A stretch of DNA of 64,000 bases, taken from Streptomyces kanamyceticus. GTDB taxonomy: Bacteria > Actinomycetota > Actinomycetes > Streptomycetales > Streptomycetaceae. Below are positions 1-64,000 of this stretch, one piece after another. Under the pieces are notes generated by a model that ran no database searches, was not told the origin of the DNA, and worked only from the letters and a program-made list of their open reading frames with translations. A program made the translations under genes and the position numbers. Location: NCBI RefSeq assembly GCF_008704495.1, contig NZ_CP023699.1, positions 9,796,001 through 9,860,000 on the forward strand, given 5' to 3'. The first letter of the stretch is position 1. Each line of letters opens with the position of its first letter.

Positions 1-417
1 CGCGCGGCCGGATTCGCCACCGTGGCCGCCGTCCCGCTGCGCCTGCGCGACGAGGTCATCGGCGCGGTGAACATCTTCCACTCGGACCCGGTCGGCATTC
101 ACCCGGCGAGCCTGCGTCTGGCCCAGGCCCTGGCGGATGCCGCGACCATCGGCATCCTGCACCAACGCATCTCCCAGAACCAGGCCGAGCGGGTCAGCCA
201 ACTGCAGACCGCGCTCAACAGCCGGATCACCATCGAGCAGGCCAAGGGCGTCGTCGGGGCCCTCCTGCACGTCACCCCCGATGCCGCCTTCGGGTATCTG
301 CGCGCCCACGCCCGCAGCAACCAGACGTCACTGACCAAGGTGTGCCAACTCGTCGTCGAAGGGCAGCTGTCCGTCGAGACGTTCGCCGTGCCTCAGGACC
401 GGAAGCGGCACCTGTGA
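1..417 (+). CDS. GAF-ANTAR protein, 5' end outside window
   Basis: The reading frame is open from base 1, so the true start lies upstream. The first ~45 residues (VAAVPLRLRDEVIGAVNIF) are the end of a GAF sensory domain. The last ~75 residues form an ANTAR domain: a helical lead (QAERVSQLQTALNSR), then IEQAKGVV and an AFGYLRAHAR-type three-helix bundle. ANTAR domains bind nascent RNA and act as antiterminators in known families, and GAF-ANTAR pairs are common in actinomycetes. A second GAF-ANTAR gene follows 72 bp downstream on the same strand, so the two probably form a pair. The RNA target and ligand cannot be read from sequence. Confidence 0.85.
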   Translation, partial: RAAGFATVAAVPLRLRDEVIGAVNIFHSDPVGIHPASLRLAQALADAATIGILHQRISQNQAERVSQLQTALNSRITIEQAKGVVGALLHVTPDAAFGYLRAHARSNQTSLTKVCQLVVEGQLSVETFAVPQDRKRHL

Positions 418-489
418 TGCTCTTGCCGTATCGCCCTGCGGCCGGTGCCAGCAGCGCCTCACCGGGCCAGTCAGTCAAGGAGTTGCGCG

Positions 490-1188
490 GTGCCCGCAGA
501 CACCCCCGGCATTCCCGGTCTCCTGTCCGCCGCTGCCCAGGCAGGGCACGGCCTGCCCGCGCTCTCACCCAGTGCCTGCGCGGCCGCGCTCGGCCTTGAC
601 GGGCTCACCCTCTGCGTCCTTGATCGCTCAGGCCTCGAACTCGTGTGGTACGACCCGGCCGACATCGTGGGGATCGCCTTCGAAGACCTCCAGTTCACCC
701 TCGGCGAAGGCCCCACCCTGGACGTCGCCCGCACCGGCGAACCCGTACTCGTGCCCGACCTGCAGGCCCTGCCCGGACACCGGTGGCCCGCCCTGCTGGC
801 CGCCCTCCACCGGAAGCTCCCGCGCGTCGCGTACTCCGTCCCCCTCAGCCTGGGCGCCATCCGCCTCGGCGTCCTCAACGGCCACCGCAGCACACCCGGC
901 CTGCCCACCCGCTCTCAACTCGGCCAACTCTTCGCCCTCGCCGAAGGCGTCACCGCCATCCTTACGACGCCCGACGGCATCCACGACATGGGCACCAACA
1001 ACCCGATCCCGCTGCACCGAGCCGTTATCCACCAGGCGACCGGCGCCCTGACGGTCCTCCTGGACATCCCCATCGACCAAGCCCTCGCCCGCCTGCGCGC
1101 CTACGCCTTCACCCACAACCTCGCACTCCTGGACGTCGCCCACGCCGTTGTCCATCACCAGGACACCCTGGACAAACCGCCCGGCTAG
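490..1188 (+). CDS. GAF-ANTAR regulator
   Basis: A 232-residue protein with a GAF-like domain (about residues 15-155; LCVLDRSGLELVWY near the start, then LGEGPTLDVARTGEPVLVPDL) and a C-terminal ANTAR-like bundle (about 175-228, HQATGALTVLLDIPIDQALARLRAYAF). The start is set at GTG 490 because AAGGAG lies at 477-482, seven bases upstream; an in-frame GTG at 445 has no such site. ANTAR proteins are RNA-binding antiterminators. The motif IHQATGAL replaces the usual IEQAKGVL, so RNA-binding residues may have diverged. It follows another GAF-ANTAR gene and may be co-transcribed with it. Confidence 0.82.
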   Translation: MPADTPGIPGLLSAAAQAGHGLPALSPSACAAALGLDGLTLCVLDRSGLELVWYDPADIVGIAFEDLQFTLGEGPTLDVARTGEPVLVPDLQALPGHRWPALLAALHRKLPRVAYSVPLSLGAIRLGVLNGHRSTPGLPTRSQLGQLFALAEGVTAILTTPDGIHDMGTNNPIPLHRAVIHQATGALTVLLDIPIDQALARLRAYAFTHNLALLDVAHAVVHHQDTLDKPPG

Positions 1189-1387
1189 CTTTTGCGGGCA
1201 CCTCGGGTAGTACCAGTGAGTTACCCCCCCCGTACCACGCTGGGTGGAACCACCGTCTCGCTACATCCAGGGGGCTAGCGGCAGATCAACCACTGGTCGG
1301 ATGCGCGCAGTTGACCAGGTCGCCTATCGTTTCCACTCCGCTGGAGCGCAACGCGAAGACAGCGCGACGCGGAGACGGGGGATAGGC

Positions 1388-2491
1388 ATGCGGCACGGCA
1401 TTGCGCGGCACACGCTCGAGGGTGTGGGCGACGCGCGGGTTTCGACACACCCGTTCACCACCGCGGACGGGCTCGCCCTGAACCTGACCCGCTTTCAGCG
1501 GGGCGAGGGCGAGAGCGACGACGTCGTACTCCTGATGCACGGCCTGACCGCATCGAGCGACCTGTTCATCATGCCCGAGCACTACAACATGGCGACCTAC
1601 CTCCTGGACCACGGCTTCCCCGACGTGTGGACGGTCGACCTGCGCATCAGCAGCAGGTATCCGTACAACACCGAACCCGGGGACTCCTCGATCGACGACG
1701 TCGTCCACTACGACCACCCCGCCATGCTGGCCGAACTGCGTCGGCACGTCGGGCAGCGGCGGCGCATCCACGTCGTCGCCCACTGCCTGGGCTCCACATC
1801 GTTCTCGATGAGTCTGGCCGCGGGGACGGTCACGGGCATCACCAGCATGGTCGCGCAGAGCGTGGGCCTGGTGGTCAAGGTGCCCGGCTGGTCCCGGTGG
1901 AAGATCGAACTCGCTCCGACGCTGCTCGAACACGTGCTGGGGCTCTCGGCGATCGATCCCAGGATGGGGAACTCGCCGCGTTTGACGCGGTCCTGGGCGC
2001 TGTCGAAGCTGGTGTCGCTCGCGCACCCGGAGTGCGACAACTCCGCGTGTCACCTCGTGAGCCTGATGTGGGGGGCCGGTTGGCCCGCCCTCTACAGCCA
2101 CGCCAACCTGGAGCCGGAGACCCACGACCGGATCGGCGATCTGCTGGGCCCCACCGGCCTGCACTACTACCGGCACATCCGCAAGATGGTGCGGGCGGGA
2201 CACGCGGTCAAGTACGACCCCGACGACCGCCGCCACGCGGCGCTGCCCGATGACTACCTCGCGAACGCCGCCGACATCAACACCTCGATCCTCTTCATGA
2301 CGGGCCAGGACAACCACGTCTTCGGCGACTCCAACGTGACCGGTCATCAGACGCTCACTCAACTCGCGCCGGGGCGGCACGAGTTGGCGGTGCTGCCCGG
2401 CTACGGATACCTCGACCCGATCATCGGCAAGAGGGCACACCTGGACGTCTTCCCGGTGATCCTGGACTTCCTCCAGCGGCAGGCGGTCTGA
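1388..2491 (+). CDS. alpha/beta hydrolase with Cys nucleophile
   Basis: A 367-residue alpha/beta hydrolase. HGLTASS (51-57) is the oxyanion-hole loop. The nucleophile elbow reads VAHCLGS (130-136), so Cys133 sits where Ser is usual, as in PHA-synthase-like relatives. MTGQDNHVFG (305-313) holds the likely acid Asp308. The expected catalytic His region reads GYGYLD (338-343), with Tyr at the position I would expect His; the nearest His is 351. The gene ends one base before the GMC oxidoreductase start, so the two are translationally coupled and probably act on one lipid or sterol-ester-like substrate. No signal peptide is visible. An in-frame upstream extension to 1244 lacks coding character; ATG 1388 follows a G-rich purine stretch. 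Confidence 0.8.
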   Translation: MRHGIARHTLEGVGDARVSTHPFTTADGLALNLTRFQRGEGESDDVVLLMHGLTASSDLFIMPEHYNMATYLLDHGFPDVWTVDLRISSRYPYNTEPGDSSIDDVVHYDHPAMLAELRRHVGQRRRIHVVAHCLGSTSFSMSLAAGTVTGITSMVAQSVGLVVKVPGWSRWKIELAPTLLEHVLGLSAIDPRMGNSPRLTRSWALSKLVSLAHPECDNSACHLVSLMWGAGWPALYSHANLEPETHDRIGDLLGPTGLHYYRHIRKMVRAGHAVKYDPDDRRHAALPDDYLANAADINTSILFMTGQDNHVFGDSNVTGHQTLTQLAPGRHELAVLPGYGYLDPIIGKRAHLDVFPVILDFLQRQAV

Positions 2492-2492
2492 C

Positions 2493-4991
2493 ATGGCCAG
2501 GGACAGGACCGCGACCGAGCACGTGGACGTCCTGGTCGTCGGCTCGGGGTTCGGCGGCTCGGTCGCCGCCGACCGGCTGGCGCGGGCAGGGCTCGGCGTG
2601 GTGGTGATGGAACGCGGCCGGGACTACCCTCCGGGCAGCTTCGCCCGCACACCCGCCCAGGCGGCACGCGCGTTCTGGGCGCCCGAGACCGGATCGTACG
2701 GCCTGTTCGACGTGCGGAGCTTCCGCCACTTCGACTCGGTCGTCGCCAGCGGCCTCGGCGGCGGTTCACTCATCTACGCCAACGTGCTGCTGCGCAAGGA
2801 CGAGCACTGGTTCGTCGACCGGCAGCAACTGCCGGGCGGCGGCTACGAATCCTGGCCCGTGACCCGCGCCGACCTCGACCCCCACTACGACGCGGTCGAG
2901 CGGGTGCTGACCCCCACGCCCTACCCGCTGGAGCACCCCGGATACGACGACGTCCCCAAGGCCCGCGCGATGCGCACCGCGGCCGACCGGCTCGGCCTGG
3001 AGCACTTCCTGCCCCCGCTCGCCGTCAGCTTCGCGCCCGAGCCAGGCGCCCGGCCCGGCATCGGCCTGCCGGTCATCGAACCGGACCACGGAAACCTGCA
3101 CGGGGTCACCCGCCGGACGTGCCGACTGTGCGGGGAGTGCAACATCGGCTGCAACGAGGGAGCCAAGAACAGCCTCGACTTCACCTACCTCTCGACCGCG
3201 CGACAGCACGGCGCAGACCTGCGCACGGGGCACGAGGTGCGCGCCATCCGCCCCGCCGGGCGCGGCGGATACGAAGTCGACTACGTACGGCACGGTCCCG
3301 ACCGGGACGGTCACGTACGGCGCGGTCCCGACTCGGACTCGGGCGGTTCGCCCGCCGACCGCGTCCCGGTCCGCACCCTCCACTGCGATCGCCTGGTCCT
3401 CGCCGCCGGAACCTACGGCACCTCCGGCCTCCTGCTGCGCAGCCACCGACAACTCCCGGGCATCGGAGCGGCGCTCGGAACGCGCTTCTCCGGCAACGGC
3501 GACATCCTGTCGTTCGCCGTCCGCACCAAGGACGGGCACGGCGCCCGCCCCTCCAGCGTGGACCCGAGCCGCGGCCCGGTCATCACCAGCACCATCCGGC
3601 TGCCCGACGACGACCTCGACGGTCAGGACCACTCCGGCTTCGCGCCGGCGGGACGGGGCGCCTACATCCAGGACGGGGGCTACCCTTCCTTCGTCGGCTG
3701 GCTGGTCGAAGCGGCCGGGCTGCCACGGGACGCGGGGCGGGCGGGACGCTTCCTGCTCCGACAACTCGCCGCACACACCGTCGGCGACCCGGACGCCACA
3801 GCGGCCTCGCTGGCCGGTCTCCTCGACGACGGCGCCCTGTCGGACAGCTCCCTGCCGCTGCTCGGCATGGGCCGGGACACGCCGGACGGGGTACTGGTCC
3901 TGCGGCGCGGCACCCTGGACGCCGAGTGGTCCACCGCCGGCAGTGCCCAGCACTACGCACGGCTGCGTGCCGCCCTGCGTGCCGTGTCCGAGGCTCTGGG
4001 CGGACGTTACGCGGACAGCCCGCACTGGCTGCTCAAGCGGATCATCACCGTCCACCCCTGCGGCGGCGCTCCCATGGGCAGGAACCAAGTGGAGGGCGTC
4101 TGCGACGAGTTCGGAGAGGTCTACGGGCATCCGGGCCTGTACGTCATGGACGCCGCGGCGTTACCGGGCCCCGTCGGGACCAACCCCGCCCTGACCGTGG
4201 CAGCACTGGCCGACCGGGCGTGCACCCGGCTGCTGGAGAAGCGTGATTCCGGCGCCTATCAAACTTCCGGTGCTGAGCAAGTTTCAGACGTAGAGGAAGC
4301 TTCCGACGTACCCGCCCCGCCCGGCGTCCCCGCACGAGTCTCGGACACCTACACCCCGCACAGCTCGGTGCAGTTCACCGAGACGATGACCGGCTACTGC
4401 GCGATGGGGGTGAGCGATCCGCGCACCGCCCGGCGCTCCCCGGCACGCGAGCCGCTCCGCGCCCGGCTCACCCTCACCATCGACGACATCGACGCGTTCC
4501 TGGCACGGCCCGAACATCCCGCCCGCGCCGACGGCTGGATCGAGGCGCGCGGCCTGGGCGGACGGCGTCCGGTGACCGGCGGCGAGGTCCACGTCTTCGG
4601 CGCGGGCCGGACACCGGACCATCGTGAGCTGCGCTACCGGCTGTTCCTCACCGACGACACGGGGGCGGCCCGCACCCTGATCGGCGTCAAGGACCTCGCT
4701 CCCGCAGGACTCGACAGACTGTGGCCCGCGACCACCACGCTTCCCTACGTCCTTCTGGAAGGGCACTTGCCGCAAGGGCGCCTGACCGGGGACGAGGACC
4801 GCACAGAAGGCATGGCGGACATCGTCGCCGCCGGAACCCTGCGCATCTCGCCGCCCGCGTTCCTGCGCCAGCTCACCACTTTCCGTACGACGGGACCGCG
4901 AGCCGCGGCGACACTGGCCCGCTTCCACGCCTTCTTCCTGGACGAGCTGCGCCGGCTCTACGGGCCGACCAGGCTGCTGGGCCGAGGGTGA
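2493..4991 (+). CDS. GMC oxidoreductase, cholesterol-oxidase-like, with C-terminal extension
   Basis: An 832-residue FAD enzyme. The dinucleotide motif GSGFGGSVAADRLARAG is near residue 15 and a GLGGGS loop near 90. CRLCGECNIGCNEGAKNSLDFTYL (about 208-231) is the Cys-rich signature of the cholesterol-oxidase branch. HPCGGAPMG (from about 521) and GTNPALTVAALADR (from about 561) supply the GMC catalytic His and Asn. A disordered acidic linker (about 590-615) leads to a ~215-residue extra domain starting SSVQFTETMTGYC, which standard cholesterol oxidases lack. There is no Tat or Sec signal. It starts one base after the hydrolase stop, so the pair forms an operon. A local DNA repeat (GTACGG-CGGTCCCGAC) near 3288-3335 lies in a variable loop. 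The substrate is probably a sterol or other hydrophobic alcohol, by inference. Confidence 0.85.
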   Translation: MARDRTATEHVDVLVVGSGFGGSVAADRLARAGLGVVVMERGRDYPPGSFARTPAQAARAFWAPETGSYGLFDVRSFRHFDSVVASGLGGGSLIYANVLLRKDEHWFVDRQQLPGGGYESWPVTRADLDPHYDAVERVLTPTPYPLEHPGYDDVPKARAMRTAADRLGLEHFLPPLAVSFAPEPGARPGIGLPVIEPDHGNLHGVTRRTCRLCGECNIGCNEGAKNSLDFTYLSTARQHGADLRTGHEVRAIRPAGRGGYEVDYVRHGPDRDGHVRRGPDSDSGGSPADRVPVRTLHCDRLVLAAGTYGTSGLLLRSHRQLPGIGAALGTRFSGNGDILSFAVRTKDGHGARPSSVDPSRGPVITSTIRLPDDDLDGQDHSGFAPAGRGAYIQDGGYPSFVGWLVEAAGLPRDAGRAGRFLLRQLAAHTVGDPDATAASLAGLLDDGALSDSSLPLLGMGRDTPDGVLVLRRGTLDAEWSTAGSAQHYARLRAALRAVSEALGGRYADSPHWLLKRIITVHPCGGAPMGRNQVEGVCDEFGEVYGHPGLYVMDAAALPGPVGTNPALTVAALADRACTRLLEKRDSGAYQTSGAEQVSDVEEASDVPAPPGVPARVSDTYTPHSSVQFTETMTGYCAMGVSDPRTARRSPAREPLRARLTLTIDDIDAFLARPEHPARADGWIEARGLGGRRPVTGGEVHVFGAGRTPDHRELRYRLFLTDDTGAARTLIGVKDLAPAGLDRLWPATTTLPYVLLEGHLPQGRLTGDEDRTEGMADIVAAGTLRISPPAFLRQLTTFRTTGPRAAATLARFHAFFLDELRRLYGPTRLLGRG

Positions 4992-5018
4992 GTCACGCTC
5001 ACGCTGAGCCTGGGCGCT

Positions 5019-5713
5019 CTACCCACGGTCCGCTCCCGGACGTCCGGCCCGTGGCGGCGGGGTGATGCGGTACCCGGCGCCCGGCACGGTGGTGATGATC
5101 GAGGGCTCGCCGAGCCGTTTGCGCAGGGCCGAGACGGTGATGCGTACGGCGTTGGTGAACGGGTCGGCGTTCTCGTCCCACGCGCGCTCCAGGAGTTCCT
5201 CGGCGCTGACGACACCGCCCTCGGCCGCCGCGAGGACTTCGAGCACGGCGAACTGCTTCCTGGTGAGCGCGATGTAGCGGTCGCCCCGGTAGACCTCCCT
5301 GCGGAACGGATCCACCCGCAGCCCCGCGATCTCTCGAACGGGGGTCTGCTGTGGGCGCGTCTGCGATCGAGCGCTCTGAGCCTGAGCACGAGCTCGCGCA
5401 GGTCGAACGGCTTGGTGAGGTAGTCGTCGGCGCCGAGCTCGAATCCGGAGGCCTTGTCGTCGAGGCGGTCGGCCGCGGTCAGCATGAGGATCGGCATGCC
5501 GCTGCCGGAGGCGACGATGTGCGCGGCGATCTCGTCGCCGGACGGCCCGGGGACGTCGCGGTCCAGGACGGCGATGTCGTAGACGTTGACGCCCAGCAGC
5601 TCCAGGGCGGTGTCCCCGTCGGCCGCGATGTCGGCCGCGATCGCTTCCAGACGCAGGCCGTCGCGAACGGCTTCTGCCAGATAGGGCTCGTCCTCGACGA
5701 TCAGCACACGCAT
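5019..5713 (-). pseudogene. OmpR/VanR-like response regulator, frameshifted at 5340-5344
   Basis: The 5' part encodes a receiver domain: MRVLIVEDEPYLAEAV, acceptor Asp in AVLDRDVPGPSGDE, LTAAD and LTKPFDLREL. The 3' part, in another frame (5019-5315), encodes an OmpR winged helix: YIALTRKQFAVLEVL and TVPGAGYRI. Adding one G to the G5 run at 5340-5344 joins the frames as HSRPPVREIAGLRVDPF and gives a normal 231-residue regulator. The start ATG is at 5713. The gene diverges from the D,D-carboxypeptidase and VanJ-like genes, so a VanR-type role in cell-wall stress is likely. Its probable partner kinase lies at 10428-11512. Whether the frameshift is real or a sequence error cannot be told from one sequence; error is more likely. 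Confidence 0.8.
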
Positions 5714-5738
5714 GCTCTCGATGCTACGAGCGGTTGCA

Positions 5739-5763
5739 TATCGTCGGCGTATCGAAAACCGCA
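5739..5763. promoter_or_regulatory. direct-repeat motif, copy A (likely response-regulator site)
   Basis: Two TATCG half-sites 11 bp apart (TATCGTCGGCG then TATCGAAAACC), 26 bp upstream of the response regulator start and 37 bp before the carboxypeptidase start. An 11-bp direct repeat is the usual layout for OmpR-family dimers. A 23/25-identical copy lies at 11614-11638, upstream of the kinase. Binding is inferred, not shown. Confidence 0.6.
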
Positions 5764-5800
5764 TACGCGCTGACAACACGGCGCTGCCTTGACTGGCGGC

Positions 5801-6469
5801 ATGAATCGAACCTCACCGTCAGCGAGCACCACGACCAGCGGGATCCGGTGGCTCGTGGTGCTCGGCCTGGCAGCCGCCTTGGCCGTGCTCGCCGGGGCCA
5901 TCGGACTGCAGTTGTCGAAGTCCTCGTCCACCTCCGCGGCCGCCCCGCCCTCCTCGGCCCGATCGCCCGGAGCGTCCGCACCGGCCGGGGCACGGGATCC
6001 GTCCCGTGGAGCGGTCGGCGAGGCCGACGGTGTCGTGCCCGACGGCGTGACGGTCTTCGACGACACGGTTCCGGCGGTGTCCCGCCTCGATCCGGATCTG
6101 CTCCGGGCCCTGCGCCAGGCCGCGGAAGCCGCCGCGGACGACGGAGCCGAATTCCACGTCAACAGCGGCTGGCGTTCCCCTAAGTACCAGGAACAGCTCT
6201 TCCGGCAGGCGGTCGCCAAGTACGGCTCCGAGGACGAGGCCGCCCGGTGGGTGGCCACCACGGCGACGTCGCCCCACGTCTCGGGGGACGCGGCCGACAT
6301 CGGGGAGTCCGATGCGGCGGCATGGCTGTCCGAACACGGTGCCGTGTACGGGCTGTGCCAGATCTACAAGAACGAACCCTGGCATTACGAACTGCGCACC
6401 GGCGCGGCCGATCACGGCTGCCCGCGCATGTATGCCGACCCCACCCAGGATCCGAGGATGCAGAAGTGA
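5801..6469 (+). CDS. membrane-anchored D-Ala-D-Ala carboxypeptidase (M15, VanY-like)
   Basis: A 222-residue protein with an N-terminal membrane anchor (about residues 16-40, WLVVLGLAAALAVLAGAIGL), an Ala/Ser/Pro-rich linker and an extracytoplasmic M15B zinc-peptidase domain. SGWRSPKYQEQL, SPHVSGDAADIG (the S-x-H-x-x-G-x-A-x-D signature) and EPWHYEL give the zinc ligands and catalytic residues of the VanY/DacB-like family. The family removes the terminal D-Ala of peptidoglycan stems, which reduces glycopeptide binding. ATG 5801 is preferred over a TTG four codons upstream. The stop overlaps the GTG of the VanJ-like gene (GTGA), so the two are coupled. Control is probably by the divergent VanR-like regulator through the 5739 motif. 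Confidence 0.85.
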   Translation: MNRTSPSASTTTSGIRWLVVLGLAAALAVLAGAIGLQLSKSSSTSAAAPPSSARSPGASAPAGARDPSRGAVGEADGVVPDGVTVFDDTVPAVSRLDPDLLRALRQAAEAAADDGAEFHVNSGWRSPKYQEQLFRQAVAKYGSEDEAARWVATTATSPHVSGDAADIGESDAAAWLSEHGAVYGLCQIYKNEPWHYELRTGAADHGCPRMYADPTQDPRMQK

Positions 6470-7596
6470 CCGGCAGCGAACGAGGACAGATGGCTTTTCC
6501 GGCGGAGGCAGTGATCCCGGCGGACTCCGCGGGTTCCGCGAGTGCCGCGGACGCGGCGGCGGAATCCGGGTGGGATGGCGTACGCCGCCGTGACACCAGC
6601 ACCGGGACCGGCGCCAGCACCGGCTCCCGGCCCGGACCCTGGAAGCGCGGCCTGGTGCTCGCGGCGCTGGCGCTGCTGTTGGGCCTGTTCATGCTGGCGC
6701 ACGCGTCGATCACGGGCCGCGGAGGCTTGGGCAGTTTGGTGGAGACGTTCCTGCCGTGGTCAGCCCTGTGCGTTCCGGTGCTCCTTGCCGGGGCGCTGTG
6801 GCGGCGTTCCGCCTCCGCGACGATCGCGCTCCTGCTGCCGGTCACGGTGTGGCTGAACCTCTTCGGCGGGCTGCTCGTCGACAAGTCCCAGCCGGGCGGC
6901 GACCTGACCGTGGTCAGCCACAACGTCGACGCCGACAATCCCGACCCGACCGGCACCGCCCGCGACCTGGCCGCCTCCACGGCGGACGTGCTGGCCCTGG
7001 AGGAGATCACCCCGCAGGCGACGCCGCTGTACGAGAAGGCCCTGACGAAGACGTATCCGCACCACGTGGTGCGGGGCACGGTCGGGCTGTGGAGCAAGTT
7101 GCCGCTGTCGGACACGAAGCCGGTCGACATCAAGCAGGACGTCGGCCCGATGGGAGACGCCAAGTCGGCCGAGGCCAAACTGCCCGACAACCGGGCGCTG
7201 CGCACGACGGTGGCCACGGACCGAGGCCCGCTGGCGGTGTATGTGGCCCATCTGGGTTCCGTACGCGTGGTTCCCAGCGAGGGATTCCGGACGGGTACCC
7301 GGGACCGCCACGCGGAGGCGCTCGCGGAGGCCGTCGCCGCCGAGCCGAACGAGCGGGTGGTGGTGCTCGGCGACCTGAACGGCACCATGAACGACCGCGC
7401 GTTCGCCAGCCTCACCGCACACCTGGACTCGGCCCAGGAGTCGGCAGGGGACGGCTTCGGCTTCACCTGGCCCGCGAACTTCCCGGTGGCACGGATCGAC
7501 CAGATCCTGGTCCGCGGTGTGGAACCGGCGAGCTCGTGGGTTCTGCCCGCCACCGGCAGCGACCATCTGCCGGTGGCGGCCACGATCAAGTGGTGA
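6466..7596 (+). CDS. vanJ: VanJ-like membrane endonuclease/exonuclease/phosphatase-fold protein
   Basis: A 376-residue protein with a low-complexity cytoplasmic tail (about 1-60), three hydrophobic segments (about 64-82, 90-112 and 117-137) and an extracytoplasmic EEP-fold domain. VVSHNVDADNPDP, LALEEI, VVVLGDLNGTMND and SDHLPVAATI are the metal- and phosphate-binding motifs. This layout matches the VanJ/StaP family, which gives Streptomyces resistance to teicoplanin-type lipoglycopeptides. GTG 6466 overlaps the carboxypeptidase stop (GTGA); ATG 6490 is an alternative. The carboxypeptidase and a VanR-like regulator beside it support a cell-wall-stress role. The substrate is probably a lipid-linked (pyro)phosphate intermediate, by inference. 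Confidence 0.72.
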   Translation: MTGSERGQMAFPAEAVIPADSAGSASAADAAAESGWDGVRRRDTSTGTGASTGSRPGPWKRGLVLAALALLLGLFMLAHASITGRGGLGSLVETFLPWSALCVPVLLAGALWRRSASATIALLLPVTVWLNLFGGLLVDKSQPGGDLTVVSHNVDADNPDPTGTARDLAASTADVLALEEITPQATPLYEKALTKTYPHHVVRGTVGLWSKLPLSDTKPVDIKQDVGPMGDAKSAEAKLPDNRALRTTVATDRGPLAVYVAHLGSVRVVPSEGFRTGTRDRHAEALAEAVAAEPNERVVVLGDLNGTMNDRAFASLTAHLDSAQESAGDGFGFTWPANFPVARIDQILVRGVEPASSWVLPATGSDHLPVAATIKW

Positions 7597-9202
7597 CGCC
7601 CTGTTCCAGAGCCATCTCCCGCGCCACCCGGGGCGCCGTCCACAGCGTCGGCAGCATGATGAAGCCCACCGGCACCGCCGTGACCACGATGAACGACTGC
7701 AGCGCCGTGATGCCGCCGTCGCCGACCAGGATCAGCACCGCGGCCGCCGTGCCCATCAGCAGGGCCCAGAACGCCCGTACCGCGCGCGTCGGTTCACCGG
7801 ACGTCGTACCCGCCGCGGCGATGCTGTACGACATCGAGTCGGTGGTCGTCACCACGAACGTGATCGTCAGCAGGAGCAGCGCGACCGCGACCACCGCGCC
7901 CATCGGGAGCCGCTGCGCCATGGAGATGACCGCGGCGTCCATGCCGACCGACTTCAGCGGGCCCGAGATCGAGCCGGGGTCGCGCTGTTCCAGGAAGATG
8001 CCGGTGCCGCCGAACACCGTGAACCAGAACATGGTGGCCAGCGGCGGGATGATCGCGGTGGAGACCACGAGGTCGCGCAGCGTGCGGCCCTTGGAGATGC
8101 GGGCCACGAAGATGGACATCAGCGGCCCGTAGCCGAGGAACCAGCCGAAGAAGAAGACCGTCCAGGAGCCGAGCCACGCGTGATCGCCCCGGTTGAGGGC
8201 CAGCGGCACGAAGTCCCGCGCGTACTGCCCGAAGCCGCCCAGGAACGAGTCGAGCACGAAGCCGAGGGAGCCGAGGACCAGGAAGACGACCATCAGGGCG
8301 ACCGCGAGCCAGATGTTGGCCTTGCTGAAGAACTGGATGCCGCGGTCGACGCCGCTGGCGACGGAGAGGACGGCGACGACGGTCAGCAGGACGATGACGC
8401 CGAGCTGCACGGGGTAGCCGCCGGAGATGCCGAACACCTCGGAGAGCCCGTAGGAGACCTGGAGGCCGAGGAAGCCGATCGGGCCGACGGTTCCGGCCAC
8501 CACGGCGATGACACAGACGATGTCGACGGCGGCCCCCAGCCGGGAGTGCCGGATGCGCTCGCCGAGGAACGGGTACAGCAGCGTCCGCGGGCGCAGCGGC
8601 ATACCGCGCTCCTGGCCCCGGATCATCACGATCGACGCGAGCGTGCCGAGGACGGCCCAGGCGAGGAAGCCCCAGTGCGCGAAACTCTGGGAGAGCGCCG
8701 CGTCGGCCGCCTCCTGGGTGCCGCTCTTGGCGCCGTCGTAGAAGGGGGGCGTGTCGACGTAGTGCTGTACGGGCTCGCCCGCCGCGAAGAAGACGCCGCC
8801 GCCCGCGAGGAGCGTCGACATGATCATCGCGATCCACTGGAACCTGCCGTACTCCGGGCGCGCCCCGGCGCCCCCGAGCCGCACCCTCCCGTACCGCGAG
8901 AAGCCCAGCCACAGCGCGACGCCGAACGTCGCGAGCAGCAGCACCTGCCACAGTGGGCCGAACCACCGCGCGACGAACGTGAAGGCGACGTTGACGGCGT
9001 CACCCGTGGCCGTGGGCGCGATCAGCGCGGCCAGGACGAACGCGGTGAGGAGCCCGCCGCTGACGGCGAGCACCGGTATGTCGGTGCGCCCGCGCCCGCG
9101 GCCTCCGGGAGCCGCGACGGGCGCCGGATGGCCGCCTTCGTCGTCGTCCGCGGTGGGCTCGCCGTCGGTGGGCACGACGGTACGGGCAGGGGAAGTCGGC
9201 AT
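7586..9202 (-). CDS. BCCT-family glycine betaine/choline/carnitine transporter
   Basis: A 538-residue transporter with about 12 membrane segments after a ~45-residue charged cytoplasmic N-terminus. WTVFFFGWFLGYGPLMSIFVARISKGRTLRDLV is the BCCT family signature region, and the upstream SGVDRGIQFFSKANIWLAVAL segment is also typical. BCCT carriers take up compatible solutes with Na+ or H+ under osmotic stress. The start ATG 9202 has AGGAATCTC just upstream. The 3' end overlaps the convergent VanJ-like gene by 11 bp. The exact substrate is not decidable; the fourth-helix Trp box would need alignment. Confidence 0.88.
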   Translation of the reverse strand: MPTSPARTVVPTDGEPTADDDEGGHPAPVAAPGGRGRGRTDIPVLAVSGGLLTAFVLAALIAPTATGDAVNVAFTFVARWFGPLWQVLLLATFGVALWLGFSRYGRVRLGGAGARPEYGRFQWIAMIMSTLLAGGGVFFAAGEPVQHYVDTPPFYDGAKSGTQEAADAALSQSFAHWGFLAWAVLGTLASIVMIRGQERGMPLRPRTLLYPFLGERIRHSRLGAAVDIVCVIAVVAGTVGPIGFLGLQVSYGLSEVFGISGGYPVQLGVIVLLTVVAVLSVASGVDRGIQFFSKANIWLAVALMVVFLVLGSLGFVLDSFLGGFGQYARDFVPLALNRGDHAWLGSWTVFFFGWFLGYGPLMSIFVARISKGRTLRDLVVSTAIIPPLATMFWFTVFGGTGIFLEQRDPGSISGPLKSVGMDAAVISMAQRLPMGAVVAVALLLLTITFVVTTTDSMSYSIAAAGTTSGEPTRAVRAFWALLMGTAAAVLILVGDGGITALQSFIVVTAVPVGFIMLPTLWTAPRVAREMALEQGVTT

Positions 9203-9370
9203 GAGATTCCTTGCTGAGGGGGTTCGCGCATGAGGGCCGGGGCGCGGCACGTGGTGCACGCGCGCACGGGAGGCAGGACCGATCTATGCGCAGGTCAGCA
9301 GGGAAGGTTGCTATCCGAAGACCGTTTTCGTCAAATTCCGGACAACACCCCGTGGCGCGTCGAGCGCGTC

Positions 9371-9949
9371 CTACCGATTCGCCGAGAACTCCTCGAACGT
9401 ACGCGGCGTACGCCCGGTCAGCTCACGCACCGCGGTCGTCACCTCGGACATCGTGCCCGCTGCCATCTCCGCGTAGAGCCGTAGAAGGTCAGCCACGAAC
9501 CATCCGGGCAATCTCCTCGTGCGTCGGCGCCTCCGGCCCGGTGAGCGCGTAGGTCTCGCCTCCTCGGGGCGGGCCTGTCAGGAGGGCCGCGGCACGGGCG
9601 GCGATGTCGTAGGCGTCGATGTACGCCACGCGTCCCGCGCCGTAGGGGCCTTCCAGAGCGCCGCCGTGGGTGAAGCCGCCCTCGCCGGTGAAGAAGTTCT
9701 GCATGTAGCCGGTGGCTGAAGTGACGTCCACGCGAGGCCGGATGCCTTGAGGTGCTGCTCGATCTCCCAGTGCGCGCGTACGGACAGCTTCGTGTCCGGG
9801 CCGGGCTGCCACGCCGACATCTTCACCACCCACGAGACCCCGGCGGTGCGTGCGTCCCGCACCAGCGCCCGGAAGGGCACGTCCGCTTCCGCGAGCGCCC
9901 GCACGAGGTGCCTGCCAATGGTGCCGGTCGCAGCCGTCACGAGAATCAT
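9371..9949 (-). pseudogene. NmrA-like NAD(P)-binding protein, decayed
   Basis: The start MILVTAATGTIGRHLVRALAEADVPFRALVRD is a Rossmann motif of the NmrA/SDR-a quinone-reductase-like family. It then jumps to VVKMSAWQPGPD, omitting about 60 residues normally present (the ADL..D..F loop), so an internal deletion is likely. The frame changes near 9714: one missing G would join SLQP to TGYMQNFF. It changes again near 9495, where the C-terminus (VADLLRLYAEMAAGTMSEVTTAVRELTGRTPRTFEEF) continues in a third frame to a stop at 9371. The deletion makes true decay more likely here than sequencing error alone. Confidence 0.75.
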
Positions 9950-10120
9950 CGTGTCCCTACCTTCCGAGAGCTGCCATGAGTCCTGGCCACCTTGACGGAG
10001 GCGGCCTCCGTTTGCCTCAAAGGTCAACTACGGGAAGGCTGTTGGGCGAAGAAGTCATGCCGCCGCCGACGGCGAGGAAACCGCGATCGGGCGACGCCCC
10101 CGCACTCGTAGGATGCGTGG

Positions 10121-10414
10121 ATGCCGAAGCCGATACGGATGAGCCGCCGCACATGGATCGCCACGTGGGCGGTGCTGTGTGCTGCCGGCCTCGCCGCCAC
10201 AGTCCAACTGAACGCCTCTTCGGAGCCGGACCCGGAGCCCGAGAAGCCCCTCAGCGCCGAGTGCGCCAAGTACATCGCGGACATCGAGGCGCGGATGGCC
10301 AAGGCGAAGAAGGAAGGCGAGGGGGACGGGGTGCTGGCCTTCTCCCGAATCCGGACCGGCTCCGAGAACGACTGCGGCGACGAGCTCCGCGACCACTTCG
10401 GTGGCGGTGGGTGA
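10121..10414 (+). CDS. small secreted or membrane-anchored hypothetical protein
   Basis: A 97-residue protein not recognised by family. It has a basic start (MPKPIRMSRRTW), one hydrophobic segment (about 12-31, WIATWAVLCAAGLAATV) that could be a signal peptide or anchor, an acidic Pro/Glu stretch (EPDPEPEKP), and a charged helix (AKYIADIEARMAKAKKEGEG). Two Cys in the exported part (48 and 86) could form a disulfide. A gAGGAtg purine site precedes ATG 10121. It converges on the kinase gene, 13 bp away. Coding is supported by RBS and composition only. Confidence 0.55.
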   Translation: MPKPIRMSRRTWIATWAVLCAAGLAATVQLNASSEPDPEPEKPLSAECAKYIADIEARMAKAKKEGEGDGVLAFSRIRTGSENDCGDELRDHFGGGG

Positions 10415-10427
10415 GCCGCGGGGACGC

Positions 10428-11512
10428 TCAAGATGCCGCGGGCAGTTCCACGGTGACGCGGAGCCCACCGGCGGGCCGGGGAGCGAGCGTGAGGGTTCCC
10501 TCGTGTGCCTCGGCGATGGTCTTGACGATGGCCAGGCCCAGGCCGACGCCCGCCTGGTGGGTGTGGATGCGCTCCGTGCCGCGCTGGAAGGGTTCGGTGA
10601 GGGTCGCGACGAGCTGGGGGGTGAGCTGCTCGCCGGTGTTCTCGACGGTGAGCACCACGGTCTTGGGGCGGGCGCCGGTGTGGACCCAGACGGTGCCCCG
10701 TTCCGGCGCGTTGTGGACGATCGCGTTGTGCACGAGGTTCGTGGTGAGCTGCAGCAGGAGCGCGGGCGAACCGTTCGTGGAGACGATGTCGCCGCTGGTC
10801 TTGAGGGTGACGCCGTGCCGTTCCGCGAACGGGTAGAGAGTCTCGGCCACTTCCTCCGCGACGAGGGACAGGTCGACCAGCTCCCGGGTGAAGGACCGCT
10901 GGTTGGCGCGGCTGAGCAGGAGCAGCGCCTCGGTGAGGTCGATCGCCCGGGTGTTGACGGTGCGCAGGCGGTCGATGAGTTCGCCGGTGTCGTGGTCCGG
11001 GTCCGTGTGGGCCACGTCGAGCAGGGTCTTCGAGATCGCGAGCGGGGTACGCAGCTCGTGCGAGGCGTTGGCGGCGAACCTCTGCTGCTCCGCGACGTGC
11101 GCTTCGAGCTGCGCGAGCATCGTGTCGAAGGCGTCGGCGAGCTCGCGGAACTCGTCCCTGCGGCCCGGCAGCCGGATCCGGTGGGACAGCGATCCGGCCG
11201 CGGCCGTGCGGGTGGCGTGCGCGATGCGGTCCAGGGGCGCGAGCATGCGCCCGGCGAGGATCCACCCTCCCAGGAGGCCGAACACCAGCAGGAACACCAT
11301 GACCCCGGCTGCCGTCGGAGCGAAATTGCGTACGAAGAGGGTGCCCGGAGTCACCCGCACCGCCCCCGATTCATTGGTCTGCAGCCACCCCTGCCGCAGG
11401 AGGAACACCCCACGGCAACGAGCAGCAAAGCGCCCGCGACCATGAGGAATCCGGCGTAGCTGAGGGTGAGTTTGAGACGGACGCTCAAGCCGGGCTGTCT
11501 GTCCACGGTCAT
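10428..11512 (-). pseudogene. VanS-like sensor histidine kinase, frameshifted at 11408-11411
   Basis: The N-terminus is in one frame (MTVDRQPGLSVRLKLTLSYAGFLMVAGALLL, first membrane helix). The rest is in another: a short extracytoplasmic loop, second helix (VMVFLLVFGLLGGWILAGRM), HAMP, phospho-acceptor His in NASHELRTPLA, N-box NLVHNAIVHN and G-box GVGLGLAIVKTI. One extra C in the C4 run at 11408-11411 joins the parts into a normal 361-residue kinase. The short sensor loop (about 30 residues) resembles VanS-type kinases. No response regulator adjoins it; the orphan VanR-like gene at 5019-5713 carries the same upstream 25-bp motif, so the two are probably partners. Confidence 0.8.
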
Positions 11513-11613
11513 CACCCTACGGTCCGGTGACGGGTGCGGTGGCGTTGCGGCGGCCGACGCCTCGCCCTGTGGTGCTGGTCCAGGCGCATGGATGAAGTCT
11601 GCCGGTCGGCACG

Positions 11614-11638
11614 TATCGTCCGCGTATCGAAAATCGCA
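11614..11638. promoter_or_regulatory. direct-repeat motif, copy B
   Basis: TATCGTCCGCG followed by TATCGAAAATC, identical at 23 of 25 positions to the site at 5739-5763 and in the same orientation. It lies about 100 bp upstream of the VanS-like kinase start and just beyond the acyltransferase stop. The two copies suggest one regulator controls both loci. Confidence 0.58.
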
Positions 11639-11641
11639 CGT

Positions 11642-12751
11642 CTAGAGCAGGGACCGTGTCGGCGAAGCCCGGTCCTGCTCCTTGGGCTGGTCCCGCACGA
11701 GACGGCGCGGGAAGCGCGGCTCGACGACGGGCCGCAGGACGCGGCGTACGGGCGCGGACGAGAACAGCACGCTCAGGGCGACACCCAGCAGCGGCGTGAC
11801 GACGACGGCCCAGGCCCCGAGCCGCGCGAGCTGGTCGCCCGCGCCGTACGCCTGGCCGATCTGCACCAGCAGGCCGTGCGTCAGGAAGGGGAACATGGTC
11901 GCCGCGCCGAGCGCGGTGAAGGGCGTACGCCGCGTGGGCACCAGCGCGAAGAAGGCGGCGACCAACACGGCCGAGGCGCCGAAGAGGAGCATCCGGGTGA
12001 CCAGGTAGTCCGGCCACGCGCTGTGCAGGTCGTCGTTGCTGTACTGCATGTGCAGCCAGCGGACGTCATACGAGGGGGCCATGACGTACGCGGATGCGAG
12101 GGCGATCAGCAGGATCACCACGGCGGCCGCGCGGCAGAGGGGGGTGCGCAGGCGGTGGAAGTGCTCCGGGCGAAGCCTGAGCCCGAGGACGAACCAGGGC
12201 AGGAACATCAGGACCCGGGGCAGCGCCAGTTCGTAGTCCATGCCGGTCAGACCTGCGCCGAGGGAGATCGCCACGGCGGCGGGCACGGCGAAGCGAATCG
12301 CCTGCCACACCGGAGTGGTGAGGCGCCACAGGAAGAGGGCCACCAGGAACCAGAGGAGGTACGTGGGCTCGGTCGGCGTGAGCTCGAAGGGTGAGCCCCA
12401 GATCACCGTGTAGAGGGCCCGGTAGGCGACGGTGAAGAAGAGATAAGGGACGAGTACGCGGGCGAGCAGCGCTCTGACCTGGTCGGGGCGCCCGGTGAAT
12501 CCGCGGGAGAAGTATCCGCACAACAGAATGAACGCGGGCATGTGGAACAGATAAACGACGACGTACGCGCCGCGGACCGTGTCCAGTTCGGCGGGGAGCA
12601 GCGAGCCCCAGATGTGGCCGATGACGACCAGGGTCACGAGCAGGTACTTCGCATTGTCGAAGAACGGGTCACGGGTCCGCTCCGGCGCCGGTGAGGCGCG
12701 GGCGGAGGGCCGGTTGTGGGGGTTGACCGGGGCGAACAGCATCACGGGCAC
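11642..12751 (-). CDS. membrane acyltransferase (acyltransferase-3 family)
   Basis: A 369-residue integral membrane protein of the acyltransferase-3 family. It has about ten membrane segments; FFDNAKYLLVTLVVIGHIWG (about 30-49) carries the conserved His of helix 1, and YLFHMPAFILLCGYFSRG is typical of the fucose-4-O-acetylase/OafA branch. The family transfers acetyl or other acyl groups to extracellular polysaccharides or glycolipids. GTG 12751 has CAGGAAG just upstream; ATG 12742 is an alternative. It lies upstream of the kinase on the same strand, with the 11614 motif between them, so an envelope-modification role alongside the Van-like genes is possible but unproven. Confidence 0.8.
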   Translation of the reverse strand: MPVMLFAPVNPHNRPSARASPAPERTRDPFFDNAKYLLVTLVVIGHIWGSLLPAELDTVRGAYVVVYLFHMPAFILLCGYFSRGFTGRPDQVRALLARVLVPYLFFTVAYRALYTVIWGSPFELTPTEPTYLLWFLVALFLWRLTTPVWQAIRFAVPAAVAISLGAGLTGMDYELALPRVLMFLPWFVLGLRLRPEHFHRLRTPLCRAAAVVILLIALASAYVMAPSYDVRWLHMQYSNDDLHSAWPDYLVTRMLLFGASAVLVAAFFALVPTRRTPFTALGAATMFPFLTHGLLVQIGQAYGAGDQLARLGAWAVVVTPLLGVALSVLFSSAPVRRVLRPVVEPRFPRRLVRDQPKEQDRASPTRSLL

Positions 12752-12878
12752 AGCTTCCTGACATCGCGGTGTTTGATGGCCTTGTTCTCTGCGAACGATG
12801 CCATCACACCTTGGTCAGGTGTCCAAGGAGGTTGCCCTTCGGAGCCGAGGCGGCGCCGTCAGCCCCTTGCGGCCGGCC

Positions 12879-13298
12879 TCAGGCGGCGAGGGCCTTGTGC
12901 AGGGCGTCGAGGCCGTCGGCGTATATCCCGGCGAAGAGAGCGACGGCCTCCTCCTCGGTGACGCCGTCGGGGTTGAAGCGGCCGGACCACTGCACCTCGG
13001 CGACGTCGGCGCGGCCGGGAACCGCGTGGACCCGGAGGGTGGAGACGTAGCCGTCGACGGGGAACGGGGCCTGGAGGATGGCGTAGCTGTAGTGGCGCTC
13101 GGCCTCGTTGAAGTCGACGAGGCGCTCGATGATGACGTCGCCGTCGGGATTGGTCAGGCGGCGGACGCGCCCGCCTTCGAGGGCGGTGCTCTCGGGGATG
13201 TAGGGGAGCCAGTCGGGGAGGGCGTCGAAGCCGCCGATGAGACTCCACACCTTGTCGGGCGAGGCGGGGACGGTACGGGAGACGGACGTGGAAGCCAT
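12879..13298 (-). CDS. SRPBCC-family protein (polyketide-cyclase/dehydrase-like)
   Basis: A 139-residue START/SRPBCC domain: SRTVPASPDKVWSLIGGFDALPDWLPYI at the start, RRLTNPDGDVIIERLVDFNEAERHYSYAIL in the middle and the long C-terminal helix EEEAVALFAGIYADGLDALHKAL. Such proteins bind hydrophobic ligands and occasionally act as cyclases. AAGGAATC lies before ATG 13298. The aldo/keto reductase ends 39 bp upstream on the same strand, so they are probably co-transcribed; a joint role in detoxifying an aldehyde or aromatic is a guess. Confidence 0.82.
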   Translation of the reverse strand: MASTSVSRTVPASPDKVWSLIGGFDALPDWLPYIPESTALEGGRVRRLTNPDGDVIIERLVDFNEAERHYSYAILQAPFPVDGYVSTLRVHAVPGRADVAEVQWSGRFNPDGVTEEEAVALFAGIYADGLDALHKALAA

Positions 13299-13337
13299 GA
13301 TGATTCCTTGTTGCTGCGTGGGGGGTGTCGGCGGAGG

Positions 13338-14348
13338 TCAGGCGTTGTCGGGGAGCGGGGCCGCCGGGCTGACCAGGCCCGCGGCGCGTACGTCGGTCCA
13401 GAACGAGGCCGGGACGGTCTCGTTCAGGGCCGCGGTGTCCTCGGCGATACGGCTGGGCCGGGTGGCGCCGGGGACGACGGCGGCGGACGCGGGGTGGGCG
13501 AGGGAGAACTGCAGGGCGGCGGCCTTGATGCCGATGCCGTGCTTCTCGGTGAGAGCCTTCAGCTTGCCGACGCGCTCGATGATCTCGGCGGGGGCCTGCT
13601 GGTACTCGAAGTGGGCGCCACCGGCGAGGATGCCGGAGCTGTAGGGGCCGCCGACGACCATGTCGACGCCCTGCTCCTGGGCCATGGGCAGCAGGCGCGT
13701 GAGCGCGTGCTCGTGGTCGAGGAGGGTGTAGCGGCCGGCGAGGAGGAAGCCGTCGGGCTTCGGCTCGTCGAGGGCGAGGGTCAGCTCGATGGGCTCGGTC
13801 TTGTTGACGCCGAGGCCCCAGGCCTTGATGACGCCTTCGTCGCGCAGCCGGGACAGGACGCGGAAGGCGCCGGTGCGGGCCTCCTCGAACTTGTCGAGCC
13901 ACGCGTCGCCGTGGAAGTCCTGGGCGATGTCGTGGACCCAGACGACGTCCAGCCGGTCGGTGCCCAGGCGCTTGAGGCTGCCCTCGATGGAACGCTCGGT
14001 CGCCTCGGCGGTCCACTCGTGGAGGATCTTGTTCGGATTGCCGTGCTCGAACAGGCCGCCCTTCTCGCCGAAGTCCGGGACGTCCGTCTCGTGCTCGTCG
14101 AGGATGACGCGGCCGACCTTGGTGGACAGGACGTACGCATCACGCGGCTTGGCCGAAAGCACCTGGCCGAGCCGCTCCTCGGCGAGTCCCGCGCCGTAGA
14201 AGGGAGCGGTGTCGAAGTAGCGGATGCCGTGGTCCCAGGCGGCCTCGACGGTGGCGAGGGCCTCGTCGTCGGGGATGGCGCGGAACATGTTGCCGAGCGG
14301 GGCGGTGCCGAAGCCGAGGCGGCCGGGAAGGATGTTCTTGAGGGACAT
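13338..14348 (-). CDS. aldo/keto reductase
   Basis: A 336-residue AKR barrel. The tetrad is visible: Asp and Tyr in YFDTAPFYGAG (about 44-54), Lys in LSTKVGR and His in VWVHDI. The D-DVVWVHDIAQDFHGDAW variant and ERLGQVLS spacing resemble the D-threo-aldose/L-fucose dehydrogenase-like branch. It uses NAD(P)H to reduce sugars or carbonyls. It heads the operon with the SRPBCC gene and diverges from the MerR regulator at 14598, whose promoter has a MerR-type dyad, so the regulator may control this unit. Start ATG 14348. Confidence 0.86.
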   Translation of the reverse strand: MSLKNILPGRLGFGTAPLGNMFRAIPDDEALATVEAAWDHGIRYFDTAPFYGAGLAEERLGQVLSAKPRDAYVLSTKVGRVILDEHETDVPDFGEKGGLFEHGNPNKILHEWTAEATERSIEGSLKRLGTDRLDVVWVHDIAQDFHGDAWLDKFEEARTGAFRVLSRLRDEGVIKAWGLGVNKTEPIELTLALDEPKPDGFLLAGRYTLLDHEHALTRLLPMAQEQGVDMVVGGPYSSGILAGGAHFEYQQAPAEIIERVGKLKALTEKHGIGIKAAALQFSLAHPASAAVVPGATRPSRIAEDTAALNETVPASFWTDVRAAGLVSPAAPLPDNA

Positions 14349-14513
14349 GAGCAGTGCCTTTACGCGATGTGGGGGTGCGGGGCGAAGCGGCCCCGTATGA
14401 GCGTCGTGTCTGGATGCAGGCGCTCCTTACACGTGAAGACAATACTTGCGTGCGCGGGTTATTGCAAGAGCGGACTATGTGCGCTCGCTCTGTAATGTGT
14501 CACGTGGTCGGGC

Positions 14514-14544
14514 TTGAAGCTGCCGCAGCGGCAGCCTCTACCGT
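14514..14544 (+). promoter_or_regulatory. MerR-type promoter with 17-bp dyad in a 19-bp spacer
   Basis: TTGAAG (14514-14519) and TACCGT (14539-14544) are separated by 19 bp. GCTGCCGCAGCGGCAGC (14519-14535) is a perfect dyad centred in the spacer. An over-long spacer carrying the operator is the hallmark of MerR-activated promoters. It lies 53 bp upstream of the MerR-family gene. Confidence 0.65.
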
Positions 14545-14597
14545 CCTGAACAGGGCGGGAAATCCCGGCCCGGGAGGCGCGAGTGAGGGAGGCGGCG

Positions 14598-15359
14598 ATG
14601 GCCTGGCCGATCGCGGAGGTCGCCCGGATGTCGGGTGTGACGGCCCGGACGCTACGGCACTACGACGAGATCGACCTGCTGCCACCGGCCTGGATCGGGT
14701 CCAACGGCCACCGTTACTACGAGGAGCGTCAGCTGCTGCGCCTGCAGCAGGTCCTCGTGCTGCGGGCGCTGGGCCTGGGACTGCCGGAGATCGGCCGCAT
14801 CCTGGCCGCGCAGGTCGACGAGCTGGAGGCCCTGCGGGGCCATCGGCGTCGGCTGCTCGCCGAGCGCGACCGGCTGGATGCCCTGGCCGGCACCGTCGCC
14901 CGCACGATCGCCGAACTGGAGCAGCACAGGAAGGACGGCACAGACATGATCAGCATCAGCCGACCGGAGAACCTGTTCGAGGGCATCCGGTCTGCCCACT
15001 GCATGAAGGCCCTGCACGGCTGCCCGGAGCTGGTCGGGGCCGTCGAGCGGCACGCCGCGGCGATGAGCGAGGCCGAGAGCGAGGCCGACGAGCGCGAGCG
15101 CACGGCGCAGATGATCCGGCTGGCGGAGCTCTTGGCCGCGGGCCTGCCCGCCGACGCCGATGAGGTGCAGGCCGAGATCGACACCCAGTACCGGACCCTG
15201 GCCCGGATCAGGGCAGCCACCGCTGAGGAGTACCGCGCGATCGGGCGCACCTGCGTGGAGAACGAGCACTGGCGCGCGGCGTACGAGGGGATCGCGCCGG
15301 GCCTGGCCGCGTACCAGCGGGCCGCCATCGAGGCGTACGCCGCGACTCGGCTGCGCTGA
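14598..15359 (+). CDS. MerR-family regulator, TipA-like
   Basis: A 253-residue regulator. The N-terminal winged helix (IAEVARMSGVTARTLRHYDEIDLLPP) is followed by the MerR coiled coil (about 75-115, AQVDELEALRGHRRRLLAERDRL). The C-terminal ~110 residues (NLFEGIRSAHCMKALHGCPELVGAVERHA to YQRAAIEAYA) resemble the TipAS drug-binding domain, which binds thiopeptides and other hydrophobic drugs; here a Cys occurs in SAHCMKALHGC. GGGAGG precedes ATG 14598; an in-frame GTG at 14583 is less likely. It probably autoregulates through the 14514 promoter and may control the divergent aldo/keto reductase. Confidence 0.83.
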   Translation: MAWPIAEVARMSGVTARTLRHYDEIDLLPPAWIGSNGHRYYEERQLLRLQQVLVLRALGLGLPEIGRILAAQVDELEALRGHRRRLLAERDRLDALAGTVARTIAELEQHRKDGTDMISISRPENLFEGIRSAHCMKALHGCPELVGAVERHAAAMSEAESEADERERTAQMIRLAELLAAGLPADADEVQAEIDTQYRTLARIRAATAEEYRAIGRTCVENEHWRAAYEGIAPGLAAYQRAAIEAYAATRLR

Positions 15360-15439
15360 GCCGGGACCGGGCCGCCGCCACGGGGGTGCGGTGGTGCGCA
15401 TGGGTACGTGCAGCGGAACGGCGGCGATGGGGTGGTTCC

Positions 15440-16916
15440 GTGGCAGTCGCGCAGACGCAGACGCAGGGTCAGATCGGGCAGTTGAACGGGCTGATGTGCG
15501 AGGTGCGGCGGCAGGTGTCGCGCGGGGCCGACCCGGACGTGCGGAGGATCCTCGACTGGGCGCACCAGCAGACCGGTGCCGAGATCGCGTTGATCGCGAG
15601 TGACGCGCACGCGGTGGAGGTGAGCGGCCCGGGCTTCCCTCGGGCGGTCCTGCGGCCGGTGGCCGAGCTGCTCGCGCGCCTTTCCGGCGGGGAGTTGGCC
15701 ACGACCGTGACCTACACCGGGGGTCTGCATCTGCGCTGTGAGGCCCTCGGCTCCCAGGAGCCGCATCCGGTGCTGGTGGCAGCCGGACGGACCGAGCTGT
15801 CCCCGGAGGCGGCCGCGCTCCTCGCGCACGCGGGCACCGCCCTGACCCTGCTGCGCCAGGCACGGGGCAGCTACCGGATCCGACGGAACTACCGGGACAA
15901 GGCGCGCCAACTGCGATTCGCCGTGCTGCAGGCGCTGCTGACGGGCGGTCCGACGCCGGCCCGCCGCATGACGGTCGGTGCTGTTCCTCCACTGCTGGAG
16001 GCCGATCGGCTGCGCCTGTACCTGCTGCACTGCCCACCGGGGGAGCGCGACCGGCTCGCCCTGGCCCACCAGGATCCCTCCGGTACCACGGGGCGGATCT
16101 CATGGTGCACTGCCCGGTGTTCCACGAGCACTTGATCTGCCTGCTCGCCGAGGACGCGGAGACTGAGGGGTCGGGTGGCCCGGTTGGATTGGACGGCCCG
16201 GCAGGGTCGTACGGCCTGGCCGTACGACCCTGCGCCGCCTGGTGCACGACGACCCGCGCTTCGCACTGGGCATCAGCGGCGCGCACCCCTTCGAGTCGAC
16301 TGCCGGGGTCTACAGCCAAGCTGTTCACGGCCGGACGCCGCTGGAAGGCGTCCTGTTGCCCCGTCAGGCCGCCCTCTCGTGGGCCCACGGACTCCTGCAG
16401 CCGCTGGCGTCGATCCCCACGCTCAGCGCCGAGGTCACGCGCCTGGCGGTGAACCTCTCCCGCTCGGCCGTCGCGCGGCTGCTCGGGCTCAGCCACAACA
16501 CCGTCTCCGCCCATCTGCGCAGGGCGGAGCAGGCGCTCGGTCACGACCTCTTGGACGTCCGGTTCCGAGCCGATGTCCAGCTGGCCCTCGCCCTCGCGGG
16601 CTGTGGCGCCGCTCCTGAATCCCACGCCCGTCAACTGCCGCCGAACCTGGCGGACTTGCTGGGCAACGAGCGCGCCGCCGCCTGGGCCCGAACGGTTCTG
16701 GGACCGCTCGACGACCGACACCGCCGCACTCTTGTGGCATGGGTCGAGGCCCATACCGATGCCCAGCAGGCGGCCCGCGACGCGGGCATCAGTCGCAACA
16801 CCGTCTTCGTCCAGTGGCAACGGAGCAGCTGCGGCGCCGACTACGCCGGACCCGTCTCCAAGACCAAAGGCGTGACCGGCAAGGGCAACAACGCGCACTG
16901 TGCGGGCTACGCCTGA
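15440..16916 (+). pseudogene. PucR-like helix-turn-helix regulator, two frameshifts
   Basis: Three frame segments make one protein. Residues from GQIGQLNGLMCEVRRQVSRG to LYLLHCPPGERDRLALAHQDP form a GAF/PucR-like sensory part. ADLMVHCPVFHEHLICLLAEDAE continues in a second frame. TTLRRLVHDDPRFALGISGAHPFES to the end is in a third, with a helix-turn-helix (VARLLGLSHNTVSAHLRRAEQALG) and a second one (AARDAGISRNTVFVQWQRS). A missing G in GGGG at 16090-16093 explains the first shift and one lost base near 16221-16229 the second, inside a 33-bp palindrome. The restored product is about 492 residues. The start is uncertain (GTG 15440 lacks a strong RBS). Confidence 0.7.
16201..16233. repeat. 33-bp perfect palindrome
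   Basis: Two 16-base arms (GCAGGGTCGTACGGCC and its exact complement) flank a single T. It lies inside the broken regulator gene, where one base is lost, and in a low-conservation linker. It could form a cruciform or a very stable hairpin in mRNA, and could also cause a sequencing compression error. Confidence 0.85.
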
Positions 16917-16979
16917 GTCCGCCGGTGCACATCGGGTACCCGCGGTCTCCCTTGCCCACGGGCCGGTCGGGGCCGGTTT

Positions 16980-18085
16980 TCAGGCGCGGGTGAGTTTGCA
17001 GGCGGCGACGACGAATCCAGGGCCGAATCCGAGGAGTACGCCCTGGTCTCCGGGGGAGGGTTCGTCGAACGAGCGGCGCAGCACGTCGAGGACGGACGCG
17101 CCGCCGAGGTTGCCGCACATCTCCAGGCTGTCCCAGGAGTGACGCAGCGGGCCCTTGCGGGCTTCTATCGCGGAGTCGGAGCCAGGGTCGGGTCGACGCG
17201 GAGTGCCGTCTGCGCGTGGTTGAGGATGGCAGGGCCACCGGCGTGCACGACGCAGAAGTCGGGGGAGAGCGCGGGCCCGTCGCCGTCCAGCCACTGCTGG
17301 AGGGCGGGGGCGACGGTGCCGATGGCGCGGGTGGCCTCGCGGGTGGAGTCGAAGTGCAGGCCGTGGGAGTCCAGCCGTCCCGCGTACACGGTCTGGCTGT
17401 CGGGCATGACGTACTGCCAGGTGTCGTCGATACGGAAGCGCGGGCCCTGCCCGACGCGGTCCTGACCGGAAACGACGCAGGCCGCGGCGCTGTCACCGAA
17501 CAACACCTTGTAGATCATGCTTTCGCGGCTGGTGTCGACGGGGTTGTAGGTCGCGGTGCTCAGGCACTCCGCGACGACGACCAGGACGTGCGCTCCGGGG
17601 TGGGCGGCGATGTGTTCGTGCGCCAGGGCCAGCGCCTGGGCGCCTCCCGCGCAGCCGTACGAGCCCAGGGCTATGCGGGCTATGTCCGGCCGCAGCCCCT
17701 GGCGGCCCAGGGTCCGGACGAGGTCCGTGTCGAGGCTGGGGGCGGTCCAGGAGGTGGCGTGACTGGTGATGACGCAGTCGATGTCCGCCAGCTCAAGGCC
17801 GGCGTTCTCCACCGCGCGCGGCGCGGCGCGCAGGGCCAACGCGAGTGCGTCCTCGTAGGCGGCGCGGTTGCGTTCGTCGAAGGTCGCGTCGCCCGTGACC
17901 GTCACGGCGTCGAGGGGGCGGCTGAAGTACCGCGTCCGGACTCCGGTGGACCGCGCGGTCCTGAGGTAGGCGGCGAGCCGGGGGAGATCGGCGTGCTGCC
18001 GGGCCATGTCCTCGGTCAAGTCGTCCATCGACACGCGATGTTCGGCGAGTTCAACGTACGGTCTGGCGATCAGCGCGGTGGGCAT
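16980..18085 (-). pseudogene. type III polyketide synthase, frameshifted near 17178-17180
   Basis: The frame from ATG 18085 (GAAGGAG eight bases upstream) encodes a chalcone-synthase-fold enzyme: STGVRTRYFSRPLD, nucleophile Cys in LGSYGCAGGAQALALAHEH and His in FCVVHAGGPAILNHAQ. It then runs to TLAPTPR-stop. The next frame supplies the end, with the third catalytic residue Asn in EMCGNLGGASVLDVL and GFGPGFVVAACKL. One base added in TCGGAG (17176-17181) joins TLAP to DSAIEARKGPLRHSW and gives 368 residues, the normal family length, with the Cys-His-Asn triad complete. It is not close to RppA by eye, so the starter and product are unknown. It ends a four-gene same-strand run with IclR, SDR and MmyB-like genes. 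Confidence 0.82.
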
Positions 18086-18172
18086 GGACCAGGCTCCTTC
18101 GATCTCCGGGCGGCGGCCCAAATCTACGGCAGAGCACTCCCTCTCCGACCCGTGCGGTAGCCCGCGCCTGGT

Positions 18173-18790
18173 TTAGGGCTTGTCGGCAGTCCAGGCAGGG
18201 GCCTGGGGCTGCCACATGTTCTCCCGGCTCAGCGGGGAAGGCTGGTGAGGGCGGGTCGTGCCCGGCTTGAACTGCATGATGACGACCCGGGCGTCGATCT
18301 CGGTGAGGGGATTGGCGGCGGAGGTTATCAGCCAGCCCGGCCCCTTCACCGGATGACGGATCGGTCGCACCGCACCGTCGGGGTGCACGGCGTTCGAGGA
18401 CTCGGTCGCCAGGTAGATGGGCCCTACGACGGGATCGAGCCGGACGTCGGTGGCCATGTCGATGAGCTCGGGGTCGGCCGGGCGGTCCGTGACGGCCTGC
18501 CGGAGCGCCGGGCAGGCCGCCGGTGCCCAGTACTCGGACCAGTCCGTCAGCGTGTGCTGGCGGGCCTGCTCGTCCAGGAGCATCCACCGCATGATGTTGG
18601 AGGGGGCCCTGCCGCCCGGAAAGAGCGCCTCGAACTCGGCGTTGCACGCCTTGAGCTTCCAGTTGCGGTCGGCGATGTAGGCCATGGACCCGGTGACTCC
18701 CTCGACGACAGTCCGCCAGACGTCATGCATCGGCGTCCACCCCTCCAAGCCTTGCTGATCGAGATGCACTTGCGTGTCCCTTCGTGTCAT
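18173..18790 (-). CDS. MmyB-like ligand-binding domain protein lacking HTH
   Basis: About 205 residues matching only the C-terminal MmyB/MltR ligand-binding domain: VTGSMAYIADRNWKLKACNAEFEALFPG, NIMRWMLLDEQARQHTLTDWSEYWAPAACPALRQAV, then DPVVGPIYLATESSNAVHPDGAVRPIRHP. The usual N-terminal XRE helix-turn-helix (about 80 residues) is missing. The domain is PAS-like and binds fatty-acid-like ligands in the one known structure. It sits between the SDR and the type III PKS genes. Without DNA-binding ability it could be a ligand sensor, a partner of the full XRE-MmyB protein at 20654, or an accessory enzyme. An upstream extension to 18871 has no HTH character. Confidence 0.72.
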   Translation of the reverse strand: MTRRDTQVHLDQQGLEGWTPMHDVWRTVVEGVTGSMAYIADRNWKLKACNAEFEALFPGGRAPSNIMRWMLLDEQARQHTLTDWSEYWAPAACPALRQAVTDRPADPELIDMATDVRLDPVVGPIYLATESSNAVHPDGAVRPIRHPVKGPGWLITSAANPLTEIDARVVIMQFKPGTTRPHQPSPLSRENMWQPQAPAWTADKP

Positions 18791-18906
18791 ATCGAAGCCC
18801 GTGGGTTGGCAACGCGATGACCGTCCGTGGCGCAAGCCTAACGACCGCTTCTGGAGGGGTTTCCGCGGCACCTCCGGAACCCCGGACGGCGCCCTTCCCG
18901 CAGGGC

Positions 18907-19611
18907 TTAGTGCCCCATCCCGGCACCGCCGTCGACGGGGATCACCGCTCCGGTGACGTAACCGGCCTGCGGCGAGGCGAGGAAGGTGATCGCCGACGCT
19001 ATCTCCTCCGGCAGCGCGAGCCGTCCCAGCGGGATCTGGGCGACGAGGCTCTCCCGCTGCTCGTCGGTGAGGACGTCCGCCATCTGGGTGCTGGTGAGTC
19101 CGGGGGCGACCACGTTGAACGTGATGTTGCGGGAGCCGAGCTCACGGGCCATGGACCGGGCGAACCCGACGAGTCCGGCCTTGGACGCGGCGTAGTTGGC
19201 CTGGCCCGCCTCGCCGCGCAGACCGACCGCGGAGGAGACCAGCACGACCCGGCCGGACCTGGCGCGGAGCATCGCCTTGCTGGCCCGCTTGACCGCACGG
19301 AACGTGCCCGTCAGGTTGGTGTCGAGGACGGAGGTGAAGTCGTCCTCGCTCATGCGCATGAGCAGCCCGTCCTTGGCGATGCCCGCGCAGCACACCAGGA
19401 CCTCGACGGGCCCGTGCGCGTCCTCGGCCTCCTTGAACGCGGCATCGACCTGAGCGGTGTCGGTGACGTCACAGCGGATCGCCAGGACGCCCGAGGGAGG
19501 CTCGGCGGTGCGGTAGGTCACCGCCACGCGGTCGCCTGCCGCCTGGAAGGCCCGCGCGGCGGCCAGGCCGATACCTCGGCTGCCGCCGGTGATCAGAACG
19601 GAACGGGACAC
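18907..19611 (-). CDS. 3-oxoacyl-ACP reductase-like SDR (FabG family)
   Basis: A 234-residue short-chain dehydrogenase. SVLITGGSRGIGLAAARAF is the cofactor motif, then CCAGIAKDGLLM, VLVSSAVG with the catalytic Ser, and YAASKAG with Tyr and Lys. The end VTGAVIPVDGGAGMGH is typical of FabG/MabA. GTG 19611 is preferred because AGGGTG precedes it and the family starts MSRSVLVTGG; ATG 19626 is possible. It reduces beta-ketoacyl groups with NADPH. It lies between IclR-like and MmyB-like genes, upstream of the type III PKS, so it may reduce the PKS precursor or product. MmyB-type regulators often neighbour SDR genes in actinomycetes. Confidence 0.87.
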   Translation of the reverse strand: MSRSVLITGGSRGIGLAAARAFQAAGDRVAVTYRTAEPPSGVLAIRCDVTDTAQVDAAFKEAEDAHGPVEVLVCCAGIAKDGLLMRMSEDDFTSVLDTNLTGTFRAVKRASKAMLRARSGRVVLVSSAVGLRGEAGQANYAASKAGLVGFARSMARELGSRNITFNVVAPGLTSTQMADVLTDEQRESLVAQIPLGRLALPEEIASAITFLASPQAGYVTGAVIPVDGGAGMGH

Positions 19612-19653
19612 AAGAGCACCCTTCATGAGCAGTGGAGTTGACCATCAGGAGTA

Positions 19654-20466
19654 TCAGCCCGCTGGTGCCGCCCGCACTCCGGCCCGCGTCAACTGGCGGC
19701 TGATCGCGCCGGCCGCGTCCATCACGGCATGGACGTACCGTTCCCGGACCGAGACGGTGCGGACCTGTCTGTGCGCGACCAGCAGACTGACCGAGCCCGC
19801 CACGGCGGATCCCCGCCACACCGGCGCCGCGATGATGGCCCTGTCCCGGAGGGGGGAGGGGCCGACCGCGTACCCGTCCTCACGGATGCGGCGGAACGAC
19901 GGCCGTGCCGCGGTGGTGTCTCCGAGACAGGCCTGAATGACCCAGCCCGACGCGTCGGTCTCCAACGGGGCACGCCACAGCGCCTGAAGCGCCGCACGGG
20001 GGAGGGCGGCCAACTGCTGGGCATGGGGCCCGGGCGCCGTCTCCGCCTGCACGCGCAACGGTACGCCGATCAGAAGTGCCGCGTACGCCACCGCGATCTG
20101 ACCGGTCCGTGACTGTAAGGTGATCAATTCAGTGCGAACAGTAGCTGAACCCAAGCCAGTTGGCGGACCGGCCATACCTAGGGGGAAGTCAGAGAAGAAA
20201 TGCGGTGTCTCTACAAAGGCGTAGTGGCCGTGCGGACCTCGCCGCTCCACCGCGCCCTCGCCGACCAGCGCCTGCACATAGCGATGAGCCGTCGGCGAGG
20301 GCAATTCCGCCAGGGCGGCGATGGACGCCAGCGAATGCGTCCCGGGCCCGAGCCCGCGCAGTGCTCGCAGCACGGCGAGCGTGCGTCCCACGGCACTTCC
20401 GGACTGCTCCAGCGGAACGGCACTTCCCGACTGCTCAAGCGGTATGACGGCAGCACGTTGCGCCAT
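19654..20466 (-). CDS. IclR-family transcriptional regulator
   Basis: A 270-residue regulator. The winged helix reads RTLAVLRALRGLGPGTHSLASIAALAELPSPTAHRYVQALVGEGAVER (about 30-77); an effector domain follows, with HGHYAFVETPHFF and ALLIGVPLRVQAETAPGPH. ATG 20466 is chosen for the GGGGGAG site upstream. The frame stays open to 20811 but that extension has no family match. The N-terminus carries a duplicated PLEQSGSAV segment from a 27-bp tandem repeat. It heads a likely operon with the SDR gene (43 bp) and is divergent from the XRE-MmyB gene. The C-terminal effector domain is shorter than in classical IclR proteins. Confidence 0.72.
   Translation of the reverse strand: MAQRAAVIPLEQSGSAVPLEQSGSAVGRTLAVLRALRGLGPGTHSLASIAALAELPSPTAHRYVQALVGEGAVERRGPHGHYAFVETPHFFSDFPLGMAGPPTGLGSATVRTELITLQSRTGQIAVAYAALLIGVPLRVQAETAPGPHAQQLAALPRAALQALWRAPLETDASGWVIQACLGDTTAARPSFRRIREDGYAVGPSPLRDRAIIAAPVWRGSAVAGSVSLLVAHRQVRTVSVRERYVHAVMDAAGAISRQLTRAGVRAAPAG
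20390..20443. repeat. 27-bp tandem duplication in the IclR-like gene
   Basis: Two 27-bp copies (20390-20416 and 20417-20443) match at 24 of 27 positions and encode PLEQSGSAV twice near the protein's N-terminus. The length keeps the frame, so it adds nine residues before the winged helix. Confidence 0.85.
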
Positions 20467-20653
20467 CGCGATCTCCCCCTCGCGGTTGAGGATCCGTGCG
20501 CATCCCACAGCACGATCGGATCCGGGCAGCCATTGTGGCCAGCACCGGGCCCCCGTCACCAGGATCACCTTTTTCCGGTAGTCGATTTTCAGGTAATTCC
20601 CCATCCGGTATATGAGGTGGCGCCGCGGCGGCCCAGGGGCGAAAGGACGGAAG

Positions 20654-21550
20654 ATGGACAATAAGGCCGCCCTGCGCCAGTTGCTGAAATGGAAACGGGA
20701 GGAGCTGAACCCGGCCGACCTCGGCTGGCCCCCGCGCAGCGGTCGCGGCCGCCGCGTACCGGGCCTTTCCCAGGCGCAGGTCGCCCAGCTGCTGTACGTG
20801 TCGGAGCGCACCTACCGCCTGCTCGAGCGCGGCGAGATGGCCTCGCCCTCGGCCGAGTTCCTCGACCGCGTCGCCGAGGTCCTGCGGCTCAAGGAACGCG
20901 AACGCATCGCCCTGTACGTCTACGCACTCGGACATGAACCGCCGCACCCGCAGGACCCGTTGGCGGGCAAGACGGTGCCACACGCCTGGCACGAGGCCGT
21001 CGGCCGGGTCGAGGGCCAGCCGTGCTATGTCAACGACGTCGCCTGGAACGTCGTCGCCTACAACGACGACTTCGTCCGGATGTTCCCCCGCACCCCGCAC
21101 GCCGAACCGGCCATCCCCGAGCGCAACCTCATGCGCTACATGCTGCTCAATGAAACCGCCCGCGAACACCACCTGGTGAACTGGGGCACCGAGTGGGCCG
21201 TGCCGCTCACCGCCCAGTTGCGCAACGCGGTGGCCCAGCACCCGGAGAACGCGGACCTGCAAGCGCTCGACAAGGAAGTCGCCGCCGATCCGGTGTCGGG
21301 CCCGATCTACCGGGCGAACCACGTGGCGTACGTCCATCCCAACGGCGACACGCGCCGCATGCGCTATCCCTGGGCCGGGCCACCACAGGAGGAGCGCGGA
21401 GTGAGCCGCTGCTGCCGCGACCACGAGCCCTCCCACGAAGGCGACGTCACCATGTGCGCGGCCACACCTCTGGGTTCACCCGGCGCCCGCTTCTTCCTCC
21501 TGGTCTTCAAACCCGACCTCGCGGGCCACCAGGACGGCCATGACACCTGA
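20654..21550 (+). CDS. XRE-family regulator with MmyB-like ligand-binding domain
   Basis: A 298-residue protein. The N-terminal HTH (about 30-95) reads GRRVPGLSQAQVAQLLYVSERTYRLLERGEMASPSAEFLDRVAEVL; the MmyB-like domain (about 115-290) includes CYVNDVAWNVVAYNDDFVRMFP, RYMLLNETAREHHLVNWGTEWA and DPVSGPIYRANHVAYVHPNGDTRRMRYP. This is the standard MmyB/MltR architecture and a paralogue of the HTH-less protein at 18173. AAAGGA precedes ATG 20654. It diverges from the IclR-like gene, so the 187-bp gap should hold both promoters. It probably controls the SDR/PKS run. Confidence 0.86.
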   Translation: MDNKAALRQLLKWKREELNPADLGWPPRSGRGRRVPGLSQAQVAQLLYVSERTYRLLERGEMASPSAEFLDRVAEVLRLKERERIALYVYALGHEPPHPQDPLAGKTVPHAWHEAVGRVEGQPCYVNDVAWNVVAYNDDFVRMFPRTPHAEPAIPERNLMRYMLLNETAREHHLVNWGTEWAVPLTAQLRNAVAQHPENADLQALDKEVAADPVSGPIYRANHVAYVHPNGDTRRMRYPWAGPPQEERGVSRCCRDHEPSHEGDVTMCAATPLGSPGARFFLLVFKPDLAGHQDGHDT

Positions 21551-21764
21551 GCTCGGTGGGGGACCGACGGTTCCGTTGGGTCGAACCGGAGCACGCGCGA
21601 TTCCGCCCAGTGAAACCGTGCGGCCTCCGGCGGGCCGAGTCGTTGCGGGGCGCGTGGTGGCTGCTCTTTGATGGCCACACCTGCGAGCCGAACCCTTCAT
21701 CCTTCGGGTGTGCGCATGCGGGAGCCGAACCGGCCGCCCCCGGCCATCCCACGTTCGGCATGGC

Positions 21765-21800
21765 GCCGCCCGCTCTCTCGTGCCCAAGAGGGCGGGCGGC
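21765..21800. terminator. hairpin between convergent genes
   Basis: A 13-base stem (GCCGCCCGCTCTC pairing with GAGGGCGGGCGGC, one mismatch) with a 10-base loop, 18 bp from the MBL stop and ~215 bp after the XRE stop. There is no T tract, which is usual for Streptomyces. It probably terminates the MBL gene and perhaps both. Confidence 0.5.
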
Positions 21801-21818
21801 ACCCGATTCAGGGCTTCG

Positions 21819-22762
21819 CTAGCGGTAGGACCAGGCGGCCGCCTTGCTGGAGAGCTCGAGGACGCTCGGAGACGAAGAGCCGCTGAGGTGGCTGTGCTCC
21901 AGCTCGATGACGATCATCAGCCGTTCCGGCAGGCCCAGATGAGGATAGAAGTCCTGCCGCTGGAACAGCTCGTCCATGGTCTTCTCCGCGCTGAGACCCG
22001 CCTCGTAGCAGCGGTGCACCTCACGCTGCACCGTGCGGAGATAGACCAGGTGCTCCTCGAGCGCGGCCTGGTCGGTCGGCCGCCCGTGCCCGGGGATGAT
22101 GACCCGCGGGTCGAAGCTCAGGACCAACTCGCAGGCGTTGATGATGTTCTGCAGCGGTCCCGCCCAGTGCGGCGGGTGGTCGCCGTGGAAGAAGACGTCG
22201 CCGGTGCAGACGACGTCCCCGACGCGGGCCACGAGGTCGCCGACGTGGTGCGCGGGTCCCACCTCGTACAGCTCCACCTCCTTGTCGCCGACGCTGAACG
22301 TGTGCTGCCCGGAGAAGGTCTTGGTGGGCAGGGTGAGTCGGGCCGACGTGAAGTCGAAGACGCTGAAGTGATCGCGCAGGTACCGGCCCAGCGGAAGGTC
22401 GGGCGGCGTGTTGTGGACCAGGGCGTGCATCTCCTGCGGGTCGGCTCGTGGTGCTGGTGGTCGTGCCCGCCGTTCGTGGCGATGATCTCCGCTTCGGGGA
22501 AGAGGTGGTTCCCGAAACTGTGGTCGCCGTTCGCGTGGGTGTTGACCACCGTCCGTACGGTGCGGTCACCGAGCCAGGGCCGGGCCGCGGCGATCATCGC
22601 CTCGGTCAACGGCCCGTCGTACGGCGTGTCGATGACCGCGGCGTCGGAACCCGAAATGATCCACAAGCAGTTCGCGTACCCCCAAAGGCCCGTGCCCTCG
22701 GGAGCCCACAGGTAGAGACCGTCTGCGTCAGGCACAGGACTGAGCTGTGTAGGGAGATTCAT
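21819..22762 (-). pseudogene. MBL-fold metallohydrolase, frameshifted at 22443-22444
   Basis: The N-terminal frame has GLYLWAPEGTGLWGYANCLWIISGSDAAVIDTPYDG and the metal motif VVNTHANGDHSFGN. Asn replaces the second His of HxHxDH, as in a known HANGDH-type subgroup. The C-terminal frame starts near EMHALVHNTPPDLPLGRYLRDHF and includes YEVGPAHHVGDLVARV, CTGDVFFHGDHP and IIPGHGRP, the remaining metal ligands. One C added on the coding strand (GG at 22443-22444) joins HEP to DPQEMHALV and gives 314 residues. The substrate is unknown; the nearby PKS suggests thioester or lactone hydrolysis, which is speculative. Confidence 0.78.
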
Positions 22763-22979
22763 GGGCGTATTGTCACCGAATCAGACCGTAGGGCGTGCTG
22801 TGGCGTAGAGCACAGTGCGTGCGGGGGAGATAGAGGGGCGCTCTGGGCTTCAGTTCGCGGAGCCACGCTGGACTCCGCGGCATGAGTGGCGGGCGGTGTT
22901 CAGGGGTAGAGCGCGGGGGATCGACGACCGACCGGACAATCTTCGGATGCCGGTGCGCCGGAAGAGGGGCGACAACGCC

Positions 22980-23603
22980 ATGTATGAATCCGCCTTGAGG
23001 GGACCGGTCCGGATGGGCCTCGCGCTCGGTGCGGCCCTGGTGTCGACCGTGCTCTGCGCGACGGCGGGTGCGGCCGCACCCGCCCACACGGAGGGCGGCG
23101 CGGCACGGGTGGGCGTCGAACGCGCCTGCCCCGTCGTGTACTTCGACCTGGGCGAGACCCTGGTGCACACCGCGGACGACGGCAGTACCAGCTACCACCC
23201 GGGCGCGGCCGCCTATCTGCGGTCCCTGCGCGAACGGCACATCAAGGTCGGCCTGATCACCAACGTGCCGTCTTCCTGGGGCTCGACCGACGCCGAACGT
23301 GCCGCCCGGTTGCGGAGCGAGGTCGACGCCACGTGGCAGGGCTCGGCGCCCTTCGCCTGGAAGGACTTCGGCGACCGGATCCTGACGCCCCGTACGGAAG
23401 CGGAACGGAAGCCCGCTCCGGTGTTGTGGCAGCGCGCGAAGGACCTCTCCGGCGGTTGCCGGCTCGTCTACCAGGCGGAGACGGCCGAGGAGGTCCACGT
23501 CGCGGCCTCGCTCAGCTACCTGGCGTACCAGGTCGACCGGCCCCACCGGCCCGCGTACCTCCCGGTCGGGCTGATCGAGCTCCTCGGCCACCGGCCGCGC
23601 TGA
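22980..23603 (+). CDS. secreted HAD-like protein
   Basis: A 207-residue protein with a Sec signal (about 1-35, RMGLALGAALVSTVLCATAGAAAPA). Motif I reads VVYFDLGETLVHT: the nucleophile Asp is present but Gly replaces the usual second Asp of DxD, as in haloacid-dehalogenase rather than phosphatase types. GLITNVPSSWG gives motif II, and LTPRTEAERKPAPVLW has the Lys of motif III. The acidic motif IV is not obvious (LVYQAETAEEVHVAASL may stand in). Secretion of a HAD protein is unusual. The 3' end overlaps the convergent MFS gene by 92 bp. ATG 22980 has no strong RBS. Confidence 0.68.
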   Translation: MYESALRGPVRMGLALGAALVSTVLCATAGAAAPAHTEGGAARVGVERACPVVYFDLGETLVHTADDGSTSYHPGAAAYLRSLRERHIKVGLITNVPSSWGSTDAERAARLRSEVDATWQGSAPFAWKDFGDRILTPRTEAERKPAPVLWQRAKDLSGGCRLVYQAETAEEVHVAASLSYLAYQVDRPHRPAYLPVGLIELLGHRPR

Positions 23604-24892
23604 CCCCTGCCGGATCCGGCCTCGCCCCCCGCTTCACCACCCCGCTGTGCAGGACCAGTTGGAAGCCGCCGAGGAGGATCGCCGTCGCCAGCGCGCTGTG
23701 CAGCAGCAGGGCGTCCAGGTGCCCCGCGGAGACGTACGCGCCCACGGCGATCGCGGCGAGCGCGCACACCGCGCGATCCACGATGCTCTCGACCGAGAGG
23801 ATCGTCGCGCGCGGGGCGCGCGGGGGCACGGCGTCGTTCACCAGCTTGCGCTGGACCGGATAGACGAAGCCGGTCGCGGCGGCGAACAGGCAGAGCAACG
23901 CCACCACGGACCACGGTCCGCCGAAGGCCATGCCCGCCAGGCTGCCCGCGAGGACGAGGCTGAGCAGGGAGACCCAGGCCACCGGTGTGAGGCGGCGGCT
24001 CAGCCACTGCGGGCGGGCCGCGCCGACCGCCTCCGCCACCGTCATCGCGGCCAGTACTCCGCCGTGCGAGGCCTCCGCGATGCCGTGGTCGAGCAGGATC
24101 GGCTGGAAGAGGTTGACCTGGCAGATCCGGGAGAGCGTGAAGACGGCCACGCCCTGGACCATGACCAGGACCAGCCATCGCGAGGAGGCCACGCAGCGCA
24201 GGGCCGCGCCCGCGTCCCGCAGGAAGGCGCCGCCCCTGCGTCCACCCTCCGACCGGTCGGACGCCGCCTTCCCGCTGCCGCCGTCCGCTCCGGCGAGCCG
24301 GGGCAGCGCGACGGCACAGGCCAGCGAGCCCGCCGCGCTGACCGCGCTGAGCAGGTAGGGGGCCGGGTGGGCGAGCGCCATCAGCGGCCCGACCAGCGGC
24401 CAGCACACGACCTTCGCCGCGAGGCCGAGGGCGCGTGCGGTGCCCTCCGCCTTCAGGTAGTGCTCGTCGCACTTCTCGGCCCGCAGCCCGTCGTACAGAT
24501 AGGCGCTCGCCGCGCCCGAGGTGAGCGAGCGGCCCGCGGCGATGGCGAGGAAGTGCACGAGGAAGCCGGTGTACGAGGCGCTGAGCACCGGAGCGAGGTT
24601 GGCCGCTCATGACCACCGCACCGGCCCGCAGGCAGTTGCGGGTGCCGATCCGGTCGGCGATCAGCCCGGTCGGGATCTCGAACAGGCAGAACGCCACGTA
24701 GTAGATGCTCTGGATGCCGAAGATCTCGGCGTCGCTCAGCCCGGCCGCCTTCTGGTAGGCGTAGAACACCGGCATCCACCACAGCAGGTTGAACAGCAAC
24801 TGGAAGCCGTAGTTGAGGCGGATGATCCGGCGTGCGGTGTCCGTCAGGCCGCCGCCCGCCCCGGTGACGGACCGGCGGATGCGCGGGCTCAC
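23512..24892 (-). pseudogene. MFS transporter, frameshifted at 24601-24602
   Basis: The first ~95 residues (IIRLNYGFQLLFNLLWWMPVFYAYQ, then FEIPTGLIADRIGTRNCL, an MFS loop 2-3 motif) are in one frame; the rest (NLAPVLSASYTGFLVHFLAIAAGRSL to GFQLVLHSGVVKRG) is in another. Removing one G at 24601-24602 joins MSA to NLAP and gives 459 residues, about 12 membrane segments. ATG 24892 overlaps the dikinase stop (ATGA), so it is translationally coupled and most likely exports the product of the upstream enzymes. This is the only +1 shift in the window. Confidence 0.78.
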
Positions 24893-26916
24893 AGCGCGTA
24901 CGGGCGGATCTGGACCAGCCGGAAGTCACCCTGCTCGGTCATGAGCCACTCGATGTCCAGCGGCTTGTCCACGTCGGCCCCGCCGCACTCCGACCCGCTG
25001 AAGTGGGACTGCAGGAGCCGTCCGGTCAGGGACAGGTCGGCGAGCCGGGCCCGGGTCGCGGCGGACAGCGGCTCCCCGAAGGAGCCCAGGGCGACCGTAC
25101 GGCCCCCGCCCTCGACCGTGTTGTACAGGTACTGCTGCGGCAGCACCGAGCCGTCGACCACCTGCTCCGGAGAGCCCGGCGAGCAGTTGAGGTAGACGTT
25201 GCGGAAGTCCTCGTCGCGCGTCGGGTTGCGGGTGACCAGCACGCCGCCGAGGGAGGCGGGCACGTACTCCTGGATGATCACGCCCATGTACGTGTCGTCG
25301 AGGGAGATGCCGACCTGGTGGCGCAGGCGCACGCTGCGGGGCGAGACCAGGGAGGCCCACACCTGGCGTACGGCGTCCAGGAGTTCCTCCGTGCCGTGGA
25401 CCGTGGTGACGGAGTCGTAGACGCCCGCCGCGGAGAACCCGGGCAGGTCCTCGGCGTTGGACGAGGAGCGCACCACGAGGCGGCTGCCCGCGGCGGCGGG
25501 GAAGGCCTGGTTGATCTGCCGGGTGACGGAATCGGGGACGGGCGTGTGCCGGATGAGGTGCTGCAGCTGCAGGCAGAGCGCGTCCAGGACGTCGGTGGCG
25601 TCGAGTTCCAGTGCCATCTTGAGCTTGCCGATGCCCTGCTGGAGGGGGGCGGAGGAGGCGAGGAAGTTCTGCTGCAGCGCGAAGGGGAGCGCGACGCCCG
25701 CAGGGGCGCCGACCGTCGAGGCCACGAACCGGGCCGCGGCGGCGCGCAGTTCCTCCGCGGCGGGCTCCGTCAGGCCGAGCCGTGCCGCGAGATGCCCGCA
25801 CAGGTTGTCGCGCGGCGGGCGCGGCCGCCGGTGGAAGGCGGTCAGGTCGGCGGTGCGGCTGTCGAGCACGTGGTGCAGCTCGCCGAGGTTGGCCGCCTTG
25901 GTGCCGTACCGGTCCCGGTCGCCGCTGCGGAGCCGGTGCAGGGCGAGGACGGGGGTCTCCTCGAGCAGGGGCGGTTCGAGGCGGATGCGCTGCTGGTGCC
26001 AGGACGGGGCCTCCAGGACCGGCTCGTGGTCGAGCCGTTCCAGGGAGATCTCGTCCTCGCGCACCCGGTAGCTGACCCACGCCCCGTCCAGCGCGTCCCG
26101 CTCGACGAGTAATTCCAGGTCGCGCACGATCGCGTTGGGTATGCCCCACCCGGAGGCGAGGACGTTGGTGTGCGAAAGCGGTGTGATCGGCGCGGTGTTG
26201 AGGAATCCGGCCACCCGGGGCACGTCGTCCGGCAGACACGGCATGGCGACGATGTCGGCCCAGCCGAGCCCGGCCTCGGCCGCCGTGTACTCCTCGTACT
26301 CCTGGTGCGTACGGAAGAACCGCAGCCGCCCGGTCGCCTCACCGGAGTTCAGCGGGGTCCTGGTCCTGGTGCCGAAGAGCTCGTGGCTCAGGATGCGCGG
26401 CACGCGCTGCTCGCTGATCGGCGCGAGCTCCTCCTCCTGCCCGTGGTTGGCGGGCTTGAGCAGCACCGGGAGTCGGCCGTCGACCCGGACGCGCACGTAC
26501 TCGTAGAACCAGGCGAGGAGGTCACCGTGCATGGTGTCGGCCTCGGTGGTCTCCAGGACGAGGAAGGGGCGCTCGCGGCCCTCCGCGTCCTCTTCGACGT
26601 GCAGGGACAGCACGCCGAGCAGGAAGCGGCGCCCGGGGTCGGTGTAGACGGAGGCGTTGAACGCGTCCAGTTCGGCGTCAAGGGCGGTGAGTTCCATGCC
26701 CAGGACGCGGGTGGCGACGTAGTTGACGTGGAAGGGGTGGGCGGCGGTGTCGAGCAGGTGCCAGGTGTCCTCGGCGCGGTCGACGACGACCTTGAGGTAC
26801 TGGTGGCCCGCGAGGACGCCCGAGAGCGTGCGGAAGAGCGGCAGGGAGAGGTTCTCGCCGACGACCGTGCGGTCCGTGCCGGGTTCGGGGGCGCCGGAGA
26901 GCAGTTGGGCGGTCAT
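24889..26916 (-). CDS. PEP-synthase/water-dikinase-like phosphotransferase
   Basis: A 675-residue protein. Residues 1-190 are of unknown fold. About 195-300 form a swivelling phosphohistidine-like domain with His249 in TPLSHTNVLASGWGIP. About 335-675 form the ATP-grasp of PEP synthase/PPDK type: YGTKAANLGEL (337-347), VRSSSNAEDLPGFSAAGVYDSV, IIQEYVPASLGGVLVTRNP and DIEWLMTEQGDFRLVQIRP. The order His-domain then ATP-domain is that of glucan water dikinases, the reverse of PEP synthase, and there is no PEP-binding barrel. So it probably transfers the beta-phosphate of ATP to an organic acceptor. It is coupled to an ATP-grasp ligase (ATGA overlap) and to the MFS gene. Confidence 0.8.
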   Translation of the reverse strand: MTAQLLSGAPEPGTDRTVVGENLSLPLFRTLSGVLAGHQYLKVVVDRAEDTWHLLDTAAHPFHVNYVATRVLGMELTALDAELDAFNASVYTDPGRRFLLGVLSLHVEEDAEGRERPFLVLETTEADTMHGDLLAWFYEYVRVRVDGRLPVLLKPANHGQEEELAPISEQRVPRILSHELFGTRTRTPLNSGEATGRLRFFRTHQEYEEYTAAEAGLGWADIVAMPCLPDDVPRVAGFLNTAPITPLSHTNVLASGWGIPNAIVRDLELLVERDALDGAWVSYRVREDEISLERLDHEPVLEAPSWHQQRIRLEPPLLEETPVLALHRLRSGDRDRYGTKAANLGELHHVLDSRTADLTAFHRRPRPPRDNLCGHLAARLGLTEPAAEELRAAAARFVASTVGAPAGVALPFALQQNFLASSAPLQQGIGKLKMALELDATDVLDALCLQLQHLIRHTPVPDSVTRQINQAFPAAAGSRLVVRSSSNAEDLPGFSAAGVYDSVTTVHGTEELLDAVRQVWASLVSPRSVRLRHQVGISLDDTYMGVIIQEYVPASLGGVLVTRNPTRDEDFRNVYLNCSPGSPEQVVDGSVLPQQYLYNTVEGGGRTVALGSFGEPLSAATRARLADLSLTGRLLQSHFSGSECGGADVDKPLDIEWLMTEQGDFRLVQIRPYAL

Positions 26917-28286
26917 CGGGCAACCTCCTCGGGCCGCGCGGCGGGCAGGACCCGGGGCAGCGCGTCGACCAGGGTCTCGAAATCACGGAGCACGGTGCGC
27001 GGGTCAGCGGCGGAGAGCAGGCAGAGGGCCGCCATGGTGTTGGCTCCGGCGGCCGGGTCGTAGACCGGCACGGTGCTGCCGTCGGCGAGCGAACTCTCCG
27101 CGACGACCGAGAGGCGGCTGCCCCGGCTCAGCGGCACGCACTCCGCGACCGTGGGGAAGTCCCAGGCCCTGCGGTCCTGCCAGGCCTCGCCCGCGCTGTC
27201 GGCCGCGAGGACGACGAGGGAGCCCGCCGCCCCGCGAGCCTGCGCCGGGGTGAGGGCGCGCTCGGGCCAGCGGACCGTGCGGCCGAGGAGGTGGTCGACG
27301 AGCATGCCGATCAGGTCGAGGTCGAAGACCTCCTCGATCTGCGGCACCGTCATCGCGCCGCCGAACCGGGCGGCCGTCTCGATCAGCCACATCCGGCCGT
27401 CCGCACCGAGCTTGATCTCGGTGTGGATGCCGCAGTCGCGCAGGCCGAGCGCGTCGACGGAATCCCGGGCGAGCGCCACGACCCGGTTCTGGGCGTCCGG
27501 GGACAGCTGGGCGGGAGTGATGCCCGCCCGCTCGGTGAACGGTTCGACGGTGGGCATCCGGCCGCTGACGCAGACCGGGTGGAACACGCCCCGCGCCACG
27601 ACGCCCTCGACGCTGACGTAGTCGCCCCAGCCCGGGTCGTCGAACCACTCCGCCGCGGTGCCGGTGACGATCTGCTCGACCACGAAGTCCGCGTCGGCCT
27701 CGGCCACATGGAGTTCCGCGTAGCCCAACTGGGCCGATTCGGCCATCACGTCGCGCGACCGGCGCCATGCGGCGGTCACCTCGTGCGGGGAACGGATGAT
27801 CTGGTGCGCGGTGGAACCCGCGCTCCAGGCCGCCTTGAGGAGGAGCGGGAAGGGCAGGTGGGTGGCCGCCTCGTGGAGGTCGGCCTCCGTGGCGACGGGC
27901 CGGAACTCGGGCTGCGGCAGGCCGTGTTGCCGCCAGGTGCGGCGCATCAGGCGCTTGTCGCGGGCGAGCGCGGCGGCGCCGCCCGCACCGGGCAGGCCGA
28001 GCGCCTCGCACGCCTCGGCGACGGCGACGACCGCGTACTCGGAGAAGGTGAGCACCGCGTCCGCGCCGACGGCCTTCGCCCGCGCGACGATCAGGGACAC
28101 CAGATCACCGCGCTCCGCGTCGGTGGGCGTCACCACCGAGGCGCACAGTCCCCGGGCATCACCTGCCACGGCGGGAGGAAGAGCGCTGAGCGCCAGGAGG
28201 TGCACCTGCGCCTTCGCGGCCGCCCGGGACAGGACGTGACCGAGCGGCGGACCACCCTTGGCATGCACTAACAGCACCTTGCTCAC
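26913..28286 (-). CDS. ATP-grasp carboxylate-amine ligase
   Basis: A 457-residue ATP-grasp enzyme. The N-terminal domain (SKVLLVHAKGGPPLGHVLSRAA) is Rossmann-like. RDKRLMRRTWRQHGLPQPEF and FPLLLKAAWSAGSTA form the ATP subdomain; HTEIKLGADGRMWLIETAARFGG (about 290-315) carries the Mg-binding Glu residues. Such enzymes join a carboxylate to an amine through an acyl-phosphate in dipeptide and peptide-antibiotic pathways. GTG 28286 is preceded by GGAGA; the open frame upstream to 29012 is antisense to the LuxR gene and not coding. It is the first gene of the ligase-dikinase-exporter unit and overlaps the next gene by 4 bp. Confidence 0.85.
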   Translation of the reverse strand: MSKVLLVHAKGGPPLGHVLSRAAAKAQVHLLALSALPPAVAGDARGLCASVVTPTDAERGDLVSLIVARAKAVGADAVLTFSEYAVVAVAEACEALGLPGAGGAAALARDKRLMRRTWRQHGLPQPEFRPVATEADLHEAATHLPFPLLLKAAWSAGSTAHQIIRSPHEVTAAWRRSRDVMAESAQLGYAELHVAEADADFVVEQIVTGTAAEWFDDPGWGDYVSVEGVVARGVFHPVCVSGRMPTVEPFTERAGITPAQLSPDAQNRVVALARDSVDALGLRDCGIHTEIKLGADGRMWLIETAARFGGAMTVPQIEEVFDLDLIGMLVDHLLGRTVRWPERALTPAQARGAAGSLVVLAADSAGEAWQDRRAWDFPTVAECVPLSRGSRLSVVAESSLADGSTVPVYDPAAGANTMAALCLLSAADPRTVLRDFETLVDALPRVLPAARPEEVAR

Positions 28287-28620
28287 TGAAGTTCGTCTCC
28301 GTTTCGTCCAGTTGGTACGTATCGCCGTACGGACCGGTGCCGAGCGCCGAGCGCGGGGGACACCGGGGATGCGTGGCGGGGCGCGTTCACCCGCACTTCC
28401 AAGGGGAACAGGCGCCGGACCCCGGTGACGCCGTTGCGGAAGCCCGGCGTTCAGGCAAATGCCTGAGTCCGACCGTGGGGGAGGACCGGCGGGTCGCCCG
28501 CGAAGTCCCCCGTCTGCGCTGCTACTTCGGCCGAGAACCGAGCATGCGCGAGCGCCGGACGGGATACGCATCGCGTGGTGACTGTGCGTCAACCAGACGT
28601 ATACGGAAGGAGAAAAGGCT
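28287..28620. other. divergent promoter region, ATP-grasp unit / PAS-LuxR gene
   Basis: 334 bp with no convincing gene. It must hold the promoters of the ligase operon (leftward) and of the PAS-LuxR gene (rightward). Besides the palindrome at 28451, a weak nested inverted repeat occurs near 28477-28511 (GGGGGA...TCCCCC). I see no clear -10/-35 pair. Confidence 0.6.
28451..28466. promoter_or_regulatory. 16-bp palindrome, candidate PAS-LuxR operator
   Basis: TCAGGCAAATGCCTGA is a perfect 7-bp inverted repeat with an AA centre, midway between the two divergent starts. The known operator of PAS-LuxR regulators of polyene clusters (CTVGGGAWWTCCCBAG, PimM type) is also 16 bp with a WW centre and inner A-WW-T core. 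The match is partial (10 of 16), so binding is inferred. Confidence 0.5.
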
Positions 28621-29916
28621 GTGGACGATGCCGGCCTCAAGGCCCTGCTCGAGGACCTTCCCGTGTTCTGGTGGGAGTTCGACCAGCCGTGGCACGTACG
28701 GGAGCGGGGCGGCGGTGCCTTCGCCGACACCGGCACGGCCCAGCGCTTCCTGGACCGGGTCCGCCAGGAACTCGCGGACCCTGGACACTCGCCGCGGGAC
28801 GGGCGCTGGCTCGCCCGGTTCGACGGCCGGACCTTCGACGTGAGCTGCCCGCCGGACGCGACCCGCACGCACCGCCGCACCCGCGGCCTGGCGGTGGAGG
28901 TCGACAGCCACCCCGAAGCCCCGCGCCGGTACGCCGCCTTCGCCGACCTCGTAGACCTGGCCCCGGCGGCCGCGTTCATCCGGGACCGGCACGGAAGGTA
29001 CCTGTGGGCCAACCACGCCTACGCGCACCTCTACGGCACCACCGCGCAGGAACTCACGGGGCGGCGCATCGAGGACTTCGACGCCCCCGCGGAGGCCGTC
29101 CAGTTCCGCACGCTCGATCAGGAGATCCTGACCCGGGGCACGCCGGTGCGCCACACCCTGGACTACCGCCGCCCGGACGGCAGCGCGGGCCACGCCGTCG
29201 GCCACCGCTTCCCCGTCCGGGAGAACGCGCAGACCTGCGTCGCCGGCATCTACGTGGACATCACCGACCACCTGCGCGCCATGGTCCAGCGGAAGGAGGC
29301 CGAGGAGCACCTGCGGGCACTGCGCGACCACACCGGGCTGCCCTGCGCGCTCCTCACGGCCGGTGGTCGCGTGATCGAGGCGAGCGCCGCGGCCGCCGAG
29401 CTGTTCGACCTCGGCCTGCCCGACCTGGTCGGGCGCCGGGCGCACACGCTGCTCGCGCCCGCGCCCGGCCTGGACCGGCTGCACCGCCGGTGGCGGGGGC
29501 TGATAGCCCGGCGCATCAGACGAGTCGAGACGTCAGTGATGCTGAGCGGGACGCGGGGGCTGCAACGCCGCGCGCGGCTCCACCTGACGACGGTGGGCCA
29601 CTCCGCGGAACGGGCCGGGCACGTCTGGGCCGTCGTCACGCACCAGAGCCTCGCCCACGAGGCCCATCCGTCCCTCACCGCCGCGCAGATCCGCATTCTC
29701 ACCCTCTTGGCGGAGGGCAGCAGCAACAGCGACATCGCCACGTCGCTGAAGCTGTCCCGGCAGACGGTCGACTACCACCTGGGCCGCCTGCGCGACCTCC
29801 TGGGCGCCCCGACCCGCCCCGCCCTCGTCGCGCGGGCCTACGTCCTCGGCATCCTCGCACCCGCCGCCTGGCCCCCGCGCTCGGCGACGGCGGCGCATCC
29901 GCTGAGCACGGTCTGA
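28621..29916 (+). CDS. PAS-LuxR family transcriptional regulator
   Basis: A 431-residue protein. An N-terminal region of unclear fold (1-100) is followed by a PAS domain (about 105-215: FADLVDLAPAAAFIRDRHGRYLWANHAYAHLYG) and a second PAS-like segment (about 235-345: LLTAGGRVIEASAAAAELFDLG). The C-terminal LuxR HTH (about 355-410) reads LTAAQIRILTLLAEGSSNSDIATSLKLSRQTVDYHLGRLRDLLG. There is no receiver domain. GAAGGAG lies ten bases before GTG 28621. It diverges from the ligase-dikinase-exporter operon and is its likely pathway-specific regulator. Confidence 0.82.
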   Translation: MDDAGLKALLEDLPVFWWEFDQPWHVRERGGGAFADTGTAQRFLDRVRQELADPGHSPRDGRWLARFDGRTFDVSCPPDATRTHRRTRGLAVEVDSHPEAPRRYAAFADLVDLAPAAAFIRDRHGRYLWANHAYAHLYGTTAQELTGRRIEDFDAPAEAVQFRTLDQEILTRGTPVRHTLDYRRPDGSAGHAVGHRFPVRENAQTCVAGIYVDITDHLRAMVQRKEAEEHLRALRDHTGLPCALLTAGGRVIEASAAAAELFDLGLPDLVGRRAHTLLAPAPGLDRLHRRWRGLIARRIRRVETSVMLSGTRGLQRRARLHLTTVGHSAERAGHVWAVVTHQSLAHEAHPSLTAAQIRILTLLAEGSSNSDIATSLKLSRQTVDYHLGRLRDLLGAPTRPALVARAYVLGILAPAAWPPRSATAAHPLSTV

Positions 29917-29950
29917 CGGCGCCGGGCGCGCCCGAAGAACCGCGACGGAC

Positions 29951-31633
29951 CTACTTCTCCCAGCCCACCGTCTCCGGCAGGGGGCTGTAGAAGATGGTCG
30001 CGCCCACGTTCGCCAGACCCTTCTTGACGCTGTACGTCGACGGGCCGCTGAACATGGGGAGCCGGGCGTAGTTCAGGAGGGCCTTCCGCTCGACCTTGTT
30101 CGCCGCTGCTGCCTGCTTGCCCAGATCGGCGATCTCCGTCGTGGCACGGATCTCCTTGTCCAGCGCCGGGGACCCGGCCCCCGTCAGGTTGGAGTCACGG
30201 TCCGAGCAGTACAACTCGCACAGATAGCGGGCCCCGAAGGGATCCATGGAGCGGTTGCCCGAGAGGATCAGGTCGAACTTCCGCTCGTTGAGGGTGCTGG
30301 CGAAGTCCGCCTCGGCGACCCTCTTGACGGTGACGCGTACGCCGACCGGCTTCAGCATCGCGGCGACGGCGCCCGCGGTGGCCTTGGGCAGCGGTTGGTC
30401 ACCCACCACCGTGTAGCCGATCTCCAGCTTCTTGCCGCCCTTCTCCCGGATCCCGTCGCTCCCGGGCTTCCAGCCCGCCGCGTCGAGGTCCTTCTTCGCC
30501 TGGTCGGGCCCGTACTTCAGGACGGGAGAGACGTTGTCCTCGTACCCCTTCTGGAAGCTGTAGAGCAGACCGGAGCCGGGCAGCGGCTCCTCGTAGTCCA
30601 GGCCCTGGAACTGGATCTTGGCGATCTGGCTGCGGTCGATGCTCTCCTGGATGGCCTTGCGCACCGTCTTGTCCCCGAGGACCGACGACTTGGTGTTGAA
30701 GTTGAGCGCGTACCCGAACGGGCTGCCGCCGCTGCGGATCTCGGTGCCCTTGAGCCCCTTCAGCTGCTTCAGGTCCTCGGCATCGCTCGCGGAGACGTAG
30801 TCGAGCTGACCGTTCTTGAAGGCGTTGATCCCCGCGCTCGGCTCCAGGTTCACGTAGACACGCTTGTCGAGCTTGCCCTTCTTGCCCCACCACTTCGGGT
30901 TGCGGACGAAGGTGATGTTACCCGAGTGGGTGTCCCACTTGCCGACCGTGTACGGGCCCGCGCCCCACTCGGGGCGCGCCTTCTTCACGTACGCCTTGTT
31001 GAAGTTGTCGACCTTCGCGGCCTTCGGGTGCAGGAACGTGTAGAACAGGCTCGGCCAGGAGGGGTAGACGCCCTTGAAGGTGATGACGGCCTGTTTGTCG
31101 TCCTTGCCCCGCGCGACATCGGTGATCTGGTTGTAGCCGTCCGTGATCTGGGCCGCGAAGTCCTTGTCGGAACCGTTGTTGGCCTTCCACGTGGCCTTGA
31201 TCGCGGTCCAGTCGATGGGAGTTCCGTCGTTGAAGGCGGCCTTCTTGTTGATCGTCAGGACGACCTTCTGGTTGCCGCCCTGCACGGACACCTTCACGTC
31301 GCTGAAGTAGTCCGGGTTGTACCGCACTTCACCGGTCGGCGAGAAGGTGATCGCGTTCGCGTTGTACCAGGCCCACACCCGGGACGCCGCCAGCGTGCCG
31401 TTGACGTTGAACGGGTTGCCCTGATCGTCGAACGTCCCGACCGTCGTGTAGGTCCCGCCGTCCTTGAGCTTGTCGTACGGCGTCGGGTTGTAGTCGGCCG
31501 CTCCCGACGCGGCGGACGGGGTGCCCTTCGCGCCCGAGCCCGCGGCGCCGTCACCGGATGAGGACTGGCACGCGGTGGCGGTGACGGAGATGGCTGCTAT
31601 GAGGGCGACGGGCAGGGCCAGTCTTGCGCGCAT
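29951..31633 (-). CDS. dipeptide/oligopeptide ABC substrate-binding lipoprotein
   Basis: A 560-residue SBP of family 5. Lipobox TATAC (22) follows a signal peptide (LALPVALIAAISVTATAC), with a Ser/Gly-rich linker. YNPDYFSDVKVSVQGGNQKVVLTINKKAAFNDGTPIDWTAIKATW and GPYTVGKWDTHSGNITFVRNPKWWG are typical DppA/OppA segments. It captures a small peptide or other solute outside the membrane and delivers it to the permeases at 33841-35728. It is the last gene of the importer operon, 85 bp after the ATPase, an unusual order since the SBP gene is normally first. It converges with the LuxR gene (34 bp). Confidence 0.9.
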   Translation of the reverse strand: MRARLALPVALIAAISVTATACQSSSGDGAAGSGAKGTPSAASGAADYNPTPYDKLKDGGTYTTVGTFDDQGNPFNVNGTLAASRVWAWYNANAITFSPTGEVRYNPDYFSDVKVSVQGGNQKVVLTINKKAAFNDGTPIDWTAIKATWKANNGSDKDFAAQITDGYNQITDVARGKDDKQAVITFKGVYPSWPSLFYTFLHPKAAKVDNFNKAYVKKARPEWGAGPYTVGKWDTHSGNITFVRNPKWWGKKGKLDKRVYVNLEPSAGINAFKNGQLDYVSASDAEDLKQLKGLKGTEIRSGGSPFGYALNFNTKSSVLGDKTVRKAIQESIDRSQIAKIQFQGLDYEEPLPGSGLLYSFQKGYEDNVSPVLKYGPDQAKKDLDAAGWKPGSDGIREKGGKKLEIGYTVVGDQPLPKATAGAVAAMLKPVGVRVTVKRVAEADFASTLNERKFDLILSGNRSMDPFGARYLCELYCSDRDSNLTGAGSPALDKEIRATTEIADLGKQAAAANKVERKALLNYARLPMFSGPSTYSVKKGLANVGATIFYSPLPETVGWEK

Positions 31634-31718
31634 GGGAGAGGGTCCTTGTGTGTGTTGAAGGTGTGGCTTGGAGAGGGAGTTGGTCGTTGGCCGTCAGAGG
31701 CGCGCACGGCAGTGCCTG

Positions 31719-33788
31719 TTACGCGGCGTGGCAGGCGTACTCGTGCCCTTGCTGCCCCGGCGCCGCCCTGAGTGCCGGGCGCTCCGTGCGGCAGCGCTCC
31801 CGGACGTCGTCGTCGGCGAAGCGGTACAGCGGGCAGCGGTCGATGAACACGCAGCCGCGCGGCAGGTTCGTGGCGCCCGGCTGTTCGCCCTTCAGGACGA
31901 TCCGTTCGCGGGTGCGTTCGCGTTCCGGATCGGGAATCGGGATCGCCGAAAGGAGCGCCCGGGTGTAGGGGTGCTTCGGGTCGGAGAAGAGCGTCTCCGT
32001 GTCGCCGGTCTCGACGATGTGACCCAGATACATCACCGCGATGCGGTCGCAGACGTAGCGGACCACGGCGAGATCGTGGGCGACCATGAGGTAGGCGAGC
32101 CCCAGCTCACGCTTGAGCCGACCGAGGAGGTTGATCACCCCTGCCTGCACCGAAACGTCCAGGGAGGAGAGCGGCTCGTCGAGGGCGAGCAGTTTCGGGT
32201 CGGTGGCCAACGCGCGGGCGATGCCGATGCGTTGACGCTGCCCGCCCGAGAGCGCGGCAGGGAAGCGGTCGCTCACCGAGGAGTCGAGACCGACGAGCGC
32301 AAGGAGTTCGTGGACGCGGGAGCGGATCGCTTCGCGGTCACGGCCGATGGCCCGCAGCGGTTCGGCGAGCAGCTGGTGGACGGGCAGGCGGGGGTCCAGG
32401 GCGCCCAGGGGGTCCTGCATGACGATCTGCACGTCGTGCCGCACGGTGCGCCCGCGCCTGCCGGGATCGACGGCGCCGCCGACCACGGCATCGGCACCAG
32501 TGTCCGTGGCCGCGCCGACCTGCCGCCCCGCGATCTCGATCCGGCCGCCCTCGGGCTGTCTGAGCCGCAGGATCTCCATCAGCGTCGTCGTCTTGCCGCT
32601 GCCCGACTCGCCGACCAGACCCAGCGTCTCTCCACCGCGCAGCTCGAAACTGACCTGGTTGACCGCGTGCAGCGTGCCGACGCGGCGCTTGATGAACGCG
32701 CCCTTGGTGACGGGGAAGGTCTTGACGAGGTCCTCCACACGGAGCACCACGTCGCCGCTCGTCGCGTGGCTCGTACCGGATTCCCTCTCGACGGTCGCGA
32801 CGCCCCCGGTGGGGTCCAGTCTGCCGTCGGCTATCTCGTCCGCGCGCAGGCAGGCGACGTCCCCGTGGCCCGTGACCTGGCGCAACTCGGGTTCGTCGGA
32901 GCCGCACGCGTCGAGCGCGACGGCACACCGGCTCGCGAAGGGGCAGCCGTCCGGGAGGCCGGAGAGGGCGGGCGGCTCGCCACCGATCGGTACGAGGGGG
33001 CGGCGGACCCCGCCGTCCACGGTCGGCACCGCGGCCAGGAGCCGCGCGGTGTACGGCATCGTCGGCCGACGGAACAGCGTGTGCACGTCCGTCTTCTCCA
33101 CGAGGCGGCCCGCGTACATGACGGCGACGTCGTCCGCGTGGCCTGCCACGACACCGAGGTCGTGGGTGATCAGGACGAGCCCGGCGCCGGTCTCCCGCTG
33201 CGCGAGGCGCAGTACGTCCAGGATCTGGGCCTGCACGGTGACGTCGAGCGCGGTGGTGGGTTCGTCGGCCACCAGCACACGCGGCCGGTTGGCGATCGCC
33301 ATGGCGATGACCACGCGCTGGCGCATGCCGCCGGAGAACTCGTGGGGGAAGCCCGAGGCGCGGCCCCGCGGGTCGGGAATGCCGACGAGATCGAGCAGTT
33401 CGACGGCCTGTTCCCAGGCAGCCTTCTTGGACAGGTCCTGGTGGACCCGCAGCGCGTCGGAGAGCAGCCTGCCCACGGAGAAGATGGGGGTGAGCGCGGA
33501 CAGGGGGTCCTGGAAGACCATGCCGATGGACTTGCCGCGCACGCGCGACAGCGCCCGGTCGTCGAGGCCGATCAGGTCCTGGCCGCCGAGCAGGACCTGG
33601 CCGCTCAGGTCGGCGGTGGGGGGCAGCAGGCCCATGACGCCCATCGCGGTGGCCGACTTGCCCGATCCCGACTCGCCGACGATGCCGAGGGTGCGGCCGG
33701 GCAGCAGGTCGAAGCTGACGCCGCGTACCGCCTCGACGGGTCCGGCCTCGGAGGGGAAGGAGATCCGCAGGTCCCGTACGGAGAGCAC
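31719..33788 (-). CDS. fused DppD-DppF type ABC ATPase
   Basis: About 690 residues with two complete ATPase domains. The first (about 1-330) has GESGSGKSATAMGVMGL, HEFSGGMRQRVVIAMAIA, VLVADEPTTALDV and the DppD-type tail with CPFASRCAVALDACG. The second (about 345-680) has GESGSGKTTTLMEIL, LSGGQRQRIGIARALA, LLALDEPLSSLDV and the tail GCVFIDRCPLY. The Cys-containing tails are typical of the peptide/nickel family. It starts at GTG 33788 as read. An ATG at 33844 overlapping the permease stop (ATGA) would fit if one G is missing from the G5 run at 33827-33831, adding MTLTTPLRDTPVSPTGATP. Confidence 0.88.
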   Translation of the reverse strand: MLSVRDLRISFPSEAGPVEAVRGVSFDLLPGRTLGIVGESGSGKSATAMGVMGLLPPTADLSGQVLLGGQDLIGLDDRALSRVRGKSIGMVFQDPLSALTPIFSVGRLLSDALRVHQDLSKKAAWEQAVELLDLVGIPDPRGRASGFPHEFSGGMRQRVVIAMAIANRPRVLVADEPTTALDVTVQAQILDVLRLAQRETGAGLVLITHDLGVVAGHADDVAVMYAGRLVEKTDVHTLFRRPTMPYTARLLAAVPTVDGGVRRPLVPIGGEPPALSGLPDGCPFASRCAVALDACGSDEPELRQVTGHGDVACLRADEIADGRLDPTGGVATVERESGTSHATSGDVVLRVEDLVKTFPVTKGAFIKRRVGTLHAVNQVSFELRGGETLGLVGESGSGKTTTLMEILRLRQPEGGRIEIAGRQVGAATDTGADAVVGGAVDPGRRGRTVRHDVQIVMQDPLGALDPRLPVHQLLAEPLRAIGRDREAIRSRVHELLALVGLDSSVSDRFPAALSGGQRQRIGIARALATDPKLLALDEPLSSLDVSVQAGVINLLGRLKRELGLAYLMVAHDLAVVRYVCDRIAVMYLGHIVETGDTETLFSDPKHPYTRALLSAIPIPDPERERTRERIVLKGEQPGATNLPRGCVFIDRCPLYRFADDDVRERCRTERPALRAAPGQQGHEYACHAA

Positions 33789-33840
33789 GGGGGTGGCGCC
33801 GGTGGGGGAGACCGGGGTGTCGCGCAGGGGGTGGTGAGGG

Positions 33841-34746
33841 TCATCGTCGGCCTCCCGCCGCGCCGGTCACTGAGGTGGGGTCGAGGGCGTCGCGAAGCCC
33901 GTCGCCGATGAAGGTCATCGACACGGTGAGCAGCACGACGAGGCCCGCGGGAAAGGCGAAGAGCCAGGGGGCACTGGTGACGGTGGTCGCCCCGTCGGCG
34001 AGCATCGTGCCGAGGGAGACGTCCGGGGTCTGGACGCCGAATCCGAGGAACGACAGCGTGGTCTCGCTGAGCACGGTCGCGACGACGCCGAGCGTCAGGT
34101 TGACGATGAGCAGGGAGCCGAGGTTGGGGATGATGTGGCGCAGGATGATGCGCAGCGGGCGGACGCCCATGAACTCCGCCGCCGTCACGTAGTCCCGTTC
34201 GCGCAGCGAGGTCGAGACGGACCAGACGACCCGGGCGGTGGACATCCAGCCGAACAGGGTCAGGACGACGATGAGGACGCGCCAGTCACCGGCAAGACGG
34301 TTGGAGACCAGGGCGAGGATGAGGAACGAGGGCACGATCAGCAGGAAGTGGACGACGCCGAGCGTCAGCCTCTCCACCCGGCCGCGGAAGTACGCGGCGC
34401 TGGATCCGATGACCGCGGCGACGACGATCGTCAGGACGGACACGCTCACGGCGATCACCAGCGAGCGCCGCAGCCCGTGCACCGCGCTGGCGTAGACGTC
34501 GTTGCCGCCCTGGTTGGTGCCGAACCAGTGCACGTCGCTCGGCGGCTGGGTGAGCGCGGCGAAGTCGGCGTCGGTGTGGGTGTAGGACGTGAACAGGCCG
34601 CCGAAGACGCTGAACAGCACGAGCAGCACGAAGATCACGACCCCGGCGACGGCGAGGCGGTTGCGCAGGAAGCGGCGCAGATAGAGCCGCCCGCGGCCGA
34701 GATCTCGGCGCCCACTGACGGTGCGGTTGTCGGTTGCTGTCGCCAT
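33841..34746 (-). CDS. peptide ABC permease, DppC/OppC type
   Basis: A 301-residue inner-membrane permease. A long first helix (AVAGVVIFVLLVLFSVFGGL) follows a basic N-terminus; SDVHWFGTNQGGNDVYASAVHGLRRSL matches the DppC start motif, and AAEFMGVRPLRIILRHIIPNLGSLLIV is the EAA loop that meets the ATPase. It ends in VTGAAGGRR. It lies 1 bp after the DppB stop, and its own stop overlaps a candidate ATG of the fused ATPase (ATGA), so the operon is tightly coupled. Confidence 0.92.
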   Translation of the reverse strand: MATATDNRTVSGRRDLGRGRLYLRRFLRNRLAVAGVVIFVLLVLFSVFGGLFTSYTHTDADFAALTQPPSDVHWFGTNQGGNDVYASAVHGLRRSLVIAVSVSVLTIVVAAVIGSSAAYFRGRVERLTLGVVHFLLIVPSFLILALVSNRLAGDWRVLIVVLTLFGWMSTARVVWSVSTSLRERDYVTAAEFMGVRPLRIILRHIIPNLGSLLIVNLTLGVVATVLSETTLSFLGFGVQTPDVSLGTMLADGATTVTSAPWLFAFPAGLVVLLTVSMTFIGDGLRDALDPTSVTGAAGGRR

Positions 34747-34747
34747 G

Positions 34748-35728
34748 TCAGCTCACCCGCACTCTCGGGTCGAGGAAGACCGTGGCGATGTCCGCGAGGA
34801 TCGCGCCGATCGCGGTGAGCACCGCGGCGAACGCGGCCGTCGCGACGGCGCCGTGCACGTCGTTCTTGCTGATGGTCTGGACGAAGTAACGGCCCATGCC
34901 GTTCCAGCCGAAGATCGTCTCGGTGATGATGGCTCCGGTGAAGATGGCGGGCACGCTGAAGGCCACGGAGGCCGCCGTCGGAACCAGCGCGGCGCGCAGG
35001 GCGTGCCTGCGGACGGCCTGGCCGCGAGTGAGGCCGGTGGCCTGGGCCGTGCGGACGAAGTCGGCGTTGATGGTGTCGAGCAGCAGCGAACGCTGCGTCA
35101 GGTGATAGCCCACGTAACCCATCAGCGTCAGGGTGAGCGTCGGCAGGATCAGATGGAGGAGGCGGTCGCCGATCGTCGGGAGCAGTCCCTCGACGCCCGG
35201 CGAGTTCTCCCCGGCTACGTAGAGGAAGTCCATCCCGGCGTGCTGGTTGAGCCAGATGGCGACGAAGACCACGGCGAGCGCGGCGACGGACGTCGGCACG
35301 TTGAACACGGCGATGGATATGGCCTGCGCGACGCGGTCGGCCGCGCCGTACTGGCGCGAGGCGGTGTAGACGGCGAGCGCGACACCGATCACGACGGAGA
35401 GAACCGTCGCCGTGACGACCAACTCGGCGCTGATGAGGGCGCGGTAGCCCACCTCACCGTTGACGGAGACACCGGTGGGCGACGAGCCCCAGTCGAAGTC
35501 GAGGGTCACCGAGGTGAGCCAGTTCCACCACCGCTGCACCAGCGGCATCCCGGGGTCGAGGTTGTACGGGGCGAGGGCCCGGCCGATCTGCTCCTCGCTG
35601 CGGACGGGCCGCAGCTCCTTGTAGTTCGATCGCGGGTCCAGAAACCAACTGGCCAAGAAGTACGTCGCGTTGGTCGCGACCGCGATCATCAGGAGCCACC
35701 CGCCCGCCTTGCGCACTACATAGCGCAT
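34748..35728 (-). CDS. peptide ABC permease, DppB/OppB type
   Basis: A 326-residue permease. MRYVVRKAGGWLLMIAVATNATYFLASWFLD gives the first helix. ARATGLTRGQAVRRHALRAALVPTAASVAFSVP carries the EAA loop (QATGLTRGQAVRRHALRAAL), and a P-x-x-TETIFGWNGMGRYF segment is standard for DppB. ATG 35728 follows a G-rich stretch; a continuous upstream frame to 35920 has no family match, so it is excluded. It is the first gene of the five-domain importer operon; the order is B-C-DF-SBP. Confidence 0.9.
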   Translation of the reverse strand: MRYVVRKAGGWLLMIAVATNATYFLASWFLDPRSNYKELRPVRSEEQIGRALAPYNLDPGMPLVQRWWNWLTSVTLDFDWGSSPTGVSVNGEVGYRALISAELVVTATVLSVVIGVALAVYTASRQYGAADRVAQAISIAVFNVPTSVAALAVVFVAIWLNQHAGMDFLYVAGENSPGVEGLLPTIGDRLLHLILPTLTLTLMGYVGYHLTQRSLLLDTINADFVRTAQATGLTRGQAVRRHALRAALVPTAASVAFSVPAIFTGAIITETIFGWNGMGRYFVQTISKNDVHGAVATAAFAAVLTAIGAILADIATVFLDPRVRVS

Positions 35729-36085
35729 GGCGCGGACCGCCCCCTCACCAGAGAGGTGGGACGCGCCGGGACGGCGCAGGAGAGACAGATCGAGTGCATG
35801 CGCGGTGGAGCTTTCTGCGGGCTTACGAGTACGGAACAGTGCCACGAAGCGGCGAATGTCAGCTTGGTCCGCACTGGGTGGCGAAGCCAGGTTTTGGCTG
35901 GTTTCGCCACGAGGCCGCAATGTTGCCGCAGAGATCGCAACGCTGCCGTAGCAAAACGATCTCTAATGTGACGCGAACATGTCGGTCGACGGCGTGTCAC
36001 GTTCAGCTCGGCGAAGGCGAAGGCGGGGGCGGCTGCGGCTGGCCCTGTAGCCGCACCCCACCCACCGGTCGAGGACTGTGCTCGC
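35729..36085. other. importer promoter region with 13-bp inverted repeat
   Basis: 357 bp without a convincing gene. GTGGCGAAGCCAG (35878-35890) pairs with CTGGTTTCGCCAC (35898-35910), one mismatch, 7-base loop. It lies about 150 bp upstream of DppB and ~175 bp beyond the DoxX stop, so it may be an operator for the importer or a terminator for DoxX. A weaker GTGACGCG...CGTGTCAC repeat is near 35968-36000. Confidence 0.5.
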
Positions 36086-36445
36086 CTACAGCCGAGTGGC
36101 CAGCCAGGCGGTCACCGCCGCGGTGACGATGAGCCCGGCGTTGAGCGCGATCCGACGGTCTTCGATCCGCAGGTGGACGGCGATGGCGCCGATCTGCAGG
36201 AGTACGAAGCCGATGGCCGCGGCGGACGCCAGCGAGGGAGCGATGCCGGTCAGCGGCGGCAGGATCAGGCCGATCGCGCCCAGTACCTCGACGGTCCCCA
36301 GCGCCCTGAGGGCGGGCAAGGGGATGTGGTCGACCCAGGCCATCATCGGCCGGAGCTGATCACGACTGCGGATCACCTTCAGCGTGCCTGCGTAGAAGTA
36401 GAAGAGGGCGAGCAGTCCGGCGACGATCCAGTAGGCGATGTTCAT
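36086..36445 (-). CDS. DoxX-family membrane protein
   Basis: A 119-residue protein with four membrane helices: MNIAYWIVAGLLALFYFYAGTLKV (with the family GTLK-like Gly/Lys), LRALGTVEVLGAIGLILPPL, ASAAAIGFVLLQIGAIAVHL and ALNAGLIVTAAVTAWLATRL. DoxX-like proteins take part in quinone or thiol redox balance in a few studied cases. ATG 36445 has GGAG ahead. A long upstream frame to 36748 is antisense to the VOC gene and rejected. It lies downstream of the MarR-controlled VOC gene, but a strong hairpin separates them. Confidence 0.82.
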   Translation of the reverse strand: MNIAYWIVAGLLALFYFYAGTLKVIRSRDQLRPMMAWVDHIPLPALRALGTVEVLGAIGLILPPLTGIAPSLASAAAIGFVLLQIGAIAVHLRIEDRRIALNAGLIVTAAVTAWLATRL

Positions 36446-36490
36446 GCTCTCCAGTGGACTGCCGGGGCTCTGTACGTGTCCAAGACCTGT

Positions 36491-36529
36491 TCCGCGGTGC
36501 CGATACCCAAGGGGTATCGGCACCGCGGA
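36491..36529. terminator. 18-bp perfect-stem hairpin
   Basis: TCCGCGGTGCCGATACCC pairs perfectly with GGGTATCGGCACCGCGGA around the loop AAG. It lies 56 bp beyond the VOC stop and 46 bp before the DoxX start (both leftward genes), so it should terminate the VOC transcript. An extra G-U pair extends the stem. Confidence 0.8.
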
Positions 36530-36548
36530 GAAATGCTCGCCCTCGGAA

Positions 36549-36578
36549 GACCTGGACCTGGACCTAGACCTCGACCTC
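36549..36578. repeat. hexanucleotide tandem repeat (GACCTN) x5
   Basis: Five 6-bp units (GACCTG twice, GACCTA, GACCTC twice) lie between the VOC stop and the hairpin. They are non-coding on the sense strand of VOC. A simple repeat like this may vary in copy number. Confidence 0.85.
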
Positions 36579-36584
36579 GGCCGA

Positions 36585-36953
36585 TCAGACGCGGTCGTGG
36601 AGGGTGACGTGGTAGCCGTCGGGGTCGGCGAAGGTGAAGGTCCGGCCGAAGGGCCCGTCGATCGGTGCGGAGACGATGGTGTGACCGTCGGCGACGAGAG
36701 CATCGTGAATGGCCTGGACGCCGGTGGCGTGGAGCCAGATCGCGGCACCTATGCCGGGCTGGGGGACGGATGTGAGATCGGTACCGGGAACGATGTCGCG
36801 GAGTGCGAACGCGATTGGCTTCGTCTCGAAGACGACGGCGTGCGGAGGCCCGGCCTGCGAGCGGACGAGGCCGAGGTACTGCTCGTAGAACGCCTGTGAA
36901 GCGTTGAGGTCGCGCGCCTGGAGCGAGATGAAGTCGGGTCCGGTGACGGGCAT
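36585..36953 (-). CDS. VOC-family (glyoxalase/dioxygenase-like) protein
   Basis: A 122-residue vicinal-oxygen-chelate domain: PDFISLQARDLNASQAFYEQYLGLVRSQAGPPHAVVFETKPIAFALRD, then GAAIWLHATGVQAIHDALVADG and FGRTFTFADPDGYHVTLHD. Members bind a divalent metal and act on glutathione adducts, antibiotics or aromatics. The usual His/Glu metal ligands are only partly present (His in YHVTLHD). ATG 36953 is chosen over an upstream in-frame start. It diverges from a MarR gene across two perfect palindromes, so it is the regulated target. Confidence 0.8.
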   Translation of the reverse strand: MPVTGPDFISLQARDLNASQAFYEQYLGLVRSQAGPPHAVVFETKPIAFALRDIVPGTDLTSVPQPGIGAAIWLHATGVQAIHDALVADGHTIVSAPIDGPFGRTFTFADPDGYHVTLHDRV

Positions 36954-36972
36954 GGCGATGCTCCTTCTCTTC

Positions 36973-37018
36973 GTGTCAGATTCCTGACACGGGTCAAGGT
37001 ATGTCAGACTTCTGACAT
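36973..37018. promoter_or_regulatory. two perfect MarR operators
   Basis: GTGTCAGATTCCTGACAC (36973-36990) and ATGTCAGACTTCTGACAT (37001-37018) share the half-site TGTCAG with a 4-bp centre. Their centres are 28 bp apart. The second overlaps the MarR start codon at 37017. MarR dimers bind palindromes of this size, so autorepression and repression of the VOC gene are expected. Confidence 0.8.
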
Positions 37019-37469
37019 GAATCAAGACGGTGTCGACCTGGAGACGTCACTGGGCTACCTGCTGAAGGAGGCGTCGAGCGTCCTGCGCTCGGCCATGGAG
37101 GATGTGCTGCGGCCACTCGGGATGACCGTGACGCACTACTCCTGCCTCGAGCTGCTGGCCCAACGACCGGGCTTGTCGAACTCCGAGCTCGCGCGGGGCG
37201 CGTTCGTGACGCGGCAGTCGATGAACGTGCTGCTCCAAGCCCTGGAACGAGACGGCTACGTGACCAGGCCCGCGGAGGCGCCGGTCGGGAAGGCTCTTCC
37301 CGCGCGACTCACACCTCGCGGCCGACGGAGCCTGGAGAAGGCGACCGCGGCGGTCCGGTCCGTCGAGGTCAGAATGCTGTCCGGCATGACCGAGGCTGAA
37401 CAGTCAGGCGCGTTCCGGATCCTGCAGAGCATGATTCATTCGCTGCGTGATGGTGACGACGGTGCATAG
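37017..37469 (+). CDS. MarR-family transcriptional regulator
   Basis: A 150-residue winged-helix protein: SLGYLLKEASSVLRSAMEDVLRPLGMTVTHYSCLELLAQRPGLSNSELARGAFVTRQSMNVLLQALERDGYVTRPAEAPVGKALPARLTPRGR, with the recognition helix at RQSMNVLLQAL. Such regulators release DNA on binding small phenols or oxidants. No Shine-Dalgarno precedes ATG 37017, which lies inside the second operator, so the mRNA may be leaderless. It diverges from the VOC gene and probably represses both. Confidence 0.87.
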   Translation: MNQDGVDLETSLGYLLKEASSVLRSAMEDVLRPLGMTVTHYSCLELLAQRPGLSNSELARGAFVTRQSMNVLLQALERDGYVTRPAEAPVGKALPARLTPRGRRSLEKATAAVRSVEVRMLSGMTEAEQSGAFRILQSMIHSLRDGDDGA

Positions 37470-37519
37470 CTGATTCCCCGGCGACCGCAGCGTGACGTGC
37501 GGTGCCAAACAGAGGCACC

Positions 37520-38218
37520 GTGAGAGAGGCAGCAAAGGACCAAGGCTCCCGCAGCGAGCTCATCAGTCGGCTGGCCGAGGTGATTGGATCCGCCACGACC
37601 GCGCACCCGCTGCGGGTCGCCGTCGACGGGCCGCCCGCCTCGGGCAAGACCACGCTGGCCGACGAGCTCGCCGTCGTCCTGCGCGCGCAGGGCCGCGACG
37701 TCATCCGCGCGACCATCGACGACTTCCTCTTCCCCCGTGCACAGCGCTACCGACGCGGCCAGTACTCGGCCGAAGGCTGCTACTTCGACGCCCACGACCG
37801 CGCCGCGCTGTGCCGGGTCCTGCTCGACCCGCTGGGGCCGGGCGGAGACCGAAGGTTCCAACACGCGGTCTACGACAGTGGCACCGACACCCCGTCGTCC
37901 CCGCCCGCCACAACCGCCTCCGCCGACGCCGTACTGCTCTTCGACGGCGTCTTCCTCCTGCGCCCAGAACTCATCAACCACTGGGACCTGCGCATCTTCG
38001 TGTCCATCCCGTTTGAGCAGACGGTGGACCGCGCTCTGAAGCGAGGCGCAGCGCTGGCCGGATCCACCGCCGACACCATCGACATCGAACGGTCCTGGCG
38101 CCACCGCTACATCCCCTCCCAGCAGCTCTACTTCGCCACAGCCCGCCCCACCGACCACGCAGACATCATCGTGTACAACGATCAACTCCAACGGCCGACC
38201 TGGGAAGTCCGAAGGTAG
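37520..38218 (+). CDS. uridine-kinase-like P-loop protein
   Basis: About 232 residues. Walker A is RVAVDGPPASGKTTLADEL; TIDDFLFPRAQRYRRGQYSAEGCYFDAHDRAAL is the substrate and base region of the uridine/phosphoribulokinase family, LLFDGVFLLRPELINHWDLRIFVSIP the Walker B region, and RYIPSQQLYFATARPTDHADIIVYND the C-terminal lid. It phosphorylates a nucleoside or similar sugar with ATP or GTP. GTG 37520 has AGAGG five bases upstream; GTG 37502 is an alternative start. It stands alone between the MarR and glucanase genes. Confidence 0.78.
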   Translation: MREAAKDQGSRSELISRLAEVIGSATTAHPLRVAVDGPPASGKTTLADELAVVLRAQGRDVIRATIDDFLFPRAQRYRRGQYSAEGCYFDAHDRAALCRVLLDPLGPGGDRRFQHAVYDSGTDTPSSPPATTASADAVLLFDGVFLLRPELINHWDLRIFVSIPFEQTVDRALKRGAALAGSTADTIDIERSWRHRYIPSQQLYFATARPTDHADIIVYNDQLQRPTWEVRR

Positions 38219-38290
38219 ACGGAGGTGAGGCGCGGGTGACCACGGCAGGAGCAGCCCGCAGCACGGCTCCTGCCGCTGCAACTGGCCCCG

Positions 38291-41200
38291 CTACAGCCCC
38301 TGTCGCGTCCCCGGCACCCCCTTGACGGCCCGTGCCGCCCCGCCGTTGATCACGAACTGTGAGCCGGGCTCGACGCGGATGTCACCGTCGCGGGAACCGG
38401 TGATCCGCACGTTGGTGAGCGTCGCGCTGCCGCGTGCGCCGCCCATGGCGAGGATGCCGGAGCCGTTGTTGGACTTGGAGATCGCCACGTTGGAGATCTT
38501 CACGTCCGGCATGGCGCCGCCGCCCGTCTTGAACTGGATGCCGTCGTACGTCGAGTCGTGGATGTCGGTGTCGCGGATCGTGACGCCGGGGATGTCGGGG
38601 CCCTGGGCGAACAGCGTGATGGCGCCGAACTCCTGGTCCTCGTTCCAGAACGCGCCGCCGGTGCGGTAGAGGCCGTTGTTCGCGATCAGGGTCTGCCCGC
38701 TGAAGGGGATCGGGTCGTGGTCCGTCGCGAGCATGATGCCCGGGTAGTTCATGGTGTCGTACACGAGGTTGTTCTCGATCTTGTTGCCGTAACCGCCGTA
38801 CACCGCGATGCCGTTGGCCCGCCAGGGCAGCTGCACGGTGTTGTTGCGGAACGCGTTGTCGTGGCCGACGTCGACCGAGGTGTCCTTGACGTACTTGCTG
38901 GCCCACACGGCGAGCGCGTCGTCGCCGGTGTTGCGGAACGAGGAGTTGAAGACCGTCGAGTTGCGGGTGCCGTTGGTGAAGTTGATGCCGTCCGCGTAGG
39001 TGTTCCGGATGCGCATGCCGCTGAAGTCGAGGCCGTCTCCCGGACCCCACAGCTCGGGGATGTTGCTGTAGTCCCTGCCGACCCAGGTGCCGACGTTGGC
39101 GTGCTCGATCCAGACGTCGTTGATCTTCGTGTTCTTGCCGAAGCGGCCGTTGAGGCCGACGCCGCCCTCCGCGTTGCCGTCGCCGCCGCGGATGGTGCCC
39201 GAGCCGAAGATGGCCACGTCGGAGATCTTCGTGTTGTCGTCGATGTCGAAGCCGAAGTTGCCCTCGTGCGGATGGTTGATGCCGCCCGCGTCCTGCGGCG
39301 CGGTCAGCGTGTACAGCTGGGAGTGCCACATGCCGGCGCCGCGGATGGTGACGTCGCGGATGCCGACCTGGTTGTACTGGCCTCGGTCCAGCGGGTCGTC
39401 GGTGAGGATCTTCTGCTCCTGGCGCCACTGCCCCGCGGGGATCCAGACGCAGGCGATGTCGCCCTTCTGGTCGGCGGTCACGGCCCGCTGGATCGCCGCC
39501 GTGTCGTCGATGCCGTCATTGGGGATCGCGCCGTACTCGGTGATCGAGGTGCACGCGGCGGGCTTGCTCGCGGGCGGGGCCACCTGCTCCAGATCGATCA
39601 GGTCGACGACGTAGTACGCGGCGTCGTCACCGGCATCGCGCTGCAGCCGGAACTTCGTGCCCTCGGGGTAGGTCTGGGAGAGCAGGGCATGCGACTCGTC
39701 GAACAGCCGCCGCGCGTCACCGCCCGGCCTGTTGGTGAGACCCTCGGGCTGATCCGTGTTGCCGTACAGCCAGCTGTGCTTGGACGACAGCGTCAGCTTC
39801 CGCACGAACTTCCCGTCGGCGTACAGGCTCAGTGTCTTCTCCTGACCGCCGCCACCCGGCGCGTCGGGCAGGGAGTTGCGTACGACGATGGAGTTGGTCG
39901 CGCTCGTCGAGGTGAACTCCACGTACTGACCTGTCGAGTTGAGGCGGACCGACTTGCGGCCCGAGGACTCGGTGGCGAAGTTGGTGTGGCCGAAGGTGCG
40001 CTCGGCGTCCGCCTCAAGGAGCGTGCCGTCGTACGTGCCGTCCTCCGCCTCGTACTCCACATACGGCAGTGCCGCGCCGCGGCCGACCACGAGGGAGCGC
40101 GCGAGGACGTTGTTGTCCTCGTTGGTCTCGGTCACGACACCGGTGGCGTCGGCGGTCGCGGTGAGTGTGGCGCCGCCGCTGGTCGCGGTCCAGCTGCCGG
40201 AGAGGGAGACCATGGCGCTCTCGCCCGCCGCGATGGCGGGCGCGGTGCCGTTCAGGGTCTTGTCGCCCACGGTGAGGCGGGTCACCGAACCCGCGCTCAC
40301 CGCGCTGGTCCCGCGATTGTGCACCCGCACCGCGAACGTGACGTTCGCGCCGACCGCGGGGCTCGCCGGGTTCGACGTGATGCCGGTGACCTCCAGGTCG
40401 GGGCCCGGGCTCTGGCCGACCGTGAGCTTGGTGTCTGCGGTGCGGCTGTTGTTCTCGTTGTCCTGCTCGGCGATCGTGTCCCGCGGATCCACCACCGCGG
40501 ACACGGTGTAACTGCCCTGCGCCCGCTTGCCGATGTCGACAGGGACGGTGGCCGACTCACCGGAGCCGAGCGCGCCCACCGCCGCGCTGCCCGCGACCGT
40601 GCCGCCCAGGCTGACGTCGACCGTGGTCGCGCCCGAGCCCGCGGAACCGGTGTTGCGCACGGTGGCGTTGACCTTGATCCGGTCGCTCTCGCTCGGAGCC
40701 GCGGGCTCCCAGCTCAGCTGCGGCACTGTCAGGTCGGGGTTGGGGGCCGGTACGCCGTTGACCTGGAACTCGGCGACCTGGCCGCCGTATCCGGAGCTGT
40801 TGGAGTAGATCTTCAGACGGACGTCGGCATAGCGTCCGGAGACCGGGATCGCCACGGTGTTCTGCCGCGCGCCGGGCTCGAAGGCGTAGTCCGCCCTGGC
40901 CTTCACCGAGGTGAAGTCGGCGGCCGACTGCTTGCGCCCGAGCACCTCGATGCTCTGCGTACGACTCGACCAGGCCGCGTCCGGGTTCAGCTTGAGCACG
41001 ACCGAGTCGAGGTCGGCGTCGGCGCCGAGCTTCACCGTGAGCGTCGAAGGGTGCCCGCTGGACTCCCAATACGTGTTCGTGCTGCCGTCGTTGGCGTTCG
41101 GCGCGAAGTAGTTCTGCGTCGAGGAGGAGGCCTCGATCGGCTTGTTGAGCGCGAGATTCGTAGTGGCGTCGGCTGCCGGTGAGGCCGGTCGGGCCGGGGC

Positions 41201-41332
41201 GGCGTGGGCGGTGACGGGGAGCAGACCGACGGCTGCCAGCATCGCTCCGAGACAGGCGGCGACGAGCCTTCGGCTCCGTTGTCTCCCTCTCGTATGTCTC
41301 GTATGGCTCGCTCTCGTGTGTCTCCCTCTCAT
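38291..41332 (-). CDS. secreted GH87-type alpha-1,3-glucanase (mycodextranase-like)
   Basis: A 1013-residue exported protein. A long Arg-rich signal region leads to LVAACLGAMLAAVGLLPVTAHA. Residues ~55-190 form a discoidin/F5-8C-like binding domain; two CARDB domains follow (~195-305 and ~310-418) and a CBM6/35-like beta-sandwich (~422-590, YEAEDGTYDGT). The C-terminal ~400 residues form a right-handed beta-helix: YGAIPNDGIDDTAAIQRAV, GAGMWHSQLYTLTAP, DGLDFSGMRIRNTYADGINFTNGTRNS and SFRNTGDDALAVWAS. The Asp-rich RNTGDDALA and ADGINF motifs match GH87. It cuts alpha-1,3- or mixed 1,3/1,4-glucan outside the cell; the neighbours import and split the product. Confidence 0.78.
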   Translation of the reverse strand: MRGRHTRASHTRHTRGRQRSRRLVAACLGAMLAAVGLLPVTAHAAPARPASPAADATTNLALNKPIEASSSTQNYFAPNANDGSTNTYWESSGHPSTLTVKLGADADLDSVVLKLNPDAAWSSRTQSIEVLGRKQSAADFTSVKARADYAFEPGARQNTVAIPVSGRYADVRLKIYSNSSGYGGQVAEFQVNGVPAPNPDLTVPQLSWEPAAPSESDRIKVNATVRNTGSAGSGATTVDVSLGGTVAGSAAVGALGSGESATVPVDIGKRAQGSYTVSAVVDPRDTIAEQDNENNSRTADTKLTVGQSPGPDLEVTGITSNPASPAVGANVTFAVRVHNRGTSAVSAGSVTRLTVGDKTLNGTAPAIAAGESAMVSLSGSWTATSGGATLTATADATGVVTETNEDNNVLARSLVVGRGAALPYVEYEAEDGTYDGTLLEADAERTFGHTNFATESSGRKSVRLNSTGQYVEFTSTSATNSIVVRNSLPDAPGGGGQEKTLSLYADGKFVRKLTLSSKHSWLYGNTDQPEGLTNRPGGDARRLFDESHALLSQTYPEGTKFRLQRDAGDDAAYYVVDLIDLEQVAPPASKPAACTSITEYGAIPNDGIDDTAAIQRAVTADQKGDIACVWIPAGQWRQEQKILTDDPLDRGQYNQVGIRDVTIRGAGMWHSQLYTLTAPQDAGGINHPHEGNFGFDIDDNTKISDVAIFGSGTIRGGDGNAEGGVGLNGRFGKNTKINDVWIEHANVGTWVGRDYSNIPELWGPGDGLDFSGMRIRNTYADGINFTNGTRNSTVFNSSFRNTGDDALAVWASKYVKDTSVDVGHDNAFRNNTVQLPWRANGIAVYGGYGNKIENNLVYDTMNYPGIMLATDHDPIPFSGQTLIANNGLYRTGGAFWNEDQEFGAITLFAQGPDIPGVTIRDTDIHDSTYDGIQFKTGGGAMPDVKISNVAISKSNNGSGILAMGGARGSATLTNVRITGSRDGDIRVEPGSQFVINGGAARAVKGVPGTRQGL

Positions 41333-41661
41333 GGTGTTCCTCTCCAGGGGCGGGCATGGGGGGCCTGCGCTTTCGGGTCGTCACTGAAGCACCGCGGTCA
41401 TGTGAGCGCAAGGTGTCGGTGATGCATTGCAATTAAGCGACAGTGAGGCGAAATCGGCGATGTCCGCGTCGAGTTGGGTGTGAAGTGGTGGCGTGAACGG
41501 CCTAACTCTGCCTCGTTCAGCGCTGCATGGGTGGACCTGAACTACGAGAGGCAGTCGCAATCTTGCGTATGTGGATTCAAATCTTGCATGCATCTGTGGA
41601 CCGCCCTATCGTGACGGCACCCATCAGGGCAGCGCTCGGGCGCCACTCCAGAGGAGCCGTA
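41333..41661. other. divergent promoter region with CTTGC-type half-sites
   Basis: 329 bp between the secreted glucanase and the sugar SBP. It holds CGCAATCTTGCG (41555-41566, CGCAA/TTGCG around TC), ATTGCAAT (41426-41433), CGCAAG (41407-41412) and AATCTTGCATGC near 41579. Related CTTGCG elements occur upstream of the LacI gene at 46656-46675. Together they suggest a shared LacI-type operator controlling the alpha-glucan genes; there is no coding evidence. Confidence 0.6.
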
Positions 41662-42996
41662 ATGAAGCCTCGTCACCTCGCGATCCTTCTGACGACAGGT
41701 CTCGCCTTCACCGCCACGGCCTGTGGCGGCGACTCGTCAGGCTCCGGCGGGGGAGGGGGTGTCTCGATCACCGTGGCCTGCCAGCCCGCGAAGACCGCGC
41801 CGAAGCTGCGCGAGGCGTGGGACGACGACGTCGCCGCGTTCGAGAAGGCCCACCCGGGCGTCTCGGTCAAGAGCACCGACCAGCAGCCGTGCTTCGACCC
41901 GAAGACGTTCGCCGCGAAGCTGGCGGGCGGTCAGATGGAGACGGTGTTCGTGGTGCCGGTCACCAACTACGCCGACGTCATCGCCAAGAGGCAGGCCAAG
42001 GACATCACCGCGTCGACCGGCGTGGTGAAGAACTTCGGCGACATCAAGCAGGACGTCAGGGGCATGGTCACCAAGGACGGCAAGGTCTACGGCGTCCCCA
42101 ACGTCAGCTACGGCGTCGGCCTGGTCTACAACCGGGCGCTGTTCGCCAAGGCCGGACTCGACCCCGACGCGCCGCCCAGGACCTGGGACGAGGTCCGTGC
42201 CGCCGCGAAGAAGATCGCCGCGCTGGGTGACGGATACGTCGGGTACGGCGAGTACGGCGGCGGCAACACCGGCGGCTGGCACTTCGCGCAGGCCCTGTTC
42301 AGCCGCGGCGGAGAGATGGTCACCGACGGCAAGGCCGCCTTCAACAGTGCCGAGGGCAAGGCCGTGCTGCGGAACCTGCACGACATGCGCTGGAAGGACG
42401 ACAGCGTCGGCAGCAAGGTGCTGATCGGCTGGGAGTCGCTGATGCAGCAGATGGCGACGGGCAGGACCGGCATGATGCTCGGGGCGCCGGACGTCATCAC
42501 CGATGTGACCCAGAAGTTCCAGGGCAAGGCCGCGGACTACGGCATCACGGGTGTGCCCGGCGGCAAGGCGTCGCTGGCCGGCGGCGAGGCGTACATGATC
42601 AATCCCAAGGCGAGTCCGGCCCAGACCAAGGCCGCCCTGCAGTGGATCGACTTCCAGTTCAACACGCCCGGCAAGGGGCGCTTCGACTTCGCCCGCAGCA
42701 AGGCCAACGGCGAGGCCGTGGGCGTCCCCAACAACGACTACATGGGCGACTCGCCGACCGGCAAGGCCATCGCCGAGGGGCGCGAGGCCAACGCCGTCCT
42801 GCCGGTCAAGAACTACGAGCCCTACGTCGACGCCGCCCCGGGGATCACTCCCAAGCTGGAGCCGGAGAAGGCCCAGGAGCTGTACGCGGTGCTCGACGTG
42901 GCCATGTCCGCGGTACTCACGCGGGAGAACGCCGACGTCGACAAGCTGCTGGGGGACGCCGAGTCCAAGGCGAACTCGATCCTGGCCAGGCGCTGA
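41662..42996 (+). CDS. sugar ABC substrate-binding lipoprotein
   Basis: A 444-residue SBP of family 1. Signal MKPRHLAILLTTGLAFTATAC ends in a lipobox with Cys21; a Gly/Ser linker follows. Mature residues include ITVACQPAKTAPKLREAWDDDVAAFEKAHPGVSVK, YGVPNVSYGVGLVYNRALFAKAGLDP and MMLGAPDVITDVTQKF, the usual two-lobed sugar-binding fold. GAGGAG (41651-41656) sits five bases before ATG 41662. It starts the importer operon and should bind an alpha-gluco-oligosaccharide released by the neighbouring glucanase. Confidence 0.92.
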   Translation: MKPRHLAILLTTGLAFTATACGGDSSGSGGGGGVSITVACQPAKTAPKLREAWDDDVAAFEKAHPGVSVKSTDQQPCFDPKTFAAKLAGGQMETVFVVPVTNYADVIAKRQAKDITASTGVVKNFGDIKQDVRGMVTKDGKVYGVPNVSYGVGLVYNRALFAKAGLDPDAPPRTWDEVRAAAKKIAALGDGYVGYGEYGGGNTGGWHFAQALFSRGGEMVTDGKAAFNSAEGKAVLRNLHDMRWKDDSVGSKVLIGWESLMQQMATGRTGMMLGAPDVITDVTQKFQGKAADYGITGVPGGKASLAGGEAYMINPKASPAQTKAALQWIDFQFNTPGKGRFDFARSKANGEAVGVPNNDYMGDSPTGKAIAEGREANAVLPVKNYEPYVDAAPGITPKLEPEKAQELYAVLDVAMSAVLTRENADVDKLLGDAESKANSILARR

Positions 42997-43000
42997 TCCG

Positions 43001-43948
43001 ATGGCGACACTCACCAGGGAGCCGAGGCGGCAGGCCGCGCCGCGGCGTCGGACACCGTCGAAGCGCCGGCCACCGTCGAGGCGGCGCAGGGCAACGCGAC
43101 GGAACCTGACCGCTTATGGATTCCTCTGCGGCGCGCTCTTCTGCTTCGCGCTGTTCGCGTGGTGGCCGATGGTCAGGGAAGTCGTCCTCAGCTTCCAGCA
43201 GACCAACCTCGTCGACGAGCCGTCCTGGGTGGGCCTCGACAACTTCCGTACGGTGGTGAACGATCCCGCGTTCGGTCAGGCTTGGCGGAACACGTTCGTC
43301 TTCACCCTCCTCGCGCTGCTCTGCGGCTACGTGGTGCCCTTCGCCGTCGCGATCGTGCTCAACGAACTGCGGCACGCCCGGGCGTACCTCCGGTTCGTGG
43401 TCTATCTGCCCGTGATGCTGCCGCCGATCGTCTCCGTACTGCTGTTCCGCTGGTTCTACGACCCAGGACCCGGCCTCTTCAACCAGGCGCTCGACGCCGT
43501 CGGGCTGCCGACGCTCGCCTGGCTGGACTCCACGAGCACCGCGCTGATCTCCCTGGTGATCGTCTCCACCTGGATGAACCTGGGCGCCGGGGTGCTGATC
43601 TACCTGGCGGCGCTGCAGAACATCTCCGGCGATCTCTACGAAGCGGCGGAGCTCGACGGCGCCGGGATCCTCAAGCGGATCTGGCACGTCACGATTCCGC
43701 AGACGCGGCTGATCCTGACGCTGATGTTGATGCTCCAGATCGTCGCCACCATGCAGGTGTTCATCGAGCCCTACATGCTCACGGGCGGCGGCCCGGAGAA
43801 CGCGACCGTCACCGTCGCCTACCTGATGTACCAGTACGCCTTCGTCTACGGCGGCAATTACGGGGCGGGCAGCGCGCTCGGCCTGATGCTCATGCTCGTC
43901 CTGCTGGCGGTCGCCGCGGTGCAGATGCGGCTGACCCGAGAGAGCTGA
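43001..43948 (+). CDS. sugar ABC permease, MalF type
   Basis: A 315-residue permease with an Arg-rich N-terminus (about 40 residues) and six membrane segments, starting YGFLCGALFCFALFAWWPMVREVVLSFQQTNLVDEPSWVGLDNFRTV. The EAA loop reads YEAAELDGAGILKRIWHVTIPQTRLILTLM. It begins four bases after the SBP stop. The stop codon lies inside a 14-bp tandem repeat (43931-43985). Confidence 0.92.
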   Translation: MATLTREPRRQAAPRRRTPSKRRPPSRRRRATRRNLTAYGFLCGALFCFALFAWWPMVREVVLSFQQTNLVDEPSWVGLDNFRTVVNDPAFGQAWRNTFVFTLLALLCGYVVPFAVAIVLNELRHARAYLRFVVYLPVMLPPIVSVLLFRWFYDPGPGLFNQALDAVGLPTLAWLDSTSTALISLVIVSTWMNLGAGVLIYLAALQNISGDLYEAAELDGAGILKRIWHVTIPQTRLILTLMLMLQIVATMQVFIEPYMLTGGGPENATVTVAYLMYQYAFVYGGNYGAGSALGLMLMLVLLAVAAVQMRLTRES

Positions 43949-43985
43949 TCCGAGAGAGCTGACCCGAGAGAGCTGACCCGAGAGG
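43931..43985. repeat. 14-bp tandem repeat x4 spanning stop and next ribosome site
   Basis: CTGACCCGAGAGAG occurs at 43931, as CTGATCCGAGAGAG at 43945, again at 43959, and as CTGACCCGAGAGG at 43973. It covers the MalF stop (43946-43948) and ends in GAGAGGAGAAG, the ribosome-binding region of the MalG-type gene. Three bases of one unit differ by a single T. Confidence 0.9.
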
Positions 43986-43997
43986 AGAAGTAGGCCC

Positions 43998-44885
43998 ATG
44001 CTGAACACCGGTCACACCAGGACCATCGTCTCGCCCCTGGAGCTGCGGTCCCGCTGGGGCAGAAGGATCTACTGGGCGCTGCTCACCGCCGTCGTGGTCG
44101 TCTTCACCCTGGTGTTCGTCTTCCCGTTCTACTGGATGGTCACCGGGGCGATGAAGACGGGCGAGGAGATCGCCCGGATGCCGCCCACGCTGTTCCCCGA
44201 GTCGCCCGACTTCTCCGTGTTCGCCGACGCCTGGGAACTCTTCGACATCGGGACGCTGTTGCGGAACACCCTGTTCTACGCCGTCGGCGCCTGGCTCTTC
44301 GCGCTCGCGGTCGACGTCTGTGCCGCGTACGCGCTCTCCAAGCTCCGGCCGATGTTCGGCAACGTGATCCTCGCGGGCATGCTGGCCACACTCATGATCC
44401 CGCCGATCGTCGTGATGATCCCGGCGTACATCACCGTGACCGATGTACCGATCTTCGGCTGGCAGCTGCTCAACTCGCCCTGGGCGATCTGGTTTCCCGT
44501 CGCCGCCAACGGCTTCAACGTCTTCCTGCTCAAGCGGTTCTTCGACTCGATACCGAACGAACTCCTCGAGGCGGCCGAGATCGACGGCGTGCCGCCCTGG
44601 CGCGTCCTGTGGTCGATCATCCTGCCGATCTCCCGGCCGATCCTCGGCGTGGTGTCCATCTTCACCGTGGTGCTCGTCTTCAAGGACTTCGTCTGGCCGC
44701 TGCTCGTCCTTCCCGACAGCGAGAAGATGACGCTCAGCGTGGGCCTTTCGCAGACTGCGGGAGCGGTGACCCAGAACCAGATCATGGCCGGGCTCGTGAT
44801 CGCGAGCGTCCCGATGATCGTCGTGTTCTTCCTCTTCCAGCGCAGCATCATGGCGGGCCTCACCGCCGGAAGCCTCAAGGGCTGA
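43998..44885 (+). CDS. sugar ABC permease, MalG type
   Basis: A 295-residue permease with six membrane segments; YWALLTAVVVVFTLVFVFPFYWMVTGAMKTGEEI is the typical first helix and loop. The EAA loop reads LEAAEIDGVPPWRVLWSIILPISRPILGVV. It pairs with the MalF-type gene. No ATPase gene is here; such actinomycete importers often use a shared MsiK ATPase encoded elsewhere. ATG 43998 follows GAGGAGAAG from the repeat. Confidence 0.92.
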   Translation: MLNTGHTRTIVSPLELRSRWGRRIYWALLTAVVVVFTLVFVFPFYWMVTGAMKTGEEIARMPPTLFPESPDFSVFADAWELFDIGTLLRNTLFYAVGAWLFALAVDVCAAYALSKLRPMFGNVILAGMLATLMIPPIVVMIPAYITVTDVPIFGWQLLNSPWAIWFPVAANGFNVFLLKRFFDSIPNELLEAAEIDGVPPWRVLWSIILPISRPILGVVSIFTVVLVFKDFVWPLLVLPDSEKMTLSVGLSQTAGAVTQNQIMAGLVIASVPMIVVFFLFQRSIMAGLTAGSLKG

Positions 44886-44956
44886 CCGAACGGACCGCCA
44901 GGACCTGCCCCGCACCGGTCGGTGGCGGGGTCCCACCTGCCCGAAAGGACCCTCAC

Positions 44957-46561
44957 GTGGCAGCTGTTCCCGTGTCCCGCGCCGAAGACTGGTGGCGCGA
45001 CGCCGTCATCTACCAGGTGTACCCCCGAAGCTTCGCGGACGGCGACGGCGACGGCACGGGCGACCTGGCGGGCGTCCGCGCCAATCTGCCCTACCTCGCC
45101 GAACTCGGCGTCGACGCCGTGTGGTTCACCCCCTGGTACCTCTCCCCACTGGCGGACGGCGGCTACGACGTGGCCGACTACCGCACCATCCATCCGGCGT
45201 TCGGCACCATCGGCGAGGCCGAGAAACTCATCTCGGAGGCCGCCGAATTCGGCATCAAGGTCATCGTCGACATCGTCCCCAACCACGTGTCGCACCAGCA
45301 CGCCTGGTTCCGCGCCGCGCTGAGCGCGGGGCCCGGCAGCCCCGAGCGCGCGCTGTTCCACTTCCGCCCCGGCCGCGGCGCGCACGGTGAACTCCCGCCC
45401 AACGACTGGCCTTCGCAGTTCTCCGGCGGCACCTGGACCCGAGTTCCCGACGGCGAGTGGTACCTCCACCTGTTCGCTCCGGAACAGCCCGACCTCAACT
45501 GGGCGCACCCCGAGGTCCGCAGGGAACACGAGGACGTCCTGCGCTTCTGGTTCGAACGCGGGGTCGCGGGCGTCCGCATCGACTCCGCCGCGCTGCTCGC
45601 CAAGGCCCCGGAGCTGCCCGACTTCACCGAGGGGGTCGACCCGCACCCGTACATCGACCAGGACGAACTCCACGGCATCTACCGCTCCTGGCGGGCGATC
45701 GCCGATGAGTACGACGCCGTGTTCGTCGGCGAGGTCTGGCTTCCCGACGCCGAACGCTTCGCCCGGTACCTGCGCCCCGACGAGCTGCACACCGCCTTCA
45801 ACTTCCACTTCCTCAGCTGCCCCTGGGACGCCGACCGGCTGCGCCGCACCATCGACGACACGCTCGCCGAGCACGCACCCGTCAACGCTCCCGCCACCTG
45901 GGTCCTGTGCAACCACGACGTGACGCGCACGGTGACGCGCTACGGTCGCGCCGACACCGGCTTCGACTTCGCGACGAAGGCGTTCGGCATCCCCAGCGAC
46001 CTGGCCCTCGGCACCCGGCGTGCCCGCGCCGCGGCCCTGCTCACGCTCGCGCTGCCCGGCTCGGTCTACCTCTACCAGGGCGAGGAACTCGGCCTGCCCG
46101 AGGCCGACATCCCGCGGGACCGCATCCAGGACCCCATGCACTTCCGCTCGGGAGGCACCGATCCCGGCCGCGACGGCTGCCGGGTACCGCTGCCGTGGGT
46201 CGCCGACGCGCCCCACTTCGGCTTCGGTTCGCGCGGAGAGCCCTGGCTGCCGGGGCCCGCCGACTGGGCGTTCTACGCGGTGGACCGCCAGAGCGCCGCC
46301 CCGGACTCGATGCTCACCCTCTACCGCACGGCCCTGCGCCTGCGCCGCTCGGGCGCCGGTTTCGGCGACGGCCCCATGACGTGGCTGCCCTCGCGCGACG
46401 GAGTGCTGTCCTTCGCGCGCGGCCAGGGCTTGCGCTGCGTGGTCAACCTCTCGGGCCGGACCGTCGAACTCCCCGCGTACGAGGAGCTGATCCTCACGAG
46501 CGGACCGCTGGACGAACAGGGCGGGCTGCCGAACGATACGGCGGTGTGGCTGCGGACGTGA
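44957..46561 (+). CDS. GH13 alpha-glucosidase/oligo-1,6-glucosidase-like
   Basis: A 534-residue cytoplasmic GH13 barrel. WWRDAVIYQVYPRSFADGDGDGTGDLAGV is the family start; VDIVPNH is region I, GVRIDSAALL region II with the nucleophile Asp, VFVGEVW region III with the acid Glu, and CNHDVTRTV region IV with the stabilising Asp. GTG 44957 has AAAGGA eight bases upstream; the longer open frame to 44609 is not coding. There is no signal peptide. It hydrolyses the imported gluco-oligosaccharide to glucose. Confidence 0.9.
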   Translation: MAAVPVSRAEDWWRDAVIYQVYPRSFADGDGDGTGDLAGVRANLPYLAELGVDAVWFTPWYLSPLADGGYDVADYRTIHPAFGTIGEAEKLISEAAEFGIKVIVDIVPNHVSHQHAWFRAALSAGPGSPERALFHFRPGRGAHGELPPNDWPSQFSGGTWTRVPDGEWYLHLFAPEQPDLNWAHPEVRREHEDVLRFWFERGVAGVRIDSAALLAKAPELPDFTEGVDPHPYIDQDELHGIYRSWRAIADEYDAVFVGEVWLPDAERFARYLRPDELHTAFNFHFLSCPWDADRLRRTIDDTLAEHAPVNAPATWVLCNHDVTRTVTRYGRADTGFDFATKAFGIPSDLALGTRRARAAALLTLALPGSVYLYQGEELGLPEADIPRDRIQDPMHFRSGGTDPGRDGCRVPLPWVADAPHFGFGSRGEPWLPGPADWAFYAVDRQSAAPDSMLTLYRTALRLRRSGAGFGDGPMTWLPSRDGVLSFARGQGLRCVVNLSGRTVELPAYEELILTSGPLDEQGGLPNDTAVWLRT

Positions 46562-46655
46562 CACCGGCTCGGACAGCTACCTGTGCAACTGGGCGTCACA
46601 GAGCCGTCGTTGAGTGACGATATCGAGCAAGCGCGAGACGTAAATCCCCTGCTTT

Positions 46656-46675
46656 CTTGCGTTAGTCTTGCGCGC
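46656..46675. promoter_or_regulatory. paired CTTGCG sites upstream of the LacI gene
   Basis: CTTGCG at 46656-46661 and CTTGCGCGC at 46667-46675 abut the LacI start codon (46676). A reverse-orientation CAAGCGCG is at 46628. They resemble the elements in the 41333-41661 gap, so autoregulation is likely; this is inferred from shared motifs only. Confidence 0.5.
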
Positions 46676-47689
46676 ATGACGCGACGACTTGCACAGGTTG
46701 CCAAGAAGGTAGGGGTCAGCGAGGCGACGGTCAGCCGTGTCCTCAACGGGAGACCCGGCGTCTCGGAGGCGACCCGGCAGTCCGTACTGACGGCGCTGGA
46801 CGTGCTCGGTTACGAGCGGCCGACGCAGCTGCGCGGCGAGCGCGCGCGACTCGTCGGTCTGGTGATCCCTGAACTGCAGAACCCGATCTTCCCCGCGTTC
46901 GCCGAGGTCATCGGGGGCGCGCTCGCCCAGCGGGGGCTCACGCCGGTGCTGTGTACGCAGACCAAGGGGGGCGCCGCCGAGGCGGACTACGTGGACCTGC
47001 TGCTCCAGCAGCAGGTCTCCGGAGTGGTCTTCGCCGGCGGGCTCTTCGCGGAGGCCAACGCGCCGCACGAGCACTACCACCTGCTCGCGGAGCGCAACAT
47101 CCCGGTCGTCCTCATCAACGCGGCGGTGGAGGGCCTGGACTTCCCCTGCGTCGCGTGCGACGACGCCGTCGCCGTCGAGCAGGCCTGGCGCCATCTCGTC
47201 TCGCTCGGGCACCAGCGGATCGGTCTGGTGATCGGCCCCGCGGACCACGAGCCGTCGCGCCGCAAGCTGGCGGCCGCGCGTCTCGCGGCAGAGGCGGCGG
47301 GCGCGAAGCTGACCGACGACCTCGTCGAGCGCTCGATCTTCTCGCTGGAGGGCGGCCAGGCCGCGGCCGGACGCCTCCTGGAGCGGGGCGTCACCGGCAT
47401 CGTGTGCGGGAGCGACCCGCTGGCGCTCGGCGCGATCAGGGCGGCACGCCGACGAGGACTCTCCGTCCCCGCCGACGTGTCGGTCATCGGCTACGACGAC
47501 TCGTCCTTCATGACCTGCACCGAGCCGCCCCTGTCGACGGTGCGACAGCCCATCGAGGCGATGGGGCGCGCGGCGGTCGATCTGCTCTGCGCCCAGATCC
47601 AGGGCGGCGCCCAGAACAACCCGGGCGAGCTGCTGTTCGAGCCGGAGCTCGTCGTACGGGGCTCGACGGCGCAACCGTCGGCTCGCTGA
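46676..47689 (+). CDS. LacI-family transcriptional regulator
   Basis: A 337-residue repressor. The HTH reads LAQVAKKVGVSEATVSRVLNGRPGVSEATRQSVLTALDVLGYERP (3-47), with the hinge helix at ERARLVGLVIPELQNPIFP. The effector domain has DYVDLLLQQQVSGVVFAGG and IVCGSDPLALGAIRAARRRG. ATG 46676 has no ribosome site and abuts CTTGCG motifs, so it may be leaderless. It follows the GH13 gene and should repress the glucan operon and glucanase until the oligosaccharide binds. Confidence 0.9.
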   Translation: MTRRLAQVAKKVGVSEATVSRVLNGRPGVSEATRQSVLTALDVLGYERPTQLRGERARLVGLVIPELQNPIFPAFAEVIGGALAQRGLTPVLCTQTKGGAAEADYVDLLLQQQVSGVVFAGGLFAEANAPHEHYHLLAERNIPVVLINAAVEGLDFPCVACDDAVAVEQAWRHLVSLGHQRIGLVIGPADHEPSRRKLAAARLAAEAAGAKLTDDLVERSIFSLEGGQAAAGRLLERGVTGIVCGSDPLALGAIRAARRRGLSVPADVSVIGYDDSSFMTCTEPPLSTVRQPIEAMGRAAVDLLCAQIQGGAQNNPGELLFEPELVVRGSTAQPSAR

Positions 47690-47726
47690 CAGCGGCGCGC
47701 GGCATCCCGAACATCGGGCTGACGCG

Positions 47727-48017
47727 TCAGAGCCAGCGGACCAGCCCTTTGAGACAGCGCCACGCCTTGGCGCGCAGGGAGGCGTGGGCGAGCCACTCCA
47801 GATCCCGCTCGATGCTCTCCCGGGTCACACCTGCGCGACCCTTGTTGTCGTGCGCGGGCACCAGGTTCTCGCTCATGAGCCGCCAGACCACCCGACCCGT
47901 GGAGACCCCGAGGAGCTTCGCGGCCTCCGGTTGGGAGACCCACTCGCCATCCGGGGAGTCGACCGGCGCGTTGCGCCAGTTCTTCGTCACGCGCGGGTAC
48001 GACCGCTCAGTCGGCAT
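47727..48017 (-). CDS. small excisionase/MerR-like DNA-binding protein
   Basis: A 96-residue protein. VSQPEAAKLLGVSTGRVVWRLMSENLVPAHDNKGRAGVTRESIERDLEW has the layout of an excisionase/MerR-like winged helix (helix, turn, helix VSTGRVVWRL, wing). Its C-terminus (LRAKAWRCLKGLVRWL) is a basic amphipathic helix. It lies 13 bp downstream of the DJ-1-like gene on the same strand, so may be co-transcribed. Function unknown. Confidence 0.65.
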   Translation of the reverse strand: MPTERSYPRVTKNWRNAPVDSPDGEWVSQPEAAKLLGVSTGRVVWRLMSENLVPAHDNKGRAGVTRESIERDLEWLAHASLRAKAWRCLKGLVRWL

Positions 48018-48030
48018 CAGAGCATCCAGC

Positions 48031-48768
48031 CTACCCGGCCGCCGTCCGCAACACCGTCCCCCTGCGCTCGTACTCCATCAACGCCTCTACGCTGGAAGCC
48101 ACTTGAGAGCCGAGCTCCCGTTCCAGGAGCCACAGGGAGCCGTCCATGCCGGAGCTCACGCCGCCCGCGCAGACCAGGTTGCCGTCGTCGACCACGCGGG
48201 TGGTGCGGACGTCCGCTCCCTGGTCCTTGAGGTAGTCCTGGGCGCGGTGGTGCGTGGTGCAGGGGCGGTCGCCGATCAGTCCGGCCGCGTGCAGGACGAT
48301 CACCCCGGTGCAGACGCCCAGCAGGGTGAGGGAGGGGCGTTCCGCGCGGCGCAACTCGCGTGTCAGAACGCCCTTCTTGATCTCGGACCAGACTCCGGGC
48401 GACGCCTTGTCGCGGAAGCCGCCGCCCGGGACGACGATCACGTCCGCCGCCGAGGGGTCCCAGGCGCCGGGTACGGCGACGTCCGTGCCGAAGCTCGCCG
48501 TGAACCTGCCGGGGCGGCCGCTCGTGACGAGCAGCGGCTCGACCGGATGTCCCATCGAGGCCGCCGCTCCGAAGACCTCCAGCGGGCCGAAGACATCCAG
48601 CTCCTCCGCGCCGTCGAACGCGACGATGTGCACGCGCAGCGGCCGCCGGGCCTTCCCCCGGTCCGGTGCGGCCGCTGACGCGGTGCGCGCCGTCGCACTC
48701 CAGGAGACGGCCGACGCCCCCAGGCCCGCCGCCGACATCAACGCGCTCCGCCGCTTCATTCCTGCCAT
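48031..48768 (-). CDS. exported DJ-1/PfpI-family protein
   Basis: About 245 residues. The N-terminus (MKRRSALMSAAGLGASAVSWSATARTASA) has a twin-Arg-like KRRSAL and hydrophobic core, so Tat export is plausible. The core is a class-I glutaminase-like fold: HIVAFDGAEELDVFGPLEVF with the conserved Glu, VIVVPGGGFRD, and nucleophile Cys in LLGVCTGVIVLHAAGLI. This resembles isocyanide hydratase/AraC-type GATase domains; substrate unknown. ATG 48768 or 48759. Confidence 0.78.
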   Translation of the reverse strand: MAGMKRRSALMSAAGLGASAVSWSATARTASAAAPDRGKARRPLRVHIVAFDGAEELDVFGPLEVFGAAASMGHPVEPLLVTSGRPGRFTASFGTDVAVPGAWDPSAADVIVVPGGGFRDKASPGVWSEIKKGVLTRELRRAERPSLTLLGVCTGVIVLHAAGLIGDRPCTTHHRAQDYLKDQGADVRTTRVVDDGNLVCAGGVSSGMDGSLWLLERELGSQVASSVEALMEYERRGTVLRTAAG

Positions 48769-48912
48769 GCCGTACGACTCCGTCCACCGATTCCGTGCCG
48801 CCGAACCTCTGCGGCCTCACGCGGAGTTGGTCGGCTCCGGAAGGGGCCCGGTTCCCGAGGGAAGCAGACGGATCGCGATACGGCAGGATCCGAGGGGTAC
48901 GCGGCAGGATCC

Positions 48913-50094
48913 TCACACGGCCGAAGCCATCCTTCGCACCGCCTCCGTCAGGATCTCCGGAGACGTGCCGAGGTTAAGGCGGACGAAGCCCTCCCCGCCG
49001 GGGCCGAAGTCCGCGCCGTGGCTCAGGGCGATCCGGCCGTGCTTCAAGAACGCGGCCGCCGGATCGTCGCCCAGGCCGAGTTCACGGCAGTCGAGCCAGC
49101 CGAGGTAGGTGGCCGCGCCGGGGCGGTAGCGGACGGACGGCAGGTGGTCGTGGAGCAGTCCGGCGAGCAGGCGGCGGTTCTCGTCGAGGCCGGTCAGCAG
49201 GGCGTCGAGCCAGGCGCCGCCGTCCCGCAGCGCCGCCGTGTGCGCGACGATGCCCAGGTGGCTCGGCCCGTGGCTGACCTCTTCGGGAAGCCGGGCCAGA
49301 TCGTCGGCGGCAGCGGGTCCCGCGACGGCGATGGCGGCCTTGAGCCCCGCCAGGTTCCACGCCTTGGACGCGGACATCAGCGACAGACCGTTCGCGCCGC
49401 CCGGCACGCTCAGGTAGGGCACGAACCGGGTGCCGTCGGCCACGATCGGGGCGTGGATCTCGTCCACCACGACACGTACGCCGTACCGGCGCGCGAGACG
49501 GGCCACCTCGGACAGCTCGTCGGCCGTGTGCACCGTGCCGGTCGGGTTGTGCGGGCTGCACAGGAGGTGGACGGGGAGCCCGCCCCGGCCCGCCGCGTCC
49601 TGGTAGGCGGCCGCCAGGGCCGCGAAGTCGATCCGGCCCGCCGTGCTGAGCGGCGCCTCGACGACCGGTCGCCGATCGCTGCGTACGAACTGGTAGAAGG
49701 GCGGATAGACGGGGCAGTTGATGACGACGGGGTCGCCGGGTCCGGAGACCAGCTTGAGCATCTCGACGATGCCCAGCATCACGTCGGGGACGATCGCGGA
49801 GCGTTCGACGGCGAGGCCGTCCCAGCCCCAGCGGCGCGCCGCGAAGTCCGCGAACGCCTCCGCGTAGGCGGTGCCCGCCGGATAGCCGGTGTCGCCGCGG
49901 TCCACCGCCGCGTGCACCGCGCGCGCCACCGGATCGGCGAGCGGGACGTCCATCTCGGCCACCCAGAGCGGCAGCACATCGGCCGGGTAGGTGCGCCACT
50001 TCATGCTCGTGCGCTCGCGCAACTGCTCCAGGGACAGCTGCCGCAGCGGATTGGCGGCCAGGGACACGACGAGGTCGTTCGACGCATGAGCCAT
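48913..50094 (-). CDS. PatB/MalY-type C-S lyase or aminotransferase
   Basis: A 393-residue PLP enzyme of fold type [27 protein letters not shown] (PatB/MalY signature), [39 protein letters not shown] and the PLP-Lys in [15 protein letters not shown], ending [18 protein letters not shown]. PatB members cleave cystathionine or cysteine conjugates; MalY types can also repress. It diverges from nothing directly; a TrmB/LuxR regulator follows 25 bp away on the same strand upstream, so the regulator may control it. Confidence 0.86.
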
Positions 50095-50119
50095 GGACCG
50101 ATCGTAGGCAGCGCGCCGC

Positions 50120-51103
50120 TCAGAGCCACCCGGAGCGCTGCGCCTGCAGCGCCAGCTGGAACCGGTTCGCGGCGCCGAGCCTGGCCATCAGGATCTGCAG
50201 ACGGCGGAAGAGCGTGCGGCGGCTGATGCCCAGTTCGCGGGCGACGACGTCGTCGTTCGCGCCGCCCGCGAGCAGCCAGAGCAGTCGCCGGTCGGCGGGC
50301 GGCAGCCCACCGGGGCGCGCGGTGCCCCCGTGGAAGGGCAGGGCGCTCTGCCAGGACTGTTCGAAGAGGGCGATGAGCGCGGAGAGCAGGCCGCACGGCT
50401 GCACGACCAGCATGGTGTTGTGCACGTCGGCCTCCCTGATCGACAAGGACACGAGCGCGTACGCCTCGTCGATGATCACGAGCTTGACCGGCACGGAGGC
50501 GGCCACCCTGACCTGCTCACCGGCGTTGACGCACGGCTCGATGACCTCCGTGAGATGGCCGGGATGCTCCAGCGCCTCCCGCGAGTACACGACCCGCTGC
50601 GTCACCCCGCGCGCGAGGGTGGCGAGCGCGTCGTCGGTGGCACCGGCCAGCGGAAAGTACGGCGGCGACTCCAGCTGCCGGATCTGCTCGCGGGCGCTCG
50701 CCCAGGCATGCCGGATCCGGGGGCCGATGGCCTCGCCGGTGACGACCTCGACGAGATCGTCGTTGTAGGCGGCGAGCCGCTGGCGCCGGAACGACTCGAA
50801 CGCGCCGCCGACGGCGATGCGCGACTCCTCGACCTCGGCCGCCCGGTGCCGGGCGAGGATCTCAAGTCCCGCGGTGGGCGGTACCGGGGCCACCACGTCC
50901 CCGCCCTCCTCCGCGGCACTGGCCAGACCGGCGTCGACGAGCGCGCCGTACGCCGTGACGAGCTCCGCGCCGTCGAGACCGGACGCCCGGGCCATCGAGC
51001 CGAGCGGAGCGGGGGCCAGTTCGAGGAGCGCCAGATAGACCCGGGCCGCCGCGGGTTCGAGCCCCAGACGCCGCAGGGCGTCGGCGAGCTTCTCGTTGGT
51101 CAT
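50120..51103 (-). CDS. TrmB-like/LuxR transcriptional regulator
   Basis: About 327 residues. The N-terminus ([60 protein letters not shown]) resembles a TrmB winged helix; the middle (~90-260) resembles the TrmB/PLD-like ligand region; the C-terminus (~265-325: [48 protein letters not shown]) is a LuxR-type HTH. This combination is common in Streptomyces. ATG 51103 is preferred; 51112 is also possible. It diverges from the M24 peptidase. Confidence 0.78.
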
Positions 51104-51235
51104 GATCCGCATTATCGGCGACCGGGGGAGACGGCGCTGGCCGATCCGTGCCACTGGCACTGGTCGGCACCCGCGGTGCGCGGCACGCGCTACCGTCCGG
51201 AAACAGGAAACATCCACCAGAGGAAGGTGTACGAC

Positions 51236-52648
51236 GTGGCGAAAGGCCGGAAGAACGGTCTCTACGCAGGGATCTCCGACGAACTGTCCGCGCTGATGCG
51301 GACCGGCTGGGCGGACACCGAGCGGCACGACCTGCGCCTCGGCGAGCAGGCCCCGCACGCGGCCCGCCGCCGCGCCGCGCTCTCCGCGCGCTTCCCCGGC
51401 GAACGTCTCGTGATCCCCTCGGGGAACCTCAAGGTCCGCTCGAACGACGACACCTACCCGTTCCGCGCGTACTCGGGATACGTGCACATGACCGGGGACC
51501 AGGCCCGCGACGGCGCGCTCGTCCTCGAACCCCGTGCGGACGGCGGCCACGACGCGTACTGCTATCAGCTGCCGCGCGACAGCAGGGACGACGACGAGTT
51601 CTGGACAGGACCCACCGCCGAGCTCTGGATGGGCAGGCGCCGCTCGCTCGCCGAGTCGCAGCTCGTCCTCGGCCTCGCCTGCCGTGACGTCCGCACGGCG
51701 GCCGACGACCTCGCGGCGGGCGGCGGCGCGCCCACCCGCATCGTCCGGGGCATCGACCCGGCCCTAGAGGCCGCCGTCACCACCGACGAGGAGCGCGACG
51801 AGGAACTCGAAGAGGCCCTCAGCGATCTCCGTCTGGTCAAGGACGAGTGGGAGATAGGGGAGCTGCGCAAGGCCGTGGACTCCACCGTGCGCGGCTTCAC
51901 CGACGTGATCGGCGAGCTCTCGCGGGCGATCGCCTCGTCCGAGCGGTGGATCGAGGGCACGTTCTTCCGCCGCGCCCGCCTGGAGGGCAACGCCGTCGGC
52001 TACGGCTCGATCTGCGCCGCGGGCGAGCACGCCACGATCATGCACTGGACGGACAACGACGGCCCGGTGCGCCCCGGTGACCTGCTCCTGCTCGACGCTG
52101 GCGTGGAGACCCACACCCTCTACACCGCCGACGTCACGCGCACGCTGCCGATCAGCGGGACCTTCACGCCCGTGCAGCGCAAGGCGTACGACGCGGTGTA
52201 CGAGGCCCAGGAAGCAGGCATGGCCACCGTGAAGCCGGGCGCCGCCTACCGCGACTTCCACGAGGCGTGCCAGCGCCACCTGGCGGCCCGCCTCGTCGAG
52301 TGGGGCTTCATCGAGGGACCGGCCGAGCGGGCGTACGAACTCGGCCTGCAGCGCCGCTTCACCATGGCCGGAACAGGCCACATGCTCGGCCTCGACGTCC
52401 ACGACTGCGCGCAGGCCAGGAACGAGGAGTACGTGGGCGGTGTGCTCGAACCGGGCATGGTGCTCACCGTCGAGCCCGGCCTGTACTTCCAGGCGGACGA
52501 CCTCACCGTGCCCGAGGAGTGGCGGGGCATCGGCGTACGCATCGAGGACGATCTGCTCGTGACCGCGCAAGGGCACGAGAACCTGTCCGCGGGCCTGCCG
52601 CGGTCGGCGGACGAGGTCGAGGCGTGGATGGCCCGCTTCGCGGGCTGA
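51236..52648 (+). CDS. pepP: Xaa-Pro aminopeptidase (M24, PepP-like)
   Basis: A 470-residue aminopeptidase P. The N-terminal creatinase-like domain (~30-190) includes RLVIPSGNLKVRSNDDTYPFRAYSGYVHMTGD. The M24 domain carries all five metal ligands: Asp in LLLDAGVET, Asp in YTADVTRT, His in GTGHMLGLDVHD, Glu in LTVEPGLYF and Glu in GVRIEDDLLVT. It removes an N-terminal residue before proline. GTG 51236 follows AGGAAGG by eight bases; longer in-frame extensions upstream lie opposite the regulator and are rejected. Confidence 0.9.
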   Translation: MAKGRKNGLYAGISDELSALMRTGWADTERHDLRLGEQAPHAARRRAALSARFPGERLVIPSGNLKVRSNDDTYPFRAYSGYVHMTGDQARDGALVLEPRADGGHDAYCYQLPRDSRDDDEFWTGPTAELWMGRRRSLAESQLVLGLACRDVRTAADDLAAGGGAPTRIVRGIDPALEAAVTTDEERDEELEEALSDLRLVKDEWEIGELRKAVDSTVRGFTDVIGELSRAIASSERWIEGTFFRRARLEGNAVGYGSICAAGEHATIMHWTDNDGPVRPGDLLLLDAGVETHTLYTADVTRTLPISGTFTPVQRKAYDAVYEAQEAGMATVKPGAAYRDFHEACQRHLAARLVEWGFIEGPAERAYELGLQRRFTMAGTGHMLGLDVHDCAQARNEEYVGGVLEPGMVLTVEPGLYFQADDLTVPEEWRGIGVRIEDDLLVTAQGHENLSAGLPRSADEVEAWMARFAG

Positions 52649-52663
52649 GGTCCACCGCCCCGC

Positions 52664-53017
52664 TCAGCTGGCCAGGTGCTTGATCTTCTCGAACGGGTAG
52701 CCCGCGACGACCACGACGACCAGGCCGTACGCCGCGAAGGCCAGCAGCCCCCATGTCCCGATGGAGCGGTCCCCGTCGGCGAACAGCACGTTGCCGACGG
52801 GGATCAGCGGGGCGAGGCTGAGGATCGCCGCCCCCGTGCACCAGTGCGCGACGAGGCTGTTGGCCTTCGCGCGCAGCGCGGGATCGCGCTTGACCTCATC
52901 CGGCACCTCGTAGCCGACGCTGCGGTCGCAGACCTTCCCGCGGTGGCCGACGCGGGCGGCCAGCAGGGTGACCACCGCGAGGAGGACGAAGCAGCAGAGG
53001 ATGAAGAGGTACGCCAT
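52664..53017 (-). CDS. small three-helix membrane protein
   Basis: A 117-residue membrane protein: AYLFILCCFVLLAVVTLLAARV (first helix), a basic cytosolic loop (RVGHRGKVCDRSVGYEVPDEVKRDPALRAKANS), GAAILSLAPLIPVGNVLF (second) and GLLAFAAYGLVVVVVAGYPF (third). No family recognised. It follows a secreted hydrophobic protein gene by 39 bp on the same strand, so they may form an operon; an immunity role is a guess. Confidence 0.7.
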   Translation of the reverse strand: MAYLFILCCFVLLAVVTLLAARVGHRGKVCDRSVGYEVPDEVKRDPALRAKANSLVAHWCTGAAILSLAPLIPVGNVLFADGDRSIGTWGLLAFAAYGLVVVVVAGYPFEKIKHLAS

Positions 53018-53056
53018 GAGTGTGTGGATCCCGGTGCGTAGCGGACGAGCGAGTGG

Positions 53057-53584
53057 CTAGCGGATGTACTTGATGATGAAGGCGGCCACCATGGACACGG
53101 CCTTGTTCTTGACCCAGCCGGGCAGGAACTTCCAGACCACGCCGCCGATCTCGCCGCCGAGGCAGCCGATGATGGCGTTCTTGACGTAGGTGCCCTTGCC
53201 GGAGAACTTGCCGTCGGCGACATCGCTGAGCACCGAGGTGGGGATGCTCGCGACGGCGCCCTTGGCACACCAGGCGGCGGCGCCGATGGCCACGGCGGCT
53301 ATGGGGAAGGCGCGCGGGCGGATCTCGCCGTCGTCGCCGCCCTGGCTGATGGCTCTGTTCAGCTCGGCCATCGCCTCGGGACCCATGCCGTCCTCGATGA
53401 AGCGGAGCTGCTCGGCACTCAGCTCGGGCATCTCCTCCGTGGCGGAGCCGGAGGCCGCGCGGGTCTCCGCGGCGTGCGAGGCGAGCGCCGGGGCGGCACC
53501 GGCGAACAGGGCGCCCGCGGTGAGCGCGGCCACGCCCACCAGCGAGGCACGGCGGATCATGGGGCGCTGCTGAGTCGACATCAT
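53057..53584 (-). CDS. secreted hydrophobic protein, possible bacteriocin precursor
   Basis: About 175 residues. A Sec signal (IRRASLVGVAALTAGALFAGAAPALA) is cleaved near ALA-SHA. An acidic middle (EMPELSAEQLRFIEDGMGPEAMAEL) leads to a Gly/Ala-rich, hydrophobic, basic C-terminus starting AFPIAAVAIGAAAWCAKG and ending VSMVAAFIIKYIR. Two Cys (AWCAKG, IGCLGG) and GG-EIGG-type glycines resemble class II bacteriocin or membrane-active peptides with a pro-region, but no family is recognised. ATG 53584 or 53581. The next gene in the operon is a small membrane protein. Confidence 0.65.
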   Translation of the reverse strand: MMSTQQRPMIRRASLVGVAALTAGALFAGAAPALASHAAETRAASGSATEEMPELSAEQLRFIEDGMGPEAMAELNRAISQGGDDGEIRPRAFPIAAVAIGAAAWCAKGAVASIPTSVLSDVADGKFSGKGTYVKNAIIGCLGGEIGGVVWKFLPGWVKNKAVSMVAAFIIKYIR

Positions 53585-53751
53585 GTGGATTCTTCTCCCC
53601 CTGCCGCACCGTCGTACGGGCGGCGGCGTCTGAGGTGTCGCGGCGGTCCTGTCCTGGCCCGCCGTCCGGTCTCGGCCGAACACCCCAGGTCACGGGCGTT
53701 CCGGCCGGGGACCATGCTGGCCCGGGCGGTAGGGCGGCCGGAACCGTCCAC

Positions 53752-53777
53752 CGGCCCCCTCCAGTTGGAGGGGGCCG
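53752..53777. terminator. 12-bp perfect-stem hairpin
   Basis: CGGCCCCCTCCA pairs perfectly with TGGAGGGGGCCG around GT. It lies 30 bp beyond the histidine kinase stop, so it should end the two-component operon before the promoter of the secreted-protein gene. No T tract. Confidence 0.75.
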
Positions 53778-53806
53778 CATCGGGCGGCGAGCGGGTAGAG
53801 GGCGGC

Positions 53807-54907
53807 TCACAGCGGCAGTTCGGCCCGTACGGTGAAGCCGCCTTCGGCGGTGGGACGGGCGACGACGCGGCCGCCGACGAGCGCCGCGCGCTCGCGCAGG
53901 CCGACCAGGCCGTGGCCACCGGCAGGCAGCGCGGGCGCGGTCCTGTCCGTCCCCGGCGGCCCGTTGCTGACCTCCACCACCAGCGCGTCGTGCCCCTCCG
54001 GTGTCAGGACGGACACCTGCACCGGCGCCCCGGGAGCGTGCTTGCGGACGTTGTTCAGTGCCTCCTGCACGATGCGGAAGGCGACCGCCTCCAGCGCGGG
54101 ATCCCAGCTGGTGCCCGGCGCCACGGCGATGCGCACACCGACGTCGAGCAGGCTCTCGGCCGTCAGGCCGTGCAGGTCCGCCAGGCGCGTGCGGCCGACG
54201 GCGGCCGCGGCCCCCGCGTCCGTGCCGCGCAGCACGCCGACCATGTCGCGCAGCTCCTCAAGCGCCCGCACGCTGTGCTCGCGCACCACCTCGATGTCCG
54301 CACGGCGCGCGCCGTCCCGCTCGGTGGCGCTGAGCACACCGGACTGGACGGCGATGATGCCGACGTGGTGCGAGACGGTGTCGTGCATGTCCCTGGCGAG
54401 CCGGGCGCGCTCGCGGGTCACCGCGCGCTGGGACTCGAGCCACCGCTCGCGGTGCTGGGTGGCGGCGAGGTCCGCGAGGCGGTGCCTGAGTTCGTCGCGG
54501 GTCCTGATGAGCAGGCCGAGCACGATGGGGCCGAGGCTGAGCAGCCCCGCGCCCTCGACCATCGTCAGGACCTCGGGCCGGGAGTGGTCGAGGAGCGCGG
54601 CGGGCGGCCAGGGCACCAGCGCGGCGGCGAACAGCAGCACCCCGCAGCCCCCGATCACCCGGGGCGACGCCCGGCAGGCCACCACGAACATCGCGAGCAT
54701 GGCGGGCAGCCACAGATACTCGGTGACGGTCGCGGGCAGCGTCACGGCCAGGGTGCTCAGCGGGAAGCGGTGGCGCAGCGGCAGGGCGAGCAGCGCCACC
54801 GAGCAGACGACGAGGCCGAGCGGGTCGAAGGTGCCCGCGACGGTGAGCAGCTCGGCGCAGGCCAGTGACGCGACCCCGCGCTCGGCGGTGCGGCGGTGCA
54901 ACCTCAT
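53807..54907 (-). CDS. NarL-type sensor histidine kinase
   Basis: A 366-residue kinase with about four to five membrane segments in the first 140 residues, a coiled coil (TRDELRHRLADLAATQHRERWLESQ), the HisKA_3 phosphoacceptor in RLARDMHDTVSHHVGIIAVQ, and an HATPase domain (VQEALNNVRKHAPGAPVQV, GHGLVGLRERAALVGG). There is no long extracytoplasmic loop, so it likely senses within the membrane. Its ATG overlaps the response regulator stop (ATGA). Confidence 0.88.
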   Translation of the reverse strand: MRLHRRTAERGVASLACAELLTVAGTFDPLGLVVCSVALLALPLRHRFPLSTLAVTLPATVTEYLWLPAMLAMFVVACRASPRVIGGCGVLLFAAALVPWPPAALLDHSRPEVLTMVEGAGLLSLGPIVLGLLIRTRDELRHRLADLAATQHRERWLESQRAVTRERARLARDMHDTVSHHVGIIAVQSGVLSATERDGARRADIEVVREHSVRALEELRDMVGVLRGTDAGAAAAVGRTRLADLHGLTAESLLDVGVRIAVAPGTSWDPALEAVAFRIVQEALNNVRKHAPGAPVQVSVLTPEGHDALVVEVSNGPPGTDRTAPALPAGGHGLVGLRERAALVGGRVVARPTAEGGFTVRAELPL

Positions 54908-55644
54908 CGTCTCGCGGCGCCGCCGACGACGACGGGGTCCGCGGGGACCAGGCCGAGACGGTGCGCGTGCACGGCGGCCTGGACGCGGTTGGCGACCCCG
55001 AACTTCACCAGCAGCGCGCTGACGTGGTCCTTGACGGTGGTCGTGCCGATGAAGAGCCGCTGCCCGATCTCGGTGTTGGAAAGACCCTCGGCGACCAGCG
55101 CGAGGACGTCCCGCTCGCGGTCGGTGAGGTCGGGCGCTGCCGAGCCCTGCCGGCCGGTCGCGGCCACCGGATCCTGCGCCCCGGTGCTGGTGCCGGTGGC
55201 GCCCGAAGCGTCCACGGAGTGTGCGTAATGCCGGACGACCGTGCGCGCGAGGCGCGGCGCGAGCACGCTGCCGCCCCGCGCCAACTCCTTCACCGCGTAC
55301 TCCAGTTGGGCCGGAGGCGTGTCCTTGAGCAGGAAGCCCATGGCGCCCCCGCGCAGCGCCGCGTCCAGATGCTCGTCGGCGTCGAACGTGGTGAGCAGCG
55401 CGACGGCGGGTGGTACGGGCAGCGACCGCAGATCGGCGAGGACCGTCAGACCGTCCCGGTCGGGCATCCGCAGATCGAGCAGGACGACGTCGGGCCGGTG
55501 TCGCACGGCCTGCTCGGCGGCGGCCGTCCCGGAGCACACCGCGACCACGTCGAGACCGTCGAAGGTCTCCAGGATGCGCCGCAGCCCCTCCCGCACCAGA
55601 ATCTCGTCGTCCACCACCATCACACGCACGGCAGATCGGTTCAC
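54904..55644 (-). CDS. NarL/LuxR-type response regulator
   Basis: About 246 residues. The receiver has VMVVDDEILVREGLRRIL, acceptor Asp in VVLLDLRMPDRDGL, and LLTTFDADEHLDAALRGGAMGFLLKDTPPAQL. The C-terminal HTH reads LTDRERDVLALVAEGLSNTEIGQRLFIGTTTVKDHVSALLVKFG. GTG 55644 is preferred; a TTG at 55674 is possible. It is coupled to the kinase and probably regulates a nearby envelope or export gene. Confidence 0.88.
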   Translation of the reverse strand: MNRSAVRVMVVDDEILVREGLRRILETFDGLDVVAVCSGTAAAEQAVRHRPDVVLLDLRMPDRDGLTVLADLRSLPVPPAVALLTTFDADEHLDAALRGGAMGFLLKDTPPAQLEYAVKELARGGSVLAPRLARTVVRHYAHSVDASGATGTSTGAQDPVAATGRQGSAAPDLTDRERDVLALVAEGLSNTEIGQRLFIGTTTVKDHVSALLVKFGVANRVQAAVHAHRLGLVPADPVVVGGAARR

Positions 55645-55710
55645 TTCGGACGGCCCCCCATCGAATCCGGACAAGAAGCCCCAGCATAACCGCCCGTTTT
55701 TACGTGGATT

Positions 55711-55950
55711 TTAGGATGGGGGGCCGTCCGGTTCCCGTACGTACAGTTCGAGGAACGAGCACAGCCCCGCGGCCCCCGCGACCACGCACGCCGCGTCGGT
55801 GACGTCGGTGCCGAACAGTTCCATCAGCTGCCGGTCGCCCGTCGCGATGGCGGCGACCTGCCCCGCCACCACGGCGCAGCCGCCGAGCAGGAAGGCGACG
55901 AGGAGGACACGGGTCGCGCCCGAGAGGAACGTACGGAAGAAGGTGCGCAT
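55711..55950 (-). CDS. small two-helix membrane protein
   Basis: A 79-residue protein with helices RVLLVAFLLGGCAVVAGQVAAIA and AACVVAGAAGLCSFLELYV. It lies 13 bp after the large permease gene on the same strand with AGGAGAAG before ATG 55950. It is far shorter than a DctQ subunit (~160 residues) and not recognised. It may be an accessory to the permease. Confidence 0.6.
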   Translation of the reverse strand: MRTFFRTFLSGATRVLLVAFLLGGCAVVAGQVAAIATGDRQLMELFGTDVTDAACVVAGAAGLCSFLELYVREPDGPPS

Positions 55951-55963
55951 GGAGCTTCTCCTT

Positions 55964-57313
55964 TCAGCCGGGAATCCACAGCGCCCCCACCGCGATCAGC
56001 ACGCCGAACAGATAGGACGGCACCAGGTAGTAGAGGGCGACCGGCACGAAGATGCGCGCCGGGTTGATGTCGGCGATGCCCGCGGCCACGTAGAGGGGCG
56101 CGGCGCCCGGTGGTGAGCAGCCCTCGGAGGAGGCCCACACGATGACCGCGGCGAACGCCACGTGTGCGGGGATCCCGGAGGCGGTGAGCGCGGCGAAGGC
56201 GACGGGGCCGACGGCCGCGAGTGTGGAGGTGGTGTTGAGGGGGCCCGCGACGATGACGATGACCAGGCCCACCACGAGCGCGGCCACCCACGGAGGCACA
56301 CCCTTCAAGTCATCGAGGTAGGGAGCGAGTTGCTCGCCGAGGCCGAGCCGGTCGAGGACCTCGGAGGCCGCGAACGCGGACACCATGGTCACACCCACGA
56401 GCCCCAGCTTCGGACCGATCTCGCCCAGCGTCCGCCACCAGTCACCGGCGCTCCCCGGCAGCGCCCGCCGCTCCACGAGGAGCCCGGCGATCAGCATCAT
56501 CACCGGCAGCCACACCAGGAGCGGCACGGCGTCGGCGGCGTCGAGCCCGTCGAGCCGGTCCGTCGCCCAGTCGCGGCCCGGCGACGTCGTGAGCAGGACG
56601 GGCACCGCGACAGCGGCGAGGACCAGGAGCGAGGTCCAGCCCGCGCCGAACGACTGGCGCAGCGGCCGGATGTCCCCGGGCGCCATGGCGTCGACGCCCC
56701 GCCGCCGGACGATGACGTACGCGATGACGAGCCGCATCGCGACCATCCACGCCCCGGTGACGAACAGGGTGGCGACCACGTCGCGCGAGGAGAGCACCGG
56801 CACCACGGTCGGCGCGGCGAGCAGCACGAAGAACGCGCCGCTGAAGGGGAAGGTCGCGCCGACCCCCGCGTTGCCGGAGAGCACGAGCGCCGCCGTCTCG
56901 CCGCTGGCCCGCGACCGCTTCATCCACGGGATGGCCAGCGAGCCGACGGTGGCGACGATCGCCGCGCCGTTGTGCGCGACGGCGCCGAACAGGCCGGACG
57001 CGACCGTGGCGGCGTACGCGGAGCCGCCCTTGCGGCGGCCGAGCAGCGAGCTGAGGATGTCGATCATCCGGTGCACGAGCCCGGTGCGGGTGAGGAGTTC
57101 GCTGACGAAGACGAAGGCGAGGGCCGCGAACGTGATCTCCGACTTGAGTCCCTCGACGAGGCATTCCCACGCCACCCGTGGCGCGTCCGCGCCCCCGAAC
57201 GCCGCGCTCGCGAGGAACCCGAGGATCATGGCCTCGCCGATGTTCCGTTTGAACCCCACGTTCCACACGATGATGACCCCGATGAACGCCACCAGGGCGA
57301 GGATCGCGTTCAC
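55964..57313 (-). CDS. TRAP/DctM-like large membrane permease
   Basis: A 449-residue protein with about 12 membrane segments: GVIIVWNVGFKRNIGEAMILGFLASAAFGG, AFVFVSELLTRTGLV, then GLFGAVAHNGAAIVATVGSLAIPWMKR (compare the DctM motif GxxxANVATVGS-TIPMM) and a later GPVAFAALTASGIPAHVAFAAV. GTG 57313 overlaps the upstream decarboxylase stop (GTGA). No DctP (SBP) or full DctQ gene is in the operon. It probably imports the acid sugar. A longer open frame extending to 58870 is rejected as antisense of the upstream genes. Confidence 0.78.
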   Translation of the reverse strand: MNAILALVAFIGVIIVWNVGFKRNIGEAMILGFLASAAFGGADAPRVAWECLVEGLKSEITFAALAFVFVSELLTRTGLVHRMIDILSSLLGRRKGGSAYAATVASGLFGAVAHNGAAIVATVGSLAIPWMKRSRASGETAALVLSGNAGVGATFPFSGAFFVLLAAPTVVPVLSSRDVVATLFVTGAWMVAMRLVIAYVIVRRRGVDAMAPGDIRPLRQSFGAGWTSLLVLAAVAVPVLLTTSPGRDWATDRLDGLDAADAVPLLVWLPVMMLIAGLLVERRALPGSAGDWWRTLGEIGPKLGLVGVTMVSAFAASEVLDRLGLGEQLAPYLDDLKGVPPWVAALVVGLVIVIVAGPLNTTSTLAAVGPVAFAALTASGIPAHVAFAAVIVWASSEGCSPPGAAPLYVAAGIADINPARIFVPVALYYLVPSYLFGVLIAVGALWIPG

Positions 57314-58647
57314 GGGTGTGGCTCTTCCAGACCGGCCGCACGGTACGCGTCCTGTGCGGGCGCGGCCGTGAGGTGCCGCAGCAGCGCGGCGGGCTCGGGG
57401 CGGTGCGCGGCGTCCGCGCCGAGGGCGACCGACAGGTCCGTGTAGTGCTGGACCTCGCCGGGCAGCGGCCCCACGATGTGCGCGTCGGGCACGAAGCGCA
57501 GCTCGCTGAGCTGCTGCACGGCCAGATCCGCGCGCCCGTCCGTCAGGGCGAGGGCCGTGAACCCCTTCTGGACCACGGTGGCACGGGAGTTGACCTCCTC
57601 CGCGATGCCGAGCCGCTCCAGGAGCGCGGCGAACGCGACGCCGCTGGCCCCCGTACGGGAGTACGCCACCGAACGCGCGGAGGTCAGCGCCCGTACGAGC
57701 GCGTCGGCAGTGGAGACGTCCACGGCGGGCGCCCCTCGCGGCACGGCGACCCCGATCCCCACCCGGGTGAGCGGCCGCAGCGACGAGGCGTCGAGCACCC
57801 CGGCGGCGGCCAGTTTCTCCAGCGCGCCCGTCACACCCACCAGCACATCGGGGCGGGCCCCGGCCTCGATCTGGTCGAGCAGGACGTTGGTGGGCTCGTA
57901 GACGCCGTCGACGCCGATGCCGGTGGTGCTGGTGAACGCCTCCAGGAGGGTCTCGTCCAGCGCCTTCTTGATGGCGAGGGCGCTGAACAGACGTACAGAG
58001 ACGGGGAGGTGAGAAGGAGCCAGCGCGGTGCGCTGCCGCTCGGTCAGGCAGGAGTGGTCCGTGCCGCGCAGCAACAGGTGGATCCGTGCCGTCTGCTCCA
58101 GCTCCTCGACGGCCTCCAGCGCCGCGTCCAGACCGGGAGCCGCCACGACGGGCCCGTGGTGGCGCAACAGCAGCGCCGCGTGCGCATGGGCCTTCTCCTC
58201 GGCGCACGCCGCGAGCCGTACGTCGCCGGGCGCGAAGTAGGGGAGCAGCGGGAGCCGCCCGACGCGCATGGCGTAGTACGCGGTGAGCGGCGGCAGCGCG
58301 TCGTCCGGGTCGAGGCCGTCGAGGCACGACACGGCGGCGGCGTACGGGGAGTGCGTGTGGACCACGGCGCGGGCGTCGGGTCGGGCCCGCAACACCGCCG
58401 CGTGCAGGAACGCCTCCTTCGACGGCGGTGGTCCTTCGAGGTGGGCCCCTGCCGCGTCGATGACGGACAGGTCCGAGGGGCGCACGGTCGCGAGGTCGGC
58501 GCCGGTCGGGGTGATGAGGATCGTGCCGTCGCCGGTGCGCAGCGAGACGTTGCCGGTGCGGCCGTGCACGAGCGAGCGGTCGGCCAGCGCGCGGGCGGTG
58601 GCGACGAGCGCCGCGCGCCCGGCGGGGTGCGCGAGGGGAGTGGTCAT
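57310..58647 (-). CDS. class II aldolase (OtnC-like) fused to ModA-like binding domain
   Basis: A 445-residue fusion. Residues 1-~210 are a class II aldolase/adducin domain: RSLVHGRTGNVSLRTGDGTILITPTGAD, ARAVVHTHSPYAAAVSCL (zinc-binding His pair) and LLLRHHGPVVAA (third His). They match the 3-oxo-tetronate 4-phosphate decarboxylase (OtnC) family. Residues ~215-445 resemble a ModA/type II periplasmic binding domain (VSVRLFSALAIKKALDETLLEAFTSTTGIGVDGVYEPTNVLLDQI, then VAYSRTGASGVAFAALLERLG) but with no signal peptide, so it is cytosolic. The first part should convert 3-oxo-tetronate 4-phosphate to dihydroxyacetone phosphate and CO2; the second may bind a ligand or effector. Confidence 0.8.
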   Translation of the reverse strand: MTTPLAHPAGRAALVATARALADRSLVHGRTGNVSLRTGDGTILITPTGADLATVRPSDLSVIDAAGAHLEGPPPSKEAFLHAAVLRARPDARAVVHTHSPYAAAVSCLDGLDPDDALPPLTAYYAMRVGRLPLLPYFAPGDVRLAACAEEKAHAHAALLLRHHGPVVAAPGLDAALEAVEELEQTARIHLLLRGTDHSCLTERQRTALAPSHLPVSVRLFSALAIKKALDETLLEAFTSTTGIGVDGVYEPTNVLLDQIEAGARPDVLVGVTGALEKLAAAGVLDASSLRPLTRVGIGVAVPRGAPAVDVSTADALVRALTSARSVAYSRTGASGVAFAALLERLGIAEEVNSRATVVQKGFTALALTDGRADLAVQQLSELRFVPDAHIVGPLPGEVQHYTDLSVALGADAAHRPEPAALLRHLTAAPAQDAYRAAGLEEPHP

Positions 58648-59954
58648 CGACGGTCTCCAAGGTGTCGTCCGTGCGGGGCGGTGGAGTGATCACGGGGCGG
58701 CGCGGAAGCGGTGGCGAGGAAGTCGGGGCCGCCGAAGTTCCCCGACTTGAGCAGCAGGGCGGCCGGGGTGCCGGACGTCGGGCGGATCCAGGGCACGCCG
58801 GGTGCGGCGGCCCTGCCGATCCAGCCGCCGCGGACGCCGAGCGCGGCCACCACGGCGCCCGACGTCTCACCGCCCGCCGCGATCACGCGCCGCACCCCGC
58901 GCGCCACGAGCCCGGCGGCGATCCGTCCGGTCGCCTCCTCAAGCACGGCAGCAGCCTGATCGGTCCCCAACACCTGCTGAATGGAGCGCAGTTGAGCGGG
59001 CGGCACGGAGGAGTGGAAGACGGGCGCTCCCAGGGGCGCGGCAGGCGGCAGCGCGTCGTACCAGTCGAGGGCGCGCCCCGCCAGCGCCGCCGGGTCGGGA
59101 TCGGCGACGGGATCGAGCCGGTGCACCGGACGTCCCAGGGCCCGCAGGGCGTCGAGCTGCTCCAGGGTGCGCGCCGAGCAACTCCCGCACAGGACGGCCG
59201 CGGGCCAGTCGTCCAGCGGATCGCCGTCCTCGTCCACGTCCGGAGCCTCGTCCGCGACGGCGCGCGCGAGCCCTCCGGCGAGCCCGGCCGCCCCCGCCGT
59301 CAGCGGCGCGTCGGCGGCGACCCGGCCGAGCGTGCGCAGATCGTCCTCGGTCAGCGCGTCGGCAAGCAGATAGCGGTCCCCGCGCCCCGCGGCATCGGCG
59401 ATCGCCGCACGCAGGGCCTCGATGCCGCCGCGTACGGTGTCCCACCGCACCAGACCGACCTGCCGTGCGGTCTGGGCCCGCAGCAGCCGGGGCAGTGACG
59501 AGTCCCGCATCGGCGTCAGGGGGTGGTCCCGCATCGGAGACTCCGCCAAGGGCACGCCGTTCACGAAGAGTTGACCCTCGTACTGCGTACGTCCGTGCTG
59601 TGGCGAACTGGGCGTCAGGAGCACCGTCGGCGCGCCCAGGGCAGCCGCGAGCGCGTCGAGGACCGGCCCGATGTTCCCCTGGGCGGTGGAGTCGAAGGTC
59701 GAGCAGAACTTGAAGTAGACCTGCCGTACGCCGTGTTCGCGCAGTCGGCGCAGGGCCGCGAGGGACTCCCGCACGGCGCTGGCGGGCGGCGCCATCCGGC
59801 TCTTGAGCGCGATGACCACCGCCTCGGGTTCGCCGGGCGGTGCCACATCGGCGCCCGGCACCCCGAAGTACAGGACGGTCCGCAGCCCGCTCTCGCGCAG
59901 CGCGAGGGCCACGTCGCTGGCACCGGTGACATCGTCGGCGATCACTCCGAGCAC
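58644..59954 (-). CDS. otnK: 3-oxo-tetronate kinase (DUF1537 four-carbon acid sugar kinase)
   Basis: A 436-residue DUF1537-family kinase: MLGVIADDVTGASDVALALRESG (N-terminal motif), YFKFCSTFDSTAQGNIGPVLDAL (signature) and the C-terminal nucleotide part GVRRVIAAGGETSGAVVAALGV with LLLKSGNFGGPDFL. Characterised members phosphorylate oxo-tetronates at O4. ATG 59954 overlaps the preceding racemase-like stop and its own stop overlaps the aldolase start (ATGA). Confidence 0.9.
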   Translation of the reverse strand: MLGVIADDVTGASDVALALRESGLRTVLYFGVPGADVAPPGEPEAVVIALKSRMAPPASAVRESLAALRRLREHGVRQVYFKFCSTFDSTAQGNIGPVLDALAAALGAPTVLLTPSSPQHGRTQYEGQLFVNGVPLAESPMRDHPLTPMRDSSLPRLLRAQTARQVGLVRWDTVRGGIEALRAAIADAAGRGDRYLLADALTEDDLRTLGRVAADAPLTAGAAGLAGGLARAVADEAPDVDEDGDPLDDWPAAVLCGSCSARTLEQLDALRALGRPVHRLDPVADPDPAALAGRALDWYDALPPAAPLGAPVFHSSVPPAQLRSIQQVLGTDQAAAVLEEATGRIAAGLVARGVRRVIAAGGETSGAVVAALGVRGGWIGRAAAPGVPWIRPTSGTPAALLLKSGNFGGPDFLATASAPPRDHSTAPHGRHLGDRR

Positions 59955-60580
59955 GACGCGCCTCCCCGCTCGACCCGGGCGCGCAGGGCACGGGCGGCCG
60001 CACGCGGTCCCGCGTGGACCGGCAGGCCGAGCGCGGTCGACAGCTCGTCGGCCCTCGGCGCGAGCGAGTACTGGGCGAGGAGTACGGCGTCCGCGCCCGC
60101 CGGATCGGGGAGTTCACCCGCGGCGACGACCTGTCCGACGGCCTCGACGGGGGAGTGGGCCGCACGCGCGGCGGCGCGGAAGCGGGCCAGCGAATCGTCG
60201 AGGGCCGCGTCGAACGAGGCGAGGACGAGCACCCGACGGTGCCCACCGGCGAGCGCCGCGTCGAAGGCCGCCGCGTCCGCCGCGAGCACCGGAACACCCG
60301 CGTCGGCGCGCTCCGCCAGGGGCCCGTACAGCGAACACGTCAGGAGTACGCCGTGGGCGCCGCCCTGTACGGCGTACGCGATGAGCCGCCGCATCCGGTC
60401 GGCGAGGGCCGGGGTGAGGCCGCCCTGTGCCGCGGCGTCGGTGAGCAGCGCGTCGTCGAGCAGGTGCCACGGCTCGGCCGCGGGGAAGGCGTCGGCGAGC
60501 CCGGCGGCGGCAGGGCCTGTCGCCGCGGGGGTGGCGCTGATCAGCGCGATGCGTGGACGGTACGAGGAGGTGCCGTTCAT
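59942..60580 (-). CDS. aspartate/glutamate-racemase-like protein
   Basis: A 212-residue protein of the Asp/Glu/hydantoin racemase superfamily: YRPRIALISATPAATGPAAAGLADAFP, VLLTCSLYGPLAERADAGVPVLAADAAAFDAAL with one conserved Cys and RVLVLASFDAALDDS. The first catalytic Cys of classic racemases is not clear. It overlaps both neighbours, so it belongs to the operon, perhaps to epimerise or scavenge an acid sugar. A much longer open frame reaching 61333 is rejected because it is antisense. Confidence 0.75.
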   Translation of the reverse strand: MNGTSSYRPRIALISATPAATGPAAAGLADAFPAAEPWHLLDDALLTDAAAQGGLTPALADRMRRLIAYAVQGGAHGVLLTCSLYGPLAERADAGVPVLAADAAAFDAALAGGHRRVLVLASFDAALDDSLARFRAAARAAHSPVEAVGQVVAAGELPDPAGADAVLLAQYSLAPRADELSTALGLPVHAGPRAAARALRARVERGGASCSE

Positions 60581-61449
60581 GCCGTCACCTCCGCGACCCA
60601 GCCGAGCCCGGCCCGCGTGCCGTGCGCGGGCCGGTACTCGCAGCCGAGCCAGCCCGCGTAGCCGCCCTCGCGCAGCGCGTCGAAGACGCGCGGCCAGCGG
60701 ACCTCGCCGGTGCCGGGCTCGGTGCGGTCGGGCGGGTCGGCGATCTGGAGGTGCAGCGCGTACGGCAGGCAGGCGCGCACCGTGCGGACGAGATCTCCCT
60801 CGGTGACCTGGGCGTGGTACAGGTCGAGGAGCAGCCCGAACCGGTCGGTGCCGACGGCCTCGACGACGGCCGTGGCCCGCGCCTGGGTGCGCAGCAGGTA
60901 ACCGGGCGCGTCCCGCTCGTTCTGCGCCTCGATGACGAGCCGTACGCCGGTGCCGTGCGCGCGGTCCGCGGCCCAGGCGAGGTTGGCGACGTAGGTGGCG
61001 AAGGCCCGCTCGGTGCTCACGCCAGGCGGCACGATGCCCGCCAGGACGTGCAGCAGTCCCGCGCCGAGCCCGGTCGCGTACTCCAGGCCGCGCTCGATCC
61101 CCGCGCGGAAGTCCGCGGTACGCCCCGGATGGCAGGCGAGCCCCGAACGATCCGGCGCATCGGGCTCCCCGGCGGGGGAGTTGATGAGCACCTGCCGCAA
61201 CCCCGCGGCCCGCAGCAGTTCGCGCAGGCGCGGGGCGGGATACGGGTAGGGGGCGGCGTACTCGACCCCGGCGAAGCCCGCTTCGGCCGCGGCGTCGAAA
61301 CGCCGCTCGAAGGGCAGCTCGGTGAAGAGCCACTTGAGGTTGGCGGCGAGCAGGGGGCCTTCCGGCACGCGCAGTGCGGGTGCGGGCTCCCCCGATCGGG
61401 CCCGCGAGGCTGACGCGGAGCGCTGCACAGGTATGCGCCCTGCCGTCAT
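60577..61449 (-). CDS. otnI: hydroxypyruvate isomerase-like (2-oxo-tetronate isomerase)
   Basis: A 290-residue sugar-phosphate-isomerase/TIM-barrel protein. LLAANLKWLFTELPFERRFDAAAEAGFAGVEYAAPYPY is the hydroxypyruvate isomerase start; IEAQNERDAPGYLL (metal Glu), LLLDLYHAQVTEGDL and YRPAHGTRAGLGWV follow. In the DUF1537 pathways OtnI converts 2-oxo-tetronate to 3-oxo-tetronate before the kinase. ATG 61449 lies at the 1-bp overlap with the dehydrogenase stop. The first 28 residues are a low-complexity extension. Confidence 0.85.
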   Translation of the reverse strand: MTAGRIPVQRSASASRARSGEPAPALRVPEGPLLAANLKWLFTELPFERRFDAAAEAGFAGVEYAAPYPYPAPRLRELLRAAGLRQVLINSPAGEPDAPDRSGLACHPGRTADFRAGIERGLEYATGLGAGLLHVLAGIVPPGVSTERAFATYVANLAWAADRAHGTGVRLVIEAQNERDAPGYLLRTQARATAVVEAVGTDRFGLLLDLYHAQVTEGDLVRTVRACLPYALHLQIADPPDRTEPGTGEVRWPRVFDALREGGYAGWLGCEYRPAHGTRAGLGWVAEVTA

Positions 61450-62489
61450 CACCGCACCCCCGCCCGCGACGCGACGGCCCCCGGACCGACGAGGTGTTCC
61501 GGGGTCCGGCCCGCGAGCACGTCGAGCACCTGTCGGGCGGCCATCAGGCTGGAGCGCGACCTGGCCTCGGCCGTCGCGCCCGCGATGTGCCCGGTGACCA
61601 GGACGTTGTCGAACGCCCGTAGCGGGGAGTCCGGCGGCAGTGGTTCCCGCTCGGTCACGTCTAGGGCGGCGCCCGCGAGCCGCCCTTCGGCGAGCGCGTC
61701 GGCGAGGGCCTGTTCGTCGACGACGCCGCCCCGCGCGGTGTTGATCAGATACGCGCCGGGGCGCATCCGGCGCAGCGCGGCGCCGTCGATCAGATGCCGG
61801 GTCGACGCGTCGAGCGCGAGGTGCAGCGTCACGAAGTCGGCCTCGCTCAGCACGCCGTCCAGGGACAGCGCGGCGACACCGGTCTCCGCGAGGAACGCGC
61901 GGTCCGGGAGCGGGTCGTGGCCCACCACGCGCATGCCGATGGCGAGACCGAGCCGTGCCACGGTCCGCCCGATCGAGCCGAGCCCCACGACGCCGAGCGT
62001 CGCACCCGCCAACTCCCGCCCGCTGGGCGCCGACCAGCCGCCCGCCCGTACGTCGGCGACGCTCTGCGGGATGCCCCGCGCGCAGCCGACGAGCAGGCCG
62101 AGCACGTGCTCGGCGACCGCGATCCGGTTGGCGCCGGGGGAGTGGGTCACGGCGATGCCGAGCCGGGCGGCGGCGGCCACGTCGACGTTGTCGTACCCGG
62201 CACCGCAGCGGCCGACGACCCGCAAGCCGGGGGACGCCGCCAGCACGTCGGCCGTGAACGGGTCGGTCCCCGCGACGATGCCGACGGCGGCCGCGCGGGC
62301 GACGGCGGAGCGCAAGGACCGCACGTCCGCCCCGTCCTGTTCGCCCGCCCCGTCCCGGTCGGCGGGCCTGGCGAAGAGGGTGCGGAATCCGGCGTCGCGC
62401 AGCAACTGGTCGACCTCGCCGCCGGGTTGGAGGTACGCCGTGGTCACCAGCACACACGGGGCGTCGTCACGAGCATCGTCGGCACGCAC
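61449..62489 (-). CDS. D-isomer-specific 2-hydroxyacid dehydrogenase
   Basis: A 346-residue NAD enzyme: GRCGAGYDNVDVAAAARLGIAVTHSPGANRIAVAEHVLGLL, then GATLGVVGLGSIGRTVARLGLAIGMRVVGHDP (dinucleotide fold), LINTARGGVVDEQALADAL with the catalytic Arg, EPLPPDSPLRAFDNVLVTGHIAGAT with Glu and His. It oxidises a 2-hydroxy acid or reduces a 2-oxo acid, fitting oxidation of a tetronate here. GTG 62489 follows AAGGAGG by seven bases. First gene of the operon, divergent from GntR across the 62508 palindrome. Confidence 0.88.
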   Translation of the reverse strand: MRADDARDDAPCVLVTTAYLQPGGEVDQLLRDAGFRTLFARPADRDGAGEQDGADVRSLRSAVARAAAVGIVAGTDPFTADVLAASPGLRVVGRCGAGYDNVDVAAAARLGIAVTHSPGANRIAVAEHVLGLLVGCARGIPQSVADVRAGGWSAPSGRELAGATLGVVGLGSIGRTVARLGLAIGMRVVGHDPLPDRAFLAETGVAALSLDGVLSEADFVTLHLALDASTRHLIDGAALRRMRPGAYLINTARGGVVDEQALADALAEGRLAGAALDVTEREPLPPDSPLRAFDNVLVTGHIAGATAEARSRSSLMAARQVLDVLAGRTPEHLVGPGAVASRAGVR

Positions 62490-62507
62490 AGGGATCCTCC
62501 TTGATCC

Positions 62508-62526
62508 ATCGCTATACTATAGCGAT
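62508..62526. promoter_or_regulatory. 19-bp GntR-type operator and promoter region
   Basis: ATCGCTATACTATAGCGAT is a perfect palindrome with C at the centre, in an AT-rich island between the divergent dehydrogenase and GntR genes. Two nearby ATAATAT-like elements (62533-62542) suit a -10. Its position and symmetry suit a FadR/FCD-type GntR dimer. Confidence 0.8.
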
Positions 62527-62604
62527 ATGCAAAATAATATAGGATCGAGTCGCGATCAAGAGGAGGGAAGGGCTGCGCTAAGGTCGGGCCTCGAAGGAGG
62601 CACG

Positions 62605-63288
62605 ATGGCTACGACCCGCCCGTCCGCCCGGCAACCCCTGGCCGACAAGATGTACGAGGTGCTGCTCGGGCAGTTCATGGACGGACTCTGGTCACCCGGC
62701 CAGTCCCTCAACATCGGGGCCCTCACCCGCGAGCTGAACGTCAGTCAGACGCCGCTCCGCGAAGCCCTCGCGCGCCTCGAACACACGGGCCTGGTACGGC
62801 GCGAGGCGCTCAAGGGCTACCGCGTCGCACCGCTCTTCACCGAGCGCGAGCTGATCAAGCTGATGGACGCGCGGCTCGTCCTGGAACCGGCGATGGTCCA
62901 CGAGGCCGCGCGCCGCACCACGCCGGAGTTCCTCGCCGAGCTCAAGGCGAGCATCGACGAGCTCAAGCACTGCGCGGACGCGCCGCGTTCGGCATCGGTG
63001 CGCGCCTACTGGGCCGCCGACGAGCGGTTCCACCTGCGCATCGCCGCGCAGTGCGACAACCCGTTCCTGGAGAGCGCCTACCGCTCGCTCGGCGGCCACG
63101 TGCAGCGCTTCCGGCTCTTCACGGAACTGGGCGCCTCGGAGGCCGAGTCACCGGCCAGGGAGCACACGGCCGTCTACGAGGCGATGGCGGCGGGCGACGC
63201 GGAAGGCGCGGCGAAGAAGATGCGTCGGCACATCGAGAACGCCAAGGCGCGGGCCCTCACCGACCGTCAAGCGGTGGACGAGGACTGA
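62605..63288 (+). CDS. GntR-family regulator (FCD domain)
   Basis: A 227-residue regulator. The winged helix reads LADKMYEVLLGQFMDGLWSPGQSLNIGALTRELNVSQTPLREALARLEHTGLVRREALKGYRVAP (11-75); the FCD domain has LIKLMDARLVLEPAMVHEAARR, DERFHLRIAAQCDNPFL and EHTAVYEAMAAGDAEGAAKKMRRHIENA (metal-binding His). GAAGGAGG precedes ATG 62605. It is divergent from the acid-sugar operon across the 62508 palindrome and probably represses it until an oxo-tetronate or similar acid binds. Confidence 0.88.
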   Translation: MATTRPSARQPLADKMYEVLLGQFMDGLWSPGQSLNIGALTRELNVSQTPLREALARLEHTGLVRREALKGYRVAPLFTERELIKLMDARLVLEPAMVHEAARRTTPEFLAELKASIDELKHCADAPRSASVRAYWAADERFHLRIAAQCDNPFLESAYRSLGGHVQRFRLFTELGASEAESPAREHTAVYEAMAAGDAEGAAKKMRRHIENAKARALTDRQAVDED

Positions 63289-63304
63289 CGCCGGGCGGCG
63301 GCCG

Positions 63305-64000
63305 TCAGCCTTCGCGGCGCACCCGGGCCGCCCTGCGCGCCTCGGCGAGCTTGCGGGCCTCACCCGACTTGCGGGACTTGCCACCGGTGCCACCCGTGCC
63401 GCGCGAGGCGTCCTTGCTGGTACCGATGCCGCGGAAGGGCGCGTTGTGGTTCTTGGCCTTCGGCGCGGCGGGCCCGCCGTCGAGCGGGACACCGGACGGC
63501 TTCCTCGCCCCGGTGATCCGGCTCAGCTGCGCCTCGCCCGAACGCACCTTGGTGACCGTCGCCTCAATGCCCGCCTCACCCATCAGACGGCTCACCTCGC
63601 GGCGCTGGCCCGAGAGCACCAGCGTCACGACGCGGCCCGACTCACCGGCACGGGCGGTGCGGCCCGCGCGGTGCAGATAGTCCTTGGGGTCGGTCGGCGG
63701 GTCGACGTTGACCACCAGATCGAGGTCGTCGACGTGCAGGCCGCGGGCCGCGACGTTGGTCGCGACCAGGACGGTGATCTTGCTGGCCTTGAACTGCGCG
63801 AGGGTCCGGGTGCGCTGCGGCTGGGACTTGCCGCTGTGCAGCGCGGCGGCGTCCACGCCGCTGGCCCGCAGATGCTTGGTGAGCTGGTCCACGGAGTGCT
63901 TGGTGTCCAGGAACAGCAGGACGCGGCCGTCGCGGGCGGCGATCTCCGTGATGACGGCGTACCGGTCGGGGCCGTGCACGACCAGCACGTGGTGGTCCAT
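63305..64000 (-). CDS. DEAD-box RNA helicase, C-terminal part (N-terminus outside window)
   Basis: The helicase C-terminal domain: VLLFLDTKHSVDQLTKHLRASGVDAAALHSGKSQPQRTRTLAQFK, VLVATNVAARGLHVDDLDLVVNVDPP (motif V) and YLHRAGRTARAGESGRVV (motif VI). A basic, Gly/Lys-rich tail (GTGGTGGKSRKSGEARKLAEARRAARVRREG) probably binds RNA. The DEAD motif lies beyond the window edge, as the frame is open at 64000. Confidence 0.85.
   Translation of the reverse strand: MDHHVLVVHGPDRYAVITEIAARDGRVLLFLDTKHSVDQLTKHLRASGVDAAALHSGKSQPQRTRTLAQFKASKITVLVATNVAARGLHVDDLDLVVNVDPPTDPKDYLHRAGRTARAGESGRVVTLVLSGQRREVSRLMGEAGIEATVTKVRSGEAQLSRITGARKPSGVPLDGGPAAPKAKNHNAPFRGIGTSKDASRGTGGTGGKSRKSGEARKLAEARRAARVRREG

Follow-up and report, generated by a model that had tools for sequence, protein, structure and literature searches.

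A conserved ligase, permuted dikinase and transporter unit with a secreted HAD-type partner as a candidate system for phosphate-masked export

We analyzed a small operon in a stretch of Streptomyces kanamyceticus DNA of 64,000 nucleotides, hereafter the window. The operon encodes a BacD-like ATP-grasp ligase, a dikinase of permuted domain order and an MFS transporter, and was followed through 101 dikinase loci, with a secreted HAD-type protein as a frequent companion. Our best explanation, tentative and at a little under even confidence, is that a phosphate-masked amide is exported by this unit and unmasked outside the cell.

Gene organization of the unit

The genes, strands and junctions agreed with a previous sequence-only reading of this DNA, in which a ligase, a dikinase and an MFS gene were joined by 4-bp junctions and faced by a divergent PAS-LuxR regulator. 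The junctions are overlaps of ATGA between ligase and dikinase (26913-26916) and of GTGA between dikinase and MFS gene (24889-24892). That gene list was incomplete, as it overlooked a secreted HAD-type protein encoded downstream (about 22980-23603), whose gene is convergent with the MFS gene and overlaps its 3' end. The features are as follows.

22980..23603, plus strand: secreted HAD-type protein, about 207 aa, start codon inferred (relatives, signal-like N-terminus, co-occurrence with the dikinase)
23512..24892, minus strand: MFS transporter gene, frameshifted in the assembly (pieces 24892 to about 24605 and 24588-23512)
24889..26916, minus strand: RPH/PEPS-type dikinase of permuted domain order, 675 aa (Pfam, AlphaFold model, fold comparison)
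24892..25962, minus strand: predicted ATP-grasp domain of the dikinase, about residues 319-675
26020..26370, minus strand: predicted swivel His domain of the dikinase, about residues 183-299 (His249 invariant in 19/19 aligned sequences)
26365..26877, minus strand: N-terminal domain of the dikinase, residues 14-184, presumed acceptor-binding (without a confident PDB match)
26913..28286, minus strand: ATP-grasp carboxylate-amine ligase, BacD-like, 457 aa (Pfam, closest PDB relatives)
28451..28466, intergenic: probable operator, a 16-bp palindrome of 7-bp arms and a 2-bp centre (conservation)
28621..29916, plus strand: PAS-LuxR regulator, 431 aa, divergent from the operon (Pfam)

The assignment of the 457-aa protein as an ATP-grasp carboxylate-amine ligase was borne out by a Pfam match to ATP-grasp_4 and by its relationship to BacD, whose structures 3wo1, 3wnz and 3vmm were the closest PDB relatives (E about 1e-45; 5.6e-46 for 3wo1). 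Glu290, Glu303 and the motif Arg, in the motifs HTEIK and IETAAR, align with BacD, whereas Ala311 stands in place of BacD Trp332. The score against the BacD equivalog model was 173.1 bits, below the cut-off of 850. As in the bacilysin set with BacD and BacE, a BacD-like ligase and an MFS gene share one operon here; bacilysin clusters are not known to contain a dikinase or a secreted phosphatase.

The MFS gene, previously read as an exporter gene, does adjoin the dikinase gene but is frameshifted in this assembly. It is split over two frames and is 2 bases shorter at that point than two aligned relatives. Near relatives mostly read it as a single frame, and one locus (L048) also has it in two pieces. 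MFS_1 matched the first piece only, below the curated cut-off. Over the 358 codons past the break, differences from Streptomyces silaceus numbered 13, 17 and 51 at codon positions 1, 2 and 3. The gene in this strain is broken or mis-sequenced; because third positions are still favoured downstream, the frameshift either arose recently or reflects a sequencing error.

Conservation of the unit, its operator and the HAD-type protein

The loci comprised 80 of the 98 relatives in a first collection and loci added later. They were counted singly, so that the same species may occur twice, and short or second fetches (L001, L082-L113, L134) were left out of the census. Ligase, dikinase and MFS genes were found together in relatives, not scattered. 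The MFS gene follows the dikinase immediately in 97/101 loci, of which 96 were detected by profile and L070 by tblastn only; the four remaining contigs stop within the dikinase or 327 bases past it. The ligase adjoins the dikinase in 75/101 loci, namely 70/70 from Streptomyces and those from Amycolatopsis, Lentzea, L072, L120 and L135. All 70 Streptomyces loci carry both ligase and PAS-LuxR genes with the dikinase, one of them as fragments only, and a PAS-LuxR gene was found near the dikinase in 0/31 other loci. No further neighbour family exceeded 11 loci among the 81 compared (the first 80 and the window). Because the same neighbours recur over the 101 loci and other families do not exceed this number, the unit is not a chance arrangement. 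No cluster of such composition had been recognized in the sequence-only reading, and the literature listings searched likewise yielded no description of one.

Among the 295 Streptomyces genomes sampled, 33 had the dikinase. The unit is intact in S. silaceus NRRL B-24166 (L002), for example, and an S. venezuelae strain carries the homologue. As a dikinase and MFS core, the trait is not confined to this genus. It also occurs in genomes of the phyla to which L077 (Bacteriovoracaceae) and L072 (Elusimicrobia) belong, where a ligase, if adjacent, comes from another ATP-grasp branch. This second branch (L072, L120, L135) shares 17-19% identity with the actinobacterial ligase, and in a sample of the L077 phylum it was found in only 3/191 genomes, two of them dikinase-positive. 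L120 is an operon of dikinase, MFS, ligase and HAD genes. The ligase is missing within 9 kb in 26/31 non-Streptomyces loci, several of which are cut by contig ends.

The regulator matched PAS_4 (residues 112-216) and GerE (residues 351-404) in Pfam. The palindrome at 28451-28466 is probably its operator, judging from conservation. When up to 3 mismatches were allowed over the 14 fixed positions, the palindrome occurred in 68/68 Streptomyces intergenic regions, 37 of them perfect; this set was the window and 67 of 68 Streptomyces loci, with L051 (internal deletion of ligase and regulator), L132 and L133 outside it. In 9/9 genomes searched, the sole perfect site was at this operon, as judged by position. 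PimM-type PAS-LuxR regulators likewise combine PAS and LuxR HTH domains, and their site, in the passages available from PMC9774167, is a 16-bp palindrome of the same 7-2-7 layout. The arm published there is CTVGGGA, in contrast to TCAGGCA here, where each of the nine genomes has a single perfect site at its own operon.

The HAD gene was found within 9 kb of the dikinase in 36/70 Streptomyces and 8/31 other loci; the 23/31 without it include several cut by contig ends. Of the 25 HAD-positive genomes in the Streptomyces sample, 23 also had the dikinase, against 33/295 overall (p 2.5e-24, uncorrected for descent), and in 9 of these 23 the two genes are unlinked. No HAD match was found in 10 of the 33 dikinase-positive genomes. 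Similarly, 12/19 HAD-positive genomes of the L077 phylum were dikinase-positive against 22/191 overall (p 6e-9, uncorrected for descent). These genome counts may include misses, as scoring covered only some of the first-look candidates (4, 4 and up to 10 in each genome); the HAD matches of G804, with a stop, and G132, with a TAA, were counted as present. In other phyla the HAD gene lies in operons with dikinase and MFS genes. In L128, MFS and HAD form one frame of 587 codons with an extra hydrophobic segment ahead of the HAD part, and in L125-L127 the HAD position is taken by a PAP2 phosphatase in which the three catalytic motifs are all present.

A hydrophobic N-terminal segment is present in 34/36 Streptomyces HAD-type proteins and in 8/8 others (inside the fused protein in L128). 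In all 36 Streptomyces proteins two Cys residues flank the motif-I Asp, one 6 residues ahead of it and one 104 residues past it; this pair is not general outside Streptomyces. The window protein had no Pfam match, and its family was read by the motif I-IV scheme of HAD enzymes. In an alignment of eight sequences, made without L066, whose stretch held a stop, D40 (motif I), K160 (motif III) and the acid E187 (motif IV; L120 numbering) were invariant. Because motif I is DxG instead of DxD in 8/8 and the motif-II Thr occurs in only 4/8, phosphatase activity is not assured. YihX is reportedly a HAD phosphatase of the DxG type.

Domain order of the dikinase

The sequence-only reading had placed a His domain before the ATP-grasp domain and seen no PEP barrel, and both points were supported by Pfam and an AlphaFold model (mean pLDDT 83.1). 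Pfam matched PPDK_N alone (residues 401-673); residues 1-400 had no Pfam match, including none to a starch-binding domain. In the model, a swivel-His-type domain precedes the ATP-grasp, and the predicted order is a new N-terminal domain, the His domain and the ATP-grasp domain. These three account for the 675 modeled residues; no PEP/pyruvate barrel was detected by Pfam or fold comparison. The N-terminal domain remained unmatched in fold comparison, with no confident PDB match.

The nearest solved folds were those of rifampin phosphotransferase (RPH), which shares the PPDK_N-type ATP-grasp and the swivel His domain. In RPH, however, the His domain is C-terminal, and the N-domain, His, ATP-grasp order with its unmatched N-terminal domain also differs from the two-component small-molecule dikinases HpeHI, CreHI and PpsAB. 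Against the NCBIfam equivalog model of RPH the dikinase scored 98.1 bits (cut-off 999). PEP-synthase models gave at best 108.2 bits (cut-off 883), and TIGR01418 gave 94.6 (cut-off 739.75). Glucan, water dikinase is a larger protein that also has its His domain ahead of the ATP-grasp. The present enzyme is shorter than that dikinase, gave no Pfam match to a starch-binding domain and sits in an operon with a ligase and a transporter.

Phosphate-masked export and alternative explanations

In the export model, the ligase would couple a carboxylate and an amine into a dipeptide-like amide, as its relationship to BacD suggests. The ATP-grasp domain of the dikinase would charge His249 from ATP by chemistry like that of RPH and HpeHI, and the His domain would swing to the N-terminal domain and pass the phosphate to the small molecule. 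The phosphorylated compound would stay inert inside the cell, the MFS carrier would move it out, and the secreted HAD-type enzyme would strip the phosphate and release the active compound. In Streptomyces, the PAS-LuxR protein may activate the divergent promoter region through its single palindromic operator. Of the masked-export features, the association, the MFS-HAD fusion, the PAP2 replacement and the signal-like HAD N-termini were seen, and the phosphatase role of the HAD protein is predicted. The sequence-only reading had proposed a phosphorylated amide or dipeptide as the product. The conserved ligase, dikinase and transporter unit is borne out, but the phosphate probably serves as a temporary mask and not as part of the final product.

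Streptomycin (StrK) and amicoumacin (AmiN/AmiO) are masked in a comparable way, by a kinase inside, transport and a phosphatase outside. Here a dikinase would replace the ordinary kinase, a HAD-type enzyme would act outside, the product is presumably ligase-built, and several phyla are involved. With still less confidence, we propose that several phyla share a class of small natural products or signals. Each would be built by a single ligase and a permuted dikinase whose acceptor-binding domain is new, leave the cell under a phosphate mask and be freed by a secreted phosphatase dedicated to it. This would be an undescribed self-protection common to Streptomyces, Bdellovibrionota and Elusimicrobiota.

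The main rival, which we consider unlikely, is that the unit scavenges: the HAD enzyme would dephosphorylate an external compound, the MFS protein import it, the dikinase trap it and the ligase conjugate it. The parts fit both transport directions. Weak profile matches of MFS relatives include sugar and phosphate-ester uptake families, but also multidrug and tetracycline efflux. In Streptomyces the HAD gene stands apart from the operon and no operator was detected ahead of it, which suits scavenging, whereas the operon there begins with the gene for the BacD-like ligase. The abstract of PMC12167813 interprets HpeHI, which has sub-micromolar KM values, as a catabolic enzyme for scavenging, while described PAS-LuxR regulators are mostly in biosynthetic clusters according to the passages of PMC9774167. 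Since no further family recurs beyond 11/81 loci, no catabolic gene set travels with the unit.

It is more doubtful that the dikinase resembles PigC or RedH and activates or condenses its substrates; phosphate would then serve as a transient leaving group, with some other task for the HAD protein. RedH and PigC models matched the ATP-grasp part at 75.8 and 72.1 bits, but the PEP-synthase and RPH models scored higher there and all were far below cut-off. The domain order also differs, and the association of HAD or PAP2 proteins with dikinases recurs. Resistance, in which a foreign compound would be conjugated, phosphorylated as by RPH and expelled, is improbable: it draws on the RPH-like folds, but a secreted phosphatase would reverse the detoxification, nothing pointed to a rifampin-binding domain, and the RPH score was far too low. 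An ordinary PEP synthase beside unrelated neighbours, one of the two refutations named beforehand, is hardly credible: several public records label the protein phosphoenolpyruvate synthase (among the best 120 of 1042 matches listed), but the barrel was not found, the order is permuted, scores fall far below cut-offs, and the neighbours are conserved across phyla.

Returning to phosphate-masked export, the putative small-molecule dikinase here is accompanied by a ligase, a transporter, a secreted phosphatase-like protein and a regulator that has a single perfect candidate site, and these companions make its substrate directly testable. The secreted HAD protein may also aid genome mining, because its gene adjoins another dikinase type: in three (G088, G132, G158) of the seven HAD-positive, dikinase-negative genomes of the L077 phylum sample, it lies next to a different dikinase of the usual order.

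Layout of the unit in the window

The sequence-only reading placed three minus-strand genes and a divergent regulator correctly, but overlooked a HAD-type partner gene; the three genes overlap by ATGA and GTGA. The window spans 9,796,001-9,860,000 of a single-contig genome of 10.13 Mb, and the dikinase query matched only the dikinase itself in that genome. The five genes are as follows.

22980-23603, plus strand: HAD-type gene, about 207 codons (start inferred), convergent with the MFS gene
23512-24892, minus strand: MFS gene
24889-26916, minus strand: permuted dikinase
26913-28286, minus strand: ligase
28621-29916, plus strand: PAS-LuxR regulator

Differences from Streptomyces silaceus at codon positions 1, 2 and 3 numbered 16, 13, 52 (ligase), 17, 13, 63 (dikinase), 3, 4, 11 and 13, 17, 51 (MFS pieces) and 29, 19, 71 (regulator), falling mainly at the third position. 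The HAD-type gene (15, 4, 21) was less clear. The MFS gene is split over two frames, and its junction (24589-24605) is two bases short compared with the S. silaceus NRRL B-24166 locus (L002) and a second relative (L006), reflecting either recent pseudogenisation or an assembly error. The MFS of L048, another relative, is likewise in two pieces.

Conservation and candidate operator

A single dikinase scan gave 98 relatives, and the best 80 loci were kept; among these, the closest relatives were from Streptomyces. Families that recurred across the 80 loci and the window were the dikinase (81/81), MFS (79), ligase (70) and PAS-LuxR (69). Clustering found the HAD-type gene in 31 of the 81, and tblastn found more; the next most frequent neighbour family reached 11. 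A wider census of 101 loci joined to these 80 two further Streptomyces loci, one more from the phylum of L072 (Elusimicrobia) and 18 found in sampled genomes of the phylum to which L077 (Bacteriovoracaceae) belongs. Record titles point to Elusimicrobiota for the L072 phylum, Bdellovibrionota for the L077 phylum and Actinomycetota for that of the window.

By sequence or prediction, the unit is conserved and the domain order of its dikinase is permuted. MFS directly followed the dikinase in 97 of the 101 loci (at L070 by tblastn only); L073, L124, L130 and L131 make up the remainder, and there the contig stops at this point. The ligase was near the dikinase in 75 loci, and the regulator in 70/70 Streptomyces loci and 0/31 others; both are fragments in L051 (Streptomyces malaysiense). 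Dikinase-positive genomes numbered 33/295 in Streptomyces, 22/191 and 2/149 in the L077- and L072-phylum samples, and 3/296 among sampled genomes from the phylum of the window, window genome counted.

Several local variations were observed. At about 8997-9962 of L051, the regulator and ligase remnants lie side by side, as if after an internal deletion, and the dikinase frame is present. A membrane H+-pyrophosphatase-type gene lies directly 3' of dikinase-MFS in L074, L075, L116, L119, L121 and L122 (Pfam on L116 and L119). A family of probably secreted proteins recurs around the unit, its side and strand differing between loci, in L037, L038, L043, L046, L047, L049, L050, L052, L054, L055 and L057.

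A 16-bp palindrome was present in all 68 intergenic regions covered; no region departs from it at more than three of the 14 fixed positions, and 37 match perfectly. In nine genomes searched, the sole perfect site falls, judged by position, at this operon; sites with at most one mismatch totalled 17, versus 24 for a reversed control pattern. The 7-2-7 layout equals that of the PAS-LuxR operator CTVGGGAWWTCCCBAG published in PMC9774167, and the arms differ. Because of this conservation, the single perfect site and the shared layout, the regulator is probably dedicated to the unit through this candidate operator.

Ligase, HAD-type protein and possible pathway

The best solved relatives of the ligase were BacD entries (E about 1e-45), and the acidic and Arg motif is retained. 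BacD Trp332, a position named critical in substrate recognition in PMC6920838, aligns with Ala311 in the window ligase. In L072, L120 and L135, the ligase near the dikinase comes from a different branch that shares 17-19% identity with the actinobacterial ligase. The presence of two separate branches beside the same dikinase points to amide formation as a step of the pathway. Against this, no ligase was found within the examined region in 26 of 31 non-Streptomyces loci, and only three of 191 L077-phylum genomes had a second-branch ligase, two of them (G117, G148) being dikinase-positive.

The associated HAD-type protein is predicted to be secreted: a hydrophobic N-terminal segment occurs in 34/36 Streptomyces copies and 8/8 others. 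A Cys pair at -6 and +104 residues from the motif-I Asp occurs in 36/36 Streptomyces copies and only partly in the others. The HAD assignment rests on relatives such as the fused copy in L128, which matched HAD_2 and narrowly passed the HAD-IIIA cut-off (44.8 vs 44.6 bits). In this one genome, MFS and HAD form one open frame (L128 6275-8035, minus strand, 587 codons), and an extra hydrophobic segment between them would place the HAD outside. Motif I reads DxG and motif II is variable in the alignment of relatives, which counts against phosphatase activity.

HAD and dikinase lay no more than 9 kb apart in 36/70 Streptomyces loci (8.6 kb in L034) and 8/31 others. In L120, dikinase, MFS, ligase and HAD follow in that order on one strand, touching or overlapping. 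L125-L127, which may be one lineage, carry a PAP2 phosphatase gene that retains its three motifs and abuts or overlaps the end of MFS; the L126 genome (G100) also holds an unlinked HAD.

We infer the substrate chemistry, HAD phosphatase activity and transport direction. A reading with nearly an even chance is that the ligase would make an amide, the dikinase phosphorylate it, MFS export it and the HAD dephosphorylate it outside; it accounts for the ligase, dikinase, carrier and HAD-for-PAP2 exchange. The unit would then work like phosphate-masked antibiotics, as an analogue of described pathways rather than an established member of one. Import by MFS after outside dephosphorylation, with the dikinase trapping the product by phosphorylation, explains most of the same features and is the main, though less likely, alternative.

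HAD-type genes across genomes

By raw counts that ignore kinship, 23 of 25 HAD-positive genomes among 295 Streptomyces carry the dikinase (14 linked, nine unlinked), as do 12 of 19 among 191 in the L077 phylum. A HAD match was absent from 10 of 33 dikinase-positive Streptomyces genomes. In three of the seven HAD-positive, dikinase-negative L077-phylum genomes (loci L182, L187, L188), the HAD lies next to a different kind of dikinase, one that combines PPDK_N and PEP-utilizers domains; no such neighbour was seen beside it in the other four. These dikinases span 762-788 aa and are accompanied by a 469-482 aa protein, for which both copies tested gave beta-propeller matches; together with the HAD they would form a second, parallel module. 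An M17 aminopeptidase-like gene adjoins the HAD gene in three genomes (L180, L191, L192; Pfam on L191 only).
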